Assembly: GCF_030814135.1 (NCBI RefSeq)
Contig: NZ_JAUSUQ010000002.1
Location: 186,001-250,000 of the forward strand
From: Caldalkalibacillus uzonensis
GTDB lineage: Bacteria > Bacillota > Bacilli > Caldalkalibacillales > Caldalkalibacillaceae
DNA length: 64,000 nt
Reading direction: 5' to 3'
How positions within the stretch are numbered: the first letter of the stretch is position 1; the number at the start of each line of letters is the position of its first letter. Below the pieces are notes generated by a model, which saw nothing but the letters and a program-made list of their open reading frames with translations, ran no database searches and was not told where the DNA came from. The translations under genes were made by a program, and so were the position numbers. Positions 1 through 64,000 of the stretch are shown here, one piece after another.

Positions 1-39
1 AGACTGCAGACCCAAAACTGGTCAGGACTGGAGGTGTAA
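1..39 (+). CDS. C-terminal tail of upstream gene (partial)
   Basis: An open frame enters from the left edge and ends at TAA 37-39, giving the tail RLQTQNWSGLEV. The next gene is a LytTR response regulator whose ribosome binding site lies inside these last codons, so translational coupling with a sensor kinase gene is likely. The kinase identity is inferred from order only; nothing diagnostic is visible in 12 residues. Confidence 0.5.
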   Translation, partial: RLQTQNWSGLEV

Positions 40-42
40 AGC

Positions 43-816
43 ATGTCCATTAAGGTGATGATCGCCGAAGATGAGAAGCTTGCCCGGGAAGAGCTGGAGT
101 ATTTGCTCAGCTCATACAATGATCTAGAGCTTATACCGAGCGTGACCAATGGCAAAGATTTGCTTGAAAAATATGAAGAGTACTGCCCAGACGTGATATT
201 TCTAGATATTCAAATGCCTGAATTAGAAGGTATGTTTGTCGCCAAACAACTGCGGGCCCGTGAACATCCTCCGCTTATTGTCTTTACCACAGCATATGAA
301 CATTATGCTGTTGAAGCTTTCCGCCTGAAGGCAATCGATTATTTGCTGAAACCCTATAGTGAACAACGCTTGGAAGAGGCCATCAATCGCATCCGGACCG
401 AAATTAAGCGCTTGAGGGAACAAGCAAAAAAGGAAGCCACAGCGCCAGAAACCAAAACCTCTCCATCTAGAGAGATCCAGCGGATAGGCAAGCTGTTAAT
501 TGATGATGGTGAGCGCTTATCGGTGGTGGATCCCGCCTCCATCCTGTATGTGGTCCGGGAAGACCGCTTGTTAAAAATTCATACGGCCACCAAAATATAC
601 ACCTCTAAACTGACATTGCAGGAACTTGAGGAAAAATTAGCTCCCTACAACTTTTTCCGGCCCCACCGCAGTTATCTGGTCAATCTTAACTTTGTGGAAG
701 AAATTACACCCTGGTTTAACGGGGCCTACAACCTGACCCTGCAGCACCGCCAGAAAACCAAAATTCCGGTTAGTCGCACTGCAGCAAAAGAGCTGTTACA
801 ACGCTTGCAGATGTAA
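43..816 (+). CDS. LytTR-family response regulator
   Basis: A 257-residue cytoplasmic DNA-binding response regulator. Residues 1-120 form a receiver domain with the acidic pair E9/D10, phosphoacceptor D55 in FLDIQMPE, and the conserved lysine in YLLKPYS. Residues about 150-257 are a LytTR domain (VVREDRLLKIHT, FFRPHRSYLVNL, IPVSRTAAKELL). ATG 43 follows a GGAGGTG site at 30-36. It probably pairs with a kinase encoded just upstream. The solute symporter operon starting at 990 is the natural target, since LytTR regulators of this type often control neighbouring carboxylate uptake genes; that link is inferred. A terminator closes the gene at 836-863. Confidence 0.93.
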   Translation: MSIKVMIAEDEKLAREELEYLLSSYNDLELIPSVTNGKDLLEKYEEYCPDVIFLDIQMPELEGMFVAKQLRAREHPPLIVFTTAYEHYAVEAFRLKAIDYLLKPYSEQRLEEAINRIRTEIKRLREQAKKEATAPETKTSPSREIQRIGKLLIDDGERLSVVDPASILYVVREDRLLKIHTATKIYTSKLTLQELEEKLAPYNFFRPHRSYLVNLNFVEEITPWFNGAYNLTLQHRQKTKIPVSRTAAKELLQRLQM

Positions 817-835
817 TATTGGCCTGCCTTAGCCC

Positions 836-863
836 AACCGTTTCCATTCGGAAACGGTTTTTT
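836..863 (+). terminator. Rho-independent terminator after LytTR regulator
   Basis: Ten-base inverted repeat AACCGTTTCC / GGAAACGGTT with a four-base loop, followed by a run of T. It separates the regulator from the symporter operon. Confidence 0.85.
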
Positions 864-947
864 GCATTTCAGGCGACTAGCCAAACATTTCAGACCACAA
901 CCTCCACGTTATTCGAAAATTCCCAATAAAATAAGAACAACAACATC

Positions 948-961
948 GGAAAACGCTTTCA
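948..961 (+). promoter_or_regulatory. Probable CcpA binding site (cre)
   Basis: GGAAAACGCTTTCA matches the cre consensus TGWAANCGNTNWCA at 13 of 14 positions (only the first base differs). It lies 29 bp before the first gene of the symporter operon, where bound CcpA would block transcription when preferred sugars are present. The remaining leader (864-947) holds no gene; I did not find a convincing -35/-10 pair. Confidence 0.6.
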
Positions 962-989
962 TTGTACACCTTTTTACGGAGGGAGGACC

Positions 990-1166
990 ATGATCTATCT
1001 GTTTTTGATGATTACCGCCACCTGCTTGTTCCTTACCTTTAAATTAAAAAAACCATTGCTCTTAACTGTTCCATTTTTGACGATCTTCATCTATGTTACG
1101 GTTCAAATTGCCATGGTACCACTAGGCTTTTTTGAAACGCTGAAATTTATCATGAGTTTGCGTTAA
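990..1166 (+). CDS. 58-residue two-helix membrane protein
   Basis: ATG 990 follows a strong GGAGGGAGG site at 979-987. The product has 58 residues, with hydrophobic segments at about 1-17 and 23-47 separated by KLKKP, so it is probably a two-helix inner-membrane protein. It is the first gene of the SSS symporter operon, 26 bp before the DUF4212 subunit, so a role in symporter assembly or stability is the natural guess. I do not recognise a named family. Confidence 0.6.
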   Translation: MIYLFLMITATCLFLTFKLKKPLLLTVPFLTIFIYVTVQIAMVPLGFFETLKFIMSLR

Positions 1167-1192
1167 TCATTCATTGTAGGGAGGTGCTGTAT

Positions 1193-1495
1193 GTGAGAAA
1201 AATGGATAAAGCCGTAGCCGATGCCTATTTCCGTAAAAGAACCCGGCATATTCTCATCTATTTGGCCATCTGGTTTATCGTCTCCTTCGGCGTCGTGCTG
1301 TTTGCTGAACATTTGACTCACTTTACGTTTAACGGTATGCCCTTTCATTACTTTATGGGAGCACAGGGGTCCATCCTGGTGTTTATTCTCTTGCTCTTTG
1401 TCAATGCCATTGTCAGCGACAAGGTGGACAAGGATTTTGGCATTGATGAAACAGAAAACAAACGCATTAGTGCTGGCAAAACATTAGATCATTAA
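1193..1495 (+). CDS. DUF4212 small subunit of SSS-type symporter
   Basis: About 100 residues, matching the small integral-membrane partner (DUF4212) found beside VC_2705-type sodium:solute symporters. Key stretches are DAYFRKRTRHILIYLAIWF near the N-terminus and a second helix FHYFMGAQGSILVFILLLFVN, ending in a polar tail. GTG 1193 is chosen because AGGGAGG at 1178-1184 is 8 bases upstream; a longer GTG 1184 reading would overlap that site. ATG 1202 is the alternative. It precedes the large permease by 30 bp and is expected to work with it. Confidence 0.85.
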   Translation: MRKMDKAVADAYFRKRTRHILIYLAIWFIVSFGVVLFAEHLTHFTFNGMPFHYFMGAQGSILVFILLLFVNAIVSDKVDKDFGIDETENKRISAGKTLDH

Positions 1496-1525
1496 TTGAA
1501 CCGCCAAAAGGGGGGAATGTTTCAT

Positions 1526-3187
1526 ATGGACGCGCAATTTTGGGTCTCGCTTGCTCTTATTTTAGCTTCATTTGCCCTGTATATCGGTATTGCTGTTTAC
1601 AACCGTTCACGCCAAACATCTGACTTTTATGTCGCCAATCGCGGGGTACCACCTGTATGGAACGGGATGGCTATTGCTGGGGACTGGATGAGCGCCGCTT
1701 CGTTTATCGGCATGGCCGGTACGGTGATGATCCTGGGTTACGACGGTTTGGCTTATATCATGGGCTGGACCGGAGGATATTTGCTGCTGACTTTCCTTCT
1801 GGCTCCCCAATTGCGTAAGTACGGTCGTTACACGGTGCCCGAATTTATTGGTGATCGCTTTGACAGTCATACGGCACGTATTATTGCTGCTGTGGGCACG
1901 ATGATTATCAGTTTTGTTTATATCATTGGGCAACTGTCCGGGGCCGGAGTGGTCATCGGCCGTCTGTTCGAGATTAACACCGCCATCGGCACCATCATCG
2001 GGGTGATCGTCATCACGATTTACGCCACTTTTGGCGGAATGAAAGGCATTACCTGGACCCAGGTGGCCCAATACATCGTGCTTATTGTTGCTTACCTGAT
2101 CCCGATTATTTTTATTTCACTGCAAATGACTGGCAACCCTTTGCCCTGGATGACTTACGGTGAGATTGTCTCCAAATTGGGCGAATTGGACCGGGAGCTG
2201 GGTTTGAGTGAATACTTTGCTCCCTTCAAGGAAACAAACAAAATGCAATTTGTTGCTCTTTTGTTCTGTTTGATGGCCGGAACAGCCGCCCTTCCCCACG
2301 TCATTGTTCGGTTCTATACGGTTTCAACCATGAAAGCCGCCCGGTGGAGCGGGGCTTGGGCTTTGGTGTTTATCGGTTTGTTGTACTTGTCCGCGCCGGC
2401 TTACGCTGCCTTTTCTCGCTTTATCCTGATGACACAAGTTGCCGGACGGCCGATCGATGATTTGCCGGCTTGGACCCAGTCCTGGATTGACACTGGCCTC
2501 TTGCAACTGATTGATACAAACGGAGACGGGATTTTGTACTGGGAAGAAATTGTGATTAGCAATGACATGGTGGTGATGGCCACACCTGAAATTGCCAATT
2601 TGGGTGTCTTCGTCATCGGTCTGGTCGCCGCAGGGGCCATGGCAGCTGCCCTGTCGACAGCTGGAGGACTGTTGATTGCCATTTCTTCCTCCTTTGCCCA
2701 TGATATTTATTATCGCTTAATTAACCCGCAAGCCAGTGACAAAAAGCGCTTGTTTGTAGCACGCTTGTCTATCGCCATTGCCACCATTGTGGCTGGTTTG
2801 GTTGCTCTTGACCCACCGGGAGTCATCACCCAAATTGTGGCTTGGGCCTTCTCCCTGGCGGCAGGGACGTTCTTCCCCGTACTGCTCCTGGGCGTATGGT
2901 GGAAACGGGCCAATGCTAAAGGGGCGATCGCCGGCATGCTCTCCGGATTGATTATCACCTTGAGTTATATCATCGCCGCTCGTTATTTCGGGTTTAGCCT
3001 GTTTGGTGTCATTGACACGGGGGCAGGGATTTTCGGTGTCCCGGTTAACTTGCTGGTCACCTACTTCGTCTCTAAAATGACAGCCGAACCGTCCAAGAAG
3101 ATTCAGGAAGAGGTTATGGATTTACGTTATCCTGAGCAAATGACCTATAAAGATGGTGAAGTGTGGATCCATGACAGCGCCAAATAA
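1526..3187 (+). CDS. Sodium:solute symporter, VC_2705-like (probable small-carboxylate uptake)
   Basis: A 553-residue SSS-family permease with about 13 membrane helices. Family signatures include FYVANRGVPPVWNGMAIAGDWMSAASFIG, the YTVPEFIGDRF stretch and AAALSTAGGLL. ATG 1526 is chosen for the AAGGGGGG site at 1508-1515; TTG 1496 and ATG 1517 lie in frame upstream. Between helices the protein carries an EF-hand-like loop DTNGDGILYWEE (DNA 2513-2548). With the DUF4212 partner and a cNMP/CBS/DUF294 protein downstream, this resembles acetate/propionate-type uptake systems; the exact substrate is not visible. The CcpA site upstream fits uptake of a secondary carbon source. Confidence 0.9.
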   Translation: MDAQFWVSLALILASFALYIGIAVYNRSRQTSDFYVANRGVPPVWNGMAIAGDWMSAASFIGMAGTVMILGYDGLAYIMGWTGGYLLLTFLLAPQLRKYGRYTVPEFIGDRFDSHTARIIAAVGTMIISFVYIIGQLSGAGVVIGRLFEINTAIGTIIGVIVITIYATFGGMKGITWTQVAQYIVLIVAYLIPIIFISLQMTGNPLPWMTYGEIVSKLGELDRELGLSEYFAPFKETNKMQFVALLFCLMAGTAALPHVIVRFYTVSTMKAARWSGAWALVFIGLLYLSAPAYAAFSRFILMTQVAGRPIDDLPAWTQSWIDTGLLQLIDTNGDGILYWEEIVISNDMVVMATPEIANLGVFVIGLVAAGAMAAALSTAGGLLIAISSSFAHDIYYRLINPQASDKKRLFVARLSIAIATIVAGLVALDPPGVITQIVAWAFSLAAGTFFPVLLLGVWWKRANAKGAIAGMLSGLIITLSYIIAARYFGFSLFGVIDTGAGIFGVPVNLLVTYFVSKMTAEPSKKIQEEVMDLRYPEQMTYKDGEVWIHDSAK

Positions 3188-5117
3188 CCAACATCACACC
3201 CTTGCGGCCGCCCATGTTCGTCACCACCCCCTGTTCAAGGGGGTGGATGACGCTGCTTTTGAACAATTATACAGCCGCTGCCAGCTATTATCCTTTGAGA
3301 CACATGAGATCATCCTTCATTCCAAGACCGAGCGGGAAAGCTTACTCTTGATTTTAAACGGCACAGTTGAGGTCTTCGTCCAAGGGGCTGCTGTAGGGAA
3401 AGAGGAAGTTTTGGAAATTTTGCAGACCGGAGATCTGATCGGCCTTTCCTCCATTGCTGATTTTCTTGGTGAGCCGGTCCATATCCAAACTCAGCACAAT
3501 GTGGGAGTACGGAGCATTGAGCCCACCCAATGTTTGGACATTCCTTTTGATGTTCTGGAGCAGTGTTGGGAAGATGAAGAGATTCGCAATTACATGTTAC
3601 GGCAGCTGGCCGTGCGCTTAAAAGATGTGTACGCCTCCCTGGCTGAACAAGTGTATTTGGCTCAGCGCTGGGGAGAAAGCGAACCCTTTGTCAGAAGAGT
3701 ACATGACCTGATGTCCTCTCCCGTGATTTGCGCCCAATCGAGTGATACCATTCAACATGTGGCCCGGAAAATGATCGACAACAACGTCAGTTCGGTCGTT
3801 GTTTTGGAAGAGACACGTCTGGCAGGAATTATCACCGAAAGTGATCTGGTGAGGCAAATGGGCACGGAGATAGGTAACACACAGACACAGCCATCAGCCA
3901 GATCATGGATGACCCCCAACCCTGTCACTGTAAACAGTGATGACTACTACTACGAAGCACTGGCCTTGTTTTTAACCGAAAACATTAAACATCTTCCTGT
4001 GATCAAAGATGGCCAGGTTGTGGGCATGCTCACCTTGTCCGATCTGATGCGCAAGAAAAACCGCGGCTTATTTGATTCCATACAAACGATTGAAAAAGCG
4101 GATATTGCCCATCTTGGTCGCATTAAAGAGGCTATTTACTCCGTGTTTGCCAACTTACTACGAGATGACTTGCCGGTTACCCATATTCTGGAGGTTCTGA
4201 CCACCTTATATGACCGGCTTGTCCAACATTGCCTCCAACTAGCAAGTGAAACATTAAAACAAAAAGGCTTAGGAGGGCCCCCTGTCCCCTATTGTTGGCT
4301 GCACATGGGCAGTTCGGGGCGAGCCGAACAGTTTATGTTGACGGACCAGGATCATTTTCTGGTCTATGCTTCCGTTGATCATCTCGATGAAAACGACCGC
4401 CATCAAGCCGCCAACTATTTTTCCCACTTGGCAGAAACCGTTGTCGATTATTTGCAACGGGCTGGCTTTGCCAAATGCAAAGGAAATATGATGGCTACCA
4501 ACCCTGATTGGAGAGGTCCCCTTTCATACTGGCAACAAACCTTGCGCCAATGGGCATTGCGAGCAACTAACAACACCTTAATGCAGGCCCATAACTTCCT
4601 AGCATTCCGTATGGTACAAGGAGATCAACACCTTTATGAACAATTTTTGCAGTTAATCAAAGAGGAGTTAAAACCTTCTAGCATTTTTCTCTACCGTATG
4701 GCGGTATTGGAAAAAGAACACTCTGTACCCACCTTGGATCATCCTCTCCGTTCTCTGTTACGTCTGGGCAAAAAAGAGATTGATTTAAAAAAAGAAGCTT
4801 TATTTCCTTTCCATCATGCTTTGCAAATTTTGGCCCTTCATCATGGCCTGTATGAAGGAACACCGTTAGACAAGATGGAACATCTGGTTGGCAAAAAAGT
4901 CTTCACCCCTTCTTTTAAAGAGGAATTGCTTTATGCTTATACCGGAGTGATGAAGATCCGCATGGAGCATGCCTGGCACCAGTTTAACCAAAAGCAACCG
5001 GTTAGTTCCAGACTTCCTGTGAGCCAACTAAACTATCGGGAAAAAGAAGACTTACGCCGCGCGTTAAAAACAATTCGTTCCTTACAACAACAAATGTTTA
5101 TCCATTTCGGGATGTGA
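3171..5117 (+). CDS. cNMP-binding/CBS/DUF294 putative nucleotidyltransferase
   Basis: A soluble protein of about 648 residues. In order: a cyclic-nucleotide-type sensor domain (about 10-135), two CBS repeats (about 170-295, with VHDLMSSPVICAQSSDTIQHVARKM and ARSWMTPNPVTVNSDD), a DUF294 nucleotidyltransferase-like domain (GSSGRAEQFMLTDQDH near residue 380) and a helical DUF294 C-terminal domain. Such proteins commonly sit beside SSS acetate-type symporters and are thought to regulate them. ATG 3171 overlaps the symporter gene by 17 bp, suggesting coupling; ATG 3153 is an alternative, and neither has a strong ribosome site. Ligand and reaction are unknown. Confidence 0.88.
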   Translation: MTAPNNQHHTLAAAHVRHHPLFKGVDDAAFEQLYSRCQLLSFETHEIILHSKTERESLLLILNGTVEVFVQGAAVGKEEVLEILQTGDLIGLSSIADFLGEPVHIQTQHNVGVRSIEPTQCLDIPFDVLEQCWEDEEIRNYMLRQLAVRLKDVYASLAEQVYLAQRWGESEPFVRRVHDLMSSPVICAQSSDTIQHVARKMIDNNVSSVVVLEETRLAGIITESDLVRQMGTEIGNTQTQPSARSWMTPNPVTVNSDDYYYEALALFLTENIKHLPVIKDGQVVGMLTLSDLMRKKNRGLFDSIQTIEKADIAHLGRIKEAIYSVFANLLRDDLPVTHILEVLTTLYDRLVQHCLQLASETLKQKGLGGPPVPYCWLHMGSSGRAEQFMLTDQDHFLVYASVDHLDENDRHQAANYFSHLAETVVDYLQRAGFAKCKGNMMATNPDWRGPLSYWQQTLRQWALRATNNTLMQAHNFLAFRMVQGDQHLYEQFLQLIKEELKPSSIFLYRMAVLEKEHSVPTLDHPLRSLLRLGKKEIDLKKEALFPFHHALQILALHHGLYEGTPLDKMEHLVGKKVFTPSFKEELLYAYTGVMKIRMEHAWHQFNQKQPVSSRLPVSQLNYREKEDLRRALKTIRSLQQQMFIHFGM

Positions 5118-5121
5118 GCAT

Positions 5122-5781
5122 ATGTTTTGGAAGCGAAAAAAATTACCCTTCAACTTCATACAGCCCATTCCCCTGTCCACTCCTATTGACCAGCTTTCCT
5201 TTGTTGTTCTGGATACGGAAACGACCGGGTTGGACGTTCACCGTCACGATCGCTTGATTGAACTGGGAGCCGTCTTGGTGAAGCACAATCAGGTGACGGA
5301 TCGTGTGTTCCACCGCTTTGTCAATCCTGAGCGGGAGATTCCACCCACTGTGCAGCAGCTGACGGGAATTAAGCCCGAAGTGGTGCAAGGTGCTCTCCGT
5401 TCCATCGAGGCCATTGAACAGTTTTTCCGTTTCCTTGAACAGTACGGAGGTGCAGGCTGGGTGGGGTTTCACCTTCGTTTTGATTTGACGGTGCTGAGGC
5501 ATGAACTGAAACGGCATCACTGTACGTTTGAAACCCCGCAAGCCATTGATTTGCTACACCTTATCCGTTTATTACACCCCACAGCCGTCAAACAATCGCT
5601 GGAAGATTATGCCCGGGATTGGCAGGTTCCTCTCTTTGCGCGGCACACCGCTGTGGGAGATGCCTTGACCAGCGCCCACCTTTTTACCCGGCTGATGCAA
5701 CAATTACCCCAGCGCGGCATTCAAACCTGGGGTGACTTAATCCGAGCTGTTGAACGGGGGCAGGAACAGTTTGCTTTATAA
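5122..5781 (+). CDS. DnaQ-like 3'-5' exonuclease (DEDDh)
   Basis: A 219-residue exonuclease of the DNA polymerase III epsilon type. The DEDDh residues are visible: D31 and E33 in VVLDTETTGLD, D121 in GFHLRFDLTVL, and H175/D180 in ARHTAVGDAL. It starts 4 bp after the DUF294 gene. The pairing of symporter, DUF294 protein and exonuclease is a recurring gene neighbourhood in bacteria, but what the nuclease does there is not known; a nucleotide-linked regulatory role is inference. Confidence 0.9.
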   Translation: MFWKRKKLPFNFIQPIPLSTPIDQLSFVVLDTETTGLDVHRHDRLIELGAVLVKHNQVTDRVFHRFVNPEREIPPTVQQLTGIKPEVVQGALRSIEAIEQFFRFLEQYGGAGWVGFHLRFDLTVLRHELKRHHCTFETPQAIDLLHLIRLLHPTAVKQSLEDYARDWQVPLFARHTAVGDALTSAHLFTRLMQQLPQRGIQTWGDLIRAVERGQEQFAL

Positions 5782-5873
5782 AACTGTTCATACAGTCGGT
5801 TTTGAATCATACACTGAATTAAGACAAAATAGTCAAGCTTGCCAAGCTGCTTCCAGGGAGAGGAACAAGGAGA

Positions 5874-6497
5874 ATGGAAATTGTAAGAACATACACTATG
5901 CTAACAATCGGTGGCCTGCTGCAGGGGATTGCCATGGCCATTTTTTTGTTCCCCCACGCCATTCCCTCCGGTGGAGCAGCAGCCATTGCCGTTCTAATGC
6001 AATACTTGCTGCACATTCCGTTTGAATTTACCCTCTGGCTGGTCAATTTTTCTTTACTGTCTGTGGCAATCAAATGGCTGGGCTATACCAGTGCTATTCG
6101 TACCATGTATGCGGTCTCTGTTGCTTCAATCACCATTAATCTGTCCTATGCCTATCTCCATTGGGCTAATGGCTATGTTTGGCTGGACTTGCTGTGGGGA
6201 AGCATGATCTTTGGTTTGGGTGTCGGCCTGTTACTACGTCAGCGGGCTTCCAACGGCGGCATGGTGATTTTGGCCCTGATTATTTCAGTTTATAAGGGCT
6301 ATCCGCCTGGCAAGGTCATGTTTTGGATCAACTCTACCATATTTTTGATTACCGCTGTGGTCATTGAATGGAAGATCATTGTTTTAGCTCTCCTGTGCCA
6401 ATGGCTGTCCACCCGTATCATCGACTTCATTTACAAAGCCGATATGATCAGGCGCTTAATGGCCTTTCTCACCGTTCTCGCCTGGCGAAGGCGATAG
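5874..6497 (+). CDS. YitT-family integral membrane protein (short form)
   Basis: A 207-residue membrane protein with five to six hydrophobic segments. The IPSGGAAAIAVLMQYLL stretch after the first helix and the later GLGVGLLLRQRASNGG-type loop match the YitT (DUF161) family. Usual members are about 280 residues with a C-terminal DUF2179 domain, which is absent here. The start ATG 5874 has AGGGAGAGG at 5855-5863. Function of the family is unknown. It stands between the exonuclease and the TctC gene, with about 90 bp on each side. Confidence 0.75.
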   Translation: MEIVRTYTMLTIGGLLQGIAMAIFLFPHAIPSGGAAAIAVLMQYLLHIPFEFTLWLVNFSLLSVAIKWLGYTSAIRTMYAVSVASITINLSYAYLHWANGYVWLDLLWGSMIFGLGVGLLLRQRASNGGMVILALIISVYKGYPPGKVMFWINSTIFLITAVVIEWKIIVLALLCQWLSTRIIDFIYKADMIRRLMAFLTVLAWRRR

Positions 6498-6604
6498 GCA
6501 AGTGGTCTGATTCAACTGACCTCTCCTAATTATTTTTCCTCCCACAAGGGACAATATATATTCCCCTTCTGTTCTGCATATCTTCAAACAGAGGAGGGGG
6601 AAGC

Positions 6605-7573
6605 ATGATGAAAAAGCTCATCTTGTTCGTGTTGCTCAGCACATGTCTAATGGTCAATTTGACGGGCTGTACAAGGGAAACTGACGTAGAAGCATACCCG
6701 AACAAACCCATTCAATTGATTGTCTCCTATTCTGCCGGGGCAGCCACGGATACACAAGCCCGGATTGTAGCCAAATATGCCAGCCAGTATCTGGGTCAAG
6801 AGCTGGTGATTGTCAACCGACCGGGCGGTGGTGGCCAAGTAGGATGGAACTATTTTGCATCTGTGGAGCCGGATGGATATATACTGACTGCCTATAATTT
6901 GCCCCATATCATTACGCAACCCATGATTGGCGAAACATCTTTCCAGCTGGACACGTTTGAGCCTATTGTGAACTGGGGGTGGGACCCAACTGTTTTTGCC
7001 GTCAGACATGACAGCCCTTACCAAACATTAGATGCTTTGCTTGAAGCTGTCCGCCAATCTCCCGGCACGATCACGATCGGACATGCGGGAAAGTTTGTCG
7101 GTCAACACCTGGCTATTTTATTACTGGAGCAGGAGGCAGCGATCCATTTTGAAGATGTAGCCTATAACGGAGCAGCCGATGCCTTGGCAGCTTTATTGGG
7201 CGGTCATATACAAGTCGTGGCTGGCAATTTGTCCGATATGTACCGTCAGGGTGATGAGGTGCGCATTCTGGCCATTGCCACGGAAGAACGTCACCCGTAC
7301 GCCCCAGATGTGCCCACCTTTACTGAACTAGGGTATCCAAGTGTAAAAATGAGCACGGACCGGGGGATCGCAGCCAAAGCAGGCACACCTGCTGAGGTGA
7401 TTAACAGACTGGAAGAGAGTTTCCTGCAACTGCTCCATGATGAAGATTTCCAAGAAGAAATGGCCCAGGCGGGGGCCGACTTGCTGATTATGAACCGTAA
7501 CGACCTTCTGCAAGAGTTTAAACAGCGCCAAGCGTTATATACAGATCTGTTGGAAGGCATCACCACCCGCTAA
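6605..7573 (+). CDS. TctC-family tricarboxylate-type solute-binding lipoprotein
   Basis: A 322-residue extracytoplasmic solute receptor for a tripartite tricarboxylate transporter. It has a lipoprotein signal with lipobox LTGC (Cys22), then the family pattern YPNKPIQLIVSYSAGAATD, VVNRPGG-like IVNRPGGGGQVG, EPDGYIL, and ADVP-like APDVPTFTELGY. GAGGAGGGGG at 6590-6600 serves ATG 6605 (or ATG 6608). It lies tail to tail with the fused TctA-TctB permease and overlaps its 3' end by 14 bp, so the receptor and the permease are not in one operon although they are the expected partners. Confidence 0.92.
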   Translation: MMKKLILFVLLSTCLMVNLTGCTRETDVEAYPNKPIQLIVSYSAGAATDTQARIVAKYASQYLGQELVIVNRPGGGGQVGWNYFASVEPDGYILTAYNLPHIITQPMIGETSFQLDTFEPIVNWGWDPTVFAVRHDSPYQTLDALLEAVRQSPGTITIGHAGKFVGQHLAILLLEQEAAIHFEDVAYNGAADALAALLGGHIQVVAGNLSDMYRQGDEVRILAIATEERHPYAPDVPTFTELGYPSVKMSTDRGIAAKAGTPAEVINRLEESFLQLLHDEDFQEEMAQAGADLLIMNRNDLLQEFKQRQALYTDLLEGITTR

Positions 7574-9578
7574 ACACGCCTGCAGGCAGCGGTACACGAA
7601 TGAAAGCGCCAAAAACCAGATAAAGAACAAGAGTAAACGAGGCAGAGACAACCATAATCCTTAGAGAGTTGGCCTTTCTATTTTTATTTTTGCGCAGATA
7701 AACAAACAGCGGGACAGAGACCATTAACAACAGCACTTGCATATAAAAGCCCAGCACTGGGGTTAAGAGGCACACCAAGCTAATAAACATTGTAAATATG
7801 ACAAAAGTCAACTGATGCTGCCTGCGTGGTTTTTGCCCTACCAGTTCTGTTTGACCAGTTGTTTCCCTCATGCTTTTTGCACACTCACATCCCGCCAAAA
7901 TGAATAACGCCAAAAGTGTCATCATAGGCAATAGGGACAATTCTTTGGGCAAACGGATCACATACAAGAGACTAACCAGGATCAATATCAGAGCAACAGC
8001 CCATCCTATTCCCCTTCCCCGCCGCAAGCTTCTTTTGGCCGTCTCAACCGTCCAGGATACCGGAACAGCCCGGACAGCGTGGGTGACGGGCCTTTTATTT
8101 TGCCGTGCTTTCCAGACGGACAAGGCAATGGTCAGTACGATGAGGCTGATCAGAAGGACATTCCACATTCCGCTGACAAAATACAAGAAAGCCGACCCTT
8201 CCGCCCTGCCAATTTGCAAGCCTTGTAACAGGCCCACTTCGGCAATAGGGCCCAGAATAAACCCCAAGGCAATAGGGGCTGGAGAAAAGCCATATTTGGC
8301 CAGCACATACATGACCAGGCCAATGATGACCATGGCATACACATCAAAGAGGTTGTTTTGCGTGGCATAGGCCCCAATGATGCTGAAGGATAAAATGACT
8401 GGCGCCATAAAATAATGGGGAATGCGCACCAATTTACTCACTACGCCTATGGTAAGCAAGCCCAGCGCAAGCAACACCGCTTGGGCCAGAAGCATGCCAT
8501 ACAGGAACGAATAGGCTACCGGCGCGTGTTCCACAAATAAACTTTGTCCAGGCCAAATGCCGTGAATCAGCAAGCCGCCCAAAAAAATAGCCGCTGTGGG
8601 AGAGCCGGGAATACCCAAAATAAGCAAGGGAACGAGTGATCCACCCACCATGGCATTATTGGCACTTTCGGCACTGATCAAACCTTCCTTGTGCCCTGTA
8701 CCAAAGCGCTCACTGTTACGGGAAAAACGCCGGGCTTCGTTATAAGCCACCAGACTGGCCACATTGCCTCCCGCTCCGGGCAAAATGCCCACAAAGGCAC
8801 CGATGGTACTGCCAATTCCCAGTGCCTTTGGATGGCGCCACACCGCTTTGAAAGATTGCCACACAGAAGACGGCCCCGTTTTCACCTTATCCTTTACTTG
8901 TTCCCCATACCTTATCAATCCTTCAATCAGACGTAGTGCTTGGGGAAAAGCAAACAACCCAATGAGCATGGTCACCACATGAATGCCCCCCACAAGTGCA
9001 TCCATACCAAATGTAAAACGGGGTGTTCCGGTAAACACACTGATCCCGATCAAGGATAGCAAAATCCCAATCCCTCCGCCGATTAATCCCTTGCTCAGGG
9101 AGCCTGGAGAGATGGCTGCAATCACCGTAATACCAAACACGGCTAGCCAAAAACTTTGTGTCGGCCCAAACTGCAAAGAAAATACAGCCAGTTTAGGTGC
9201 AAACAAGAGGAGCAACACCATCCCAAACATCCCGCCAATGGCAGAAGAGATGGTAGCCAGCTCTAAAGCTTGCCTGGCCTTGCCAGCTTTGGCCAGCGGA
9301 TAACCGTCCAAGGTAGTGGCAATGGAAGCCGGTGCACCTGGAACATTAAACAAAATGGAAGGGATGGCCCCGCCATAGACACTGCCGCAATAAATGCCTC
9401 CCAAAAGCAGCAAGCCATAAGCAGGCGGCAGAGAAAACGTAAACGGGATACACAAGGCAACCCCCATTGTCGGGGTTAAACCGGGCAAAGCCCCAACTAA
9501 TATCCCCAACAAGACACCCAGTCCAAGGATGAGGATAGATTCCACTTCCAGAATGTACAGGAGATACTCCATTGTCAC
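7560..9578 (-). CDS. Fused TctA-TctB tripartite tricarboxylate transporter permease
   Basis: About 672 residues. Residues 1-500 are the large TctA permease (GVLLGILVGALPGLTPTMGVALCIPFTF, GGIYCGSVYGGAIPSILFNVPGAP, GILPGAGGNVASLVAYNEAR, ESANNAMVGGSLVPLLILGIPGSP). Beyond residue 500 follow four more helices (from RGIGWAVALILILVSLLYVI to the C-terminus) in the position and style of the small TctB subunit (DUF1468), so this looks like an A-B fusion; stand-alone TctA is about 500 residues. GTG 9578 is preferred since AGAGG lies 6 bases upstream; ATG 9572 is possible. It is last in an operon after an MFS gene and a 92-residue protein. Confidence 0.85.
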   Translation of the reverse strand: MTMEYLLYILEVESILILGLGVLLGILVGALPGLTPTMGVALCIPFTFSLPPAYGLLLLGGIYCGSVYGGAIPSILFNVPGAPASIATTLDGYPLAKAGKARQALELATISSAIGGMFGMVLLLLFAPKLAVFSLQFGPTQSFWLAVFGITVIAAISPGSLSKGLIGGGIGILLSLIGISVFTGTPRFTFGMDALVGGIHVVTMLIGLFAFPQALRLIEGLIRYGEQVKDKVKTGPSSVWQSFKAVWRHPKALGIGSTIGAFVGILPGAGGNVASLVAYNEARRFSRNSERFGTGHKEGLISAESANNAMVGGSLVPLLILGIPGSPTAAIFLGGLLIHGIWPGQSLFVEHAPVAYSFLYGMLLAQAVLLALGLLTIGVVSKLVRIPHYFMAPVILSFSIIGAYATQNNLFDVYAMVIIGLVMYVLAKYGFSPAPIALGFILGPIAEVGLLQGLQIGRAEGSAFLYFVSGMWNVLLISLIVLTIALSVWKARQNKRPVTHAVRAVPVSWTVETAKRSLRRGRGIGWAVALILILVSLLYVIRLPKELSLLPMMTLLALFILAGCECAKSMRETTGQTELVGQKPRRQHQLTFVIFTMFISLVCLLTPVLGFYMQVLLLMVSVPLFVYLRKNKNRKANSLRIMVVSASFTLVLYLVFGAFIRVPLPAGVFSGW

Positions 9579-9641
9579 CAATCGCCTCTTTCTGTATCAT
9601 TCTGGAATAAAGTATTCCGTCATACCGGGAAAGGTGCCTAT

Positions 9642-9920
9642 TCATTGCTCACTTTCTTCCAAGTTAATTTCTTTTCCCCCAACAAATAAAGTCACATATA
9701 CATCCAAATCGGGCTTGAGTTTGGACATTCCTTTAATATACGGTTTAATGACATCTTTAAAGTCTTCCCTAACCCCTTCGGTTTGGCATTGTCCCAACAC
9801 ATACATTTTCTTCTCATCAACAACAAAGGTCAAATACCCCACTGCTTCATTTTTGTGATTGACCACATTTAAGATGTGGACATCTTCCTTAACCAGCTCC
9901 GGTGAAAGGTAAATTTCCAT
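9642..9920 (-). CDS. Conserved-looking 92-residue hypothetical protein
   Basis: A 92-residue soluble protein rich in charged residues (LVKEDVHILNVVNHKNEAVGYLTFVVDEK near the N-terminus, VTLFVGGKEINLEESEQ at the end). Start ATG 9920 has an AAAGGAGAAAAA-type ribosome site upstream. It is 22 bp after the MFS gene and 64 bp before the TctA-TctB gene, so all three are probably cotranscribed. No membrane segment, metal motif or family recognised. Confidence 0.7.
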   Translation of the reverse strand: MEIYLSPELVKEDVHILNVVNHKNEAVGYLTFVVDEKKMYVLGQCQTEGVREDFKDVIKPYIKGMSKLKPDLDVYVTLFVGGKEINLEESEQ

Positions 9921-9942
9921 AGCGTTTTTTCTCCTTTCGCCC

Positions 9943-11196
9943 TTACTCTACAGGCTGCATTTTTTTAAACAATGAGTCCTTGGTTTCCCCAGCGGGATCT
10001 GGGGCTGCCACGCGGACCGTAAGTAAAATCAGCAAGGCTGTCAACAAAGTCAAACCAGCTGTTGTCAAAAACATGCCTGTCCGTGACCAGCCCATTAACC
10101 ATCCGAAAACAGGGGGACCTGAAGCAACCCCCAGAAAGCGGACGGATCCGTACAATGAAGTGACGAATCCCCGTCGGGCCTTACCTACCGCACCGGTAAT
10201 AAAGCTGTTGAGACAAGGCAAGACCAGTCCCGTGCCCACACTGGAGAGCAGCAAAATCCCGATAAAGGCATACAAATTGGTAAAAAAAACGAGCAAGGCA
10301 AAGGATATCGTCATCAAGACAAGTCCGGCCACAATCAAATTTTTCATGAGCTGCTGGTTTTTCTTAATCAAACTTCCGGTGATATACGCCGTGGTTAGCA
10401 TAACTAAAAGCGGAATGGCCAATACGCCTCCTTTTAACACCCCATTAACCTGATACGTCTTTTCCAATACATCGGATAAGTAAAAGAGAATACCGAACAA
10501 AGTAAACAAACAGACAGCCCCGGCCAGGTAGGCACTGAGCAGCCAGCGTCCCTCATGTTTAAAGATGGTGAGCAATCCTTTCAGATACTGACCGAAGGGA
10601 AGGGCCGCAGCCTTTTTGGCCTGTTCTTGCACAAAAATCCAGGTTAAGACCAGGGAGATTAAGCCGAATGCAGGATAGGCAAAAAAAACGGCATACCAGA
10701 AGATAAGCGCCAACGACGCGCCCAGGATGGGGGAAATAACTTTTCCAAAAGCATTGGAAGCCTCAACTAAACCCAATACTTTGCTTTCCTGCCCTCCTTT
10801 AAACAAATCCCCTGTCAAGGCCATAGCAATCGGCGTGGTTCCTGCTGCGCCAATGCCCTGCATAATCCGTCCGGCCAAAATCCAGGTGTAAGCTTGCTCC
10901 GAAAACAACACTGGGGCCATTCCAGCCACAACGCCTCCCAAGGCATACAAAATTAAAGCAGGAATAATGACTGCTTTGCGCGAAAAATAATCAGACAAAT
11001 ATCCAAAAAAGGGGATGAAGATGGCTCCCGCTACGGAAAATACCGTAATGGTCAGGCTCACTTCAAATTGGGTGAGATCTAATGCTGAACGCATCTGTGG
11101 TAAAATAGGTATTAACATGGAATTGCCAAGGGTCATGATCATTGGAATGGATGCAATGGCCAAGGTGGTCCATCCAGTCGGTTTTTGCTTAGCCAA
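9943..11196 (-). CDS. MFS drug/siderophore-type exporter
   Basis: A 417-residue, 12-helix major facilitator. Motif A appears as [15 protein letters not shown] after helix 2, and the helix-5 stretch [25 protein letters not shown] is typical of drug:proton antiporters such as the YfmO/bacillibactin-exporter group. The only in-frame start near the N-terminus is TTG 11196, with GGGAGG about 12 bases upstream. It is divergent from the DUF485/SSS pair (about 107 bp apart) and leads the operon that ends with TctA-TctB. The substrate is unknown. Confidence 0.85.
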
Positions 11197-11303
11197 AAGA
11201 GGATGCTCCTCCCTGTATCATTGTTAGACCTCCATATTTTTCGCTAAGACCATGATCCCTATTCGTCAGGTGGGGATTGTTCACTTGAAGGGGGTTATGC
11301 GGT

Positions 11304-11537
11304 GTGATTGAACAGAAAAAACGGTGGCAAATAGGCTTAACCTTATTTTTCTTTTTCTATTTTATCTCCCTGCCCATGTTAACCTCCCTGGCCCCGACCG
11401 TGATGAACATCACGGTTGTGGGACCACTGACCCTGGCCTGGCTCTTGGCTTTATCCCAATTTATTATGATTGGGAGCGTGGCTGTTGTGTATTACTGCCT
11501 GATGAAACGTTTGGAAAGAGAAGTGGATCGCCCATGA
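11304..11537 (+). CDS. DUF485-like small membrane partner of SSS symporter
   Basis: A 77-residue protein with two hydrophobic helices (LTLFFFFYFISLPMLTSL and LAWLLALSQFIMIGSVAVVYY), placed like the YjcH/DUF485 partner of acetate permease ActP. GTG 11304 follows AAGGGGG at 11288-11294. Its stop overlaps the start of the next gene (ATGA), which indicates translational coupling with the symporter. Confidence 0.8.
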   Translation: MIEQKKRWQIGLTLFFFFYFISLPMLTSLAPTVMNITVVGPLTLAWLLALSQFIMIGSVAVVYYCLMKRLEREVDRP

Positions 11538-13066
11538 CGCTAAGTACCTTTGTCTTTTTCCTGGCCATTATTGTTGGCACACTGCTCATTACCTATTGGG
11601 CTGCCAGGCAGACATCGTCCACCCATGACTATTACGCAGCAGGCGGTCAGTTAACCGGGGTGCAAAACGGGCTGGCTATCGCCGGTGATTATATCAGTGC
11701 CGCCTCCTTTCTGGGCATCTCAGGTGCCATTGCTTTATACGGCTTTGACGGATTTTTTTATTCCCTTGGTTTTTTAGTTTCTTACCTTGTCTTGCTCATC
11801 TTAATCGCAGAACCGATCCGTCATCTGGGGAAATTTACATTGGGAGACGTGATTGCTGCCCGGTTTCCAGAGCCGTCTTTACGGGCCTTAACAGCCATGA
11901 ACACCTTATTTATCTCCATCCTGTACATGGTGGCCCAACTGGTGGCGGCTGGTGCCCTCCTGCAACTGCTCCTGGGCCTCGAATACACTTCTGCTGTGAT
12001 TATTGTGGGCGTGCTGATGACCATCTACGTGGTCTTCGGCGGTATGATGGCCACCTCTTGGGTGCAAATTGTAAAAACTGTTTTGCTTGTTACCGGAACT
12101 TTGATGTTCTGTCTTATTATTTTGTCCCGCTTTGAGTGGGACATGCTGAGGATGTTCATCCTGGTGACAGAGGCCACCCCGCTGGGAGAGCAATTTCTGC
12201 ACCCGGGGAATATGTTTACCGATCCCATTGACATGCTCTCCTTAAATCTCGCTTTAATCTTCGGTACCGCTGGCTTGCCTCATATTTTGATCCGCTGTTT
12301 AACTGTTAAAGACGCCCCTGCTGTGCGCCAATCTGTCATTTCAGCCACGTTGGTGATGGGCTGCTTTTATTTGATGACCATTGTACTGGGATTGGGTGCT
12401 GTCCTGGTGGTTGGCTATGAACAACTGGTCAGCATTGATCCTTCGGGCAATATGGCCGCACCCTTGTTGGCCTATGCCTTAGGCGGCGATTTCCTGATGG
12501 CCTTTATTGCGGCCATTGCCTTTGCCACCATCCTGGCTGTGGTGTGCGGCGTGGTCATTGCTGCTTCAACGGCGTTTGCCCATGATTTTTACCGGCATGT
12601 CTTGTGCAAGGGGTATGCAACCGAACAAACACAAATGTGGGTGGCCAAATGTGCCGCCATCGGCGTGGCCACCCTCTCTATTGTGCTATCAATTGGCTTG
12701 CAAAGTCTAAATGTGGCTGTTATCGTCTCACTCATTTTTTGCATCGCTGCTTCGGTTAACTTTCCCGTGTTGCTGCTAACCATTTTTTGGCGTAAATTTA
12801 CGGTCGTTGGTGCTGTTAGCGCTATTGTTACCGGGCTGATCTCTTCCGTAGGACTGATGCTGTTAAGTCCCAATTTTAGTGACCTCTATGGCGGACTAGG
12901 CAGCAGAAGTTTGATGCCCCTGAACAACCCGGGGATTATAACCATCCCGTTAAGCTTTGTTGCTGCCTATATGGGTTCTAAACTGTCACCCCATTTGGCT
13001 GATGAGGACCGTTTTGAATCGATCGCTTATCTGGCCCAAACCGGTGTCAAACAGAATCGTTCTTAA
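11534..13066 (+). CDS. ActP-like cation/carboxylate symporter (SSS family)
   Basis: A 510-residue sodium:solute symporter with about 13 helices. Signatures include DYYAAGGQLTGVQNGLAIAGDYISAASFLG, GKFTLGDVIAARF and LAVVCGVVIAASTAFAHDFY, which place it near ActP-type acetate permeases. It starts at ATG 11534, overlapping the DUF485 gene by 4 bp. It is the second SSS system in this window and differs from the first (1526-3187) by its DUF485 rather than DUF4212 partner and by lacking the EF-hand-like insertion. The 3' end overlaps the convergent EamA gene by 20 bp. Confidence 0.9.
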   Translation: MTLSTFVFFLAIIVGTLLITYWAARQTSSTHDYYAAGGQLTGVQNGLAIAGDYISAASFLGISGAIALYGFDGFFYSLGFLVSYLVLLILIAEPIRHLGKFTLGDVIAARFPEPSLRALTAMNTLFISILYMVAQLVAAGALLQLLLGLEYTSAVIIVGVLMTIYVVFGGMMATSWVQIVKTVLLVTGTLMFCLIILSRFEWDMLRMFILVTEATPLGEQFLHPGNMFTDPIDMLSLNLALIFGTAGLPHILIRCLTVKDAPAVRQSVISATLVMGCFYLMTIVLGLGAVLVVGYEQLVSIDPSGNMAAPLLAYALGGDFLMAFIAAIAFATILAVVCGVVIAASTAFAHDFYRHVLCKGYATEQTQMWVAKCAAIGVATLSIVLSIGLQSLNVAVIVSLIFCIAASVNFPVLLLTIFWRKFTVVGAVSAIVTGLISSVGLMLLSPNFSDLYGGLGSRSLMPLNNPGIITIPLSFVAAYMGSKLSPHLADEDRFESIAYLAQTGVKQNRS

Positions 13067-14057
13067 CCCCATGATTCTCACCGTGTAGGGAAGCCTGATC
13101 CTTAAAGTACAGCGAGTCCTTGTTCCGTCCCGGCGCCGACAGGCTTACGAGCTTTAATTTTTCATCCACATAGCCGGTACCCAATAAAACACCTGCTACA
13201 ATAAAAATAAAGCCAAACAGTTGACTGGCAAAAATGGGCTCGCCTAGAAACAGAAAAGCGCTGATCAAAGCAAAAAAAGGCACCAAATTGTTAAAAATCG
13301 CTGCCTGACCAGCCCCGATTTTGTCAATCGCTGCATTAAATAACATGTGGCCCAGACCGGTGGCAATAATGGCCGAGGCAAAAAAGATCAGCCAAATCCA
13401 CCATGATCCTTGGTTGAAGGTGCTCAAGCCTTGCGGTTCCACCCAGAAGCTTAAGGCCAATAACATCACAGAACCCACTAATAACATGACAGCTGTCATT
13501 TCCTTGGCCGAGAGGGTGGCCGTCACTTTTTTGATTAAAATAAAGCTGAACGCCTGGGAGACCATCGCCAGCAAAACCAACAGATCTCCAGTGGCAATCG
13601 AGCCCATCCCGCCATTGTTGTGCAACACCACGCAGGCCACCCCAATAAATCCGCAAACAATACCTAACAGCCTCAACAAGGTTAACCGGTCGTGCAGAAA
13701 GATCATGGCCAGAACAGATGTGGTCAGGGGAAGCAATCCCAAAATAAGGGCAGCATTGGAGGCGGAAGTTTGGGCCAATCCCACAGCAAGGAGCGCATGA
13801 TGGACCACAACCCCCAGTACAGTGGCCAGCAAGGTATAACCCCATTCCTTGTGGTTTAACCGACGTAACTCTTTAAGAAAATAGAGCACTATCACTAAGG
13901 AAACGCCAGCCACAAAAATGCGCCCAGCCTGCATCGTGACCGGAGCAAAGGTTTCCACCAATAGCTTGAGGCCCACAACATTAAGTCCCCAAATCAGCAT
14001 CACCACAACTAAAAAAACGTATGTGAACACCCGTGACAGTGTAATCCCTTCTTTCAC
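13047..14057 (-). CDS. EamA/DMT-family exporter (second of pair)
   Basis: A 336-residue drug/metabolite transporter with ten helices in two EamA repeats; the repeat starts near LMLIWGLNVVGLKLLVETFAPVTMQAGR and again near GDLLVLLAMVSQAFSFILIKKV. The polar C-terminal tail (about 40 residues) is longer than usual. GTG 14057 overlaps the stop of the upstream EamA gene (GTGA), so the two are coupled. Probable role is efflux of amino acids or metabolites; the substrate is not visible. Confidence 0.87.
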   Translation of the reverse strand: MKEGITLSRVFTYVFLVVVMLIWGLNVVGLKLLVETFAPVTMQAGRIFVAGVSLVIVLYFLKELRRLNHKEWGYTLLATVLGVVVHHALLAVGLAQTSASNAALILGLLPLTTSVLAMIFLHDRLTLLRLLGIVCGFIGVACVVLHNNGGMGSIATGDLLVLLAMVSQAFSFILIKKVTATLSAKEMTAVMLLVGSVMLLALSFWVEPQGLSTFNQGSWWIWLIFFASAIIATGLGHMLFNAAIDKIGAGQAAIFNNLVPFFALISAFLFLGEPIFASQLFGFIFIVAGVLLGTGYVDEKLKLVSLSAPGRNKDSLYFKDQASLHGENHGVKNDSV

Positions 14058-14968
14058 TTATAGTTTGAGACGATAAGCACCCCGCCAATGATAAAGATGG
14101 CACCAATCAATTGCACCAGCGTATAGGTTTCACCAATCAACACGGCAAAGATCCCAGCAAAAACAACAATAAGATGCAAATAATTGGACGCCCGGCTGGG
14201 ACCGACACGGATGACGCCTTCATTCCAGCAGGTGAAGGCGACCAGTGTCGGGAAAATGGAAATATACACAATCCCCAGCCACATGTCAAAGGTGAGTGAT
14301 CCCCACTGAAAAGGGGAGCGAAGTGTTTCCCACACATAGAAGGGACTCAAGATCAAAAGTCCAATGACCATCGTCACCATAAAGGTGGCCTGTTTGGGCA
14401 AATCAGCACCCCATTTTTTCATTAACACGGAATAGATGGACCAGGACAAAACCGCCGCTAAAACAAATAAATCGCCCATGTTAAACTCCAAGGACACAAG
14501 GCGTTCCAACTGCCCACCGGAAATCACCCACACCACGCCAGCAAAAGAGAGCACAACACCAACATATTGCCATGCTGACAGACGGTCCCGCAGAAACAAG
14601 ACAGACAGCAAGACAATGAGAAGCGGTGCCGTTGAATTAACCAGTGTGGCATTGATCGATGTGGTATACTGCAGGGCGATGTACAACAGGGTATTAAACC
14701 CAGCAATGCCTGTCAAAGACAGACAGAACATCAGCAGCCAATGCTGCTGGAACAACCGGTAATGCCGCCTGAGCTCTCGCCAGGCAAACGGCAAGAAAAT
14801 CATAAAGGCCAGCAGCCAGCGGACCATAGAAAAATGAAAAGGAGGGACGGTCTGTACGATGACCCGTCCCAACACAAAATTGCTGCCCCAAAATAGCGGG
14901 GCCAAAACCAGCAGCACATAAGGATGATGTTCCAAATAGGCAACAGATTGGCGGACTACCTGTCTCAT
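14054..14968 (-). CDS. EamA/DMT-family exporter (first of pair)
   Basis: A 304-residue ten-helix DMT transporter: APLFWGSNFVLGRVIVQTVPPFHFSMVRW in repeat one and FNMGDLFVLAAVLSWSIYSVLMKKW opening repeat two. It is translationally coupled to a second EamA gene, an arrangement compatible with a heteromeric pair, though full-length EamA proteins usually act alone or as homodimers. It follows the YciI gene by 6 bp. Confidence 0.88.
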   Translation of the reverse strand: MRQVVRQSVAYLEHHPYVLLVLAPLFWGSNFVLGRVIVQTVPPFHFSMVRWLLAFMIFLPFAWRELRRHYRLFQQHWLLMFCLSLTGIAGFNTLLYIALQYTTSINATLVNSTAPLLIVLLSVLFLRDRLSAWQYVGVVLSFAGVVWVISGGQLERLVSLEFNMGDLFVLAAVLSWSIYSVLMKKWGADLPKQATFMVTMVIGLLILSPFYVWETLRSPFQWGSLTFDMWLGIVYISIFPTLVAFTCWNEGVIRVGPSRASNYLHLIVVFAGIFAVLIGETYTLVQLIGAIFIIGGVLIVSNYK

Positions 14969-14974
14969 CGTGCC

Positions 14975-15253
14975 TCAGTCCTTGGGAAACACGTCGCTGA
15001 TCATATCCCATTCATGAATTTCACAATCCCGGGCACCGTGAAGTACGTACGGGTCGTTTTCCGCATAGCTTTTCGCTTCCTCTAATGACGCTGCTTTGTA
15101 GATGACCAATCCTCCGGCACCATCGGTAAAGCGGCCCATGGCTATGATTTTACCCTCTTCTCTTAATTTTTGCAGATAAGCCAAATGTTCAGGGCGGTAA
15201 GTTTGGCTTTTTTCTTGATCTTTCATCGGCAAAAAGACAGCAAAATATTTCAT
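14975..15253 (-). CDS. YciI-family protein
   Basis: A 92-residue protein of the YciI family (dimeric ferredoxin-like fold): MKYFAVFLPMKDQEKSQTYR, HLAYLQKLREEGKIIAMGRF with GGLVIY, and the C-terminal NDPYVLHGARDCEIHEWD. The conserved His-Asp pair of the family is visible (HLAYLQ and NDPY). ATG 15253 has AAGGAG 11 bases upstream; GTG 15265 would overlap it. It sits between a beta-hydroxyacid dehydrogenase and two exporters. The enzymatic role of most YciI proteins is unknown. Confidence 0.85.
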   Translation of the reverse strand: MKYFAVFLPMKDQEKSQTYRPEHLAYLQKLREEGKIIAMGRFTDGAGGLVIYKAASLEEAKSYAENDPYVLHGARDCEIHEWDMISDVFPKD

Positions 15254-15268
15254 GGCAGCTTTCACTCC

Positions 15269-16150
15269 TTATGATAACAGATTATTTTTTCCCTGGATAA
15301 ATTTATACATGCTGGACATATCTTCTTTGGCATAGCCGCTCTCTTTGGCTTCCCTGAGCAGCTCATTGACCTGCTGGCCAACGGGCAAGGTGAGGCCCTT
15401 TTTCTGGGCGAGCTCTTGTACCAGATTAGTGTCCTTTTGGAGAAGCTCCAGGGCAAAACCTGGATCGTAATGATCCTTCTCAATAAATTGGGTATAGTGA
15501 CGTTCAAAAATGCGGCTTTGGGCATAACTGTTATGTAGGATGTCAAACACCTTTTGCTGATCTAACCCTACCGCTTTAGCCAAGACCAATGCTTCACTGA
15601 CAGCTTGGGTATGGATGCCCACCACAAGCTGGTTAATCAGTTTGACGGCGGAACCGGAGCCGCTTGGGCCCAAATAATAAATGTGTTGACCCATCACCTC
15701 AAGCACAGGCTTTACTTTATTAAAAACCTCTTCTTTGCCACCCACCATAATGCTTAACGTTCCCGCTTCTGCACCCCAAGGTCCCCCGCTAACAGGGGCA
15801 TCCAAAAAGTCGATCTCTTTCTCTAAAGCTGCCTCATAGATGTTCTGGCTTAGATCCGGAGATACGGTGCTGAAATCAATGGCCACCAATCCTGGATGAC
15901 CGTTGGCCAGGATACCATCTTCGCCAAAGTACACCTTTTCCACATCAGCCGGCAAAGGCAGGCAAGTCATGATCACATCCACTGTTTGGGCCAGTTCGGC
16001 CAGGGAAAGGCCCACCTTGCCTCCTGCCTGGGCAAACAGTTCTTCCTTTCCTTTGCTGCGGTTCAAACCATACACGGTGTCATACACTTTGGCCAAATTT
16101 TTGGCCATAGGCAAACCCATATTGCCTAACCCTACATACGCCAGTTTCAC
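15269..16150 (-). CDS. NAD(P)-dependent beta-hydroxyacid dehydrogenase
   Basis: A 293-residue enzyme of the 3-hydroxyisobutyrate/tartronate-semialdehyde reductase family. The N-terminal Rossmann motif reads AYVGLGNMGLPMAKNL, followed by DVIMTCLPLPADVEKVYFG, the substrate loop DAPVSGGPWGAEAGTLSIMVGG, and the catalytic-lysine helix GSGSAVKLINQLVVG. GTG 16150 is preferred because AAGGGGGG lies 6-8 bases upstream; ATG 16156 is too close. It is probably first in an operon with YciI and two EamA exporters. Its exact hydroxyacid cannot be told from sequence. Confidence 0.88.
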   Translation of the reverse strand: MKLAYVGLGNMGLPMAKNLAKVYDTVYGLNRSKGKEELFAQAGGKVGLSLAELAQTVDVIMTCLPLPADVEKVYFGEDGILANGHPGLVAIDFSTVSPDLSQNIYEAALEKEIDFLDAPVSGGPWGAEAGTLSIMVGGKEEVFNKVKPVLEVMGQHIYYLGPSGSGSAVKLINQLVVGIHTQAVSEALVLAKAVGLDQQKVFDILHNSYAQSRIFERHYTQFIEKDHYDPGFALELLQKDTNLVQELAQKKGLTLPVGQQVNELLREAKESGYAKEDMSSMYKFIQGKNNLLS

Positions 16151-16238
16151 GAGCATCCCCCCTTAAAGACAAAGTATCTTGCTGCAATTTCATCTTAAAT
16201 CTTTCGACAAAGGTTTCGTAAAATCCTTCCTGGACTTA

Positions 16239-17375
16239 CTAGATATGCAGCGCCTTTCTATTGAGCTTAAAAACAGAAATATCGTGCTTTGTTTTTCCTT
16301 TTACCGTTATTTCACTTAAGATTTCTCCTACGACACTGCTGAACTTAAATCCGTGACCAGAAAAACCGGCAGCAATCATAACATGATCATGTTCAGGGTG
16401 TTGGTCAATAATAAAATGCTCATCAGGTGTTTTCGTATAGATACAGATTTTCCCGTCAATGAGAGCGCCTGATGCATGGGGCATAAATGTTTCCAGAAAA
16501 CTTCTCAGGTCACTTTCATCACTATCATCAGCACCGAAAGTCCGGTTTATTTGATCGGGGTCAACGCTTTGGCCACCATCATGTCGACCTAGTTTTACGC
16601 CTGAACCGTCAATGCTTGGGAAACCATAATAAAGTTTATCGGGAAGTGCAAAGAAAAATGCTGGAAACCTCTTGGAATCATAAAAAGATTCATCCGCCTT
16701 AAACCACCCAAAAGCTTTGCGTACCGGTTGCAAAGGTAATTCTAACTCAGGAAGCAATTTTCCTGTCCAGGCTCCAGCAGTAACAATGAGTTTGTCACTA
16801 TGAAATGTGCCGTTATCCGTCATGACGGTCACACCGTCTTTGTACATTTTTATATCGTGGACAGCGGTATCGCACAATAAGCTGCCCTTGTTTTCCAACG
16901 TCAAATCACGATAGGCTTGTATACATTTCTCACTGTACAAAATACCTGAAGTCGTTTCCAAACAACCGACATAGTGCTCCGGAATTTGTATACCGGGCCA
17001 CCTCTTTTGCACTTCGTTCGCTTTCAAAATTTCCAGGGGCAAGTTGTACGTTTGGGCACTCTCAATCGTTTCCTTGATGAATGGGGAGAATACTTCTCCT
17101 ATACCTAATACACCTGTATTAATAAACAACTCCTGTTGACTTTCCTGTTCGAGTGCATACCATAGCTCCTGTGCTCTTAATGCCAGGGCGACATATTGTC
17201 GTCCTTCACCATATGCGTGACGTATGATTCTTGTACTGCCATGATGACTACCTTGATGATGGGGAGGATTAAAAGAATCAATGAGTAATGTTTTTATACC
17301 TTGTTTTGTTAAATAGTAACCAGCAGCTATTCCCATAGATCCTGCCCCAACAATGATGACATCGTATAATTTCAC
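16239..17375 (-). CDS. soxA: Monomeric sarcosine oxidase
   Basis: A 378-residue flavoenzyme that oxidises sarcosine (N-methylglycine) to glycine, formaldehyde and H2O2. FAD-binding GAGSMG is at 10-15, and the stretch GSHHGSTRIIRHAYGEG at 42-58 is typical. Cys311 in KICIYTKTPDEHF aligns with the covalent FAD cysteine of Bacillus monomeric sarcosine oxidase, and Lys261 in KLGRHDGG with the O2-activating lysine. The C-terminal AAGFSGHGFKFSS is also characteristic. N-methyltryptophan oxidase is the close alternative. GTG 17375 has GGGAGG 9 bases upstream. An own promoter and a structured leader precede it. Confidence 0.9.
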   Translation of the reverse strand: MKLYDVIIVGAGSMGIAAGYYLTKQGIKTLLIDSFNPPHHQGSHHGSTRIIRHAYGEGRQYVALALRAQELWYALEQESQQELFINTGVLGIGEVFSPFIKETIESAQTYNLPLEILKANEVQKRWPGIQIPEHYVGCLETTSGILYSEKCIQAYRDLTLENKGSLLCDTAVHDIKMYKDGVTVMTDNGTFHSDKLIVTAGAWTGKLLPELELPLQPVRKAFGWFKADESFYDSKRFPAFFFALPDKLYYGFPSIDGSGVKLGRHDGGQSVDPDQINRTFGADDSDESDLRSFLETFMPHASGALIDGKICIYTKTPDEHFIIDQHPEHDHVMIAAGFSGHGFKFSSVVGEILSEITVKGKTKHDISVFKLNRKALHI

Positions 17376-17430
17376 AGTTTGTGCCCTCCCTTACCAAATG
17401 AATGTAGCTGTGTCACGCTATGAGCTTCAG

Positions 17431-17539
17431 GTCTTGATAGACTTGATGCTCTCCAAGATATCAAGACTCTGACATTTTCTATCTCAGCCTCTTTTTCCCG
17501 CCTATCCTTATCCTGTATGTGATCTATTTTTCTATTATA
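17431..17539 (-). promoter_or_regulatory. soxA promoter and leader inverted repeat
   Basis: On the minus strand an extended -10 (TGGTATAAT; TATAAT at 17539-17534) is followed by a leader of about 150 bases. The leader contains a 9-base inverted repeat, GTCTTGATA at 17431-17439 and TATCAAGAC at 17459-17467 (plus-strand coordinates), with a smaller inner CTTG/CAAG stem. This could be an operator or an RNA structure; it does not match a riboswitch I know. Confidence 0.4.
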
Positions 17540-17602
17540 CCAAATAATCGTACAGTTTCTAAGAGACAGAAGGCAGGATGATGAGGTACTTAACGGCAAT
17601 TG

Positions 17603-18714
17603 TTAGCTCTCAATTTTTCTGTTGAGGTACTCTTCCGGTGACCCCACATACTTACCTTTGTTCATGTTGATCATGAAGTAGATCCCCAAGAACCACCAAC
17701 AGACAATGATTAACCACTCGTAGGGCCACACTAAAGCGGAAGGCATGCCAGGCAAATAGAGCACAATAAACCCGAAGCTCAACACAAGGGCAATCCAGCC
17801 AATCACTGTAGAACGGCCGGCTTTAAACGGGCGCTCCATGTCCGGTTCTTTCTTGCGCAAGGCTAGAAAAGCCAGCGCCACCATGAAATAGGCCATAACA
17901 ATGGCTAATCCGCCCGCATCCACCAGCCAGGCCGGAAGCATACCCGACTTAGCCATAGCATAAATGACGCGGCTCCCCCCAATGATAAACGCATTCCGGC
18001 TGGCCATAATGCCGGCTATACCACCCAGGATCATGATTTTGGCAAACAGTTCAGAAGCGAACACTGACCCCATGGCATCAGCAGTGGCCAGCGATGCATT
18101 TTCCAAGCTGGCTGGACTTAAGGCCATACCGACCCCGAAAATAATGGCTAAATACCACACAACAGCACACAATACTGCCACAATTAAAATTTTACCAATC
18201 GACTTAAAAGGAATATTCATTTCTTCAGCCGCTTGCGGGATCACGTCAAAACCGACAAACATGAACGGGGTCATAATGGCCACGGCCATGATTCCGGCCG
18301 CTCCTCCCACAAACAGAGGCTGCAAGTTAGCAACATCCCCGCTGACCGAGGAACCAAAAATGAGCATCAATCCAACCACAGCTAAAATTAAAGTGAGCAC
18401 CATCTGCACGATGGCTGCCGGCTTAATGCCCATGTAGTTTATTACGGTTACAAAAACAGAGCCGGCCATTCCCACAATGACCCAGGAAAAATAAACATCC
18501 CAGCCTGTAATAGCCCACCTGATAATTCGGAAAAAGATACTCCACTACGGTGGGCAAGGCCACTGCTTCAAAGGATGGCCCCCAGGGTTCCCCCGGAAAG
18601 GATCCAGGTTCCCGACAGAACCACCCAGCCCTAGCCAATCATGGCCCCAAAGGCCAGAAACAACACATCAGCCCGTGTCAGCACACGGTTAGACTGAGCA
18701 GTTTGTTTAGACAT
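17603..18714 (-). pseudogene. APC-family amino-acid permease, broken
   Basis: The gene begins at ATG 18714 (MSKQTAQSNRVLTRADVLFL), but codon 28 after GAMIG is TAG (plus-strand 18631-18633; probably TGG originally). The frame continues GWVVLSGTWILSGGTLGAI and then jumps to FEAVALPTVVEYLFPNYQVGY in another frame, so a segment of roughly 50-60 residues covering the next helices is missing. A further small frame change lies before the intact C-terminal 290 residues (from GMAGSVFVTVINYMG at 18475). Full-length relatives carry all 12 helices in one frame. Its start overlaps the end of the gabT remnant, so the two were once a coupled operon. Confidence 0.85.
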
Positions 18715-18940
18715 ACTGCTTCCCCCCTGCAGCCGCGGCAATACTCTCCTCCAGAATCGACAGCCCTTCCTGCAGCTCATGTTCTCCGGGAGCCACCTGA
18801 CACAGTTTCTCTGCCAAAGCAATATAAGGCTCATACATCATCACATTGAATCCGGTATGGATATACCGGTCCACTTGGGCATGGAGCGCTTCATTCACCT
18901 TCGGGTGACAGTGGCCTACATTTAAGGTGCCAATTGCACC
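18707..18940 (-). pseudogene. gabT: gabT remnant, internal plus C-terminal part
   Basis: Minus-strand reading from 18940 gives GAIGTLNVGHCHPKVNEALH, then a stretch ending LAEKLCQVAPG, characteristic of class III 4-aminobutyrate aminotransferases at about residues 60-120. It then passes directly to EHELQEGLSILEESIAAAAGG, which looks like the extreme C-terminus of the same family, and stops at TAA 18709-18707. Some 300 residues including the PLP lysine are therefore gone. The missing first 59 residues lie nearby on the opposite strand (19054-19230). Confidence 0.85.
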
Positions 18941-18999
18941 GAGGCAAACTTGTACCAGTACAACCGGTCAATCCAGTAAGGATGGCAATTTTTCCAATA

Positions 19000-19017
19000 T
19001 TGGCATCATTTTTGCTA
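19000..19017 (+). promoter_or_regulatory. Sigma-54 (-24/-12) promoter of gabT fragment
   Basis: TTGGCATCATTTTTGCTA matches the -24/-12 consensus TGGCAC-N5-TTGCW: GG at 19002-19003 and GC at 19014-19015 with exactly ten bases between. It stands 37 bp before ATG 19054. A short palindrome TTGTAC-CA-GTACAA lies upstream at 18950-18963. Confidence 0.75.
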
Positions 19018-19053
19018 GTTAGTGAATAGAAAATTTCCGTCAGGAGGGATAGC

Positions 19054-19230
19054 ATGAACCGTTATACCCAAATAATTAATCCGATTCCGGGTCCTAAAGC
19101 AAAAGAATTGTTAGATAAGCGCAACCGCTATGTAGCCAGGGGTGTAAGCAACAGTGCGGTCACCTTTGCAGCCCAGGCCGAAGGGGATTTAATTACCGAT
19201 GTGGACGGCAACCGGTTTATCAATTTTGCT
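19054..19230 (+). pseudogene. gabT: gabT remnant, N-terminal 59 codons (inverted)
   Basis: ATG 19054 with a good AGGAGGG site reads MNRYTQIINPIPGPKAKELL and continues to DVDGNRFINFA, the N-terminus of a 4-aminobutyrate aminotransferase. After Ala59 (GCT 19228-19230) the frame runs into unrelated KFIKKCP and stops at 19254. The natural next residues GAIGTLNVGHC begin at 18940 on the other strand. Flipping 18941-19230 would restore an unbroken N-terminal half with no lost codon. Originally the gene would convert GABA and 2-oxoglutarate to succinate semialdehyde and glutamate. Confidence 0.88.
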
Positions 19231-19362
19231 AAATTTATTAAAAAGTGCCCTTAAGAACTTTCCTTTTTATCTTTCATCTTCTCTTCACCGGATCAATTTC
19301 CATTTATAATCAACTGTTCTTCTCTTACTAATATTAGGGGTTAGTAACAGATATGTCTATTT

Positions 19363-20196
19363 TTATTCGCCATTCCACGTCAATGTATATAAATCAGTTC
19401 TCCGATCATCTGACATACTGTAAAAAGAAAACCGAAGCTTTTGTTGTTCTGCAAGATTAATACTAGAAACAATAATGCTCCCATCCTGATCATCAGCTTG
19501 GTGTAATAGAGTCCCATCAGGATAGAAAATAGCTGATTTGCCAAAAAAACGAAGACCGCTTGATTCACCCACATGATTACATGTGATGAGGTATGCCGTA
19601 TTGTCTATTGCTCTGGCCATGGAAAATCTATAATAGGCTTGGTCATAAGGAAGCTCCCATGCACTGGGAGCTAACAACACATTAGCCCCCTTTTGTACAA
19701 GCAGCCGAGCTAATTCCGGGAAAGCCAAGTCCCAACAAATCATAAGCCCAAGGTTTCCTATTTCGGTTTTAATGGTGACAAGACGTTGTCCCGGGTCAAA
19801 AAAATCTTTCTCTAACGGAGTCAAATGTATTTTTTGATAGGTGGCCAACCTTTCACCGTTGGGACTAATCACATTAAATGAATTATAGATCTGTTTTTTA
19901 TCCCCTCTGGGATCGTCTCCCCTCTCAACAAATCCATAACCTAAATAAACATGGTGTTTCCTGGATAAATCTGCCATAAAATCATAAGCCGGTCCTTCTG
20001 CATTCTCTGCAAGCTCATGTAACCTTGGTGATAAAAAATATCCGGTTACAGCTAATTCGGGAAACAAAATGAAATGGACATGAGGATATTTTTGTTGACA
20101 ACGACGGACTAAAAGTCGCATCTTGTTTAAATTTGCTTGGATATATCCATTGGTAAACTCAGTTTGAATTGCAGCGATATTGGTTAATACTTGCAT
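19363..20196 (-). CDS. Carbon-nitrogen hydrolase (nitrilase superfamily)
   Basis: A 277-residue amidase-fold enzyme with the complete Glu-Lys-Cys triad: E47 in LFPELAVTGY, K122 in YQKIHLTP, and C154 in LMICWDLAFPE. Members hydrolyse amides or N-carbamoyl compounds (for example omega-amidase, N-carbamoylputrescine amidase). It is the last gene of the string ureohydrolase - aldehyde dehydrogenase - NCS1 permease, 30 bp after the permease, which points to a role in guanidino- or ureido-compound breakdown. The exact substrate is not decidable. A TTACTAA/TTAGTAA inverted repeat at 19325-19347 lies downstream. Confidence 0.85.
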   Translation of the reverse strand: MQVLTNIAAIQTEFTNGYIQANLNKMRLLVRRCQQKYPHVHFILFPELAVTGYFLSPRLHELAENAEGPAYDFMADLSRKHHVYLGYGFVERGDDPRGDKKQIYNSFNVISPNGERLATYQKIHLTPLEKDFFDPGQRLVTIKTEIGNLGLMICWDLAFPELARLLVQKGANVLLAPSAWELPYDQAYYRFSMARAIDNTAYLITCNHVGESSGLRFFGKSAIFYPDGTLLHQADDQDGSIIVSSINLAEQQKLRFSFYSMSDDRRTDLYTLTWNGE

Positions 20197-20226
20197 TCAT
20201 CATCACTCTTCCCTGTCTATACAATA

Positions 20227-21384
20227 TTAGACATGCTTATCCATAGGTTGATCAAACTGCTTTTCACTTGAATAGCCGAGCTTCATTAATCCCCAATAGG
20301 CCAGTCCAGACACAAAGAACGTTAAAATGGTTGAGCCGATATTCAACGGCTGAATATATGTGAAAAATAAAGCAAACAAAGCACCAATCACATATGCAAT
20401 GTAAGAATAAACATTAAACCCTTTAGTATAACGATAAATTCCTTGTGCGTCCGAAGCAATATCCCTAGCATGATAATTTCCTTTCTTAATAATAAAGAAA
20501 TCAACCAACACAATGGAAAAAATTGGGATATACATAGTAGCAATAAACAATACAAAATCAAAGAAATGGGTCATTAATAACTCCTTCAACAAAGCACCTA
20601 AAACAGTGATAACTCCTAAAAAGATAGCTGGCTTCCAAAATATCATGTTAGGGAAAATGTTTAGAAATGACATATTAGCACTATACAAAGCCATAACATT
20701 GGTCGAGACAACGGAGAGAAAGACAACAATTGCGGCAATAAGCCCAAACCCGTGTGCAGCCAACAAAACGGTTGGATCATACGTTTGTTCCAAGCCTTGT
20801 AAAATACTAAAACCACCAACAGTGGCACCAAGTCCCATGGCAATGATAGAAGATAACAAATAACCTACATATGTGGCAACCATGGCACGAGTTTCCGAGT
20901 TGGCATTACGGGTATAGTCACAAACAGAAGACATCCAAGAAAAGGCAGTAGCAACAACAATATCAAAGGCTATAATGGCTGTGATCTCGGGGTGCTTACT
21001 CACTTGCATTTGAATTAACGAATGCACGTCATATGTTGTAAATAATTTATAAAAGACTGAAAATGATAGCATTAACATGGCAATGGATATCAATCGTTGA
21101 GTAGTATCAACACCACGAATACCGTAAATGGTAATAAGAACGACCACTACCTGTGTTATGATCGTAAACAGGTTGACGTTGCTGTAACCCGTTAAAGAAT
21201 TGATGGCATAATTTAAACTCAACCCAGCCATATAGGCTTGAATCCAGCTCCATCCTACTAAGACTACGGTGTTTGCTAACGCAGGTAAAAGCGCCCCTTT
21301 TTGGCCGAATGCTGCACGGGTAATCACCATGGTAGGCAGACCTGTTTTGGTACCGACGAATGTTACCTGTTGAATGAATACCAA
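20227..21384 (-). pseudogene. NCS1-family permease lacking its N-terminus
   Basis: The 385-residue frame begins with VFIQQVTFVGTKTGLPTMVITRAAFG, which aligns with the region after helix 2 of nucleobase:cation (NCS1) permeases; members are usually 440-490 residues. The N-terminal tail and helix 1, which shape the substrate site, are absent: that position is occupied by the last codons of the aldehyde dehydrogenase gene in another frame (overlap to 21363). A TTG start is possible, but a functional carrier is unlikely. The rest of the frame is intact, so the loss may be recent. Intended cargo could be allantoin, hydantoin, pyrimidine or a related compound. Confidence 0.7.
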
Positions 21385-22856
21385 CCTGGTGCCGTCAGGT
21401 TTGAATTGGTATTAACGTGTTTATATTCAACATAACAGGCCAGACCATGGGGACCCAGTTCCCTTCCTAATCCACTATGTTTGAAACCTCCCCAAGGCGC
21501 TTCCACGTACGGAGTGTGATAACCATTAATCCAAATCGTCCCTGCCTGGAGCTGTTGAGCAATTTTTTTCGCTTTCTTTAGATCTTGGGTCAAAATGCCT
21601 GCTGCAAGCCCATAGCGAGTCCCATTCGCCAAACAAACCCCTTCCTCCTCAGTGTTAAAGGCTTGAACAGTACAAACGGGACCAAAAATTTCTTCCTGGA
21701 CTACTCTCATATTTTGGGACACACCCACAAAAACAGCAGGTCTAAGATAATATCCAGGCAAGTCATTAATGCCTTCCCCACCAGTTAAAAGAGTTGCTCC
21801 TTCTTTTCGGCCCCACTCTATAAAGTTTTGTACATGATTGAAATGAGCTTGGCTGATCACAGGTCCCAATTCGGTTTGTTCCTCTAGCGGAGACCCAATG
21901 CGAATGGCTTTGGTTTTTTCCACAAATTTTTTAATGAATGAACCAAAGATTTGGTGGTGAACAAGAATACGTGATGCTGCCACACAAACTTGTCCTTGAT
22001 TAAAAAATGCGCCAAATATGGCCCACTCTACAGCATCATCCACATTAACATCATCGAAGATAAGGAGCGGTGACTTCCCTCCTAATTCCAAAGAAATGCG
22101 CTTCAATGATTGTGCGCACTCCGCATAAACTCTTTTTCCTGTTTCTACACCTCCGGTAAAAGAAATTTTTCTTACGAGGGGGTCTTGCACAATAGCCCTG
22201 CCTACCTCTTCGCCACCAAGAACAAGGTTAAAAACGCCATTCGGAAGGCCAGATTCATCTAAAAGTTGGGTGAATTTCAAAATACTCAACGGTGTGATTT
22301 CGGCGGGCTTAAAAATAACTGTATTCCCAGCAGCCAATGCTGGAGCGATTTTCCATATACCCAATAATAATGGAAAATTCCATGGAACGATCAATCCACA
22401 AACTCCAATTGGTTCTTCAGTAATTTTGCTTACAGTGCCATCATCCATTTCTTTCGTCCACACTTGACGTTCCTTAACAAGATTTGCATAATAACGCAAA
22501 CATTTAATCGAATCCTCAACATCCAAGCGAGATTCTCGTATTGGCTTCCCTGTATTTTCTGTTTCAAGCCGGGCAACTTCCTCTGCATCTCGTTCCAACT
22601 TGTTGGCCACATCTTCCAAAATGGCCACTCGACAGGACATATCTCTGGCCCACATGCTGTCATAAAAGGCTGAATGAGCAGATCGGACTGCTTCATTAAC
22701 CTGTTCACGTGATGCTTCATGTACATGGGTCAATACTTTTTTTGTAGCTGGATTGATCAATGTTCGTCTTGGGCCCAGCCCATGCAGCCATGTCCCATTT
22801 ATATATAGATCTAACATTTTTTGACTTTCACTACCTTTATCCCTTATTCTTCTCAT
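21363..22856 (-). CDS. NAD(P)+-dependent aldehyde dehydrogenase (aminoaldehyde type)
   Basis: A 497-residue ALDH closest in style to betaine/aminobutyraldehyde dehydrogenases. Catalytic residues are visible: N160 in VPWNFP, E257 in LELGGKSP and nucleophile C291 in FFNQGQVCVAASR; the cofactor motif is FTGGVETG. ATG 22856 lies one base after the stop of the ureohydrolase gene; ATG 22817 (MLDLYING) is an alternative closer to the usual N-terminus. With a ureohydrolase upstream, likely substrates are 4-aminobutyraldehyde or 4-guanidinobutyraldehyde (inference). Its last codons overlap the truncated permease. Confidence 0.88.
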   Translation of the reverse strand: MRRIRDKGSESQKMLDLYINGTWLHGLGPRRTLINPATKKVLTHVHEASREQVNEAVRSAHSAFYDSMWARDMSCRVAILEDVANKLERDAEEVARLETENTGKPIRESRLDVEDSIKCLRYYANLVKERQVWTKEMDDGTVSKITEEPIGVCGLIVPWNFPLLLGIWKIAPALAAGNTVIFKPAEITPLSILKFTQLLDESGLPNGVFNLVLGGEEVGRAIVQDPLVRKISFTGGVETGKRVYAECAQSLKRISLELGGKSPLLIFDDVNVDDAVEWAIFGAFFNQGQVCVAASRILVHHQIFGSFIKKFVEKTKAIRIGSPLEEQTELGPVISQAHFNHVQNFIEWGRKEGATLLTGGEGINDLPGYYLRPAVFVGVSQNMRVVQEEIFGPVCTVQAFNTEEEGVCLANGTRYGLAAGILTQDLKKAKKIAQQLQAGTIWINGYHTPYVEAPWGGFKHSGLGRELGPHGLACYVEYKHVNTNSNLTAPGWYSFNR

Positions 22857-22857
22857 C

Positions 22858-23847
22858 TTATATTGCTTTTTGCTTCTGTTTTTGAACCGCAGTATCAGCT
22901 TTAAGCCGGCGATTAATGGCCACCAGGGTGATCATTTCATACATCACATTGGCGGCTGCTGCAGCGGTAATTTGGCTGGGATCAAAAGCCGGCAGCACTT
23001 CCACACAATCAAAACCGACAATGTTTAAACCTTTCAAGCCCCGGATTAAGTGCAGCCCATCCCGGACAGAAGGCCCTGCCACTTCTGGGGTTCCTGTTCC
23101 CGGTGCATACACGGGATCAAAAAAATCAATATCAAAGGTGACGAAAACAGGACGATCCTTCACCCGTTCATGAATAATGTCCACCATCTGCCCGACACCC
23201 AGTTCAAACAATTCTTCACTGGAGTACACAGCGAAGCCCAACTCGCGGGCGACCTCCAAATCAGTGGAATCATATAAGGGACCGCGGATCCCGATCTGGA
23301 TGGAAGCTGAGGGATCAATAATCTCTTCTTCCACAGCACGCTTAAAAGGTGTACCGTGCATATACTTTTCACCGAAATAGCTGTCCCAAGTATCACTGTG
23401 GGCATCAAACTGGATCAAAGCCAATGGGCCATACACTTGAGCTGCGGCGCGCAACTCAGCCAAGGTAATGGAATGATCACCTCCCATGGCAATGGGGATA
23501 ATGCCTCTGTTGAAAATGGGCAGCATCTGCTCCACAATACGCTCATAGGATTGTTTAATGTACCCTGGAGCAACGACAAGGTCTCCGTAATCCACTCCGG
23601 AAACAAGATCAAAGATGGCCGTGTTTTGCTCTACGTTAAAGGGCCTGAGCAAGATGGAAAAATCCCGGATGGCCTGCGGACCGAACCGGGCCCCAACCCG
23701 AAACGAAGCACCGGTATCAAAGGGAATGCCGGTTACAACAAAATCCATATTATCGTCCAGCTCTTCTTTGTAAGGCAGGCGCATAAAGGTGCGCGGTCCT
23801 GTAAAGCGGGGGGATTGGGATGAATCTTTTGGTTCATATAAAGCCAT
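22858..23847 (-). CDS. Ureohydrolase: agmatinase or guanidinobutyrase
   Basis: A 329-residue Mn2+-dependent ureohydrolase that splits urea from a guanidino compound. All six metal ligands are present: H125 in GGDHS, D148/H150/D152 in DAHSDTWD, D239 and D241 in DIDFFDP. The N-terminus (YEPKDSSQSPRFTGPRTFMRLP) fits the agmatinase/guanidinobutyrase branch, not arginase. It is the first gene behind the sigma-54 promoter at 23877-23893 and is followed at once by an aldehyde dehydrogenase. Guanidinobutyrase would yield GABA, matching the gabT remnant nearby; agmatinase would yield putrescine. Sequence alone does not decide. Confidence 0.88.
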   Translation of the reverse strand: MALYEPKDSSQSPRFTGPRTFMRLPYKEELDDNMDFVVTGIPFDTGASFRVGARFGPQAIRDFSILLRPFNVEQNTAIFDLVSGVDYGDLVVAPGYIKQSYERIVEQMLPIFNRGIIPIAMGGDHSITLAELRAAAQVYGPLALIQFDAHSDTWDSYFGEKYMHGTPFKRAVEEEIIDPSASIQIGIRGPLYDSTDLEVARELGFAVYSSEELFELGVGQMVDIIHERVKDRPVFVTFDIDFFDPVYAPGTGTPEVAGPSVRDGLHLIRGLKGLNIVGFDCVEVLPAFDPSQITAAAAANVMYEMITLVAINRRLKADTAVQKQKQKAI

Positions 23848-23876
23848 GAACAGTTCCTCCTTTCAGCTCTTAAACA

Positions 23877-23893
23877 TGCAAATTACGTGCCAA
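23877..23893 (-). promoter_or_regulatory. Sigma-54 (-24/-12) promoter of ureohydrolase operon
   Basis: Minus-strand TTGGCACGTAATTTGCA is a full match to TGGCACG-N4-TTGCA, with ten bases between GG and GC. It lies between the enhancer-binding protein gene (ends 23896) and the ureohydrolase start (23847), about 30 bp before the latter, on the same strand. Confidence 0.9.
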
Positions 23894-23895
23894 AA

Positions 23896-25314
23896 TCATT
23901 TCCTTATGCCATACTTTTTTAATTTTCTTACTACAGAAGGCTGGCTTATGCCCAGTACACGGGCCATTTCTACCGTTGTACGGCAGGTTTGGCTGGCCTT
24001 TAACAACAGTTGCTTTTCCACTTCTTCCAAAATAGCCGGCAAGGGTTTGTGCTCAGCCAGCATATGCTCAACACCCATGAGAACAGGATCGGTCTGAGGA
24101 CGCCGGTAATTTTCCGGCAGGTCTTCTAGCTTAATAATAGAGGAAGAGGAGGTTACCACCAGCCGTTCAATCAGATTCTCAAGTTCGCGCACATTACCTT
24201 TCCAAGGGTGATCCAACAGTTGTTGGACTACTTTTTCATCCACTTGGCGATAACGGCCGTGCTTACGACTATACTTATCCACAAAAAAACGGATCAAAGC
24301 TAAAACATCCTCTGGACGTTCACGCAACGGGGGGATATGAATAGGCACAACATTAAGACGGAAAAAGAGGTCCTGCCGGAACTGTTTTTCTTTCACAGCC
24401 TGCTCCAGATCCCGGTTAGTGGCCGCAATCAGGCGAATGTCTACGGAGATTGGCTTACGCCCACCTACTCTGTAAAATTTTTGCTCCTGAATAAATTTAA
24501 GCAGCTTTACTTGTAATAAAGATGGAAGCTCTCCCACTTCATCCAGAAACAAGGTTCCACCATGAGCCAGCTCGGCAAAACCGGGTTTCCCTTTACTTTT
24601 GGCTCCCGTAAATGCACCTCCTTCATAGCCAAAGAACTCCGCCTCAAACAAAGACTCTGGAATGGCGCTGCAGTTTACTTCAATAAACGGGCCGTCTTTA
24701 CGCGTACTGTGTTTATGAATCCAACGGGCAATAGCAGATTTGCCCACACCCGACTCCCCTAGCAACAAAACCGTAACATCTACTTCGGCCACTTTCTTCG
24801 CTGCTTTTAGCACTTGCATCATGGCTGTGCTTTCCGCCACCAAACCATTTACTCGCAGCGTTTGATCCCTTAACAGGGCCAGCTCACTTTTCACCCTGGC
24901 CATTTCTTCTTCCATTTCATCCAGATGTTCCTTAATTTTGATCAGTTCCGTCACATCATAGGAATAGCTGACCACGTAAACAATCTCACCGGTGGGATGA
25001 AAGACTGGAATGCCTGTCACAAGCAGCTTCTTGCCGGTGCGGCTGGTTTGCACCAGCGTCACTTTTTCCTTTCTTTTCAACACTTCCGGTGTGATTGCCG
25101 GCCTGAACACCCCTTCTTTCTCCAGATCATACACATTGCGGCCAATCAACCGTTCCGAATCGATTCCGTACTGGGCTCCGCATGCTTGACTCACTTTTAC
25201 GATTTTGCCAGTCGTATCTGTCACCAATAAATCTTCCTGCAATGAATGCAAAATAGCTTCTTCCATATTCCACTTCTCCAGTCCCCTATCCTTAAACTCC
25301 TCTTTCAGCTCCAT
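23896..25314 (-). CDS. Sigma-54-dependent enhancer-binding regulator with PAS sensor
   Basis: A 472-residue transcription activator. Residues about 15-125 form a PAS domain (ILHSLQEDLLVTDTTGKIVKVS), then a coiled linker, then the AAA+ domain at 160-390 with Walker A GESGVGKS (186-193), the sigma-54 contact loop GAFTGA (233-238), Walker B GGTLFLDEVGEL, and a Fis/TyrR-type helix-turn-helix at the C-terminus (MARVLGISQPSVVRKLKKYG). It directly precedes the -24/-12 promoter and the ureohydrolase operon and is their obvious activator. ATG 25314 has AAAGGGGGG upstream. The PAS ligand is unknown. Confidence 0.93.
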   Translation of the reverse strand: MELKEEFKDRGLEKWNMEEAILHSLQEDLLVTDTTGKIVKVSQACGAQYGIDSERLIGRNVYDLEKEGVFRPAITPEVLKRKEKVTLVQTSRTGKKLLVTGIPVFHPTGEIVYVVSYSYDVTELIKIKEHLDEMEEEMARVKSELALLRDQTLRVNGLVAESTAMMQVLKAAKKVAEVDVTVLLLGESGVGKSAIARWIHKHSTRKDGPFIEVNCSAIPESLFEAEFFGYEGGAFTGAKSKGKPGFAELAHGGTLFLDEVGELPSLLQVKLLKFIQEQKFYRVGGRKPISVDIRLIAATNRDLEQAVKEKQFRQDLFFRLNVVPIHIPPLRERPEDVLALIRFFVDKYSRKHGRYRQVDEKVVQQLLDHPWKGNVRELENLIERLVVTSSSSIIKLEDLPENYRRPQTDPVLMGVEHMLAEHKPLPAILEEVEKQLLLKASQTCRTTVEMARVLGISQPSVVRKLKKYGIRK

Positions 25315-25328
25315 GGGCCGCCCCCCTT

Positions 25329-25434
25329 TTATTCAAAATTGAATAAGATTAATCTCTGGAGTGTTATTAGACTTATTTTAGCATTTATAACACTTTTTAT
25401 TCATTATTAAATAATTATTTATTTCTGAATAAAA
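25329..25434. promoter_or_regulatory. AT-rich control region with TATTCA/TGAATA repeats
   Basis: The 25315-25494 stretch before the enhancer-binding protein gene is very AT-rich. It has a palindrome TTATTCAA-AA-TTGAATAA at 25329-25346 and, further out, TTTTATTCA (about 25397) facing TGAATAAAA (about 25424). These could bind the regulator itself. Between 25527 and 25725 I see no gene, only a weak TCGGTTC/GAACCGA hairpin near 25693-25714. Confidence 0.35.
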
Positions 25435-25494
25435 TTAATAACAGTATTTTTCATTTAAATACAAACCATGATAACAGTATTAATAGATACAAAA

Positions 25495-25526
25495 AACTGT
25501 CCCGTCACATATGCAGAGGGACAGTT
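25495..25526. terminator. Bidirectional terminator
   Basis: Inverted repeat AACTGTCCC (25495-25503) / GGGACAGTT (25518-25526) with T-runs on both strands. On the minus strand it can end transcription from the ThDP enzyme operon before the regulator gene. Confidence 0.75.
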
Positions 25527-25725
25527 CCTTTTTGGCTTGTAAGGTCTTTCAACACATCTAGGCAGGTTGGATTTGTATTTGAGTTTTCATTGCCAAGTAA
25601 AGGATCATCGCTTGCTCAAAATGGCTTGGGCCAAGTGTAGTGAGCGCTTTAATTTTTTCTATTTCCAGAGGGGCGGAATGAAAGGTATTAAGTCGGTTCA
25701 AATCTGTCGAACCGATAAACCACAC

Positions 25726-27393
25726 TCATGGGGCCACTTTCTGACGGAGATCAGCGATAGTCAAGTTAACTGAGATTTGCTCGGGATCGGTACGGATATC
25801 GACAACGGACGGATAATCCGAAGCTAAAGCTTCTAGCAAACTCTGTTCAAATTCCTCAAGCGTCGTCACAGTAAAACCTTTTGCACCAAGCGCCATCCCC
25901 AGTTCTGCAAAATTGATCATGTTTAATGAAGTCCCTATCACCCGTTTGGGATAGTGTAATTCTTGATGCATGCGGATAGTCCCATACATGCCGTTGTTAA
26001 AGACTAAACTGATGACCGGAATGTGATAACGCACCGCTGTTTCCAATTCCTGCACCGTCATCATCATCCCGCCATCCCCTGATAATGAGACCACTGTTCG
26101 GTTGGGGTGAGCGAGCTTGGCGCCAATGGCTGCTGGCAAGCCGTAGCCCATTGCGCCGGATGTGGGGCCAATATATGTTTTTTTCCTTTTAAATTGATAA
26201 AAACGATGCAACCATCCGGCAAAGTTACCCGCATCATTGGTCAGAATCGCATCAGGGGGCAGATGAGTTTGCAGCACTTCCATTATGCGCTCATTGGTCA
26301 ACGTCCCCTGTGGTGAAGAGGAAGGGAAAGCTGCAACTTGCTCGTAACCGGTTCTCAGTCGGCGTGCCCAATCACTGTAATCATTGAGCACCTCCAATTC
26401 AAGGAAGGCATTTAACGCTTCCCTAGCATCAGCCGCAATCCCCAAATCAGGGGGATATACCTTGCCCAGTGTCTCTGCCGATATGTCCACATGAATCAAC
26501 AACTGCTCTGCTGAGATCAGGGTATAATCCTGGGTGGTCACCTCCGACAGCCTGGTGCCCACGGCGATGATCAGATCCGCTTCTTTCACCCTTTGCAAGA
26601 TGACCGTTGGTGTACCCAGCCCCAGATGCCCTGCATACAATTCATGTTGGTTGGGAAACACATCATGACGTCTAAAAGCAGCCATCACAGGAATGTGCTG
26701 CTTTTCGGCGAAATGTTGTAAAGCCTCCTCTGCATTGGCACGAATCACGCCTCCACCGGCAATGATCAGCGGCTTTTTGGCGTCCGCCAACATCCTGCCC
26801 ACTTGTTCAACTTCCACAGCGGAAGGAGCCGGGCGAGGGCAAGTGACCCTCGGAAAAGTTGCTAGCTGGATTTCTGCCATTAGGATATTTTCCGGGAGTG
26901 AGACCACTACCGGCCCTGGCCTGCCTGTTTGTGCAACACGAAAGGCCCGGCCCACGAGCTCTGGTACACGCTTAGGATCCGTAATTTCCACCGTCCATTT
27001 GGCAATATGCTTGAAAAACTGGTCTAAATCCACTTCCTGAAATCCTTCTCTGCCTCGGAAGCGGCTGTCTACCTGTCCGAGAAAAACAACAAGTGGCGTG
27101 GAATCCTGGAAAGCCGTATGGACACCAATGGCCAGATTGGATCCGCCTACACCCCGGGTGGCCATCACCACCCCCGGTTTGCCGGACGCTTTGGCCCATC
27201 CTTCAGCCATAAATGAGGCCCCTCCCTCATGGCGGGCCGCAATCAGCTCTATAGCTTCCTCATCATAGATGGCATCCAAAACAGGCAAATAGCTTTCTCC
27301 CGGAACACAAAACACTTTAACAATCCCTTCATTTTTGATCATCTTGACAATCGCTTGCGCTGCTGTTATTCTATGTTGGGTCTTTGATTTCAC
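25726..27393 (-). CDS. ThDP-dependent enzyme of the acetolactate synthase family
   Basis: A 555-residue thiamine diphosphate enzyme with the three-domain layout of acetohydroxyacid synthase/2-oxoacid decarboxylase. The catalytic glutamate is in LIAARHEGGASFMAEG, and the ThDP/Mg motif is GDGGMMMTVQELETAV...FNN. It lacks an adjacent regulatory subunit, so ordinary branched-chain biosynthesis is not indicated. GTG 27393 overlaps the stop of the aminotransferase gene (GTGA): the pair may act in sequence, transamination followed by decarboxylation or ligation of a 2-oxo acid. The substrate is unknown. Confidence 0.87.
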   Translation of the reverse strand: MKSKTQHRITAAQAIVKMIKNEGIVKVFCVPGESYLPVLDAIYDEEAIELIAARHEGGASFMAEGWAKASGKPGVVMATRGVGGSNLAIGVHTAFQDSTPLVVFLGQVDSRFRGREGFQEVDLDQFFKHIAKWTVEITDPKRVPELVGRAFRVAQTGRPGPVVVSLPENILMAEIQLATFPRVTCPRPAPSAVEVEQVGRMLADAKKPLIIAGGGVIRANAEEALQHFAEKQHIPVMAAFRRHDVFPNQHELYAGHLGLGTPTVILQRVKEADLIIAVGTRLSEVTTQDYTLISAEQLLIHVDISAETLGKVYPPDLGIAADAREALNAFLELEVLNDYSDWARRLRTGYEQVAAFPSSSPQGTLTNERIMEVLQTHLPPDAILTNDAGNFAGWLHRFYQFKRKKTYIGPTSGAMGYGLPAAIGAKLAHPNRTVVSLSGDGGMMMTVQELETAVRYHIPVISLVFNNGMYGTIRMHQELHYPKRVIGTSLNMINFAELGMALGAKGFTVTTLEEFEQSLLEALASDYPSVVDIRTDPEQISVNLTIADLRQKVAP

Positions 27394-28571
27394 TGGTTTA
27401 CATCCTCCTTTCCTAATTGCTTAATGCGCTGGGCAGCTTCACGTAACCGGTCTGTGGGTACAGAGAGCGAGAGGCGGAAGAATCCTTCCCCCCGTGGCCC
27501 AAAAGCATTTCCCGGCGTGACGACGACACCTGCTTCTTCCAGTAATCTTGTCGCAAATTCTGTTGACGTGAATCCTTCAGGCACCTGGGCCCAAATAAAA
27601 AATGTGGCTTGTGGTTTGACCGCTTGAATACTAACCTCCTTTAATGCGGTTAACATTTCTTCCATACGCCTCTCATAGATAGCGTTATTTTCCTTAACCA
27701 CGGAACGGTCACTTCTAAGAGCGAGCGCAGCCGCTTTTTGAATGGGGATAAACTGGCTTGTGTCCGTATTGCTTTTAATTACCGCCAGAGCTTGAATCAT
27801 GTCTTTGTTGCCGACGACATAGCCAATGCGCCAACCCGTCATATTAAAACTTTTGGACAACGAGCCAAATTCAACAGCAACCTCTTTGGCCCCTTCAGCC
27901 TGCATGATGCTCGGTGCCCGATAGCCAGCAAAAGTGACCAATGAATAAGCGCTGTCATGGGCAATGGCCACTTGCTGCTCCGTGGCAAAGTTGACCGCTT
28001 CTCTGAACACGTCCAATCCAGCCACAGCAGCTGTAGGATTGCTGGGATAGTTAAGAAACATTAGTTTGGCTCTGTGCAGCTTCTCTTTGTCAAGCATCCA
28101 AAATTGGGGCCGGTAACCGTTTGCGTGATCTAAAGGCAATGACAGACATTGTCCGCCTGCCAGATAAGCGGCCGTGCGATACACCGGGTAGCCCGGATCC
28201 GGAACGAGCACTACATCTCCCGGATCAATCACAGCCGGCAAGAGATGGGCGATCCCCTCCTTGGAACCAATTAAAGCAAGCACTTCCGTTTCAGGATCAA
28301 GCATCACCCCGTACTCCTCTTCATAGAAGGCTGCGACAGCCTCGCGGAACTCAGGCAAACCTTTATAAGGCGAATACTTAAAGTTTTGAGCGTCGGTCAA
28401 TTCCTTCTTTAATTTATCGATGACAAATGCAGGCGTAGGCAGATCTGGGGCCCCAATGCCTAGATCAATCACATCAACGCCCTGCCTGAGTAAGCGCTCT
28501 TTTTTCTCTTGAAAAACGGAAAACAGATACGGCGGTAACTGACGCACTCTTTGCGAAACCACCTTGCGCAA
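27390..28571 (-). CDS. PLP-dependent class I aminotransferase
   Basis: A 393-residue fold-type I aminotransferase similar in layout to LL-diaminopimelate/aspartate-type enzymes: DLGIGAPDLPTPAFVIDKL, YSPYKGLPEFREAVAAFY, NYPSNPTAAV, and the PLP lysine in SLSKSFNMTGWRIGYVVG. TTG 28571 has GGAAGGAAGAGG five bases upstream. It is coupled to the ThDP enzyme downstream. The leader (28572-28836) is strongly AT-rich, with a TATAAT on the minus strand and an ATTATTT/AAATAAT palindrome. Amino-acid specificity cannot be told. Confidence 0.88.
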   Translation of the reverse strand: MRKVVSQRVRQLPPYLFSVFQEKKERLLRQGVDVIDLGIGAPDLPTPAFVIDKLKKELTDAQNFKYSPYKGLPEFREAVAAFYEEEYGVMLDPETEVLALIGSKEGIAHLLPAVIDPGDVVLVPDPGYPVYRTAAYLAGGQCLSLPLDHANGYRPQFWMLDKEKLHRAKLMFLNYPSNPTAAVAGLDVFREAVNFATEQQVAIAHDSAYSLVTFAGYRAPSIMQAEGAKEVAVEFGSLSKSFNMTGWRIGYVVGNKDMIQALAVIKSNTDTSQFIPIQKAAALALRSDRSVVKENNAIYERRMEEMLTALKEVSIQAVKPQATFFIWAQVPEGFTSTEFATRLLEEAGVVVTPGNAFGPRGEGFFRLSLSVPTDRLREAAQRIKQLGKEDVNQ

Positions 28572-28836
28572 ATGCCTCTTCCTTCCCGTTTTATTATTTA
28601 AAATAATATTCTAATAGCTAATGTAATTTAGATTATATAGCATTAGCAGGTTAATTTTAACTATATTCAATATAATAATTTTTTATACAAATCACGCAGG
28701 TTCTCGTTTCATTTAGGAAATCAACCAAACAATTAAACGTGGCTCTTGTTATTATTATTCTCCAAGCAAATAAGTTGTTCTCTTGGCAAGAGTGTGATAA
28801 TTTAAACAAAAGACTAGAAGGTAAGGAGGATGCCAG

Positions 28837-29012
28837 ATGGCAGAAGTGACTTTTAAAGGCCAACCGGTCACGTTGTTGGGCAACCAAGTGAAAGTGGGGG
28901 ATCAAGCACCCGATTTTACCGTACTAGATAATAATCTTAATGAAGTGACACTTGCTGACTCACAGGGCCTGATTATGTGCAAGCCCTGCAAGCCGTGCGG
29001 AGTTTGTTGTAG
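28837..29012 (+). pseudogene. tpx: Thiol peroxidase (tpx) with internal deletion
   Basis: ATG 28837 behind GTAAGGAGG reads [20 protein letters not shown] and continues to [21 protein letters not shown], the N-terminus of Tpx. Immediately after, a different frame reads [13 protein letters not shown] and a stop at 29010-29012, which is the Tpx C-terminal pattern (PDYEAALxAVRxLL). About 100 residues including both redox cysteines are missing, and the join is out of frame. Without the deletion the protein would reduce peroxides with thioredoxin. Confidence 0.85.
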
Positions 29013-29062
29013 ATAACCGTGTGCTGAAAAATGATTAGTAGAATAGAGAATTGAAATTTTCT

Positions 29063-29090
29063 GGCGACCGCAAGGTCGCCGCATTTCTTT
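29063..29090 (+). terminator. Hairpin terminator after tpx remnant
   Basis: GGCGACC / GGTCGCC with a GCAA tetraloop (29063-29080), followed by a T-rich stretch. It was presumably the native tpx terminator. Confidence 0.6.
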
Positions 29091-29135
29091 CAGCTCCCCG
29101 ATCACTGTAGCCATCAACATCCATCCACACTGAAA

Positions 29136-29156
29136 GGCGGGGATCTATGCCCCGCC
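29136..29156 (-). terminator. Hairpin downstream of TRAP operon
   Basis: GGCGGGG / CCCCGCC with a seven-base loop lies 73 bp beyond the TRAP permease stop. On the minus strand only a short T-run follows, so termination is likely but not certain. Confidence 0.4.
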
Positions 29157-29228
29157 TTGTCAAGTGAAAGGAGACTATCTTCCATACTTTAAAGTCCACA
29201 AGGTATCTTTTTTTGAATAGGCAGGTTT

Positions 29229-31187
29229 TCAAACGGCACCCTGCTGTTTAGGTGTGTGAATAGAACGCTGAAAGAGAATGACAATCACCACCAAAGCAAT
29301 GGCAATTAGGTCCAGTTTCACATTGGCCGTGATCAAGAGCAATGAAGCGGCAAATAACAACAGGCGTCCATACCAAGCCACGTTGCCGCCAAAGAACCAG
29401 GCTTGAACAGCGGCAGACAGGAGATAAACCCCTGCTGTAGCTGTCAGGGCAATAAAGAGTGTCTCCACCCACGACTCACTTTGCAAGAGCAGTTGAGGGC
29501 TGTAGAAGAACATAAACGGTACAATAAACGCAGCCAGTCCCAGTTTAAAGGCTTGAACGCCCGTTTTAAAGGGATCCGTTCCCGAGATGCCTGCTGCCGC
29601 ATAGGCTGCCAATGCAACTGGGGGTGTGATTGCCGATATGACAGCGTAGTAAAAGACAAACATATGGGCAAACAACGGATCGATTCCAATGCGAATCAAG
29701 CCTGGTGCGACCACAGAGGCAGCCACCGCATAAGCAGCTGTGGTGGGCATGCCCATACCCAGCAGAATAGAAATACCCATGGCAAAGATTAACGCCAGGA
29801 AAATATTATTATCGGCAATAGACAACAGCACTGAACTGAAACGCAAGCCCACACCGGTTAGTGCGATCACTCCGACAATAACACCGGCACAAGCAACAAC
29901 GGCAATCAATTGAATGGCATTTTTCATGCCCAATTCAAGTGCATGCAACACCTTTTTCAGTCCCATACGGGTCGAAGGATGCAACCAACTGACCACAAAA
30001 CAGGACAGAATGCCAACGGAGCCTGACAAAATAACGGAATAACCCTTGACCAGCATATAGATGAGAATAAGTACCGGGGCAAAAAGATACGCTTTCTTGG
30101 CTATCTCCTTTATTTTGGGCAGCTGATGGCGGGGCAAGCCAGTCATGCCCTGCTTCCGTGCTTCGAAATCTACCATAAAGTAAACAGAGATGAAGTAAAG
30201 CAGAGCCGGTATGGTAGCAGCCAGAATGACTTCCGAATAGCGGATGCCAAGGATCTCTGCCATCAAGAATGCACCGGCGCCCATAATTGGGGGCAAGAGC
30301 TGCCCTCCCGCTGATGCCGTTGCCTCCGTGGCTGCGGCAAACTTGGGTTGGTAACCCACCCGTTTCATCAAAGGGATGGTGAGTGACCCCGTCGCAACAG
30401 CATTACCAGCGGAGGTACCGTTCATCATGCCCATTAAACCAGAAGAGAACACGGCCACTTTGGCCGGCCCACCACGCAATCCTCCGGCAACGGCAAAGGC
30501 CACATCCATGAAGTAATTGCCAACACGGGACATTTGCAAAAATGCACCAAAAATAATGAATAAGACAATATATTTGGAAGAGACGTCCAATGTTACGCCA
30601 AATACACCGTCGAGGCCATAGACATAGGTGACAAAACGGTCAAAGCGATAACCCGAATGATTGAGAATGCCAGGTAACCAAGGACCGATCAACACATATA
30701 AGACAAAGAGGCCAGCTAAGAGGGGCAACATCCAGCCACTGGTCCGCCGTGTCAACTCAAACACCAGTAACAGACCAGTTAAAGCAACAATAAAATCCAT
30801 CGTTGTCGGTGCTACCCCGAACCTGAACAAAATTTGATTTAAATTGGCAAAAATATAGTAACCAACAAAGATCGTGGCCAGAATCAACACCCAGTCCACC
30901 GGATGCACTTTATTTTTTGCTCCCCGCCATCCGGGAAACAGCAAGAAACCTAATACCGCTCCAAACACCAGGTGAGTGCTGCGGAATACCCATGGATCAA
31001 TGGGATGAAAGTTTAAAATATAAAGATGAAATAAAGCCCCGGCGACAGCAATGGTAAGGAAAAGGTAACGCACCCAGCCCGTAAGCTGCCTCCCGTTAGA
31101 CGGTCCTTCTGTTTCTTCCACTTGGTCCGTGTTGATTTTGCCCTGCCCATCCAGAAGCTCATCATGTGGTTGCTTCTTGTTATCCAT
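29229..31187 (-). CDS. TRAP transporter fused permease (TAXI-type, DctQM fusion)
   Basis: A 652-residue membrane protein in which a small four-helix DctQ-like part (about 45-170) is fused to the large DctM-like permease. Typical stretches are SAGNAVATGSLTIPLMKRVGY, ATASAGGQLLPPIMGAGAFLMAE, GMGMPTTAAYAVAASVVAPGL and AVISAITPPVALAAYAAAGISG. The fused form works with TAXI-family receptors, and such a receptor gene lies just upstream. ATG 31187 follows GAGGTG. C4-dicarboxylates or related organic acids are plausible cargo given the neighbouring DctSR-type sensor, but this is inference. Confidence 0.92.
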   Translation of the reverse strand: MDNKKQPHDELLDGQGKINTDQVEETEGPSNGRQLTGWVRYLFLTIAVAGALFHLYILNFHPIDPWVFRSTHLVFGAVLGFLLFPGWRGAKNKVHPVDWVLILATIFVGYYIFANLNQILFRFGVAPTTMDFIVALTGLLLVFELTRRTSGWMLPLLAGLFVLYVLIGPWLPGILNHSGYRFDRFVTYVYGLDGVFGVTLDVSSKYIVLFIIFGAFLQMSRVGNYFMDVAFAVAGGLRGGPAKVAVFSSGLMGMMNGTSAGNAVATGSLTIPLMKRVGYQPKFAAATEATASAGGQLLPPIMGAGAFLMAEILGIRYSEVILAATIPALLYFISVYFMVDFEARKQGMTGLPRHQLPKIKEIAKKAYLFAPVLILIYMLVKGYSVILSGSVGILSCFVVSWLHPSTRMGLKKVLHALELGMKNAIQLIAVVACAGVIVGVIALTGVGLRFSSVLLSIADNNIFLALIFAMGISILLGMGMPTTAAYAVAASVVAPGLIRIGIDPLFAHMFVFYYAVISAITPPVALAAYAAAGISGTDPFKTGVQAFKLGLAAFIVPFMFFYSPQLLLQSESWVETLFIALTATAGVYLLSAAVQAWFFGGNVAWYGRLLLFAASLLLITANVKLDLIAIALVVIVILFQRSIHTPKQQGAV

Positions 31188-31232
31188 CTGTCACACCTCT
31201 TCATTAGTCTTTCAACGCATGGTTTAGTAAAT

Positions 31233-31257
31233 AACCTACCCCGCAGCAGGGTAGGTT
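31233..31257 (-). terminator. Intergenic hairpin between receptor and TRAP permease
   Basis: A nine-base stem AACCTACCC / GGGTAGGTT with a seven-base loop lies in the 80-bp gap. There is no long T-run on the minus strand, so it probably acts as a partial terminator or mRNA stabiliser, giving more receptor than permease. Confidence 0.5.
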
Positions 31258-31266
31258 GTATTTTTG

Positions 31267-32295
31267 TTACTCATTCCATTCAGGTGGATAAACCGACTCT
31301 GGCAAGTCAATGCCAATTTCTTCGTAGTAGCGGATGGCACCCACATGAAGGGGCACCTCAGTGTTCAACAAAATCGCTTCTTCTACCGCTTCTTGGGCTG
31401 CAGAGTGCGTTTGCGCCAATTGTTCTATATTCTCATGATAGGCCTTAACAAAATCATAGATAAAATCGGCATTCATCTCTTTGTGGGCAATACCAAAATT
31501 ATACATGGCAATTGTCTCAACATCCTGGTCTAAGCTGTCATAAGTATCTGCAGGAATGCTATATTCATAGAAGTAAGGAAATGCCTCAATCACAAGGTCA
31601 CGTTTTTCTCCATCAATTCCAAAAATGGTGATATCTCTCTGGGCTTCAATCTCAGTTACAGCTGCAATAGGGATACCCGCAGCAAAACCGATAATATCCA
31701 ATTGACCGTCAAGCATTTGGGAAGCCATATCGTTGGCACCAGCCTGTACATTCTGGGTATCCAGTCCCAGCAAGTCATGGATCATTGGCAAGTATGTACC
31801 GGAAGTTCCTCCAGCAGGTCCTACACCCACGCGCTGTCCCTTAATATCATCCAATTGTTCCACACCTGCATCAGCCAATGCCCACCAATGGAACGGTGTG
31901 GAGTACATCGGGAAGATGATGCGAACGTCTTCATGTTGCTGTCCGCCTGTCCATTCTCCAGTTCCGGTATACCCTTCATAGGCAGGTCCTAAGGTCACTA
32001 AGCCTATTTCCTGGTCTTTAGCTTGGACCAGCTGCATGTTGTGTACCGGACCACCGGTCACTTCCACATTGGCTGTCACACCCAAATGCTCTTCAAGTAA
32101 AGTAGCCAGGCCGCCACCGTAAATAAAATAGGTTCCCCCTTGAGAGGCTGTCCCAATAATGACCGAAGAAGGATAGTCCTTTTCTTGTATTTCACCTTCT
32201 TGGGCCCCCTCATCAGGGTTCGTATCCGCACCACAGGCTGCTAAGACAATAAACACAAGTCCCATGATGCCAACAAACCACCATTTCTTGTACAT
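31267..32295 (-). CDS. TAXI-family TRAP solute-binding lipoprotein
   Basis: A 342-residue extracytoplasmic receptor. Lipobox LAAC gives Cys21, followed by an acidic linker (NPDEGAQEGEIQEKDYP) and the TAXI signature IGTASQGGTYFIYGGGLATLL, then VEVTGGPVHNMQLVQ and KGQRVGVGPAGGTSGTY. Partner of the fused TRAP permease downstream. ATG 32295 has AAAGGGGGAAAA upstream. It lies 33 bp after a DctP-family receptor gene, so the operon encodes two unrelated receptors but only one permease. Confidence 0.92.
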   Translation of the reverse strand: MYKKWWFVGIMGLVFIVLAACGADTNPDEGAQEGEIQEKDYPSSVIIGTASQGGTYFIYGGGLATLLEEHLGVTANVEVTGGPVHNMQLVQAKDQEIGLVTLGPAYEGYTGTGEWTGGQQHEDVRIIFPMYSTPFHWWALADAGVEQLDDIKGQRVGVGPAGGTSGTYLPMIHDLLGLDTQNVQAGANDMASQMLDGQLDIIGFAAGIPIAAVTEIEAQRDITIFGIDGEKRDLVIEAFPYFYEYSIPADTYDSLDQDVETIAMYNFGIAHKEMNADFIYDFVKAYHENIEQLAQTHSAAQEAVEEAILLNTEVPLHVGAIRYYEEIGIDLPESVYPPEWNE

Positions 32296-32328
32296 TCTTT
32301 TTTCCCCCTTTTACTTCTCTAAACATTT

Positions 32329-33396
32329 TTATTGATCCGCGTTTTTGAAACGCGGGAGTGAAACCACATATTGTTTTCCATACTTGTCTTCATAGTACTG
32401 GTAGACAGGCTGCAGATGTTGCCGCCAAAGTTCTCTGTCTTCTTCATCCAAATAGGTGATCTGAATACATTGACACGCTTCGATTTCCTGCAGATTCTGC
32501 TCATTCATTTCTTTGGCCACCTGATGCTGCCATTCAGTGACCTCTTCCAGCGTTGTCAGGATCACATCTTGGACCTCTTCAGGCAACCCCTCCCAGAACG
32601 CACGGTTAATCAACACAAGATAACCAAGATAGCCATGGTTGCTAATCGTGATATAGTTCTGTAAATAATGGAGATTGCGGCTTATAATATTTGACAAAGT
32701 GTTTTCCTGACCATCAATGTGTTCATGCTCCAGCAATTGAAACACTTCATTAAAAGCATAATTTTCAGCCTCCGCACCTATCTGGCGAAACTGTTGGTAA
32801 AGCACCTCGCTGGGCATGATGCGAAAGCGCAACCCGGCCATATCTTCAGGTGCCTGAATAGGACGCTGGCTGTTAGTGATGTGCTTAAAACCGTTATCCC
32901 AAACAGCTAGTGTCTTTATTCCCTTCGCTTCTAATCGGGCAAAAAGCTCTTGTCCAACAGGGCCTTGAACATAGTCAAATACCTCCTCCACCTGGTCAAA
33001 GGCGAAAGGAAGATCAAGCACTTGCCATTCGGGAACCAGTTCACTCAGTTTTGAGATGGCCGGCGCAATGATTTGCACATCTCCTTGGAGCAGTGCATCG
33101 ATCTCTTCTCCATCCTTATACAAATAACTATTGGAAAAGACCTGCACCTCTACATACCCGCCAGTGCGTTCCTTAATCAGTTCAGCAAAACGTCTGGCCG
33201 CTAGTCCCTTGGGTGTTTCTTCCCCCACCACATGGGAAAAACGAATAACCAAGCGTTCTTCTTCACTTAACTGTTCATGATCCTCAGGATACTGCTCACT
33301 GGCACAAGCATCCAGTATCAAAATGAGGCAGATAAGCACACAGACCGTAAGCGTCCGTTTACGAACATTCAGCCGGGATTGTAACAGATTTGTCAT
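32329..33396 (-). CDS. dctB: DctP-family binding lipoprotein, probable DctB-type co-sensor
   Basis: A 355-residue TRAP DctP-family receptor with a membrane-spanning lipoprotein signal; the probable lipid cysteine is C31 (LILDAC, with an unusual Asp before Ala-Cys). Family stretches are VIRFSHVVGEETPKGLAARRFAELI, GDVQIIAPAISKLSEL, LPFAF, and MAGLRFRIMPSEV. No DctQM partner of its own is present. In B. subtilis a similar protein, DctB, is a co-sensor for the DctS kinase, and here the gene directly follows kinase and regulator genes, so a sensing role is favoured. A promoter at 33420-33447 precedes it. Confidence 0.8.
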   Translation of the reverse strand: MTNLLQSRLNVRKRTLTVCVLICLILILDACASEQYPEDHEQLSEEERLVIRFSHVVGEETPKGLAARRFAELIKERTGGYVEVQVFSNSYLYKDGEEIDALLQGDVQIIAPAISKLSELVPEWQVLDLPFAFDQVEEVFDYVQGPVGQELFARLEAKGIKTLAVWDNGFKHITNSQRPIQAPEDMAGLRFRIMPSEVLYQQFRQIGAEAENYAFNEVFQLLEHEHIDGQENTLSNIISRNLHYLQNYITISNHGYLGYLVLINRAFWEGLPEEVQDVILTTLEEVTEWQHQVAKEMNEQNLQEIEACQCIQITYLDEEDRELWRQHLQPVYQYYEDKYGKQYVVSLPRFKNADQ

Positions 33397-33419
33397 AATA
33401 TCACGCTTTCTTGTTGAGT

Positions 33420-33447
33420 ATTATAACGCTTACATGTCGGAAAACAA
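33420..33447 (-). promoter_or_regulatory. Probable sigma-A promoter of dctB-TRAP operon
   Basis: Minus strand TTGTTT (33447-33442), 16-base spacer, TATAAT (33425-33420). It lies between the response regulator and the receptor, where phosphorylated regulator could act. Confidence 0.55.
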
Positions 33448-33464
33448 TAAATTGTTCATATTGG

Positions 33465-34187
33465 TTATTTTGGCCTTTTTGATCTTTCGGTGGCTGGCTG
33501 TTTTTTAAAAGTGTAGTAATGACTGGGACGTCCAATATTGCCATAATGGATGTGCACCTCAGCTTGTCCTTCCTGTACCAGGAAATCAAGGTAGCGGCGC
33601 ACTGTTACTCTGGCCATCCCTAATTGATTACCTATATCGGTGGCTTTGACAGGAACATTTTGTTTCTCTAAAACAGACACAATTTGTTTCAATGTCACTT
33701 CACTTAATCCTTTAGGGATTTCCTCCAGTCCGGTGGCCGTCATTTCCCCTTTTGTGGGTTGAGCCGGTTTCAAAGCGTCAATCTCTTCTTGACTCAGGTC
33801 TGTGACTTGATTTAGTTTAAGCCACATGTTGCGGTAAGTCTCAAGCGCTGCCTTGAACCGTTCAAAGCGGAACGGCTTGACTAAATAGTCGATAACCCCA
33901 TAGCGGAACATCTCTTTCACAGTAGAGACATCTCTGGCAGCTGTAATCATAATCACATCGGCAGCAAGATTTTCCTGGCGCATCCAGGTTAAAACCTCTT
34001 TCCCGGGAAGGTCAGGCAAATAGTAGTCCAACAGAACCAGATCCACACTGAGATGTTTCAACCTATCCATCGCTTCTTCCCCTGTGGTGGCACTATCAAC
34101 CAGCCTGAAGTTCTCCACTCTTTCCAAAAACCCCTTATTCACTTCCAATACCATAGGATCATCTTCTACAATAAAAACCTTAATCAT
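33465..34187 (-). CDS. dctR: Response regulator of DctR/CitT type
   Basis: A 240-residue regulator. The receiver domain has VEDDPMV at 7-13 and phosphoacceptor D54 in VLLDYYLPDLPG; the C-terminal part (about 165-240) holds a helix-turn-helix DIGNQLGMARVTVRRYLDFL as in DctR/CitT/DcuR. ATG 34187 is chosen because it overlaps the kinase stop by a few bases; the upstream frame would extend far into the kinase gene. It likely activates the binding-protein and TRAP genes downstream in response to an organic acid. Confidence 0.9.
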   Translation of the reverse strand: MIKVFIVEDDPMVLEVNKGFLERVENFRLVDSATTGEEAMDRLKHLSVDLVLLDYYLPDLPGKEVLTWMRQENLAADVIMITAARDVSTVKEMFRYGVIDYLVKPFRFERFKAALETYRNMWLKLNQVTDLSQEEIDALKPAQPTKGEMTATGLEEIPKGLSEVTLKQIVSVLEKQNVPVKATDIGNQLGMARVTVRRYLDFLVQEGQAEVHIHYGNIGRPSHYYTFKKQPATERSKRPK

Positions 34188-35778
34188 GCCACTCACCTTC
34201 TGTCCGCTTAATCTCAACCTTGACCGCTGTCCCCTCTCCCACTTGGGTATCAACAGTGATGCTGCCCTGGTGTGCATCAACAATTTGTTTGACTAAGGCC
34301 AAGCCTATCCCTCGGCCCGTCGCTGCCTTGGTGCTGTATCCGTACTCAAACATGGACTGCTGCTCTGCCTCAGACATCCCTTTTCCTGTATCGCTAACCT
34401 CAACCACTAGCTGCTCTCGGTCTCCACTAACCTGGCACCATACTCTCTTTTCCCCCTCGCGTCCCGCACAGGATTCAATGGCATTATCCAGCAGGTTGCC
34501 TAAAATGGTGATCACCTCTCCTGCCTTTAATCCTCGGACAAGTTCTTTTAAATGGCTGGCCGGGTCAAGTTCAAAGGTGACACCGGCTTCCCTGGCCTTG
34601 GAACGTTTGCCCAGCAACAGGCCTGAAATGGCGTAGTTGCTGATATGATTTCGAATCAAACGGGCAAGATGTTCCTCATCTTCCGTTTCATCTAAGATGA
34701 TATTGAGCGCTTCCTCCGTACGTCCCAGCTGAATCAGGCCGGCTATGCTGTGCAAACGGTTCATATACTCATGATTTTGGGCACGCAGGTCATCCACCAG
34801 GGATTTGATGCCTGTCAATTCTTCAGCCAGGCGATGGGCTTCAGTATGATCAGTCATGGTCAGCACCGCTCCGGCAAATTGATCTCGCACATAGATAGGG
34901 TGCAAAGAGACGAGATACATTGTCCCCTGCACCATCGCCGGCTTATGAATAAAAGAGCGGTTCAAGTGATCCAAAGTCCCCAGCCAGTTATGCCGAAACA
35001 ATTCCCTTAGCTGGCCCGTAGACGTCTGCTCTGGCACACCCGTATACTCCTTGGCTAGTTTGTTCATAAACTGTATTTGCCCTGTCTCATCAGTAGCAAT
35101 GATGCCCATATCCATCGCCTGCATCACCGCAGAACGCTCCTCAAATAACTTGGCAATTTCATACGGTTCCAGGTTATAGGTTTGCTTTTTGATATTGTGG
35201 GCAAGTAAAAAAGAGCCGGCCAGTCCGATAAGCAGCCCCCAAACCAGCGACCACAGTAAGTCTCCTTGATACTGTTTGAGCAACGACTGAAAGGTTGGGG
35301 TTAAAATACCGACCACGGCAACCCCAACCTGGCGAATGCCTTCCTCATCCATAATAGGCACAAAGGCGCGTATGGCATAACCCTGTACCCCTTGTGCCTT
35401 GGATGTATATTCATGTTCAGACAGTGCCGCCCGTTCATCTCCGCCCTCAAAGACAGTACCGATCAAACTTTCTGAGGGGTGGGAATAACGGATGCGGTTC
35501 ATATCGATGATCACGATGTAGTTTACATTGGTGGCCAGCCTGACCCGCTCGGCAATGGGCTGGATGATCTCTTCGCCCCCCGGCTGCCCCACGTTGTCCC
35601 TGATATCAGGAAGTTGGGCCACCGTCCGGGCGATGGCAATGGCACGTTGTCCCAGTTCCTTTTCAAAAGCAGAAGAAACACTGAATAACATAAACAATCC
35701 GCTGGCCAGTACGGAGAATAAAACAAGCGAAAATGACAAAATCAACATTTTGGTCCGCAGTGAAATGTTCTTTTCCAT
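34180..35778 (-). CDS. dctS: Sensor histidine kinase of the DcuS/CitA/DctS type
   Basis: About 532 residues: one helix near 10-30, an extracytoplasmic Cache/PDC domain (NVNYIVIIDMNRIRYSHP typical of DcuS/CitA), a second helix (LLWSLVWGLLIGLAGSFLL), a cytoplasmic PAS domain (AVMQAMDMGIIATDETGQIQFMN), a dimerisation helix with the phosphorylated His in RAQNHEYMNRLHSIAG, and an ATPase domain (NLLDNAIES, DTGKGMS, GRGIGLALVKQI). It senses di- or tricarboxylates in known members. ATG 35778 is preferred to 35790 on length; the ribosome site is weak. Confidence 0.92.
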   Translation of the reverse strand: MEKNISLRTKMLILSFSLVLFSVLASGLFMLFSVSSAFEKELGQRAIAIARTVAQLPDIRDNVGQPGGEEIIQPIAERVRLATNVNYIVIIDMNRIRYSHPSESLIGTVFEGGDERAALSEHEYTSKAQGVQGYAIRAFVPIMDEEGIRQVGVAVVGILTPTFQSLLKQYQGDLLWSLVWGLLIGLAGSFLLAHNIKKQTYNLEPYEIAKLFEERSAVMQAMDMGIIATDETGQIQFMNKLAKEYTGVPEQTSTGQLRELFRHNWLGTLDHLNRSFIHKPAMVQGTMYLVSLHPIYVRDQFAGAVLTMTDHTEAHRLAEELTGIKSLVDDLRAQNHEYMNRLHSIAGLIQLGRTEEALNIILDETEDEEHLARLIRNHISNYAISGLLLGKRSKAREAGVTFELDPASHLKELVRGLKAGEVITILGNLLDNAIESCAGREGEKRVWCQVSGDREQLVVEVSDTGKGMSEAEQQSMFEYGYSTKAATGRGIGLALVKQIVDAHQGSITVDTQVGEGTAVKVEIKRTEGEWHD

Positions 35779-35810
35779 ATAACACCACATCCATCAGATA
35801 CTGGAACCAG

Positions 35811-36602
35811 CTAAGGATTGCGCACCATAGACTCCCATTCAGCATACAGCCTCTGGTAATAGCGTAAGTTCTCAGGATCCTTGGCCCTGTCTTTCAAACG
35901 TTGTTCATGTTTAAGAGCATTCTTTCTCATCCGCTTCAAAATACGTTTCACCTTTTTCAGGTGCTTTTTCCACTGTTTATCAGGCTTATGCTCCTTCAAG
36001 CAAACGGCAAATTGATCAGAGAGAGGGATCGATTGATACTGAACATAATATTGTTTAAACAGGGTATGTTCAAACTGGGTGATGATCCGTTCCACTTCCT
36101 GATCGATTTCAGGATCAATAAACTGCTGTTCCCGCTTTTTTTTGCCCAGATCAATGGCTTCCAGATCAAGCTGATAGATTTGATCCTGACAATCAAGAAC
36201 CTGACGAACGGCTGCCTGGGCTTGATCGATCATCTCTCTCAAGCTATGATCCTCCGGTTGGAACATTTCCAGGGCCTCAAAGTGCTCGATCACGCCATTA
36301 AACTTACACATATCCTGTTCGACCACGTCTCCCCATTCTCCCTGAAACCGTTTAAACAACAGATTATACCTGTTAAAAGCCCGGTTAATCCGTACCGCAT
36401 CCTCACGGTGGATGGCCCTGCCTTCATCATCAATGACCAAAAATCCGCTGACATGGGCTGCCCCCTTTCTGCGGGGAAAAAAATAGGCCGTTCGGAAAGC
36501 TTTGCCCTTTTCCTTATACTCATAGCTGAAGAAGCGGTACTCCTCATTCTCTTGCCTATATTGATCCACTGTGGGATGGTTAGCATCTTTGAGCATGCTC
36601 AC
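35811..36602 (-). CDS. Hypothetical charged helical protein
   Basis: A protein of 263 residues with no membrane segment. The N-terminal part (ENEEYRFFSYEYKEKGKAFR, FLVIDDEGRAI) looks like a small beta-rich unit; from about residue 90 on it is helical and rich in Glu, Gln, Lys and Arg, ending in a very basic stretch (KKHLKKVKRILKRMRKNALK). GTG 36602 is chosen because GAGGTG is 7 bases upstream; TTG 36617 overlaps that site. It follows the dUTPase gene by 20 bp. Family not recognised. Confidence 0.7.
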   Translation of the reverse strand: MSMLKDANHPTVDQYRQENEEYRFFSYEYKEKGKAFRTAYFFPRRKGAAHVSGFLVIDDEGRAIHREDAVRINRAFNRYNLLFKRFQGEWGDVVEQDMCKFNGVIEHFEALEMFQPEDHSLREMIDQAQAAVRQVLDCQDQIYQLDLEAIDLGKKKREQQFIDPEIDQEVERIITQFEHTLFKQYYVQYQSIPLSDQFAVCLKEHKPDKQWKKHLKKVKRILKRMRKNALKHEQRLKDRAKDPENLRYYQRLYAEWESMVRNP

Positions 36603-36622
36603 TGTCTGACACCTCAACTTTT

Positions 36623-37114
36623 TTAGTACCCTTGTTCTTGGCGCTGGTGATTCACTTCATTTTTCTTCTTATAAGCCTGTTCAATTTCTTCCCAGGAAAA
36701 ACCTAACCGCTGCCCTAAATCAATGACCGATTGAAAGAGCGCCTGATAGGCTTGTCCATCCTCTGTTTGCGCAAAGCGTGTGATACAATCGAATACCTGG
36801 TGAAATGCTTCCACCTCAGTCACAGCGATGTTTCTCTTTTCGATGCGGACCAGTTGGTCAAACCCTTTCTCCAGCCCGATCGACAAAACAAAGTGCAGGG
36901 CATCCACATACTCTTCCAGGATGATGTCTCGTGGCGAAGGGGGTTTGATGCTCCAAAATTTAAAGCAACGGGTTTCATTAGCCAGCTCCCCCAGCTCCAC
37001 TTCCAGGGCTAGAATTTTTTTGGGAATCAAATTTTGGTGAAAAAGACCATGTTTTGCTATGATTTTGTCATCCAATTCTTTCTGAATCTCAAATAATGGC
37101 TGCAAGTTGACCAC
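36623..37114 (-). CDS. Dimeric dUTPase / all-alpha NTP pyrophosphohydrolase
   Basis: A 163-residue all-alpha enzyme of the dUTPase_2/MazG-like superfamily. Metal-binding helices are visible: EVELGELANETRCFKFW (ExxE) and EEYVDALHFVLSIG (ExxD). These enzymes hydrolyse dUTP to dUMP and keep uracil out of DNA, although some members act on other nucleotides. GTG 37114 has GGGAGG 8 bases upstream. It heads a probable two-gene operon with the unknown protein downstream. Confidence 0.85.
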   Translation of the reverse strand: MVNLQPLFEIQKELDDKIIAKHGLFHQNLIPKKILALEVELGELANETRCFKFWSIKPPSPRDIILEEYVDALHFVLSIGLEKGFDQLVRIEKRNIAVTEVEAFHQVFDCITRFAQTEDGQAYQALFQSVIDLGQRLGFSWEEIEQAYKKKNEVNHQRQEQGY

Positions 37115-37188
37115 GGTCAGTGCCTCCCGTTTTTGATCTTCATTTTAACATACAACAAACCACGGCTGTACTGCTTGAGGCGTTCTTA

Positions 37189-38976
37189 TCATGCCAAACT
37201 CTTTCCAGCTCTTTTGGACACAACAGGCAAAATAATATCAACTGTCGTACCTTCATTCACTTTGCTACAAATTTCCAGACGCCCTTCATGCACTTCGATA
37301 ATTTTGTGACTCACCATTAAACCCAGGCCGGTCCCTTTTTCTTTAGTAGAATAGAAAGGCTCGCCAAGCATGGCCATACGCTCTTCCGGAATGCCGCAGC
37401 CTTGATCTTTGACACTTATCAAAATGTGGTTGTCATCATAACGCTGGATGTCTACGATCACTTGCCCACCATCCGGCATTGCTTCAATGGCGTTTTTCAA
37501 GATGTTGATAAACACTTGCTTGAGTTGATTTTCTTCACAATATATGAGGGGAATATCATTTTCTGATCGGGTTAAAATTTCAACGTTGCTCAATATCGCT
37601 TGGGTATTTAATAAGGTGATGACGTGATCGAGCAACCCTTTTACATTTTTTGGTTGAAAGTTTAAAGCTTGGGGTTTTTTCGCTAATAACAAAAATTCAC
37701 TGACAATCAAGTTAATCCGGTCCAGTTCTGAAAGCATGATAGAATAATATTCTTCTTTTTTACCATACCCCGATTGTAACAATTGTACAAAGCCCTTGAG
37801 CGACGTTAACGGATTACGGATTTCGTGGGCTACCCCAGCGGCTAGCTCCCCCACAACGGCCAGCTTTTCAGATTTAAGCAGCCATTCCTCTGATTTTTTG
37901 CGCTCTGTAATATCATTGGCCACAATAAGCGTAGCAGGCTTTCCTTTATAACTGATCCGTGTGGAAGTGATTTCCGTAAAGATCACCTGTCCGTCAAGTC
38001 TTTTCACCTTGCGTTCACGCTGGTGACTGGTCACCCCTTCATTCAGTACCTTGTACCTGATTCTTTTCACGTCCCTCTTATTGTCGGGATGTACAAACTC
38101 ATAAATGGATTTGCCAATAATCTCTTTAGGATGTGAGCCTCCCAACAAGTTCACACCAGCATCATTAAGAAATACGATCTTGTCATCCACGGTAACGCCA
38201 ATCCCAACCGGACAGACATCCAGTAATAACTGCAAGCGCTCTTTGGTCTCTGTAAGCTCTTTTGCGGCCTTCTTTCTTTCTGTTATATCCCGGCCGATCA
38301 CCACAAGCCCCTTGCGACTACCATCCGGATTAAATAAAGGGACTCTAATAACATCGAAGATTTTGGCCGGCCCATCAGGCTGGGGGATCACTTCTTCACA
38401 GCGGACGATGCTTTTTGTGCGCCATGCCTGTTCATCTGATGCTTCACAACCCAACAGCACTTCTTTGAAAAAAGGACTGTACTCAGCCAGCTCAGTATCT
38501 TTTTTACCCTTATAAGGGGTGTCTTTAAGTTGGAAAAGCTCCAGGCCAAATTGATTCACTTCAAGCCATCTTCCTTCTCCATCTTTAAAGTTAACAAAGT
38601 CAGGCATAGCGTTAATCAAGGTACGTAACTGCTGTTCATTCTGTTCAAGCTGCTGCCTTAGAGGGTCTTTTGTGATCCTGAAATGGGTCAGGGTTATGAT
38701 GACTAACCAGTTTAACATGGTCGACAGCACCAAGCCAGGCAGATGCCCCTCAGGCCATTCTGTTTTTAATAGCACCAGCTCCACACCATATTTCAAAACA
38801 CTAAAAGACAAAGCGGTTAACACAGCCACTTTCCAACTGGGATAACTGATGACGATAGCAATAGCGGGTATAACCAACAGCGTCCATAAAAAAGGCTGGT
38901 GCCATACCAGGTTAAAAATAATGGTGGACAGCAAAGTAATGCCGACAAATAAGTGGGTATAGGCTTGATTTACCAT
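37189..38976 (-). CDS. PAS-containing sensor kinase, sporulation-kinase-like
   Basis: A 595-residue membrane histidine kinase: four to five helices in residues 5-115, two PAS domains (RTLINAMPDFVNFKDGEGRW; LQLLLDVCPVGIGVTVDDKI) each closing with DITERKK, then the His box ELAAGVAHEIRNPLTSLKGF and ATPase motifs (NILKNAIEAMPDGG, DQGCGIPEE, GTGLGLMVSHKIIE). The His box is of the type found in Kin sporulation kinases that phosphorylate Spo0F. ATG 38976 is chosen for AGGAGT 9 bases upstream; longer frames lack a site. No cognate regulator is adjacent, consistent with a phosphorelay kinase. Confidence 0.88.
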   Translation of the reverse strand: MVNQAYTHLFVGITLLSTIIFNLVWHQPFLWTLLVIPAIAIVISYPSWKVAVLTALSFSVLKYGVELVLLKTEWPEGHLPGLVLSTMLNWLVIITLTHFRITKDPLRQQLEQNEQQLRTLINAMPDFVNFKDGEGRWLEVNQFGLELFQLKDTPYKGKKDTELAEYSPFFKEVLLGCEASDEQAWRTKSIVRCEEVIPQPDGPAKIFDVIRVPLFNPDGSRKGLVVIGRDITERKKAAKELTETKERLQLLLDVCPVGIGVTVDDKIVFLNDAGVNLLGGSHPKEIIGKSIYEFVHPDNKRDVKRIRYKVLNEGVTSHQRERKVKRLDGQVIFTEITSTRISYKGKPATLIVANDITERKKSEEWLLKSEKLAVVGELAAGVAHEIRNPLTSLKGFVQLLQSGYGKKEEYYSIMLSELDRINLIVSEFLLLAKKPQALNFQPKNVKGLLDHVITLLNTQAILSNVEILTRSENDIPLIYCEENQLKQVFINILKNAIEAMPDGGQVIVDIQRYDDNHILISVKDQGCGIPEERMAMLGEPFYSTKEKGTGLGLMVSHKIIEVHEGRLEICSKVNEGTTVDIILPVVSKRAGKSLA

Positions 38977-39143
38977 ACTATAATAACTCCTATCTCTTTT
39001 TCCTGCGTGGTCTCCACTCATATTAAAGATAACATATTGGCCCTGATTTGTAGCGCTGTGTGATTTGAACAAATATTATGTGAAGCATTCCCCATCATAG
39101 AACTACGATTCATTTGAGTCACCTTCTTTACTATACGACTAAA

Positions 39144-39178
39144 TGTACCCATGGTACAATATAATAGAACATTTGTTC
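39144..39178 (+). promoter_or_regulatory. yojF promoter region with two palindromes
   Basis: A TATAAT at 39160-39165 is overlapped by a palindrome TGTACC-CAT-GGTACA (39144-39158) and followed by GAAC-ATTT-GTTC (39167-39178), which has the GAAC-N4-GTTC core of Bacillus LexA boxes. No clear -35 is present. Both sites are candidates for repressor binding. Confidence 0.4.
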
Positions 39179-39196
39179 AGGAAGGTGGAGAAAGAG

Positions 39197-39547
39197 ATGA
39201 AACCGATTATTACCGTGCAGGTGCAGGCCTTTCTGAATCAGTACAAAAATAAGGACTTATTTCTCCATTTGGAGACCACTAGCGGTACATATGCCGCTCA
39301 ACAATATGAAAAGCGAGTGGTACCAGGGGCTTATATCCGTAACGGACTGATCCGGTATCAGCAAGGAAAAATTAAGGGGAACGGCCCATACCGGGTAGGA
39401 TTAAAGATGAAGCTGGGCTGGATCTATGCCGAAGGTCTAACTCACTTCGAGATTAACCACCAGGGACGTTTACTGCTTGCCGGCTACGATTCTGTGGGAA
39501 ACCTGACTGTTGCTCTGCAATTGAGCGAAGAACCGTTTGAATTGTGA
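39197..39547 (+). CDS. yojF: YojF-like protein (DUF1806), partner of BshB2
   Basis: A 116-residue soluble protein, beta-rich (ITVQVQAFLNQYKNKDLFLHLETT, VPGAYIRNGLIRY, AEGLTHFEINHQGRLLLAGYD). In Bacillus the equivalent gene lies just before bshB2, as here. ATG 39197 follows GGAAGGTGGAG. Its role is unknown; the fixed neighbourhood suggests a link to bacillithiol metabolism. Confidence 0.82.
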   Translation: MKPIITVQVQAFLNQYKNKDLFLHLETTSGTYAAQQYEKRVVPGAYIRNGLIRYQQGKIKGNGPYRVGLKMKLGWIYAEGLTHFEINHQGRLLLAGYDSVGNLTVALQLSEEPFEL

Positions 39548-39569
39548 TTTTTGGAAGGGAGGTCTAGTT

Positions 39570-40250
39570 TTGGCCCAAGGTGAATTACATAAGGAACGTC
39601 ATGTGGCTGTCATTTTCCCACACCCTGATGATGAGTCCTTTGTGGCTGCCGGAACCATTGCTTTACTGAGCCAAAATGGCATACCTATCACTTATATTTG
39701 CGGCACCCTTGGAGAAATGGGGCGCAGAATGGGCAATCCCATTTTAGCCAATCGTGAAACATTGCCTCAACTCCGCAAAAAAGAATTGGATAAAGCGTGT
39801 GCGATTTTGGGCATTGAAGATGTGAGACTATTAGGATTACGGGACAAGACCCTTGAATTTGAGGATGAAACATGGCTGATCAGTAAAATCAGCAACCTGT
39901 TGAAGGAGATACAACCCTCTTTGGTGATTACCTTTTATCCGGGTCATGCCATACATCCCGATCATGATGCACTAGCTTACGCTGTGGTCAAAGCACTCGC
40001 CCGGTTTCCGGCTGAAACTCGTCCGGGCGTATGGTGCCAGGCCATTTCGCACCAGCGGATTGAAGCGCTTGGCCAACCTGATGTCGTGATTGATATTAGA
40101 GCTGTGGCAGATAAAAAGATCGCAGCGATGAAGGCTCACTTATCCCAGACCAAGGAGATGATGAAAGAGTTGGAACAAAAGATCGCAGCGGAGGAACCTG
40201 AAGCTTTGCGCTGGGTCCAGTACGAGGAGTTTTGGACGTATCGAGTTTAG
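39570..40250 (+). CDS. bshB2: Bacillithiol biosynthesis deacetylase BshB2
   Basis: A 226-residue zinc-dependent deacetylase (LmbE/PIG-L fold) that removes acetate from GlcNAc-malate or related conjugates in bacillithiol synthesis. Zinc and catalytic residues are in FPHPDDESFVAAG, and the second histidine is in HAIHPDHDALAYAV. TTG 39570 is chosen since GGGAGGT lies 7 bases upstream; ATG 39537 inside yojF has no site. It is followed by a terminator at 40264-40293. Confidence 0.88.
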   Translation: MAQGELHKERHVAVIFPHPDDESFVAAGTIALLSQNGIPITYICGTLGEMGRRMGNPILANRETLPQLRKKELDKACAILGIEDVRLLGLRDKTLEFEDETWLISKISNLLKEIQPSLVITFYPGHAIHPDHDALAYAVVKALARFPAETRPGVWCQAISHQRIEALGQPDVVIDIRAVADKKIAAMKAHLSQTKEMMKELEQKIAAEEPEALRWVQYEEFWTYRV

Positions 40251-40263
40251 ATTACGTTCTATG

Positions 40264-40293
40264 GTGTGCTTCTAAGTAGAGCACACTTTTTTT
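40264..40293 (+). terminator. Terminator of yojF-bshB2
   Basis: GTGTGCT / AGCACAC stem with a nine-base loop and a run of seven T. Confidence 0.85.
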
Positions 40294-40429
40294 AATAATC
40301 TTGTCAAGTGATGCTGAGTATACATCCTGATCTAAACCAAGTGAATAATCTGCAGCGGAAGATTAATACTAAGAAAAGCTGCTATCGCAGCCTTAACAGA
40401 TGCCTGTTAAATGAATGGAGGTGAGAAAC

Positions 40430-40675
40430 ATGGCTAAAATCGCGGTGGAAGATAGTTTGGGCAATGTTAAGCAGATTCTCCAAGAAAATGGACATGAAGT
40501 TGTCTCTTTAAACGGAGGGAATGTCCCTGACTGTGACTGTTGCGTTGTATCCGGGCAGGACGACAACGTCATGGGCATGGAGGAACTAGCAACCGAAGTT
40601 TCCGTCATCAATGCAGAGGGATTAACAGCTGAGGAAGTATTGTCAGCTGTCAGTGAACGATTGAACCGGAAATAA
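40430..40675 (+). CDS. YkuS-like small protein (UPF0180)
   Basis: An 81-residue protein of the YkuS/UPF0180 family: MAKIAVEDSLGNVKQILQEN, then NVPDCDCCVVSGQDDNVMGMEE. The CDCC cysteine cluster (residues about 35-38) is notable. ATG 40430 has GGAGGTGAG upstream. It forms its own transcription unit between two terminators. Function unknown; relatives occur across Bacillaceae. Confidence 0.82.
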   Translation: MAKIAVEDSLGNVKQILQENGHEVVSLNGGNVPDCDCCVVSGQDDNVMGMEELATEVSVINAEGLTAEEVLSAVSERLNRK

Positions 40676-40691
40676 GTTGTTGAACCGGCCC

Positions 40692-40723
40692 AAGAGGATG
40701 TCTCAGCGATATCCTCTTTTTTA
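40692..40723 (+). terminator. Terminator after YkuS-like gene
   Basis: AAGAGGAT / ATCCTCTT stem followed by six T. Confidence 0.8.
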
Positions 40724-40729
40724 TGATGG

Positions 40730-41644
40730 TCACTGTTTAAGTGTAGAGGCAGAGTCGTTTTCCAATACCATTTTTACAGTATCGATCAGTTTCTCAACTG
40801 CTTTGGTCAACACCATTTCCTTACGATAAACAAAACAGGTCGTCACTTTGCCATACTCAATAGGTATGGCGTGGCAAACCAATGTTTTAGGAGCAGTGAT
40901 ACGCTGAATGACCGATTTAGGCAAGAGGGAGACACCTAATCCAGCATGAACACAACCTATAATCGCTTCCAATGAACCAAACTCCATGATCTTGTGAGGC
41001 ATAATATTTTCCGCATGCAACCATTGCTCCAGCTTTTTTCGATAAGAGCAACCTTGCTTAAAAACAAGAAGCGTGTTTTTTTCCAGACTACTATATGCAT
41101 AACGATCTTCATCCGTAGAAACGGTATCTGTGGATCTTGGGCTGATCAGAACCAATTCTTCTTCAATGATTGCTTGTTGGGCAAGATCAGGATGACGGAT
41201 CGGGCCCGCCACAAATGCCCCATCCAGTTCATAGTGCAACACTTTTCTAACGAGCTCTTCAGTTGGACCGGTGGCTAACAACAAATCAACCTCTGGGTAG
41301 CGGGAATGAAAAACTGATAGAGCGTCTGGTAAACGGACCGCAGCCGTTGTCTCCATGGAGCCGATCGTAATAGAGCCCCGGGGGACATCTGAATCGGTGA
41401 CTACTTTCTCCGCTTCATGAACTAAATTCAGAATTCTCTCCGCATAGTTAACCAGCTGTTTACCTGACAGGGTTAACGTCACTCCATGGCGATGACGGTA
41501 AAAAAGAGGCGTTTTAAAATGAGACTCCAGCCTTTGTATTTTGGAGGTCACTGTGGATTGAACATAGCCCAACTCCTGAGCAGCCCGGGAAATGCTCCCC
41601 TGTTTTGCCACAGTTTTAAAGACAATAAGGTCTTGAATATCCAT
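40730..41644 (-). CDS. LysR-family transcriptional regulator
   Basis: A 304-residue LysR-type regulator: N-terminal helix-turn-helix (KQGSISRAAQELGYVQSTVTSKIQRLE) and a C-terminal periplasmic-binding-protein-like effector domain (GSITIGSMETTAAVRLPDAL, DGAFVAGPIRHPDL). ATG 41644 follows GGAAGGAGGGG; the longer frame from 41665 would include that site. It is divergent from the YbfB/YjiJ-type MFS gene with a strong palindrome between them, so it probably controls that transporter and perhaps itself. Confidence 0.92.
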   Translation of the reverse strand: MDIQDLIVFKTVAKQGSISRAAQELGYVQSTVTSKIQRLESHFKTPLFYRHRHGVTLTLSGKQLVNYAERILNLVHEAEKVVTDSDVPRGSITIGSMETTAAVRLPDALSVFHSRYPEVDLLLATGPTEELVRKVLHYELDGAFVAGPIRHPDLAQQAIIEEELVLISPRSTDTVSTDEDRYAYSSLEKNTLLVFKQGCSYRKKLEQWLHAENIMPHKIMEFGSLEAIIGCVHAGLGVSLLPKSVIQRITAPKTLVCHAIPIEYGKVTTCFVYRKEMVLTKAVEKLIDTVKMVLENDSASTLKQ

Positions 41645-41683
41645 TTTTCCCCTCCTTCCATGCACATGGTGGCTTTTATAATG

Positions 41684-41708
41684 TTTATATCGATATTATC
41701 GATATAAA
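41684..41708. promoter_or_regulatory. LysR-type operator palindrome
   Basis: Twelve-base arms TTTATATCGATA / TATCGATATAAA around a single T. The core ATC-N9-GAT fits the T-N11-A rule of LysR regulator boxes. It is centred 52 bp upstream of the LysR start and about 100 bp upstream of the MFS start. Confidence 0.7.
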
Positions 41709-41798
41709 AGATTTTATATTATCATTTTACTTAATATATTATCATTTGTTATGTTGGAAATGAAGTGAATATTTCTACTCTTTTGTAACAGGAGAGAG

Positions 41799-43016
41799 AT
41801 GATCATGAACAATAAAGCACCTCCTCTATTGATACTGGCCGGGGGAATGGCCGCTCTTATGATCGCCATGGGGATTGGGCGTTTTGCTTATACTGCCATT
41901 CTACCACCGATGCAGTCCGGTACCGGACTGACGGATGACATGGCAGGCTATCTGGCCTCAAGTAATTACTTAGGTTACCTTCTAGGTGCATTGGCAGCCG
42001 GATTATTAGCTGGAAGACGTCAGACCTTTTTTTACTTACTTTTTCTTCTGGTCAACATTGCGACGACTATAGCGATGGGTATGACAAGCCATTATGGATT
42101 GTGGCTGTTTATCCGTTTTCTGTCAGGGCTGACCAGTGGCATCGTCTTTGTTATAGCTTCCAGTCTTGTTTTGGATTTTCTGACTCAGAACCAGCGTTTG
42201 TCTTGGTCAGGGCTGTTTTACAGCGGTGTAGGCATGGGGATTGTGCTCAGTGGATTATTGGTTCCTGTGCTTGACCTCTATTTTGGATGGCAGGGCGCTT
42301 GGATCGGCTTAGGTGTCTTGGCCCTCGCCTTGAGCAGCTTAACTGTGACAGCACTGCGAGGAACAGTGTCTGCCAAAAGGGAAGGGACAGGGAGACAACT
42401 TCAAACACCTGCCAAACACCCAACCAAGATAATCCTGCCCTGGCTGATTGCCGCTTACGGATGTGAGGGCGCTGGTTATATTGTCAGCGGCACGTTTCTG
42501 GTTGCCCTGGTTCAGAGCATGCCTGAACTTTCCTCTTTTTCTGCTTTAATCTGGGTGTTTGTAGGGATTGCCGCCATCCCGTCTTGCTACATTTGGGCCT
42601 TCTTGGCAACAAAATGGGGCAATCTCAACACAGTGCAACTCGCTTTCTTCACCCAGATGATCGGTGTTGCCTTGCCCGTTTATGTCCCCACCTTTTTTGG
42701 TATCCTTAGCGGTGCCTGCTTGTTTGGCGCAACATTTATGGGCATTACCACGCTAGCGATATCAGAAGCCAGAAGACTTGCACCAAGCCAAAGCGGCAAA
42801 GTGATTGGAATCATGACCGGTGTATATGGGATTGGCCAGATGATTGCTCCTGCTGTGGCCGGCATTTTAATCAGCCACAATGGACATTATGACTCTGCTC
42901 TGTTATTGGCAGCCATGATTTTGCTTTGTGGCATGGTTGTCTTAGGGGTCGGACAACGGCTAACCAACAGAGTAAAGCCCGGCCTTACTGACACCCCGGC
43001 GAAAGACATCTGCTAA
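41799..43016 (+). CDS. YbfB/YjiJ-family MFS transporter
   Basis: A 405-residue 12-helix transporter. The opening LAGGMAALMIAMGIGRFAYTAILPPMQ and DDMAGYLASSNYLGYLLGALAA are signatures of the YbfB/YjiJ group (MFS_4). ATG 41799 with AGGAG four bases upstream, or ATG 41805 ten bases downstream of that site. Transcribed away from the LysR gene. Substrate unknown; the tautomerase encoded 75 bp downstream hints at an aromatic or unsaturated acid, which is only a guess. Confidence 0.87.
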   Translation: MIMNNKAPPLLILAGGMAALMIAMGIGRFAYTAILPPMQSGTGLTDDMAGYLASSNYLGYLLGALAAGLLAGRRQTFFYLLFLLVNIATTIAMGMTSHYGLWLFIRFLSGLTSGIVFVIASSLVLDFLTQNQRLSWSGLFYSGVGMGIVLSGLLVPVLDLYFGWQGAWIGLGVLALALSSLTVTALRGTVSAKREGTGRQLQTPAKHPTKIILPWLIAAYGCEGAGYIVSGTFLVALVQSMPELSSFSALIWVFVGIAAIPSCYIWAFLATKWGNLNTVQLAFFTQMIGVALPVYVPTFFGILSGACLFGATFMGITTLAISEARRLAPSQSGKVIGIMTGVYGIGQMIAPAVAGILISHNGHYDSALLLAAMILLCGMVVLGVGQRLTNRVKPGLTDTPAKDIC

Positions 43017-43091
43017 GTGGTGCTAATTTCCACATAACGAAGTGAGAATCCATTACTCAGAATCTATGACACGTTAGAAAGGATGATACAG

Positions 43092-43301
43092 ATGCCTTAT
43101 GTCAACATTAAGATCACGAAAGAAAAAACGCCTGTGACGGTGGAACAGAAACAACAATTAATTGCTGGAGTCACAAACTTGCTTAAAGATGTCCTCGGGA
43201 AGAATCCAAAAACGACGGTGGTTGTCATTGATGAGGTGGCAACCGATAATTGGGGAATCGGGGGCGAAACAGTGACCGAGCGCCGTAAACGAGGGGAATA
43301 A
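43092..43301 (+). CDS. 4-oxalocrotonate tautomerase-like enzyme
   Basis: A 69-residue tautomerase-superfamily protein. Pro2, which becomes the N-terminal catalytic proline after Met removal, opens PYVNIKITKEKTPVTVEQKQ; VVVIDEVATDNWGIGGETV is the conserved C-terminal hairpin region with the usual WGxGG pattern. ATG 43092 has GAAAGGATG upstream. Probably co-transcribed with the MFS gene. Real substrate unknown; family members isomerise 2-hydroxymuconate-type compounds. Confidence 0.9.
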   Translation: MPYVNIKITKEKTPVTVEQKQQLIAGVTNLLKDVLGKNPKTTVVVIDEVATDNWGIGGETVTERRKRGE

Positions 43302-43322
43302 ACACGGACTTTAACCATCACA

Positions 43323-43362
43323 AAAAGGAGACTGCTCCAAGTAAGGAATCAGTCTCCTTTTC
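43323..43362. terminator. Bidirectional terminator
   Basis: Ten-base stem AAGGAGACTG / CAGTCTCCTT with T-runs on both strands, placed between the convergent tautomerase and M14 peptidase genes. Confidence 0.8.
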
Positions 43363-43418
43363 ACTTCACATTGTGGTCGAAGACGTTTTTTATTTAGACG
43401 TATATTGCAAGCTTTGTA

Positions 43419-45800
43419 CTACCTAAATATAGCGTTGGACAGCAAACGGAACAGATAGTCAGTGTGATTACGGAATCCGGCCTCCAGACCGATCAGCGTT
43501 ACATCTTTGTCCCGGTGCTCAATGATAACCGGTTGGCCTTGGGCTTGCTCCTTGCCTTTCCAGTGCCCGGACATAAAGAAGTCAGGCGTATCAGCAAACG
43601 TTGAAATGATCTTTACTTTTTCCTCATCAATATCAGTATACCAGACAGGGCGGTAGATAAAGCCGATATCTTCGGAGCCATAACCCACAGTTAGCTGAGA
43701 TTCGTTATGAATCACCTTGACGATACCGTTACTGTTTCCACCGCCTGTTTCTACGGTAACGTCCGTCAGGCCAAGAGATTTAGCAGCACGGGAACCACCT
43801 GCTCCCACTGCAATGAATTTTCCTCCGTTGTCCACAAACTGACCAACATTCTCTCTGAGAGCATCAAGTTGGGCTTGATTTTCCAAGCCAAATTCCCGGT
43901 TTGCCTCACTTAGATTCAAGCTAAGTAATTGATCTGTGGCACTATAGATAAATACATCGTAATTCTCCAGTCCTTCATTGGCTACTTCCCTGGGGTGGAG
44001 CTCTGTCACTTCAAATCCTAAACGTTCCAAGGCTAATCGTGTGCCGGCATGGGATTGCTGTTTATTCATCCCTCCGTCTTTCAAAATGGCAACCTTAACA
44101 TGCTGCAACTCCTTGGCTTCTTCGGGAATCACGGCTGACTGTAAGGTTAGCCCGGAATCCTTGACCAATGCTTTCAATGTGTTGCCCTTTTGGGCTTCAA
44201 CATAAAAGTTGCCATCGGAAGCTCTTTGAACTTTAATGCCGGAAAACAGGAGCTTGTTAACCAGTTCAACCGCTTTGACTGATGTGTTTGGAATCAGGTA
44301 AGGTCCTTGGCCAACCAATTGACCGTGCTCCTGCACATGATTCACCTTGGAAGTCACAACCTCAATCTCAGTATGGGTTGGCATCGCTTCAAAGCCCCAC
44401 AACAGCGGCAAGCTCCAGGAGGAGATGTCATACATAGCAGGAATAATATCGGTAATGTCTTCTCCTTCCCACAACATGGTGTTGATTAATCCTGCTTTGG
44501 CCTGATCCAATTTAACGATAAACGTGCCAGCAGGGTAAGTTTTTCCGTCCACGGTAAACGCTTGTCTGGCCTGTTCCACTTCGATATCATTAACCTGCAG
44601 ATGACGAACAGCTTTAAGGGGCACCGTTGGATCTGTTTCATCTACCGGTAAAATATAAGCTTTGGGAAAGAACCCTTCTTGATGATAAGGATGATCAAAA
44701 TTGATGCCGCGTTTGAACATTTCGATCTGGTCTCTCAGCATCTCATTTCGGTTTTCAGTGACAAACTTTAAGGCCCCAATTACGGCATCATAGGTCCAGC
44801 GCACACCGTCCCAGTCATTTGTGGGTGCCTCCAGGGTATAAGCGTAAGCCCCGTGATACATGGCATACATAGGGGTAAAGATCGGGGGATAATCGTCCCA
44901 TCCGGCCGTATCGTCACGATAGGGGATATAGGTGCCTGTCATATTTCGATACACTTCGGCTTCATAATTGTCCCGATTGCTGACAATCTCTTGTTCCATG
45001 GCTTCTGCTTGATTTAATGCCCATTTGATAAACAAATCGTATTGATAGTTCGGATTATGAGGAGGGGTGCATGGTTCGATTAGACCCGGTTTGTTTTTGA
45101 CCCAGTTCACATAACCATGCAAGTCAAGTAAGACCAGAGGATGCCATGTGGTGATCAGTTCTACAGTTTGTCTTGTTTCAGGCTGAGATTGGGTGATAAA
45201 ATCCCGGTTAAGGTCAATTCCGGCTCCGTTAAAACGGGTGGCTTTGACCCGCCCGTCCGGATTGGCCACCACATTGATAATCAGAATGTTACTTTCCAAG
45301 ATGCTCTTTGTTCCCTCATCGTTGTCAAAGGCAAAACGTTCGATCAGCTGAAGAGCAGCATCGGTGCCGACAAATTCTGTTCCATGGATGGAAGCATTGA
45401 TCATGATGGGCACTTTAAAATCCTTATTTCGGTCAATCCAATCCTGTGCTTTTTCCGGATTCTTGAACATTTGCCTTCTCAAGCTTTGATGCTTGCCGTA
45501 GCGTCCTTTTTCAGCCGGATCGGAAATCGTAACCACATAAAGGGCACGGCCGTTCGCCGACTGGCCTGTTACCTCCACCTGCACACGGTTGCTTTGCTTC
45601 TCAATCTCTTTCAGTTTGGCCCCGATTTTTGAATATTTAACAAAGTCATAGTGCTCGCTGTTAAATAAACTTTTCTCCTCTTCCTGCTCCTCATTAACAT
45701 TAACATTGATCCATCTTTCAGGGGGGCTGGCTAAAGCAGCTGAAAAGGAAGAGCCGAGCAAAAGTAAGGCCAGTGCCCCAGCGACCAGTTGTTTTATCAT
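43419..45800 (-). CDS. Secreted M14 zinc carboxypeptidase-like protein
   Basis: A 793-residue exported protein. Signal peptide at residues 1-24 with likely cleavage after ALA24. The M14 catalytic domain (about 50-370) has zinc ligands H139 and E142 in ASIHGTEFVG and H228 in LLDLHGYVN, the substrate motif NGAGIDLNRDF, and the catalytic E324 in YTLEAPTND. The following 400 residues have no recognised enzyme domain but include a Rossmann-like stretch (VAILKDGGMNKQQSHAGTRLALERLGF), reminiscent of glutamine-amidotransferase-like C-terminal domains in large M14 proteins. Likely scavenges peptides outside the cell. It stands alone. Confidence 0.88.
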   Translation of the reverse strand: MIKQLVAGALALLLLGSSFSAALASPPERWINVNVNEEQEEEKSLFNSEHYDFVKYSKIGAKLKEIEKQSNRVQVEVTGQSANGRALYVVTISDPAEKGRYGKHQSLRRQMFKNPEKAQDWIDRNKDFKVPIMINASIHGTEFVGTDAALQLIERFAFDNDEGTKSILESNILIINVVANPDGRVKATRFNGAGIDLNRDFITQSQPETRQTVELITTWHPLVLLDLHGYVNWVKNKPGLIEPCTPPHNPNYQYDLFIKWALNQAEAMEQEIVSNRDNYEAEVYRNMTGTYIPYRDDTAGWDDYPPIFTPMYAMYHGAYAYTLEAPTNDWDGVRWTYDAVIGALKFVTENRNEMLRDQIEMFKRGINFDHPYHQEGFFPKAYILPVDETDPTVPLKAVRHLQVNDIEVEQARQAFTVDGKTYPAGTFIVKLDQAKAGLINTMLWEGEDITDIIPAMYDISSWSLPLLWGFEAMPTHTEIEVVTSKVNHVQEHGQLVGQGPYLIPNTSVKAVELVNKLLFSGIKVQRASDGNFYVEAQKGNTLKALVKDSGLTLQSAVIPEEAKELQHVKVAILKDGGMNKQQSHAGTRLALERLGFEVTELHPREVANEGLENYDVFIYSATDQLLSLNLSEANREFGLENQAQLDALRENVGQFVDNGGKFIAVGAGGSRAAKSLGLTDVTVETGGGNSNGIVKVIHNESQLTVGYGSEDIGFIYRPVWYTDIDEEKVKIISTFADTPDFFMSGHWKGKEQAQGQPVIIEHRDKDVTLIGLEAGFRNHTDYLFRLLSNAIFR

Positions 45801-45852
45801 TGGTGGAACCCCTTTCTATTAAACTTAATCTATTAGTTTTATTCTAGTATGT

Positions 45853-45882
45853 TGACAAGAGATATTTTGGCGAAACTTGTCA
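45853..45882. repeat. TGACAAG/CTTGTCA inverted repeat before M14 gene
   Basis: Seven-base arms with a 16-base spacer, 53 bp upstream of the peptidase start; a candidate operator. Between 45883 and 46139 there is otherwise only a possible 19-codon frame (45915-45974) and a short degenerate stretch. Confidence 0.3.
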
Positions 45883-45914
45883 GGGTTCCTCAAAATGGTC
45901 GTTAGACCTGGGCC

Positions 45915-45974
45915 TTAAGACACGTCATGATCTGCCTTACTGTGACCTTCTGTCTTTTTACTGTTGTTTCTCAT
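45915..45974 (-). CDS. Possible 19-residue peptide
   Basis: ATG 45974 lies behind an excellent GGAGG-type site and encodes MRNNSKKTEGHSKADHDVS, a small hydrophilic peptide in the style of minor spore proteins. The good ribosome site is the main support; no family is recognised. Confidence 0.3.
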   Translation of the reverse strand: MRNNSKKTEGHSKADHDVS

Positions 45975-46145
45975 ACCCCTTTTCCTCCAATATCTATAAA
46001 AGGGCGTGTTCCACTTTGATACATCGGTCCATTTGAATTGGAAAAGTTGTTAATGGAGAAAAAGATGCTTACGGTTACGAGGGAGAAACAGAAGCCGCGC
46101 TGATTGATCAGACGTTTTGTCTCATCCGTTCCCACCTAGTCGCAA

Positions 46146-46640
46146 CTAACCCCCTACCACTGAACTGCGCCGCTCCATCAGAATAATGTCTTTCCACACT
46201 CCATTCAGTTGTCCGATCCTTTCCCGTCTCCCCACTTCTCTAAACCCACACTTGCTATGTAAGGCAAGACTGGATTCATTCTCCGGAAAAATGCCCGATT
46301 GCAAAGTCCAAATGCCCTTATCTTCAGATTCTTTAATCAATGCTTGTAACAATGCTGTTCCGATTCCCCTCCCACGGTACCTTTGCCCAATATAGATGCT
46401 GACCTCAGCGACCCCGGCATACACACAACGCCCTGATACTGGACTCAAGGCTGCCCACCCCAGGACAGTCTCCCCGTCTTTGGCCACCAGCCGGCAATGC
46501 CGAAGATGGGATTGATCCCATGCGTACCATGAGGGAGCCTCCGTCTCAAACGTGGCCATCCCTGTCTTAATCCCCTCTAAGTATATTTCCCGGACCTGTT
46601 CCCAATGTTCACTTGTCATCGCTTGAATGGTATAGCCCAT
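46146..46640 (-). CDS. GNAT acetyltransferase, phosphinothricin-acetyltransferase-like
   Basis: A 164-residue N-acetyltransferase. It matches the PAT/MnaT group: IYLEGIKTGMATFETEAPSW at the N-terminus, GWAALSPVSGRCVYAGVAEVSIYI, the acetyl-CoA motif RYRGRGIGTALLQAL, and LHSKCGFREVGRRERIG. Members acetylate methionine sulfoximine, phosphinothricin or similar amino acids. ATG 46640 has AAAGGGTG 6 bases upstream. Single-gene unit. Confidence 0.87.
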   Translation of the reverse strand: MGYTIQAMTSEHWEQVREIYLEGIKTGMATFETEAPSWYAWDQSHLRHCRLVAKDGETVLGWAALSPVSGRCVYAGVAEVSIYIGQRYRGRGIGTALLQALIKESEDKGIWTLQSGIFPENESSLALHSKCGFREVGRRERIGQLNGVWKDIILMERRSSVVGG

Positions 46641-46778
46641 AAAGCGCACCCTTTCTGCTTCTCTGTTTCTGCTACGGTTTCCATCTCTTAAAGAAACAAT
46701 GCATTACTTACCAGTTCGAGATAAAAATATAAATTCCTTCTCCACTGATAGCAACATGATTTTAACCATAGACAGATA

Positions 46779-46855
46779 TTGACGTTCCTGGGGAATTGCT
46801 TTATATTGCTTTTAAAGCGTTATGAATAAAAAATAAAATCATTCATACATTCATA
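46779..46855 (+). promoter_or_regulatory. Promoter and likely TetR operator of ABC exporter operon
   Basis: TTGACG (46779-46784), 17-base spacer, TATATT (46802-46807). Downstream lie TATGAAT at 46821-46827 and ATTCATA at 46841-46847 as an inverted repeat, with ATTCATA repeated at 46849-46855. A TetR-type autoregulator binding here would block transcription of its own operon. Confidence 0.6.
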
Positions 46856-46871
46856 TAAAGGGTGTTGACCC

Positions 46872-47492
46872 ATGGCCAGAAAATTTACCGAGAGTGAAAA
46901 AGAAGTCATCCGGACTAAACTGATTGAACATGGTAAAAAACTGTTTAGTCAGTATGGGCTTAAGAAAACGAGTATCGCTGAATTAGCAGCAGCAGCTGGT
47001 ATCGCCCAGGGATCATTTTATAAGTTTTTTCAATCGAAAGAAGAACTCTATTTTGCCATTGTTGAGCAAGAAGAGGCCGCTATTCACGAGGCATTACTGA
47101 AACACAATCATGTCTTACAAAATCTAACGAAAGAAGGGTTGAAACAATTCCTCACAGATGCGATAGCCCTTATCGAAAGCAATCCTTTTTTCCAGCACAT
47201 GTTTGAGGAAGATGTAGTCGGCCATCTCGTTAGAAAATTACCGCCTGAAACCATAAACGAGCATTTGAACAAAGATGCTCATTTGTTTCTCCCTCTCATC
47301 AAGCAGTGGCAAGCCGACAAGCGTATAGTCGACCTGGATCCCCAGCTCGTTCTCAGCATCTTCCGTGCCTTAATATTATTAACCGGTCAAAAACGATTGA
47401 TAGGGGAAGATCTGTATGAACAAACCATGGATCTCCTTATCACTTTTATAGCCGACGGATTAATAAGAGAGGGGGATGCTGACAATGATTGA
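46872..47492 (+). CDS. TetR/AcrR-family repressor
   Basis: A 206-residue regulator with the N-terminal helix-turn-helix LFSQYGLKKTSIAELAAAAGIAQGSFYKFFQSKEELYFAI and a helical ligand-binding C-terminal domain. It is first in a four-gene operon and overlaps the ABC ATPase gene, so it most likely represses the exporter until an inducer (drug or metabolite) binds. Confidence 0.93.
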   Translation: MARKFTESEKEVIRTKLIEHGKKLFSQYGLKKTSIAELAAAAGIAQGSFYKFFQSKEELYFAIVEQEEAAIHEALLKHNHVLQNLTKEGLKQFLTDAIALIESNPFFQHMFEEDVVGHLVRKLPPETINEHLNKDAHLFLPLIKQWQADKRIVDLDPQLVLSIFRALILLTGQKRLIGEDLYEQTMDLLITFIADGLIREGDADND

Positions 47493-48339
47493 GGTCAACC
47501 GCTTGGCATACCGTTACCCAGGTAACACGGACTACACCATAAAAGGGATCGACTTTGAGGTCAATAAAGGGGAAATATTTGGTTTCTTAGGCCCCTCCGG
47601 TGCAGGAAAGAGCACCATCCTCAAAATTTTGATCGGCATCCTGAAAAATTACGAGGGCAAAGTGAAGGTAGCGGGTCAAGAAGTGAAGCAGACCGGTGCT
47701 GATTTTTTCGAACAGATTGGTGTCGCTTTTGAGTTTCCAAACTTTTATACCCGCTTCACCGCACTGGAAAATCTCACATTTTTCGGTTCCCTGTACTCAG
47801 TGGAAAAAGAGGATCCGCTGGCTCTGCTTGCCCGCGTTGGACTCAGAGATGTCTCTCACACGAAAGTAGCCCACTTTTCTAAAGGGATGAAAATGCGCCT
47901 CAATCTGTGCCGTGCTTTGCTCCACAAACCACAATTGATCTTTCTGGATGAACCAACCTCAGGCCTCGATCCGCAAAATAAAAAAATGGTCAGAGACTTG
48001 GTTTTAGACAAAAAGTACCAGGGAAAAACGATCATCATTTCCACCCACGATATGAACTTTGCTGAACAGATTTGTGACCGGGTGGCCTTTATTGTGGAGG
48101 GGAAGATCAGCCTCATTGATTCTCCCCGCCGGCTTAAGATTGAAAGAGGCCACAAGGTGTTACGGGTGGAGTACAGAGCGAATGGAACCACTCAACAAGC
48201 GGACTTTAAGCTGCGACATATCGGCAGCAATCAAAAATTCCTTAAGCTGATTAAGGAGAAAGAGATTGAAACCATGCATACCCAAGAAACAACGTTAGAG
48301 GAAATCTTTATTGATGTAACGGGGAGATCATTATCATGA
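47485..48339 (+). CDS. ABC exporter ATP-binding protein
   Basis: A 284-residue ATPase: Walker A GPSGAGKST near residue 38, signature FSKGMKMRLNLCRAL, Walker B LIFLDEPTSGLDP, and switch histidine in IISTHDM. The shape is that of drug/antibiotic exporters of the DrrA/fluoroquinolone type. ATG 47485 is preferred because GAGAGGGGG is 9 bases upstream; ATG 47476 abuts it. The stop overlaps the next gene (ATGA). Confidence 0.92.
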   Translation: MIEVNRLAYRYPGNTDYTIKGIDFEVNKGEIFGFLGPSGAGKSTILKILIGILKNYEGKVKVAGQEVKQTGADFFEQIGVAFEFPNFYTRFTALENLTFFGSLYSVEKEDPLALLARVGLRDVSHTKVAHFSKGMKMRLNLCRALLHKPQLIFLDEPTSGLDPQNKKMVRDLVLDKKYQGKTIIISTHDMNFAEQICDRVAFIVEGKISLIDSPRRLKIERGHKVLRVEYRANGTTQQADFKLRHIGSNQKFLKLIKEKEIETMHTQETTLEEIFIDVTGRSLS

Positions 48340-49046
48340 GCACAATGATGGCGCTTGTAAAGCAAGATATCAAATTTCAAGTCCGGCATGGATTTTATCT
48401 GGCCTACGCTGTGATCACGATGATGTATATTGCCTCGCTTTCCTTTCTGCCAGAACAAGCGAAACCTCTGGCTGCCAGTTTGATAATTTTTTCTGACCCA
48501 AGTGCTCTGGGCTATTTCTTTATCGGCGGAATCATCTTGTTGGAGAAGGGACAGAACATCTTCGACAACTTGTTTGTCACCCCGGTTCAAATCCGGGATT
48601 ATATCATGTCGAAAGTATTGTCGCTGGGGTTGATTTCTTTGATAACCAGTGTGATTATACACGGCACAGTTTTTGGTTTCGCACACCTGACTTTTCTATT
48701 CATCTCAGGTGTATTATTGACATCCGTTTTATTTACGTTAATCGGCATGGCAGTGGCTGTACGCTGCCAATCACTCAATGGATTTTTTCTCCTGTCACCG
48801 CTATATAGTGTTTGGTTCTGTCTTCCTTTGCTTGGCTTTTTGAACATCTATGATTCGCCGCTATACTACGTGCTTCCTACGCAAGCATCTTTATTATTGA
48901 TCAGCTCACCTTTTTCTCCGCTGGAAAAAAGCCTGATCCTGCTCCTTTTCTTCACTCTGTTCAGCTGGATCGGACTGGCCTATATGTGGGCGTTCCGTTC
49001 ATTCCGCCACCATATCGTGTTTAAAATGGGAGGATCAATGGTATGA
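48336..49046 (+). CDS. ABC exporter permease (first)
   Basis: A 236-residue six-helix permease opening MSTMMALVKQDIKFQVRHGF; it resembles the permeases of three-component fluoroquinolone exporters encoded as ATPase-permease-permease. Overlaps both neighbours by 4 bp, showing tight coupling. The cargo is not known. Confidence 0.87.
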   Translation: MSTMMALVKQDIKFQVRHGFYLAYAVITMMYIASLSFLPEQAKPLAASLIIFSDPSALGYFFIGGIILLEKGQNIFDNLFVTPVQIRDYIMSKVLSLGLISLITSVIIHGTVFGFAHLTFLFISGVLLTSVLFTLIGMAVAVRCQSLNGFFLLSPLYSVWFCLPLLGFLNIYDSPLYYVLPTQASLLLISSPFSPLEKSLILLLFFTLFSWIGLAYMWAFRSFRHHIVFKMGGSMV

Positions 49047-49765
49047 AACCCTGTTTGCAACTCGCCCTTGCTGATCTGAAAAACATTTGCCGCGACCCCA
49101 TGCTGGTCCTGGCTCTGCTGGGAAGCATATTATTAGCCATCGTGTTCAGATATGTTCCTCCCATGCTGAGCGAGTGGCTGGAGCTCACATTAGGGTTTGA
49201 TTTGACGGACTACTATGACTTGATACTGATCATAATCTTGCAGCTGGTCCCTTTAATGGTGGGTATGACGAGCGGCTTTATGATGCTTGATGAACGGGAC
49301 GAGCAGCTTATTCAGTATTTTGCCGCCACACCGTTGCAAAAATCAGGGTATCTAGTGGTTCGGCTGGGCATTCCGTTTTTCCTGACGATCCTGCTTTGTC
49401 TCTTTGTCCTTTATTTTACCCGGTTAGCATCCATAAGCGCGGTCCAATTATGGAACCTGCTCCTCTTGTTAGCTTTCTTAACGCCGGTGTTTGCCTTGTT
49501 TTTAGCTGCTTTTGCTGCTAATAAGGTGGAGGGGCTGGCTTTGGCTAAAGGAGCAGGTGTGATGATCATCGCTCCGCTCGCCGTTTTCTTCTTGCCGTGG
49601 CAGTGGCAAGTGCTGGTAAGCCTGTTCCCAACATTTTGGTCGGCTAAAATAATGTTTGGTGGAGACCATCTATTTCATATCATGGGATACTCGACTATGG
49701 GAATATTTGTCCATGGTGCCTTCCTATGGGTATTTTATAAACAATTTCAAAGAAGAGTGGACTAG
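49043..49765 (+). CDS. ABC exporter permease (second)
   Basis: A 240-residue six-helix permease: short cytoplasmic start (LALADLKNICRDPMLVLALLGSI) with the R-D-P-M loop common in ABC-2 permeases, and the stretch MTSGFMMLDERDEQLIQYFAATPL. Expected to pair with the first permease. It ends 18 bp before the stop of the convergent msrA. Confidence 0.87.
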   Translation: MKPCLQLALADLKNICRDPMLVLALLGSILLAIVFRYVPPMLSEWLELTLGFDLTDYYDLILIIILQLVPLMVGMTSGFMMLDERDEQLIQYFAATPLQKSGYLVVRLGIPFFLTILLCLFVLYFTRLASISAVQLWNLLLLLAFLTPVFALFLAAFAANKVEGLALAKGAGVMIIAPLAVFFLPWQWQVLVSLFPTFWSAKIMFGGDHLFHIMGYSTMGIFVHGAFLWVFYKQFQRRVD

Positions 49766-49783
49766 CGTTACAAATTGGCCCAT

Positions 49784-50326
49784 CTACTCTCTGTCCGCTC
49801 GCCAATGTTTCTTTATAAACTCGTCCCGTCCTGAGCCAAGGCGGTACAGCTTGTAGCGGAAAGGGTTTTTCTTGTGATAATCTTGATGGTACTCCTCCGC
49901 TGGATAAAATGGAGCAGCAGGGAGAATTTGGGTCACGATCGGTTTATCAAAAATGCCCCTCTCCTCTAGTGCCTGCTTGGAGGCCTCTGCTTTCTGCCGT
50001 TGCTCTTCGTCATGGCAAAAGATAGCCGTACGGTAAGAATCCCCCCGGTCATAAAATTGACCTCCAGGGTCAGTCGGGTCGATTTGCCGCCAAAAGATAT
50101 CTAACAGTTGATCGTAGGTGATGCGTTCCGGATCATAGGTGATTTGGACCGCTTCATAATGGCCCGTTGTGCCCACACACACTTCCTCATAGGTGGGATG
50201 AGGTTGATGACCGCCAGTATAGCCGGAGACAATGCGGATCACCCCCTCTTGCTCCTCAAACGGAGGAACCATACACCAGAAGCATCCCCCGGCAAATGTG
50301 GCTAACTTGTATTGCTTATCTGTCAT
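49784..50326 (-). CDS. msrA: Peptide-methionine (S)-S-oxide reductase
   Basis: A 180-residue repair enzyme that reduces methionine-S-sulfoxide in proteins. The active site GGCFWC is at 13-18 with catalytic Cys15; GYTGGHQPHPTYEEVCVGTTGHYEAVQI, the substrate pocket, follows. No MsrB domain is fused and no extra resolving cysteine motif is obvious at the C-terminus. ATG 50326 has AGGAGGTGC upstream. Single gene between the ABC operon and the chimeric gene. Confidence 0.95.
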   Translation of the reverse strand: MTDKQYKLATFAGGCFWCMVPPFEEQEGVIRIVSGYTGGHQPHPTYEEVCVGTTGHYEAVQITYDPERITYDQLLDIFWRQIDPTDPGGQFYDRGDSYRTAIFCHDEEQRQKAEASKQALEERGIFDKPIVTQILPAAPFYPAEEYHQDYHKKNPFRYKLYRLGSGRDEFIKKHWRADRE

Positions 50327-50383
50327 GCTGCACCTCCTCCTTCTTTTCTGCCAGTATCTTCAACAGGTAATTAAACTATTCCC

Positions 50384-51199
50384 TCATGCTTTGACCGCCA
50401 AACATTCCAGTTCAGCGAACTCTTGGACAAAAGTGGCCTCAGGATCCCGTTCAATCTCTGCTTTCATCTGCTCCAGGCCTCTGAAGTACTCTTCGTCACT
50501 GATCAGGGTCAGAATAGAGATGTCCCTGTTCTCCACGTAGGGCAGAAAATCAGCCACCCGGCTTTCTTCCATCCGGTAGTGAACGTGCAGCTGCACCGTA
50601 AACCCCCGTGCCGACAGCTCCAGAAACAGGCGCTCCTTCTCCCAGAAACGCTGCAGGTCTTCTTCAAAAGTAGAAGGGAAATACTGATAGATCCACCACC
50701 TGGGCATGTCATGGGCCACGTAATTGCGCAACTTAAACACACCGTTTGGCTTGATGACACGAGCCACCTCATCCAGGGCTTCCGTTTTATACAGGAAGTG
50801 ATGAAAGGCAAAGTTGTTGACGATATAGTCAAACATTTGATAATCATAAGGCATCTCTTCAGCCACTTCGATCCAGCCGGCCCGCTCCTTGGCGGTTAAA
50901 GTGCCGCTTAAGGTGTGAAACGCTATAGCATGCTCTGGAAGAACGCTTTTTTTCTCCCATAAAATGTGAGCCGCAGCTAATGTGGCGTGCCCGCAGAGAT
51001 CCACCTCCACTTCAGGCGTAAACCATCTTAATGAGAAGCCATCTTCCTTTTTCATCACAAAAGCCGTTTCAGACAGGTTCATTTCTGCAGCCACCTGTTG
51101 CATCCACATCTCACTCTGGGAGGCATCGAGCAGGCAGACGGCCGCAGGATTGCCTGCAAAAGGACGGTCAGTAAACGAATCGACAATATATATACGCAT
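50384..51199 (-). CDS. PhzF N-terminal half fused to methyltransferase C-terminal half
   Basis: The 271-residue frame is intact but joins two unrelated parts. Residues 1-112 are the N-terminal half of a PhzF-type isomerase (VDSFTDRPFAGNPAAVCLL, catalytic Glu in NLSETAFVM, RWFTPEVEVDLCGHATLAAA). From about residue 117 the sequence is the C-terminal half of a class I SAM methyltransferase (FDYIVNNFAFHHF, LDEVARVIKPNGVFKLRNY). The second half of PhzF and the SAM-binding motif I of the methyltransferase are missing. An in-frame deletion between two neighbouring genes explains this. Neither enzyme is likely to work. ATG 51199 has AGGAGG 7 bases upstream. Confidence 0.8.
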   Translation of the reverse strand: MRIYIVDSFTDRPFAGNPAAVCLLDASQSEMWMQQVAAEMNLSETAFVMKKEDGFSLRWFTPEVEVDLCGHATLAAAHILWEKKSVLPEHAIAFHTLSGTLTAKERAGWIEVAEEMPYDYQMFDYIVNNFAFHHFLYKTEALDEVARVIKPNGVFKLRNYVAHDMPRWWIYQYFPSTFEEDLQRFWEKERLFLELSARGFTVQLHVHYRMEESRVADFLPYVENRDISILTLISDEEYFRGLEQMKAEIERDPEATFVQEFAELECLAVKA

Positions 51200-51232
51200 C
51201 AATGTGCCTCCTTTGGTAAGCTTATCCTGATC

Positions 51233-52390
51233 TCATGACAGCCCGGATACAAATTGTTCCAGTCGCTTGCAACCCTCTTCCAAAGTGTCCATCCCATACG
51301 CATAGGAGAGGCGGATAAATCCTTCCCCGTAGGATGAAAACGCATCTCCCGGAACAACAGCCAGCTTCTCTTGTTCAAGCAGTTTCAGGGCAAATTCAAG
51401 CGAGGATAAGCCATATTTTTTGATGGATGGGAACAAATAAAAGGCTCCCGCAGGTTTAACCACATCTATCCCCATGGCAGTCAACCGGTCATACACATAA
51501 TCCCGGCGCTGCCGGTATTCCTCACGCATCACATGAGCGTCATCTTTACCATTGGTCAAGGCTTCTACAGCTGCATACTGGGAGATGGAACTGGCGCAAC
51601 TCACATTGTATTGATGCACCTTTAGCATATGCTCAACCACATAGGCGGGAGCAAAGGCGAAGCCAATCCGCCAGCCGGTCATGGCATGGGATTTGGACAG
51701 ACCGTTGATCACAATGGTTTTTTCCCGCATGCCAGGTATAGAAGCAATGGAAACATGGGGCTGATCGTAAGTTAATTCGCTGTAGATTTCATCTGAGAGA
51801 ACAAAGACGTCCCGCTCTTGTAATACTTCAGCGATCGCTTTCACTTCAGAGAAATCCAACACACATCCTGTCGGATTAGAGGGGTAGGGCAGAATCACGC
51901 AGCGGGTCCGCTCAGAGAGTTTCTCTTGCAAACGATCGGCCCGGATTTTAAAGTTCGTGTCACTGGTATCCACATAAACCGGCTCTGCTCCACATAAGCG
52001 AATAATGGGTTCATAGGCGGGATAAACCGGTCCGGGCAAAATGACCTCTGTCCCCGGCTCCAGAATGGTTCTTAGGGTCATATCAATGGCTTGACTGGCG
52101 CCAATAGTGGTCACTACCTCAGTGGCAGGATCGTAACGCAAACCGTACTTTTGCTCCACAAATTGGGCCGCTGCTTCCCGTAATTGGGGTAAACCGGCAT
52201 TGGGCGTATAAGTAGTCTGATTAGTCTCAATCGCTTGCCGGCCGACACGTTTAATATGCTCCGGTGTGGGAAAGTCTGGCTGGCCGATGGTAAGCTGGAC
52301 CGCATCCGGATATTCAGCCACCTTGTTAAAAAACTGGCGAATCCCTGATATTTGAATATTTCTTACCTTGGCATTAATGAGATGTTCCAT
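51233..52390 (-). CDS. patA: PatA-type aminotransferase (N-acetyl-LL-diaminopimelate)
   Basis: A 385-residue PLP aminotransferase closely resembling Bacillus PatA along its length: opening MEHLINAKVRNIQISGIRQF, LTIGQPDFPTPEHI, YTPNAGLPQLREA, LPYPSNPTGCVL, PLP lysine in VINGLSKSHAMTGWRIGFAFAP, and HQYNVSCASSISQYAA. PatA acts in lysine/diaminopimelate synthesis; aromatic or aspartate aminotransferase activity is possible in this family. ATG 52390 is chosen by match to PatA; the frame extends to 52474 without a ribosome site. Confidence 0.9.
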   Translation of the reverse strand: MEHLINAKVRNIQISGIRQFFNKVAEYPDAVQLTIGQPDFPTPEHIKRVGRQAIETNQTTYTPNAGLPQLREAAAQFVEQKYGLRYDPATEVVTTIGASQAIDMTLRTILEPGTEVILPGPVYPAYEPIIRLCGAEPVYVDTSDTNFKIRADRLQEKLSERTRCVILPYPSNPTGCVLDFSEVKAIAEVLQERDVFVLSDEIYSELTYDQPHVSIASIPGMREKTIVINGLSKSHAMTGWRIGFAFAPAYVVEHMLKVHQYNVSCASSISQYAAVEALTNGKDDAHVMREEYRQRRDYVYDRLTAMGIDVVKPAGAFYLFPSIKKYGLSSLEFALKLLEQEKLAVVPGDAFSSYGEGFIRLSYAYGMDTLEEGCKRLEQFVSGLS

Positions 52391-52503
52391 TGGACCTTTC
52401 CTTTCTAGGTTTAATGTGCGAGGTAGATTGAGAGAGACGTTAACAATTAAAGCCTGGCTCAAGCCAAGCTTCAAAGATGAGTCTATGGATAGCAGTTAAG
52501 GAC

Positions 52504-53157
52504 TTAATTTTTGTAATGAATCTTAATATAGCCAAAACCTTCTAGAAACTTATAGCCTAAACCTTTTAATTCATTGATTTTTTCAATCTTCTCTTCAGGC
52601 TTGTTCCGATACTCCATGTGTAGCCTGTTCAAATGAATGACTTCAAAATTGACCTGATGATCTGGATGGAACATTAAATTTAAAATTTCAAGGTCCGGGC
52701 GGCTCAATTCTAAATTGTTGGCCAGCTTGTTACGGAAGTATCTGGATAAATCACGTCGGTTGAAAAGGTAGGATAATTCCTTACGAGCAATGGAATGGTC
52801 ACTTCGTCCTTTATTCTGTTTCATTAGCTTATAAATATGAGCATTTAGCTTTTTATATTGCTTATGTAAGAGTCCAGCAATAAACAGCTTATCGTTTTGG
52901 CTTAATTTCTGAAAAGAGTCTAGCGGAAACATGGCCTCAATCTTCTTATTTATCACTTTCCGGCTTAAATGGAATATAGCAGGCAGAAGAATGGAATTTA
53001 TGGCTAAGCCATACAACATGACAGAAACAGTGGTTCTGCTTAAACTCAAACCTATCAATTGAGCAACCGCGTGCAAACCAAGACCGGAAAGGTAAGAGAT
53101 GATTAGCAGCCCGCTTCCCACTATGAAAACAAAGAATACTTTACTCATATCGATCAC
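52504..53157 (-). CDS. Hypothetical membrane-anchored protein
   Basis: A 217-residue protein with two N-terminal helices (VFFVFIVGSGLLIISYLSGLG and VSVMLYGLAINSILLPAIFHL) followed by a basic, helical cytoplasmic domain (KLNAHIYKLMKQNKGRSDH, LNLMFHPDHQVNFEVIHL). GTG 53157 has AGAGGGAAG upstream; ATG 53148 is in frame. Family not recognised. A GGATGA/TCATCC hairpin lies upstream at 53197-53223. Confidence 0.65.
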   Translation of the reverse strand: MIDMSKVFFVFIVGSGLLIISYLSGLGLHAVAQLIGLSLSRTTVSVMLYGLAINSILLPAIFHLSRKVINKKIEAMFPLDSFQKLSQNDKLFIAGLLHKQYKKLNAHIYKLMKQNKGRSDHSIARKELSYLFNRRDLSRYFRNKLANNLELSRPDLEILNLMFHPDHQVNFEVIHLNRLHMEYRNKPEEKIEKINELKGLGYKFLEGFGYIKIHYKN

Positions 53158-53340
53158 GCTTCCCTCTCCCTTAACCTTGGAGTCATGCTGAAACCTGGAT
53201 GATCTGACCAGAGAGAGTCATCCTTTTTTCCTATTGTACAACGAAATTAATATTGATGCATCGATTACCATTCTAAATTTTTTCCTACATCACTCACATT
53301 CTGGTCATAGATTGATTACATTTTGTTCAAAAATGGCCTC

Positions 53341-53385
53341 TATAATACAAACTAACAAGCCGGACAGCTCTCGCTTACCGGCTTG
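53341..53385 (+). promoter_or_regulatory. Promoter -10 and 5' leader hairpin of acidic lipoprotein
   Basis: TATAAT at 53341-53346, without a clear -35, is followed within a few bases of the expected transcript start by a perfect eight-base hairpin CAAGCCGG / CCGGCTTG (53356-53385). A hairpin at the very 5' end usually protects mRNA. Confidence 0.45.
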
Positions 53386-53407
53386 AATCTAAAGGGAGGG
53401 TTAACAG

Positions 53408-53680
53408 ATGTTTAAAAAACTTTTTCTGGTAACCGCTTTGACTTCTGCTCTGTTAGTCGGTTGTGCAGACGGTGAAGAAGCTCCGATGCTGGAGGACCAG
53501 CCGGAAATGAATGGTCCAGAGGAAGCACCATTGAATGAACCAGAAGAGGCACCGGTGAATGAGCCAGAGGAATCTCCTCTCGATGATACTAAAGAAGATC
53601 CTTTTAGTGAGACCGAAGATGCACCCGCAGACGAAGGGTTTGACGAAGCAGAAGAAGATGATGAGGCAGTCACTGAGTAA
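53408..53680 (+). CDS. Small acidic lipoprotein with proline-glutamate repeats
   Basis: A 90-residue lipoprotein: signal sequence MFKKLFLVTALTSALL with lipobox LVGC (Cys19). The mature part is almost entirely Glu, Asp, Pro, Ala and Asn, with three imperfect repeats of the form NEPEEAP, and no basic residue after the signal except one Lys. It is likely disordered on the outer face of the membrane. AAAGGGAGGG precedes ATG 53408. No family recognised; metal or cation binding is conceivable. Confidence 0.75.
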   Translation: MFKKLFLVTALTSALLVGCADGEEAPMLEDQPEMNGPEEAPLNEPEEAPVNEPEESPLDDTKEDPFSETEDAPADEGFDEAEEDDEAVTE

Positions 53681-53736
53681 GACAATAGACATAACCCTTA
53701 CTGTATTTCCCCCTTTTTCACATCAATCACAAATGT

Positions 53737-53764
53737 GCACCCGCGCAGGGTGCCTTATATTTTT
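53737..53764 (+). terminator. Terminator after acidic lipoprotein
   Basis: GCACCC / GGGTGC stem with a five-base loop, then TTATATTTTT. From here to 54219 I find no convincing gene: a 63-codon minus-strand frame (53755-53946) has one hydrophobic segment but poor support, and 53993-54068 belongs to a direct repeat. Confidence 0.6.
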
Positions 53765-53992
53765 AATAGCAACACGGTGATACGCTTCACAACTTCTGCC
53801 CTCATTGGCTTTGTTGCCACCGTAATATCATTGCACCTGAATTGGATTGGGATGACGAAAGTAAGTTTACAAAAAACAAATATACTCACGCAGACCACGG
53901 CGATCACAAGACCGATTAAAGCTCCATTATCGAGCTTCATCATCACATTTCCCCATTGCCGGTTCTTTCATCAGAGCATTCCTGATACACCA

Positions 53993-54068
53993 TTTGTGTT
54001 GATAATGTAATTAATTATTATGTGTTACTATGAAACTAAACCAAGCGGAGAGACAAAATAGGAGAGGA
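53993..54068 (+). repeat. Direct repeat, copy 1 (promoter-like leader)
   Basis: Starts TTTGTGTTGATAATGTAATT, then TTATGTGTTACTATG and AAGCGGAGAGACAA, ending near GGAGAGG. Copy 2 is at 58620-58696. In this copy a four-base ATTA duplication stretches the TTGATA to TACTAT spacing to 21. Confidence 0.6.
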
Positions 54069-54219
54069 AGTATTTTAATACCGTCTCAACAACTAAAAGG
54101 GGATCAGAGGTATTGTTTCCCCATCCAACTTTTGATTGACTAATGCCATTGGTGCAGCTATAAAATAATTTTGACTAAAATTAATATTTAATTTCGTGTA
54201 CTAGGGGGAATTTTCCGAC

Positions 54220-55962
54220 ATGACTACGTTGTTATATGAAATCAGAGACTCGATTCGAAAATTAATCGAAACGACAAAATCGTTAATTGATTTCGATTTC
54301 TCAGTTGTAGACGAAAATCTACTTCGCATTGTAGGAACGGGGCGTTATGAAAAATATATAGGATTAAATCTACCTGCGAATACGGCAACTGATTATGTTA
54401 TGAAAACAGGGAAGCCATTGATTATGTATAATCCGCTGGAACATACGGTTTGTATATCTTGTCCTGTTCGAAACATCTGCTTGAAAGACACGATGATGAT
54501 TTATCCGATCAAAAAAAATGATAAAGTCATCGGAGCCATTACAATTGGAGCCTTTACTGATGAATTGAAAGAAAAACAACAACAGATGGAGCAAAATTTA
54601 AGCTCATTTTTAGAAAATTTAGCTGATTTCATTGCGTCAAAAGCTAGTGAAAGAGAAACGGCAAAAAGAATATCTACTATCCTTAATACGGTTGATTCGG
54701 GCATTATTTTAACTGATTATACTGGGAGAATTACAGTATTTAATGAAGTGATAAGAAATTTGTTCCATGATGATATTCATCAGCATGATAATATTCGTAC
54801 ATTCCTTCCGGATCATGATGTTGAAAAAATACTTAAGAAAAGAGAGACATTCGAAAATCGAGAATGTAATCTCGGCCGATTTTATGGGGATAAACGAGTA
54901 TTTGTAACAGCAAAACCGATACACCCAAATCAGGATAAAACAGAGATTCTATATATCTTTAAAGACCATAACGATATGGGCAATATAGCCTATAAATTGC
55001 TAGCGGATTATTCGTATTTCTCGATCGGCTTAGACCATATTAAAAGCTCAAGCAAGTTAATGGAGGAAGTAAAAAATATTTCTATCCGTGCATCTCGTAC
55101 AGATTCGAATGTTTTGATTCAAGGGGAGAGTGGAACAGGAAAAGAATTGTTTGCAAGATTGATTCATCAAATGAGTGATCGAAAAAATGGACCATTTATT
55201 GCCGTGAATTGTGCTGCTATTCCTGAGAACTTAATCGAGAGCGAACTTTTCGGATATGAAGATGGCGCTTTTACGGGAGCCAAAAAGGGAGGAAAACCCG
55301 GAAAGTTTGAACTGGCGAATAACGGAACGTTGTTTTTAGATGAAATCGGTGATCTACCGTTACATCTGCAACCCAAACTTTTAAGAGCGATTGAATACGG
55401 GTATGTCGAAAGGGTAGGTGGTGTGAAACCGATTAACCTAAACACGAGAATTATCGCGGCAACAAATAGGGATTTGGAAAAAATGATTGAAGAAGATGAG
55501 TTTAGAGAAGATCTGTACTATCGGTTAAATGTCATTCCTATCCATATTCCTCCACTAAGAAAACGCCGTGAAGATATATTAGTGTTGGCAAATCATTTTT
55601 TGTCCACCTATAGCAGAAAATTTTCCAAACAGATTACGGGTTTTTCCGAAGAAGTGGAAAAAGTGCTATTAATTTATCATTGGCCCGGTAACGTACGGGA
55701 ACTTGAGAATACCATCGAATATGCAATTCATGTAGAGAGTTCTGATGTTATTCAATATGAAAGCCTTCCTGCAAAACTAAAGAATGTTTCTATTGCGGAG
55801 AAGGATTCAAAAAACTGTAATTTAAAACAACTGGAGCAGAAAATGATTGAGGGGTTATTACAACAGTATGGAACGACTCTAAAAGGTAAAACGAAAATTG
55901 CCGAGGAGTTAGGCATTAGCTTGTCTACTTTATATCGGAGAATACGACGAATGGATACATAA
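54220..55962 (+). CDS. Sigma-54-dependent enhancer-binding regulator with cysteine-bearing sensor
   Basis: A 580-residue activator. Residues 1-125 form a GAF-like sensor with C78-x2-C81-x5-C87 ([14 protein letters not shown]). Residues 150-260 are PAS-like ([20 protein letters not shown]). The AAA+ domain has Walker A GESGTGKE at 302-309, sigma-54 loop GAFTGA at 349-354 and [14 protein letters not shown]; the C-terminal helix-turn-helix is [29 protein letters not shown] site precedes ATG 54220. It directly precedes two large palindromes and a -24/-12 promoter and is their likely activator. The triple cysteine suggests metal or redox sensing (inference). Confidence 0.92.
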
Positions 55963-55978
55963 TAATTATCAAAAGAAG

Positions 55979-56016
55979 AAACTTGTTGTCATTTTGACAA
56001 CAAGTTTCTTTCTTTT
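55979..56016 (+). terminator. Hairpin after regulator, possibly also activator site
   Basis: AAACTTGTTGTCA / TGACAACAAGTTT with a TTT loop, followed by CTTTCTTTT. It can terminate the regulator transcript. Its core TGTCATTTTGAC is shared with the palindrome at 56035-56072, so it may also be a binding site. Confidence 0.65.
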
Positions 56017-56034
56017 ATTTATAAATATTTATTT

Positions 56035-56072
56035 GGTCATTGTCATTTTGACTTGTCAAAATGACAATGACC
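56035..56072. promoter_or_regulatory. Large palindrome, likely upstream activator sequence
   Basis: Perfect 18-base arms GGTCATTGTCATTTTGAC / GTCAAAATGACAATGACC around TT. It is centred about 68 bp upstream of the -24 element at 56121, the usual range for a sigma-54 enhancer. Confidence 0.65.
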
Positions 56073-56118
56073 TTTTCGTGTATTCCTTCATTTTGCTTGT
56101 ATTCGACGGGTGATAAAG

Positions 56119-56136
56119 TTGGCATATGTTTTGCAG
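56119..56136 (+). promoter_or_regulatory. Sigma-54 (-24/-12) promoter of amidotransferase-AGCS operon
   Basis: TTGGCATATGTTTTGCA: GG at 56121-56122 and GC at 56133-56134, ten bases apart, matching TGGCAC-N5-TTGCA closely. Confidence 0.85.
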
Positions 56137-56166
56137 TGTTTAGTTTCAAGGAAGGAGGGAGTATTC

Positions 56167-56181
56167 ATGTTTTCGATGTAA
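56167..56181 (+). CDS. Possible four-codon leader ORF
   Basis: A strong site AAGGAGGGAG precedes ATG 56167, but the frame is only Met-Phe-Ser-Met then TAA. It sits in the leader of the amidotransferase gene, 66 bp before that start, and could be a minimal regulatory uORF or a trace of a lost reading frame. Confidence 0.3.
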   Translation: MFSM

Positions 56182-56247
56182 ATGAACAGGGCGAATAGCG
56201 AAACAAACAAATTTACAGGTATTTGGTCACAGCAGAGGAGGCAGTCA

Positions 56248-57006
56248 ATGATGAAACCGATTATTGGTATATGTGCAAACTACTCAAAAGATGAAAAACT
56301 AGGGTTAATAACTGGTTTAGGGTTGCCCGGACAAGAATGGCAACTTTTGGCGGATGATTATATTAAAGCTATTGAAAGGGCAGGCGGATCACCCATTATT
56401 TTACCTATAACGAAGCATATCGATAGTCTATCCGGAATTCTACATTTGTTAGATGGGATTTTATTTTCCGGTGGTACCGATATTGACCCACTACATTACG
56501 GGGAATTGCCGAGATACGGATTAGGTTTGATTGACCCTGAGAGAGATGCTCATGAATTGCAACTGGCAAAGAAAGTGTTATATGAAATGGAAATTCCTGT
56601 ATTAGGAATTTGTCGGGGTATCCAAGTGTTAAATGTAGCTGCTGGTGGCACCCTTTATCAGGATCTGCAGCGGCAAAGACCCGAAGGATTTAATCATACG
56701 GTCAAAGAAGCGCCCAAATATCACCCCACTCATATCGTGCACATCAAAGAACGGTCTAGACTACACTCCATTTTTAAAAAAGATACGATAGGGGTAAATA
56801 GTTTTAACCACCAAGCCATTTGTCAGGTAGGCGACGGGTTTGATGTGACGATGACTGCTCCCGATGGTTTGATAGAGGGGATTGAATGGACAGGAGATCG
56901 GTTTGCTGTTGCAGTTCAATGGCATCCTGAAATGATGATTGATCGTTATCCGGAGTATATGTGTTTGTTTGAAGAATTTGTAAATCACTGTAAAAGAAAG
57001 GGATGA
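56248..57006 (+). CDS. Class I glutamine amidotransferase-like hydrolase (gamma-glutamyl-GABA hydrolase type)
   Basis: A 252-residue PuuD-like enzyme. The catalytic cysteine is in LGICRGIQVLNVAAGGTLYQDL and the catalytic His-Glu in VQWHPEMM; GGTDIDPLHYGE and DPERDAHELQLA are typical of gamma-glutamyl-gamma-aminobutyrate hydrolases, which release GABA from its glutamyl conjugate. ATG 56248 has AGAGGAGG 6 bases upstream; an in-frame ATG 56182 lacks one. No gamma-glutamylputrescine synthetase is present nearby, so another gamma-glutamyl amide may be the substrate. First gene behind the -24/-12 promoter. Confidence 0.87.
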   Translation: MMKPIIGICANYSKDEKLGLITGLGLPGQEWQLLADDYIKAIERAGGSPIILPITKHIDSLSGILHLLDGILFSGGTDIDPLHYGELPRYGLGLIDPERDAHELQLAKKVLYEMEIPVLGICRGIQVLNVAAGGTLYQDLQRQRPEGFNHTVKEAPKYHPTHIVHIKERSRLHSIFKKDTIGVNSFNHQAICQVGDGFDVTMTAPDGLIEGIEWTGDRFAVAVQWHPEMMIDRYPEYMCLFEEFVNHCKRKG

Positions 57007-57013
57007 AACAGAA

Positions 57014-58390
57014 ATGGAACAGTTTCAACAGATCATCGGTACATTGACAGGGTACATATGGGGTCCTTGGATGATCATATCATTGGTCGGAATCGGAGTT
57101 TATTTTACAATAGGAACAAAATTCCTTCAAATAAGAAAATTTCCTTTTATTATAAAGCAAACCTTAGGGAGATTTTTTGATAAAGAATCCGAAATCGAAG
57201 GGGAAGGAACACTAATACCCCGCCAAGCTGCTTCAGCGGCCTTATCGTCAACAGTAGGTGTCGGAAATATTGTTGGTGTTGCTACGGCGCTGGTGTTAGG
57301 TGGTCCGGGTGCTATTTTTTGGATGTGGTTTTCAGCTTTATTCGGCATGTGTACAAAATACGCAGAGATCGTTTTAAGTATTGCATATCGGAAAAAGGAC
57401 AAAGAAGGCAACTTTTTGGGTGGCCCTGCTTGGTATATGAAAGAAGGGTTAAAATCTCCTTTCTTGGCGACAATATTTACGGTTTCATTAGCCATTGTTT
57501 GTCTGGGCGGAAACATGGTCCAATCGAATGCCATCGCAGAGACCGTTGATGAACTTTTCGGTATTTCTCCAGGAGTTATTGGTGTTATTCTTCTCATTGG
57601 AGTAGGTATTGTATCGATAGGTGGTGTTAAACGGTTAGGAAAAGTAACGGAGAAACTGGTTCCCGCGATGACCCTTCTTTATATAGGTGGAGGTATTATC
57701 GTTATTTTGGCCAATATTTCTAATCTACCAAGTGCCATTTCTTCCATTTTTACAGGGGCATTTTCATCCTCGGCAGTTGGCGGTGGTGTCGCCGGATTTG
57801 CTGTCATGGAAGCGATTAAGTATGGAATAGCAAGAGGACTTTACTCTAATGAGGCGGGAATGGGAACAGCCCCAATCGCGCATGCTACTGCCAAAACGGA
57901 TCATCCGGCACGACAAGGGATGTGGGGAGTAACAGAAGTATTTATCGATACATTTATCATAGGCACCCTTACAGCCTTGACAATTTTAACAAGTGGTGTC
58001 TTGGGATCTGATGCATCCCCCGCCGTTTTAGCAAGCTTGGCCTATGGAACCGTTTTTCCAGGTTTAAAATATATTGTGGGAATCAGTTTAATTTTGTTTG
58101 CGTATTCAACCATCATTACCATTTCGTATTATGGCGAATCTTTAGCCAGGTATATTGGCGGAGAAAAATTAGGGAAGTTCTATCGTTATTTCTTTTTACC
58201 TTTTACATTAATTGGATCTATTGGCGGATTGCAAATGATTTGGTCTATTGTTGATTTGTTAATGGGAATAGGTGTGATTCCAAACTTAATCGCCATTTTA
58301 CTTTTAAGTCCAAAAGTGTTTAAACTGACTAATGAATTTTTTGGTTCAGGCCAAAAAAATAAGCCCGAAAGATCTGTTCCTATCTCATAA
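57014..58390 (+). CDS. Sodium:alanine/glycine symporter (AGCS family)
   Basis: A 458-residue Na+-coupled amino-acid carrier with about 11 helices. AGCS signatures are GEGTLIPRQAASAALSSTVGVGNIVGVATA-type loop, GPGAIFWMWFSALFGMCTKYAE, YGIARGLYSNEAGMGTAPIAHA and a D-T-F-I segment (VFIDTFIIGTLTALTIL). ATG 57014 is 7 bp after the amidotransferase stop with AAAGAAAGGGATG upstream. The pair would import and process an amino acid or gamma-glutamyl compound under sigma-54 control. Terminator at 58488-58516. Confidence 0.92.
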   Translation: MEQFQQIIGTLTGYIWGPWMIISLVGIGVYFTIGTKFLQIRKFPFIIKQTLGRFFDKESEIEGEGTLIPRQAASAALSSTVGVGNIVGVATALVLGGPGAIFWMWFSALFGMCTKYAEIVLSIAYRKKDKEGNFLGGPAWYMKEGLKSPFLATIFTVSLAIVCLGGNMVQSNAIAETVDELFGISPGVIGVILLIGVGIVSIGGVKRLGKVTEKLVPAMTLLYIGGGIIVILANISNLPSAISSIFTGAFSSSAVGGGVAGFAVMEAIKYGIARGLYSNEAGMGTAPIAHATAKTDHPARQGMWGVTEVFIDTFIIGTLTALTILTSGVLGSDASPAVLASLAYGTVFPGLKYIVGISLILFAYSTIITISYYGESLARYIGGEKLGKFYRYFFLPFTLIGSIGGLQMIWSIVDLLMGIGVIPNLIAILLLSPKVFKLTNEFFGSGQKNKPERSVPIS

Positions 58391-58487
58391 AATCTTAAAG
58401 GCTACCACAGGCAGGTATCGGCCCCATTGCAAAAAGAACGGATTTCCGGGAAGTCCGGTAATCCGGTGATGAGAAGATCCTCTGTGC

Positions 58488-58516
58488 ATCCCCGTCACCC
58501 ATGACGGGGATTTTTT
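58488..58516 (+). terminator. Terminator of AGCS operon
   Basis: Ten-base stem ATCCCCGTCA / TGACGGGGAT with a four-base loop and a T-run. Confidence 0.85.
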
Positions 58517-58619
58517 AATTGGTTCAGTCGGGGGCATCCTCGATTCCGTAAGCGGAAGGTTAGAAGGTTGATTCGCTTTTTCATTATATCGCATCGAACA
58601 ATTAGTACAAATTGTCGTT

Positions 58620-58696
58620 TTTGTGTTGGCAACGTAATTATTATGTATTACTATAGAATTATCACAAGCGGAGGGACAAGAACAAAATAAAAGAGG
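58620..58696 (+). repeat. Direct repeat, copy 2 (promoter-like leader)
   Basis: Starts TTTGTGTTGGCAACGTAATT and shares TTATGTATTACTATAG and AAGCGGAGGGACAA with copy 1 at 53993. It contains TTGGCA, a 17-base spacer and TACTAT, a good vegetative promoter, then a GAGG site, but the frame after it stops at once. Confidence 0.6.
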
Positions 58697-59131
58697 TTGA
58701 TTCAATGTAAGAAATCCCCAACTTCCAAGTAGAACTGAAAACATACGGAGAACAGGGAGTGCCACAGAAAAAGTCACATCGCTATCAGTCGCCGCTTAAA
58801 TCCTGAAATGGACTTCTGTCAATAGAATGGACACACAGAATCGAGAAAATTACGCAGTCTGATCGGCTTCGCGGGCTTATGCACCGACCGACCCGGTTGC
58901 TTTGACGATGTGGCACGGCTTGCATCATGCTCATTCTTCGTAGCCATACTTCATGTATTACCCGCCCGTGCCCTTGTGGTAATCCGTTGTTAGGCGACGG
59001 ACCATGCCCCATGATTCAGAGTGGGCCACGGAAGGCACACCCCAGGATAATACCTTGCAGAGCCACTGATGCACAAAATATAAAGATGCAAACCAATTTA
59101 ACTTCGTATTATGCTTATAATGCACCAATTG
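58697..59131. other. Unresolved remnant region
   Basis: No intact gene is seen. A minus-strand frame from ATG at about 58940 reads MATKNEHDASRATSSKQPGR for some 40 codons before a stop, and looks coding but is not assignable. Base composition (GC-rich in 58800-59060) differs from both sides, consistent with debris of an inserted element. Confidence 0.35.
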
Positions 59132-59566
59132 TTAATTATCCTTTTTTTCCTCCCAAAGTCGTGTGCGTTCTTCAAAACTCACTTCTTTGTGTATTTGATG
59201 CAGCATCCATTGATAGCCGAAAGGGTCAATAAATATAGCATTTGACACTCCATAATCAGGCATTTCAGTCACCGATTGCACCTCAGTACAGCCCGCACTG
59301 ATCGCCTTTGAAAATGTTTCCTTGATGTCAGGGACAAGGATGTTAAACCAAATCGTTTTAGGTTCATCCGGGTTTGGTGCTTTCAAATCGAATTTTGGGT
59401 TTTCATCCAACATGTGAAAGCGTACTCCGTATAGGGCAAAAATGACTTCATTTTCACCTTTAGGAAAATCTGAAACCTCAACACGCTCGATATCAAATAC
59501 TTTTTCGTATAATTCCAATGCTTTCAAGCTGTCTGTTACAACCATATCAATTTCTACTCCAACCAT
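59132..59566 (-). CDS. VOC-family (glyoxalase-like) protein
   Basis: A 144-residue vicinal-oxygen-chelate protein: GVEIDMVVTDSLKALELYEKVF opens the first beta-alpha-beta unit, and IFIDPFGYQWMLHQIHKEV is the usual C-terminal VOC ending of the PhnB/YxeO-like group. ATG 59566 has AAGGAG ten bases upstream; the frame extends to 59620 without support. Substrate unknown. It is the only intact gene within the 58.4-60.4 kb debris zone. Confidence 0.85.
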   Translation of the reverse strand: MVGVEIDMVVTDSLKALELYEKVFDIERVEVSDFPKGENEVIFALYGVRFHMLDENPKFDLKAPNPDEPKTIWFNILVPDIKETFSKAISAGCTEVQSVTEMPDYGVSNAIFIDPFGYQWMLHQIHKEVSFEERTRLWEEKKDN

Positions 59567-59613
59567 TATGAACACACTCCTTTTATAGATTTGTCTTATT
59601 TCTGGCTCATCCC

Positions 59614-59668
59614 TGGACACCTCGATTTTGTTAGAATTTATTGTAGCATTCTCGATTCTCGGTGTCCA
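59614..59668. repeat. TGGACACC/GGTGTCCA inverted repeat
   Basis: Eight-base arms about 39 bases apart, with CTCGATT next to each arm, standing between the VOC gene and the transposase fragment. It may be a leftover insertion-sequence end. Confidence 0.35.
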
Positions 59669-59674
59669 TTTTTC

Positions 59675-60354
59675 AGTCTAGCATCAAACTTCCGTTATAT
59701 GAGAAGCCGATTGAAGCCCAATTAAATGCCTCGTTGGAGGAACTACGTTCCTGTGTACCTTTGACCCCAAAATGGAGAGTGAAAAAGAACAGTAAGGGCA
59801 AGAACGAGTTTTGGTTTGGCTTCAAAGGTCCTTTTGCTGTAGGAACACAAAGTCAGTACATTTTTCAATCCATCCTTTCATCAGGAAACCTGAATGATGG
59901 CAAAGCAGCGATTCCCCTTCTTAAAGGTGTTCAAAAGCGGTTCACTCCGTTGTCCATTCAATATGTCACCATGGATGCAGGATACGACTATTTGCCGATT
60001 TATGAACAAATTCATCACATGGGGGCCCAATCGATCATTGCCTACAATAAACGGAATGAACCTGAACCCGTAGGGTTCGATCACCATTTTGCGCCAACAT
60101 GCGTCCGTGAATACTCTTATCGGTATGACAGTTTTGACTCAAAGTACCAAACATTGAAGTTTACACGTCCTAAGGAGTGCAAAGACTGTCCGCTTGCACA
60201 TGATTCCCTTTGCCAAAAAGTGTATAACGGAACATTAGAAGAATGGTTTGAGGTGGTTACGTGGGCACAATTAGGTTATCATAGCAAGTTGCCCCAAATG
60301 AATTTGGGATGGGGACCACCCGCGCAGGGGTGCCCATCTATGGTCAAGTTTTAG
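59675..60354 (+). pseudogene. Transposase fragment (DDE type)
   Basis: An open stretch of about 225 codons without a proper start. It carries the middle of a transposase: WRVKKNSKGKNEFWFGFKG, SGNLNDGKAAIPLLKGV, VTMDAGYDYLPIYEQI (a DDE aspartate) and a zinc-like cluster PKECKDCPLAHDSLCQKVY. Both the N-terminal DNA-binding part and the C-terminal glutamate region are missing; from about 60225 the reading (NGTLEEWFEVVTWAQLG) no longer looks like transposase. It is a dead remnant, of IS4/IS1182-like type by style. Confidence 0.7.
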
Positions 60355-60426
60355 ACGGCAACCAAGACGATAAATTTCTAATATTTTCCTCCAATTAATA
60401 TTTAATATAGGGTTCAGTAACTCTAT

Positions 60427-61275
60427 TTATACCCCAGAGTAAGCCATAAAACCACCATCAACAGGAATTGTAATTCCTGTTACGAATCCGGAAAGATTTT
60501 CGTCTACCAACCATAATAATGTGCCTAGTAGGTCCTCAGGTTTACCAAATCTTCTCATGGGAGTATGAGACAAAATTTTTTGAGACCTTTCAGTTAATGA
60601 GCCATCTTCATTCGTTAAGAGCTTTCTATTCTGATCTGTTAAAAAGAATCCCGGTGCAATCGCATTCACTCTAATACCTGTCTCAGCCAGGTAAACTGCT
60701 AACCATTTTGTGAAGTTTTCTACAGCCGCTTTTGCCGCACTATAGGCCGGAACTTTGGTCATAGGAGACGGAGCACTCATTGAAGATATATTAATGATTA
60801 CAGCCCCTTTCCTATTGATCATTTTTGGGGCAAATATTTGAGTTGGAATGATGGTTCCAAGTAAATTCAAATCAAATACATACTTGATTCCCTCAATATC
60901 TAGATCAAAGAATGTAGTGACATCCTTTTTCTCAAGATCTTCTGCCTCAAAAATTTCATGTGTTGTTATCGCTTTCGGATGATTACCTCCTGCGCCATTA
61001 ATTAAAATGTCACAGCCTCCAAATTCCTTGGTAATTACTTTTTCAGCCTCTTTTACACTTTGTGCATCCAAAACATTACAGGGGATTGCAATAGCTTCAC
61101 CTCCCAACGCCCTGATATCTTTTTCAACAATTTGTCCCTTATTTTTATTTAAATTTAAAATAGCCACTTTCACTTGATGTCTACCTAACTCCCTTGCCAT
61201 TGCTCCGCAGAGAACACCGCTTCCCCCTGTGATAACAGCTACTTTGCCTTTTAGGTTTTGATTAACCGGGATCAT
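60427..61275 (-). CDS. uxuB: D-mannonate oxidoreductase (SDR type)
   Basis: A 282-residue short-chain dehydrogenase that interconverts fructuronate and mannonate. Cofactor motif [16 protein letters not shown] near the N-terminus, [10 protein letters not shown], and catalytic S-Y-K ([27 protein letters not shown]). The [12 protein letters not shown]-like loop is typical of YjmF/UxuB from Bacillus. ATG 61275 has GGAGGAGG upstream. It follows uxuA by 32 bp; the order Zn-dehydrogenase, uxuA, uxuB is the B. subtilis yjmD-uxuA-yjmF order. Confidence 0.9.
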
Positions 61276-61307
61276 TTGTATTCCTCCTCCATGCTATAAA
61301 TTTTTAT

Positions 61308-62366
61308 TTAGCCCTGTTCAAGCGCATCCCAAATTCCCCATAAATACATCACGCCTAGTGCTCGGTCGTACAAACCATAGCCCGGCCTGCATTCCTCGTC
61401 CCAGATATGCCTTCCATGATCCGGTCTGACATAGCCAGTAAAGCCGATGTCATGATAAGCTTTCACAATATCACAAATATCCAATGAACCATCTGACGTT
61501 CGATGCGATGTTTCTATAAAGTCACCATGTTTAAAAATCTTGACATTCCTTATGTGGGCAAAATGAATTCGACCAGCAAACTCTCTAACCATTTCTGCCA
61601 CGTTATTAGTGGGATTAGCACCTAGAGAACCACTGCACAGCGTTAAACCGTTATAAGGACTGTCAACCAATTTTAAAAATCGGCTTATATTTTCCTTATT
61701 CGTAATAATTCTTGGCAGTCCAAAAACAGACCAGGGAGGATCGTCAGGATGTATGGCCATTTTTATATCATGCTTCTCAGCTACGGGTATAATCTCTTCC
61801 AAAAAATACTGCAGGTTATGCCATAAATCTTCTTCTGTCACATTTGAATAGGCTTCAAATAACTTTGAGAGATCTTCTAATCTTTCAGGTTCCCATCCCG
61901 GCATTGAAAATTGAGGGTTTTTGGCAATTTTTTCAACTAACTCCATCGGGTTAATATCTCTAATCTTTGAGTCTTCATAATATAAAGCTGTTGATCCATC
62001 TTCAAGCTCTTTATAGAGATCTGTCCTTAGCCAATCAAAGACAGGCATAAAATTATAGCAAATAACTTTTACGCCAACTTTGGCCACATTCTCGATTGTT
62101 TTTTTATAGTTTTCAATATAATAATCTCGAGTGGGGAGTCCCAACTTAATATCCTCATGAACATTGACACTTTCAACCACGTCAATGTTTAAACCGTACT
62201 CATCAGCTTGCTGCTTCACTTTCTCAATCTTATCCATAGGCCAAACTTCTCCGGGAGGCATATCATGAAGCGCCCAGACTATACCCTCAACTCCTGGAAT
62301 TTGCCTGATATATTTTAAAGGAACACTGTCATTCCCTTCACCAAACCATCTAAATACCATTCTCAT
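61308..62366 (-). CDS. uxuA: Mannonate dehydratase
   Basis: A 352-residue enzyme that dehydrates D-mannonate to 2-keto-3-deoxygluconate. The opening MRMVFRWFGEGNDSVPLKYI and motifs VWALHDMPPGEVWPMDKI, CYNFMPVFDWLRTDL, IHPDDPPWSVFGLPRI and VRPDHGRHIWDEECRPGYGLYDR are diagnostic. ATG 62366 is chosen because GGAGG is ten bases upstream; TTG 62375 is too close. Length is normal for the family. Confidence 0.95.
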   Translation of the reverse strand: MRMVFRWFGEGNDSVPLKYIRQIPGVEGIVWALHDMPPGEVWPMDKIEKVKQQADEYGLNIDVVESVNVHEDIKLGLPTRDYYIENYKKTIENVAKVGVKVICYNFMPVFDWLRTDLYKELEDGSTALYYEDSKIRDINPMELVEKIAKNPQFSMPGWEPERLEDLSKLFEAYSNVTEEDLWHNLQYFLEEIIPVAEKHDIKMAIHPDDPPWSVFGLPRIITNKENISRFLKLVDSPYNGLTLCSGSLGANPTNNVAEMVREFAGRIHFAHIRNVKIFKHGDFIETSHRTSDGSLDICDIVKAYHDIGFTGYVRPDHGRHIWDEECRPGYGLYDRALGVMYLWGIWDALEQG

Positions 62367-62447
62367 CCTAATCAATCCTCCAGCAACTTTAATCGTTCAT
62401 TGTTTTGACTTAAAGTTCTATAATCCCAATTATTTTGTTTATTGTAG

Positions 62448-63467
62448 CTAGTCAAATGATATAACCACTTTCCTTACTTGATGAGGATAACCTTCAATAA
62501 GTTCAATGGCTTGCTTAATATTTTCGACCGGGAATTGATGAGTAACCATTCCATCGACACGTAATGACTGATTTTGAAACAACTTGATTACCTCTGGAAA
62601 TTTATTTGTTTGTAATCGAGAGCCACAAATTGTCAACTCTTTTTTTGTAATCGGCAGCTGGACGATTTTTGAAAAACCAGTATTGAAGCCAAGAATAACA
62701 ATATGTCCTGCAACAGAGGCAAGATCAACAGCATTTTCAAAGGTTTGTGGTGTACAAACTGCGTCAATAACGACATTTGCACCCTCACGGCCTGTAATGC
62801 TCATCACTTCATTAATAACATTGGTTCTGCTTGCATTGATGATATAATCTGCTCCCCACATTTTTGCAAATTCCAGACGTTCATCTCTTAAGTCTGTGAC
62901 TATACACTTTGCACCTCGTAGTTTGGCCATTTGCAAACAACAAAGCCCTATTGGTCCAGCCCCCATAATGAGCACAACATCTCCAGCCTGTACGTTCCCC
63001 CTCCACACCGCTTGGGCACCAATGGTAAATGGCTCTACAAGAACCGCTGTTGACCAATCCATATTTTGATCAACTTTGTAAACTAAATCCTCGGGAATGA
63101 CCAGATATTCTTGCATACCACCATCACGGTGAACCCCTAGCACTTCTAAATTTGTGCAGACATTTTTTCTTCCCTTACGACAGGCATAACACTGACCACA
63201 AGTGATAATGGGTTCGATAACTACTTTGTCTCCAACTAAACATCGGCTAACATGCTTACCCACTTCAACTATTTCTCCTGTTACTTCATGTCCGATAACT
63301 CTTGGCAAAGTTGCAAGCGGGTTACTTCCGTGGTATATGTGCATGTCAGATCCGCATATTCCAACCATTTTTACCTTGACTAATACTTCATTTTCATTTA
63401 GTATGCGTGGTTTATCTTTCTCGATAATGTCAATTTGTCTTTTTTGTGTAACCTGAACAGCTCTCAT
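62448..63467 (-). CDS. Zinc-dependent alcohol/polyol dehydrogenase (YjmD-like)
   Basis: A 339-residue medium-chain dehydrogenase. Catalytic zinc site CGSDMHIYHG and GHEVTGEIVEVG, structural zinc cysteines CGQCYACRKGRKNVC, NAD-binding GAGPIGLCC. The placement before uxuA mirrors yjmD of B. subtilis, whose substrate in hexuronate use is unclear (galactitol, idonate or altronate-like oxidation are possible). GAGAGGAG precedes ATG 63467. It lies 17 bp after the TRAP permease gene, so uptake and catabolism share an operon. Confidence 0.88.
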   Translation of the reverse strand: MRAVQVTQKRQIDIIEKDKPRILNENEVLVKVKMVGICGSDMHIYHGSNPLATLPRVIGHEVTGEIVEVGKHVSRCLVGDKVVIEPIITCGQCYACRKGRKNVCTNLEVLGVHRDGGMQEYLVIPEDLVYKVDQNMDWSTAVLVEPFTIGAQAVWRGNVQAGDVVLIMGAGPIGLCCLQMAKLRGAKCIVTDLRDERLEFAKMWGADYIINASRTNVINEVMSITGREGANVVIDAVCTPQTFENAVDLASVAGHIVILGFNTGFSKIVQLPITKKELTICGSRLQTNKFPEVIKLFQNQSLRVDGMVTHQFPVENIKQAIELIEGYPHQVRKVVISFD

Positions 63468-63484
63468 GCATAAACTCCTCTCTA

Positions 63485-64000
63485 TTAATCAAACAAACCA
63501 GGTAAGAATAGTGTTAATTCAGGTATAAAAGCAACAAGCAGCAGCACGACAAGACTGACCAACAAAAATGGAATAAGCGCGCGCGTTGTTTGCCATATGG
63601 AAACTTTACCAATACTTGAGGCTACGTATAAACAAACCCCAACTGGCGGTGTAGACAGGCCAATAATTAAATTCAATACCATCATCACACCAAAATGAAT
63701 GGGGTCCATACCTACACTTGTAGCCACTGGTAATAAGACAGGGAATAAGATGACAAGAGCCGCTATTGTTTCCATAAACGCTCCAACAAATAACAGCAGT
63801 AAATTAATAAGTAAGATAACGATAATTTTATTTTCTGAAATGCCTAATATCGCGTTAGCAACTAACTGTGGAATATGTTCACTAACCAAAATCCATCCAA
63901 ATAAGTTAGCTAAGCCAACTAGAATCATGATTGAAGCGGTACTTCTCATTGACCTTAGTAAGATTGAAGGAAGATCTCTAATTTTGAGTTCTTTGTATAT
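63485..64000 (-). CDS. TRAP transporter large permease DctM, C-terminal part (partial)
   Basis: The last 171 residues of a DctM-type permease; the frame runs on past the right edge (an internal ATG at 63949 is not the start). Typical stretches are LLLFVGAFMETIAALVILFPVLLPVATSVGMDPIHFGV and IGLSTPPVGVCLYVASSIGKVS. As the next genes are mannonate enzymes, the transporter probably brings in a hexuronate such as glucuronate. The DctQ and DctP subunits are expected just outside the window. Confidence 0.9.
   Translation of the reverse strand: MYKELKIRDLPSILLRSMRSTASIMILVGLANLFGWILVSEHIPQLVANAILGISENKIIVILLINLLLLFVGAFMETIAALVILFPVLLPVATSVGMDPIHFGVMMVLNLIIGLSTPPVGVCLYVASSIGKVSIWQTTRALIPFLLVSLVVLLLVAFIPELTLFLPGLFD

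Follow-up and report, generated by a model that had tools for sequence, protein, structure and literature searches.

Invertons have inverted repeats of 10-40 nt on either side, which are acted on by an invertase whose gene is often located nearby (PMC11892184). Small rearrangements at short repeats (deletions, duplications and inversions) have been counted in Salmonella cultures, with junction homology of at least 12 bp as the cut-off for a true inversion (PMC3411829). Our literature search found no study on micro-inversions in bacterial pseudogenes.

The gabT locus described here can be compared with both systems. Like invertons, it has an inverted segment of a few hundred bp at the 5' end of a gene and short inverted near-repeats; unlike them, it combines a short imperfect repeat with misfit junctions, and no nearby recombinase, functional target or promoter was found. 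As among the Salmonella rearrangements (PMC3411829), there are small deletions and an inversion whose junctions have at most modest homology. However, those were fresh culture events, whereas here the inversion is already present in an assembled genome and has no clear junction homology.

In the window (the whole stretch of 64,000 nucleotides that was analysed) gabT is split between the two strands. On the plus strand, an ATG is followed by 59 aminotransferase codons, the last residues being FINFA, while gabT continues with GAIGTLNVG... on the minus strand, from position 18940. When the segment between these points was re-inverted by computer, a single open reading frame was obtained, MNRYTQII...FINFA-GAIGTLNVG...GGKQYV followed by a stop codon, with no codons lost. 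The breakpoint position is accurate to about 1 bp. The coordinates of all features are collected in the table.

Table. Features of the gabT locus and its surroundings (window coordinates)
Feature	Coordinates	Strand	Remarks
Possible succinate-semialdehyde dehydrogenase relic, 41 bp	16198..16238	-	83% DNA identity to the G001 gene, E 1.5e-5
Amino-acid permease pseudogene	17600..18717	-	aligned to the G001 permease
gabT remainder	18707..18940	-	54 codons adjoining the inversion, joined to the final 23 codons and stop; aligned to L029 5157-6332
Inverted segment, 290 bp	18941..19230	+	relative to the ancestral (minus) gabT orientation; based on codon continuity upon re-inversion and the colinear intact G001 gene
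Leftmost 90 bp, ancestral upstream side of gabT	18941..19030	+	one frame open for 28 codons
Near inverted repeat, arm 1	18944..18952	+	GCAAACTTG; begins 3 bp inside the breakpoint
gabT ribosome-binding site	19042..19048	+	AGGAGGG, 5 nt before the ATG; identical in G001
gabT codons 1-59, inverted	19054..19230	+	GabT of G001 is 91.5% identical (amino acids)
Near inverted repeat, arm 2	19221..19229		CAATTTTGC on +, GCAAAATTG on -; finishes 1 bp inside the breakpoint
Carbon-nitrogen (nitrilase-type) hydrolase, NCS1-type permease, aldehyde dehydrogenase	19363..22856	-	upstream

In G001, a genome from the same genus, the orthologous locus contains an intact gabT of 450 aa. The agmatinase and sigma-54-dependent regulator genes located farther out are conserved between the window and G001, and the locus can therefore be considered orthologous. 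The G001 product scores 829 bits against a cut-off of 676 for NF005376 and also passes the TIGR00700 cut-off, so these two NCBIfam equivalog models identify it as a predicted 4-aminobutyrate--2-oxoglutarate transaminase. The window pieces align to this intact orthologue with about 90% amino-acid identity, but of the gene itself only a 136-codon relic is left in the window. At the DNA level, window positions 19031-19229 match 6532-6334 of the G001 sequence L029 and 18776-18940 match 6168-6332 (95% and 92% identity, respectively), i.e., two neighbouring stretches in opposite orientations. Since both pieces are colinear and adjacent in the intact G001 gene, we conclude from this alignment that a true micro-inversion took place in gabT. 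The original prediction of a segment whose re-inversion rejoins the gabT codons is thereby confirmed, both by the computed reading frame and by the one close relative compared, in which gabT is intact and uninverted. A contig scan beyond G001 yielded only GabT relatives with identities no higher than about 61%, too remote to inform the breakpoints. Two converging gabT paralogues were ruled out, as there is no second close copy in the genome and the pieces are adjacent in G001; the other aminotransferases of the same genome have at most 39% identity to the gabT product.

An assembly error or a chimera would also produce an inverted join, and the assembly is a draft comprising 53 contigs. However, neither the inverted segment nor its flank has a second copy in this genome, the segment is situated about 205 kb from the start of a contig that spans at least 250 kb, and the other lesions around it point to genuine decay of the locus. 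We consider such an artefact very improbable.

Besides the inversion, gabT has suffered an in-frame deletion of 942 bp (314 codons) at about 18778/18779, between ...LCQVAPGEH and ELQEGLSIL..., which takes out most of the catalytic domain. Judging by what is known of class-III aminotransferases, the lost region presumably includes the cofactor lysine (VSKSLAAG in G001). The re-inverted relic is thus an open frame of only 136 codons. That it stays open is due to the deletion being in frame, which has a one-in-three chance and counts against the decay reading. The dN/dS ratio of the gabT relics, 0.32 against 0.11 for the agmatinase and 0.15 for the regulator (both intact flanking genes), is only suggestive of relaxed selection, the difference not being significant (Fisher p 0.06 and 0.11). 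On the strength of its sequence, gabT is a dead gene.

The adjacent permease gene carries a nonsense codon (TGG to TAG, within 18625-18636) and deletions of 176 bp at about 18574, 11 bp at about 18513 and 105 bp at about 17930. Homology at the deletion junctions amounts to about 2 bp in gabT, about 0 bp for the 176-bp and about 8 bp for the 105-bp permease deletion; this 0-8 bp spread would fit illegitimate recombination. Of the two options offered by the original prediction, the 942-bp loss in gabT and the several permease lesions support the first, a one-off rearrangement in a dying gene.

The other option was an invertible promoter of the phase-variation type, with a site-specific recombinase flipping the segment and switching gabT on and off. 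It is favoured by the position of the segment, which contains the gene start, and by the short similar sequences, correctly noticed in the prediction, at both of its ends. These form a 9-bp near-repeat, in which GCAAACTTG and GCAAAATTG match as inverted repeats at 8/9 positions. Random pairs of break regions yielded a near-repeat of this quality in about 0.5-2% of trials (a post hoc test). Because the pair is rarer than expected by chance, it may have helped the inversion event. The 9-mer itself occurs four times in the window, about the expected number. Compared with the 10-40 nt of invertons (PMC11892184), 9 bp with a mismatch is short, and no second repeat pair at 255-285 bp spacing was found anywhere in the genome.

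The junctions do not fit an exchange inside the repeat either. With G001 taken as the ancestral state, a crossover inside the near-repeat predicts TTTGC-G-GGTGC on the gene side, but the window has TTTGC-CTC-GGTGC there. The gene-side junction TTTGCCTCGGTGC does not fit an exchange within the near-repeat, and therefore either the breaks lie outside it or a small insertion occurred alongside the event. On this evidence the inversion does not resemble a product of conservative site-specific recombination.

The original prediction had left the decision in part to close relatives and to genome searches for a site-specific recombinase and for further repeat pairs. The search for serine recombinases (PF00239) gave zero matches in this 3.88-Mb Bacilli draft genome, while the family is present in 10 of 14 control genomes; a serine-recombinase inverton was accordingly set aside. 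Four tyrosine recombinases (PF00589) were found, with open frames of 307, 310, 392 and 400 aa, located on contigs C1, C6, C9 and C12 and none on the contig of the window. The two shortest are, by size, probably the housekeeping Xer pair. A tyrosine-recombinase inverton was also set aside, as these four matches, all on other contigs, are the only ones, although an unlinked tyrosine recombinase might conceivably act here. The predicted promoter was the part of the segment description that was not borne out: the ribosome-binding site and the 59 codons are there, but no promoter-like match was found inside the segment (a weak test). Finally, a flip would restore only the 136-aa relic, so with 314 codons missing there is no working enzyme in either orientation. 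Without a functional gene, a promoter-like match, a fitting repeat and junctions or a nearby recombinase, a gabT on/off switch is extremely unlikely. We give equally little credence to a reversible switch, past or present, in which an unlinked recombinase acts through a minimal repeat of 9 bp and continues to flip the segment although the gene has decayed.

The outer part of the segment bears on a related possibility, a former inverton that is now dead and was frozen in the off position after the decay of gabT. The near-repeat is present, and the current decay makes the present lack of function compatible with past switching. However, G001 does not have the outer 90 bp (18941-19030) and hence the repeat arm within them, the start of its gabT lies 37 nt past the preceding gene, as would be the spacing of an operon member, the junction misfits an exchange inside the repeat, and there is no dedicated recombinase nearby. 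Past switching of this kind therefore appears most improbable. As the outer 90 bp have no counterpart in G001, only the window itself defines the outer breakpoint. No relative of these 90 bp was found in the same genome, in genomes of the order or in Pfam, and the 28-aa peptide had no convincing relatives among 200 genomes of the class.

A perfect dyad, TTGTACCAGTACAA, is located at 18950-18963 within the outer 90 bp; it has no second copy in the window and might be what remains of an operator.

The surroundings of gabT have changed as well. The succinate-semialdehyde dehydrogenase gene of G001 is gone from the window, with a doubtful 41-bp relic left at most; the protein-level match of this relic is weak (E 0.027). 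Its place, downstream of the gabT relic, is occupied by a gene for an FAD-dependent amino oxidase (N-methyl-tryptophan/sarcosine-oxidase-like, 16239-17375). On the upstream side, the hydrolase, permease and aldehyde dehydrogenase genes occupy the position that in G001 belongs to a second aminotransferase gene and another permease gene.

Synonymous divergence from G001 varies along the locus. The YciI-like gene (14975-15265) has a dS of about 1.6 and the neighbouring garR 0.63. For the agmatinase and regulator genes, about 8 kb from the YciI-like gene, dS is 0.12-0.16. These steps in dS suggest past recombination with another lineage.

Overall, comparison with G001 reveals, at the level of sequence, the inversion of gabT and the deletions in gabT and the permease gene. 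By far the most probable explanation is one small inversion, now probably fixed, in a gene that is dead, fixation being judged against one close relative only, G001. The ancestor would have had an intact gabT inside a GABA-catabolism gene cluster, as G001 has today. The cluster may then have become dispensable and been partly replaced by other catabolic genes, in the course of which illegitimate recombination would have broken it, producing the deletions in gabT and the permease gene. One event presumably flipped the 290 bp bearing the ribosome-binding site and codons 1-59, either via break repair or by template switching, perhaps aided by the 9-bp near-repeat. We infer both the illegitimate mechanism and the fixation of the inversion.

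For the organism, we expect no functional consequence of the inversion beyond its documenting the loss of the GABA-catabolism cluster. The locus constitutes a base-exact fossil of a micro-inversion in a bacterial pseudogene, with the ancestral state provided by a close relative. It also calls for caution, as an inverted gene start accompanied by a short repeat need not mean a phase switch.
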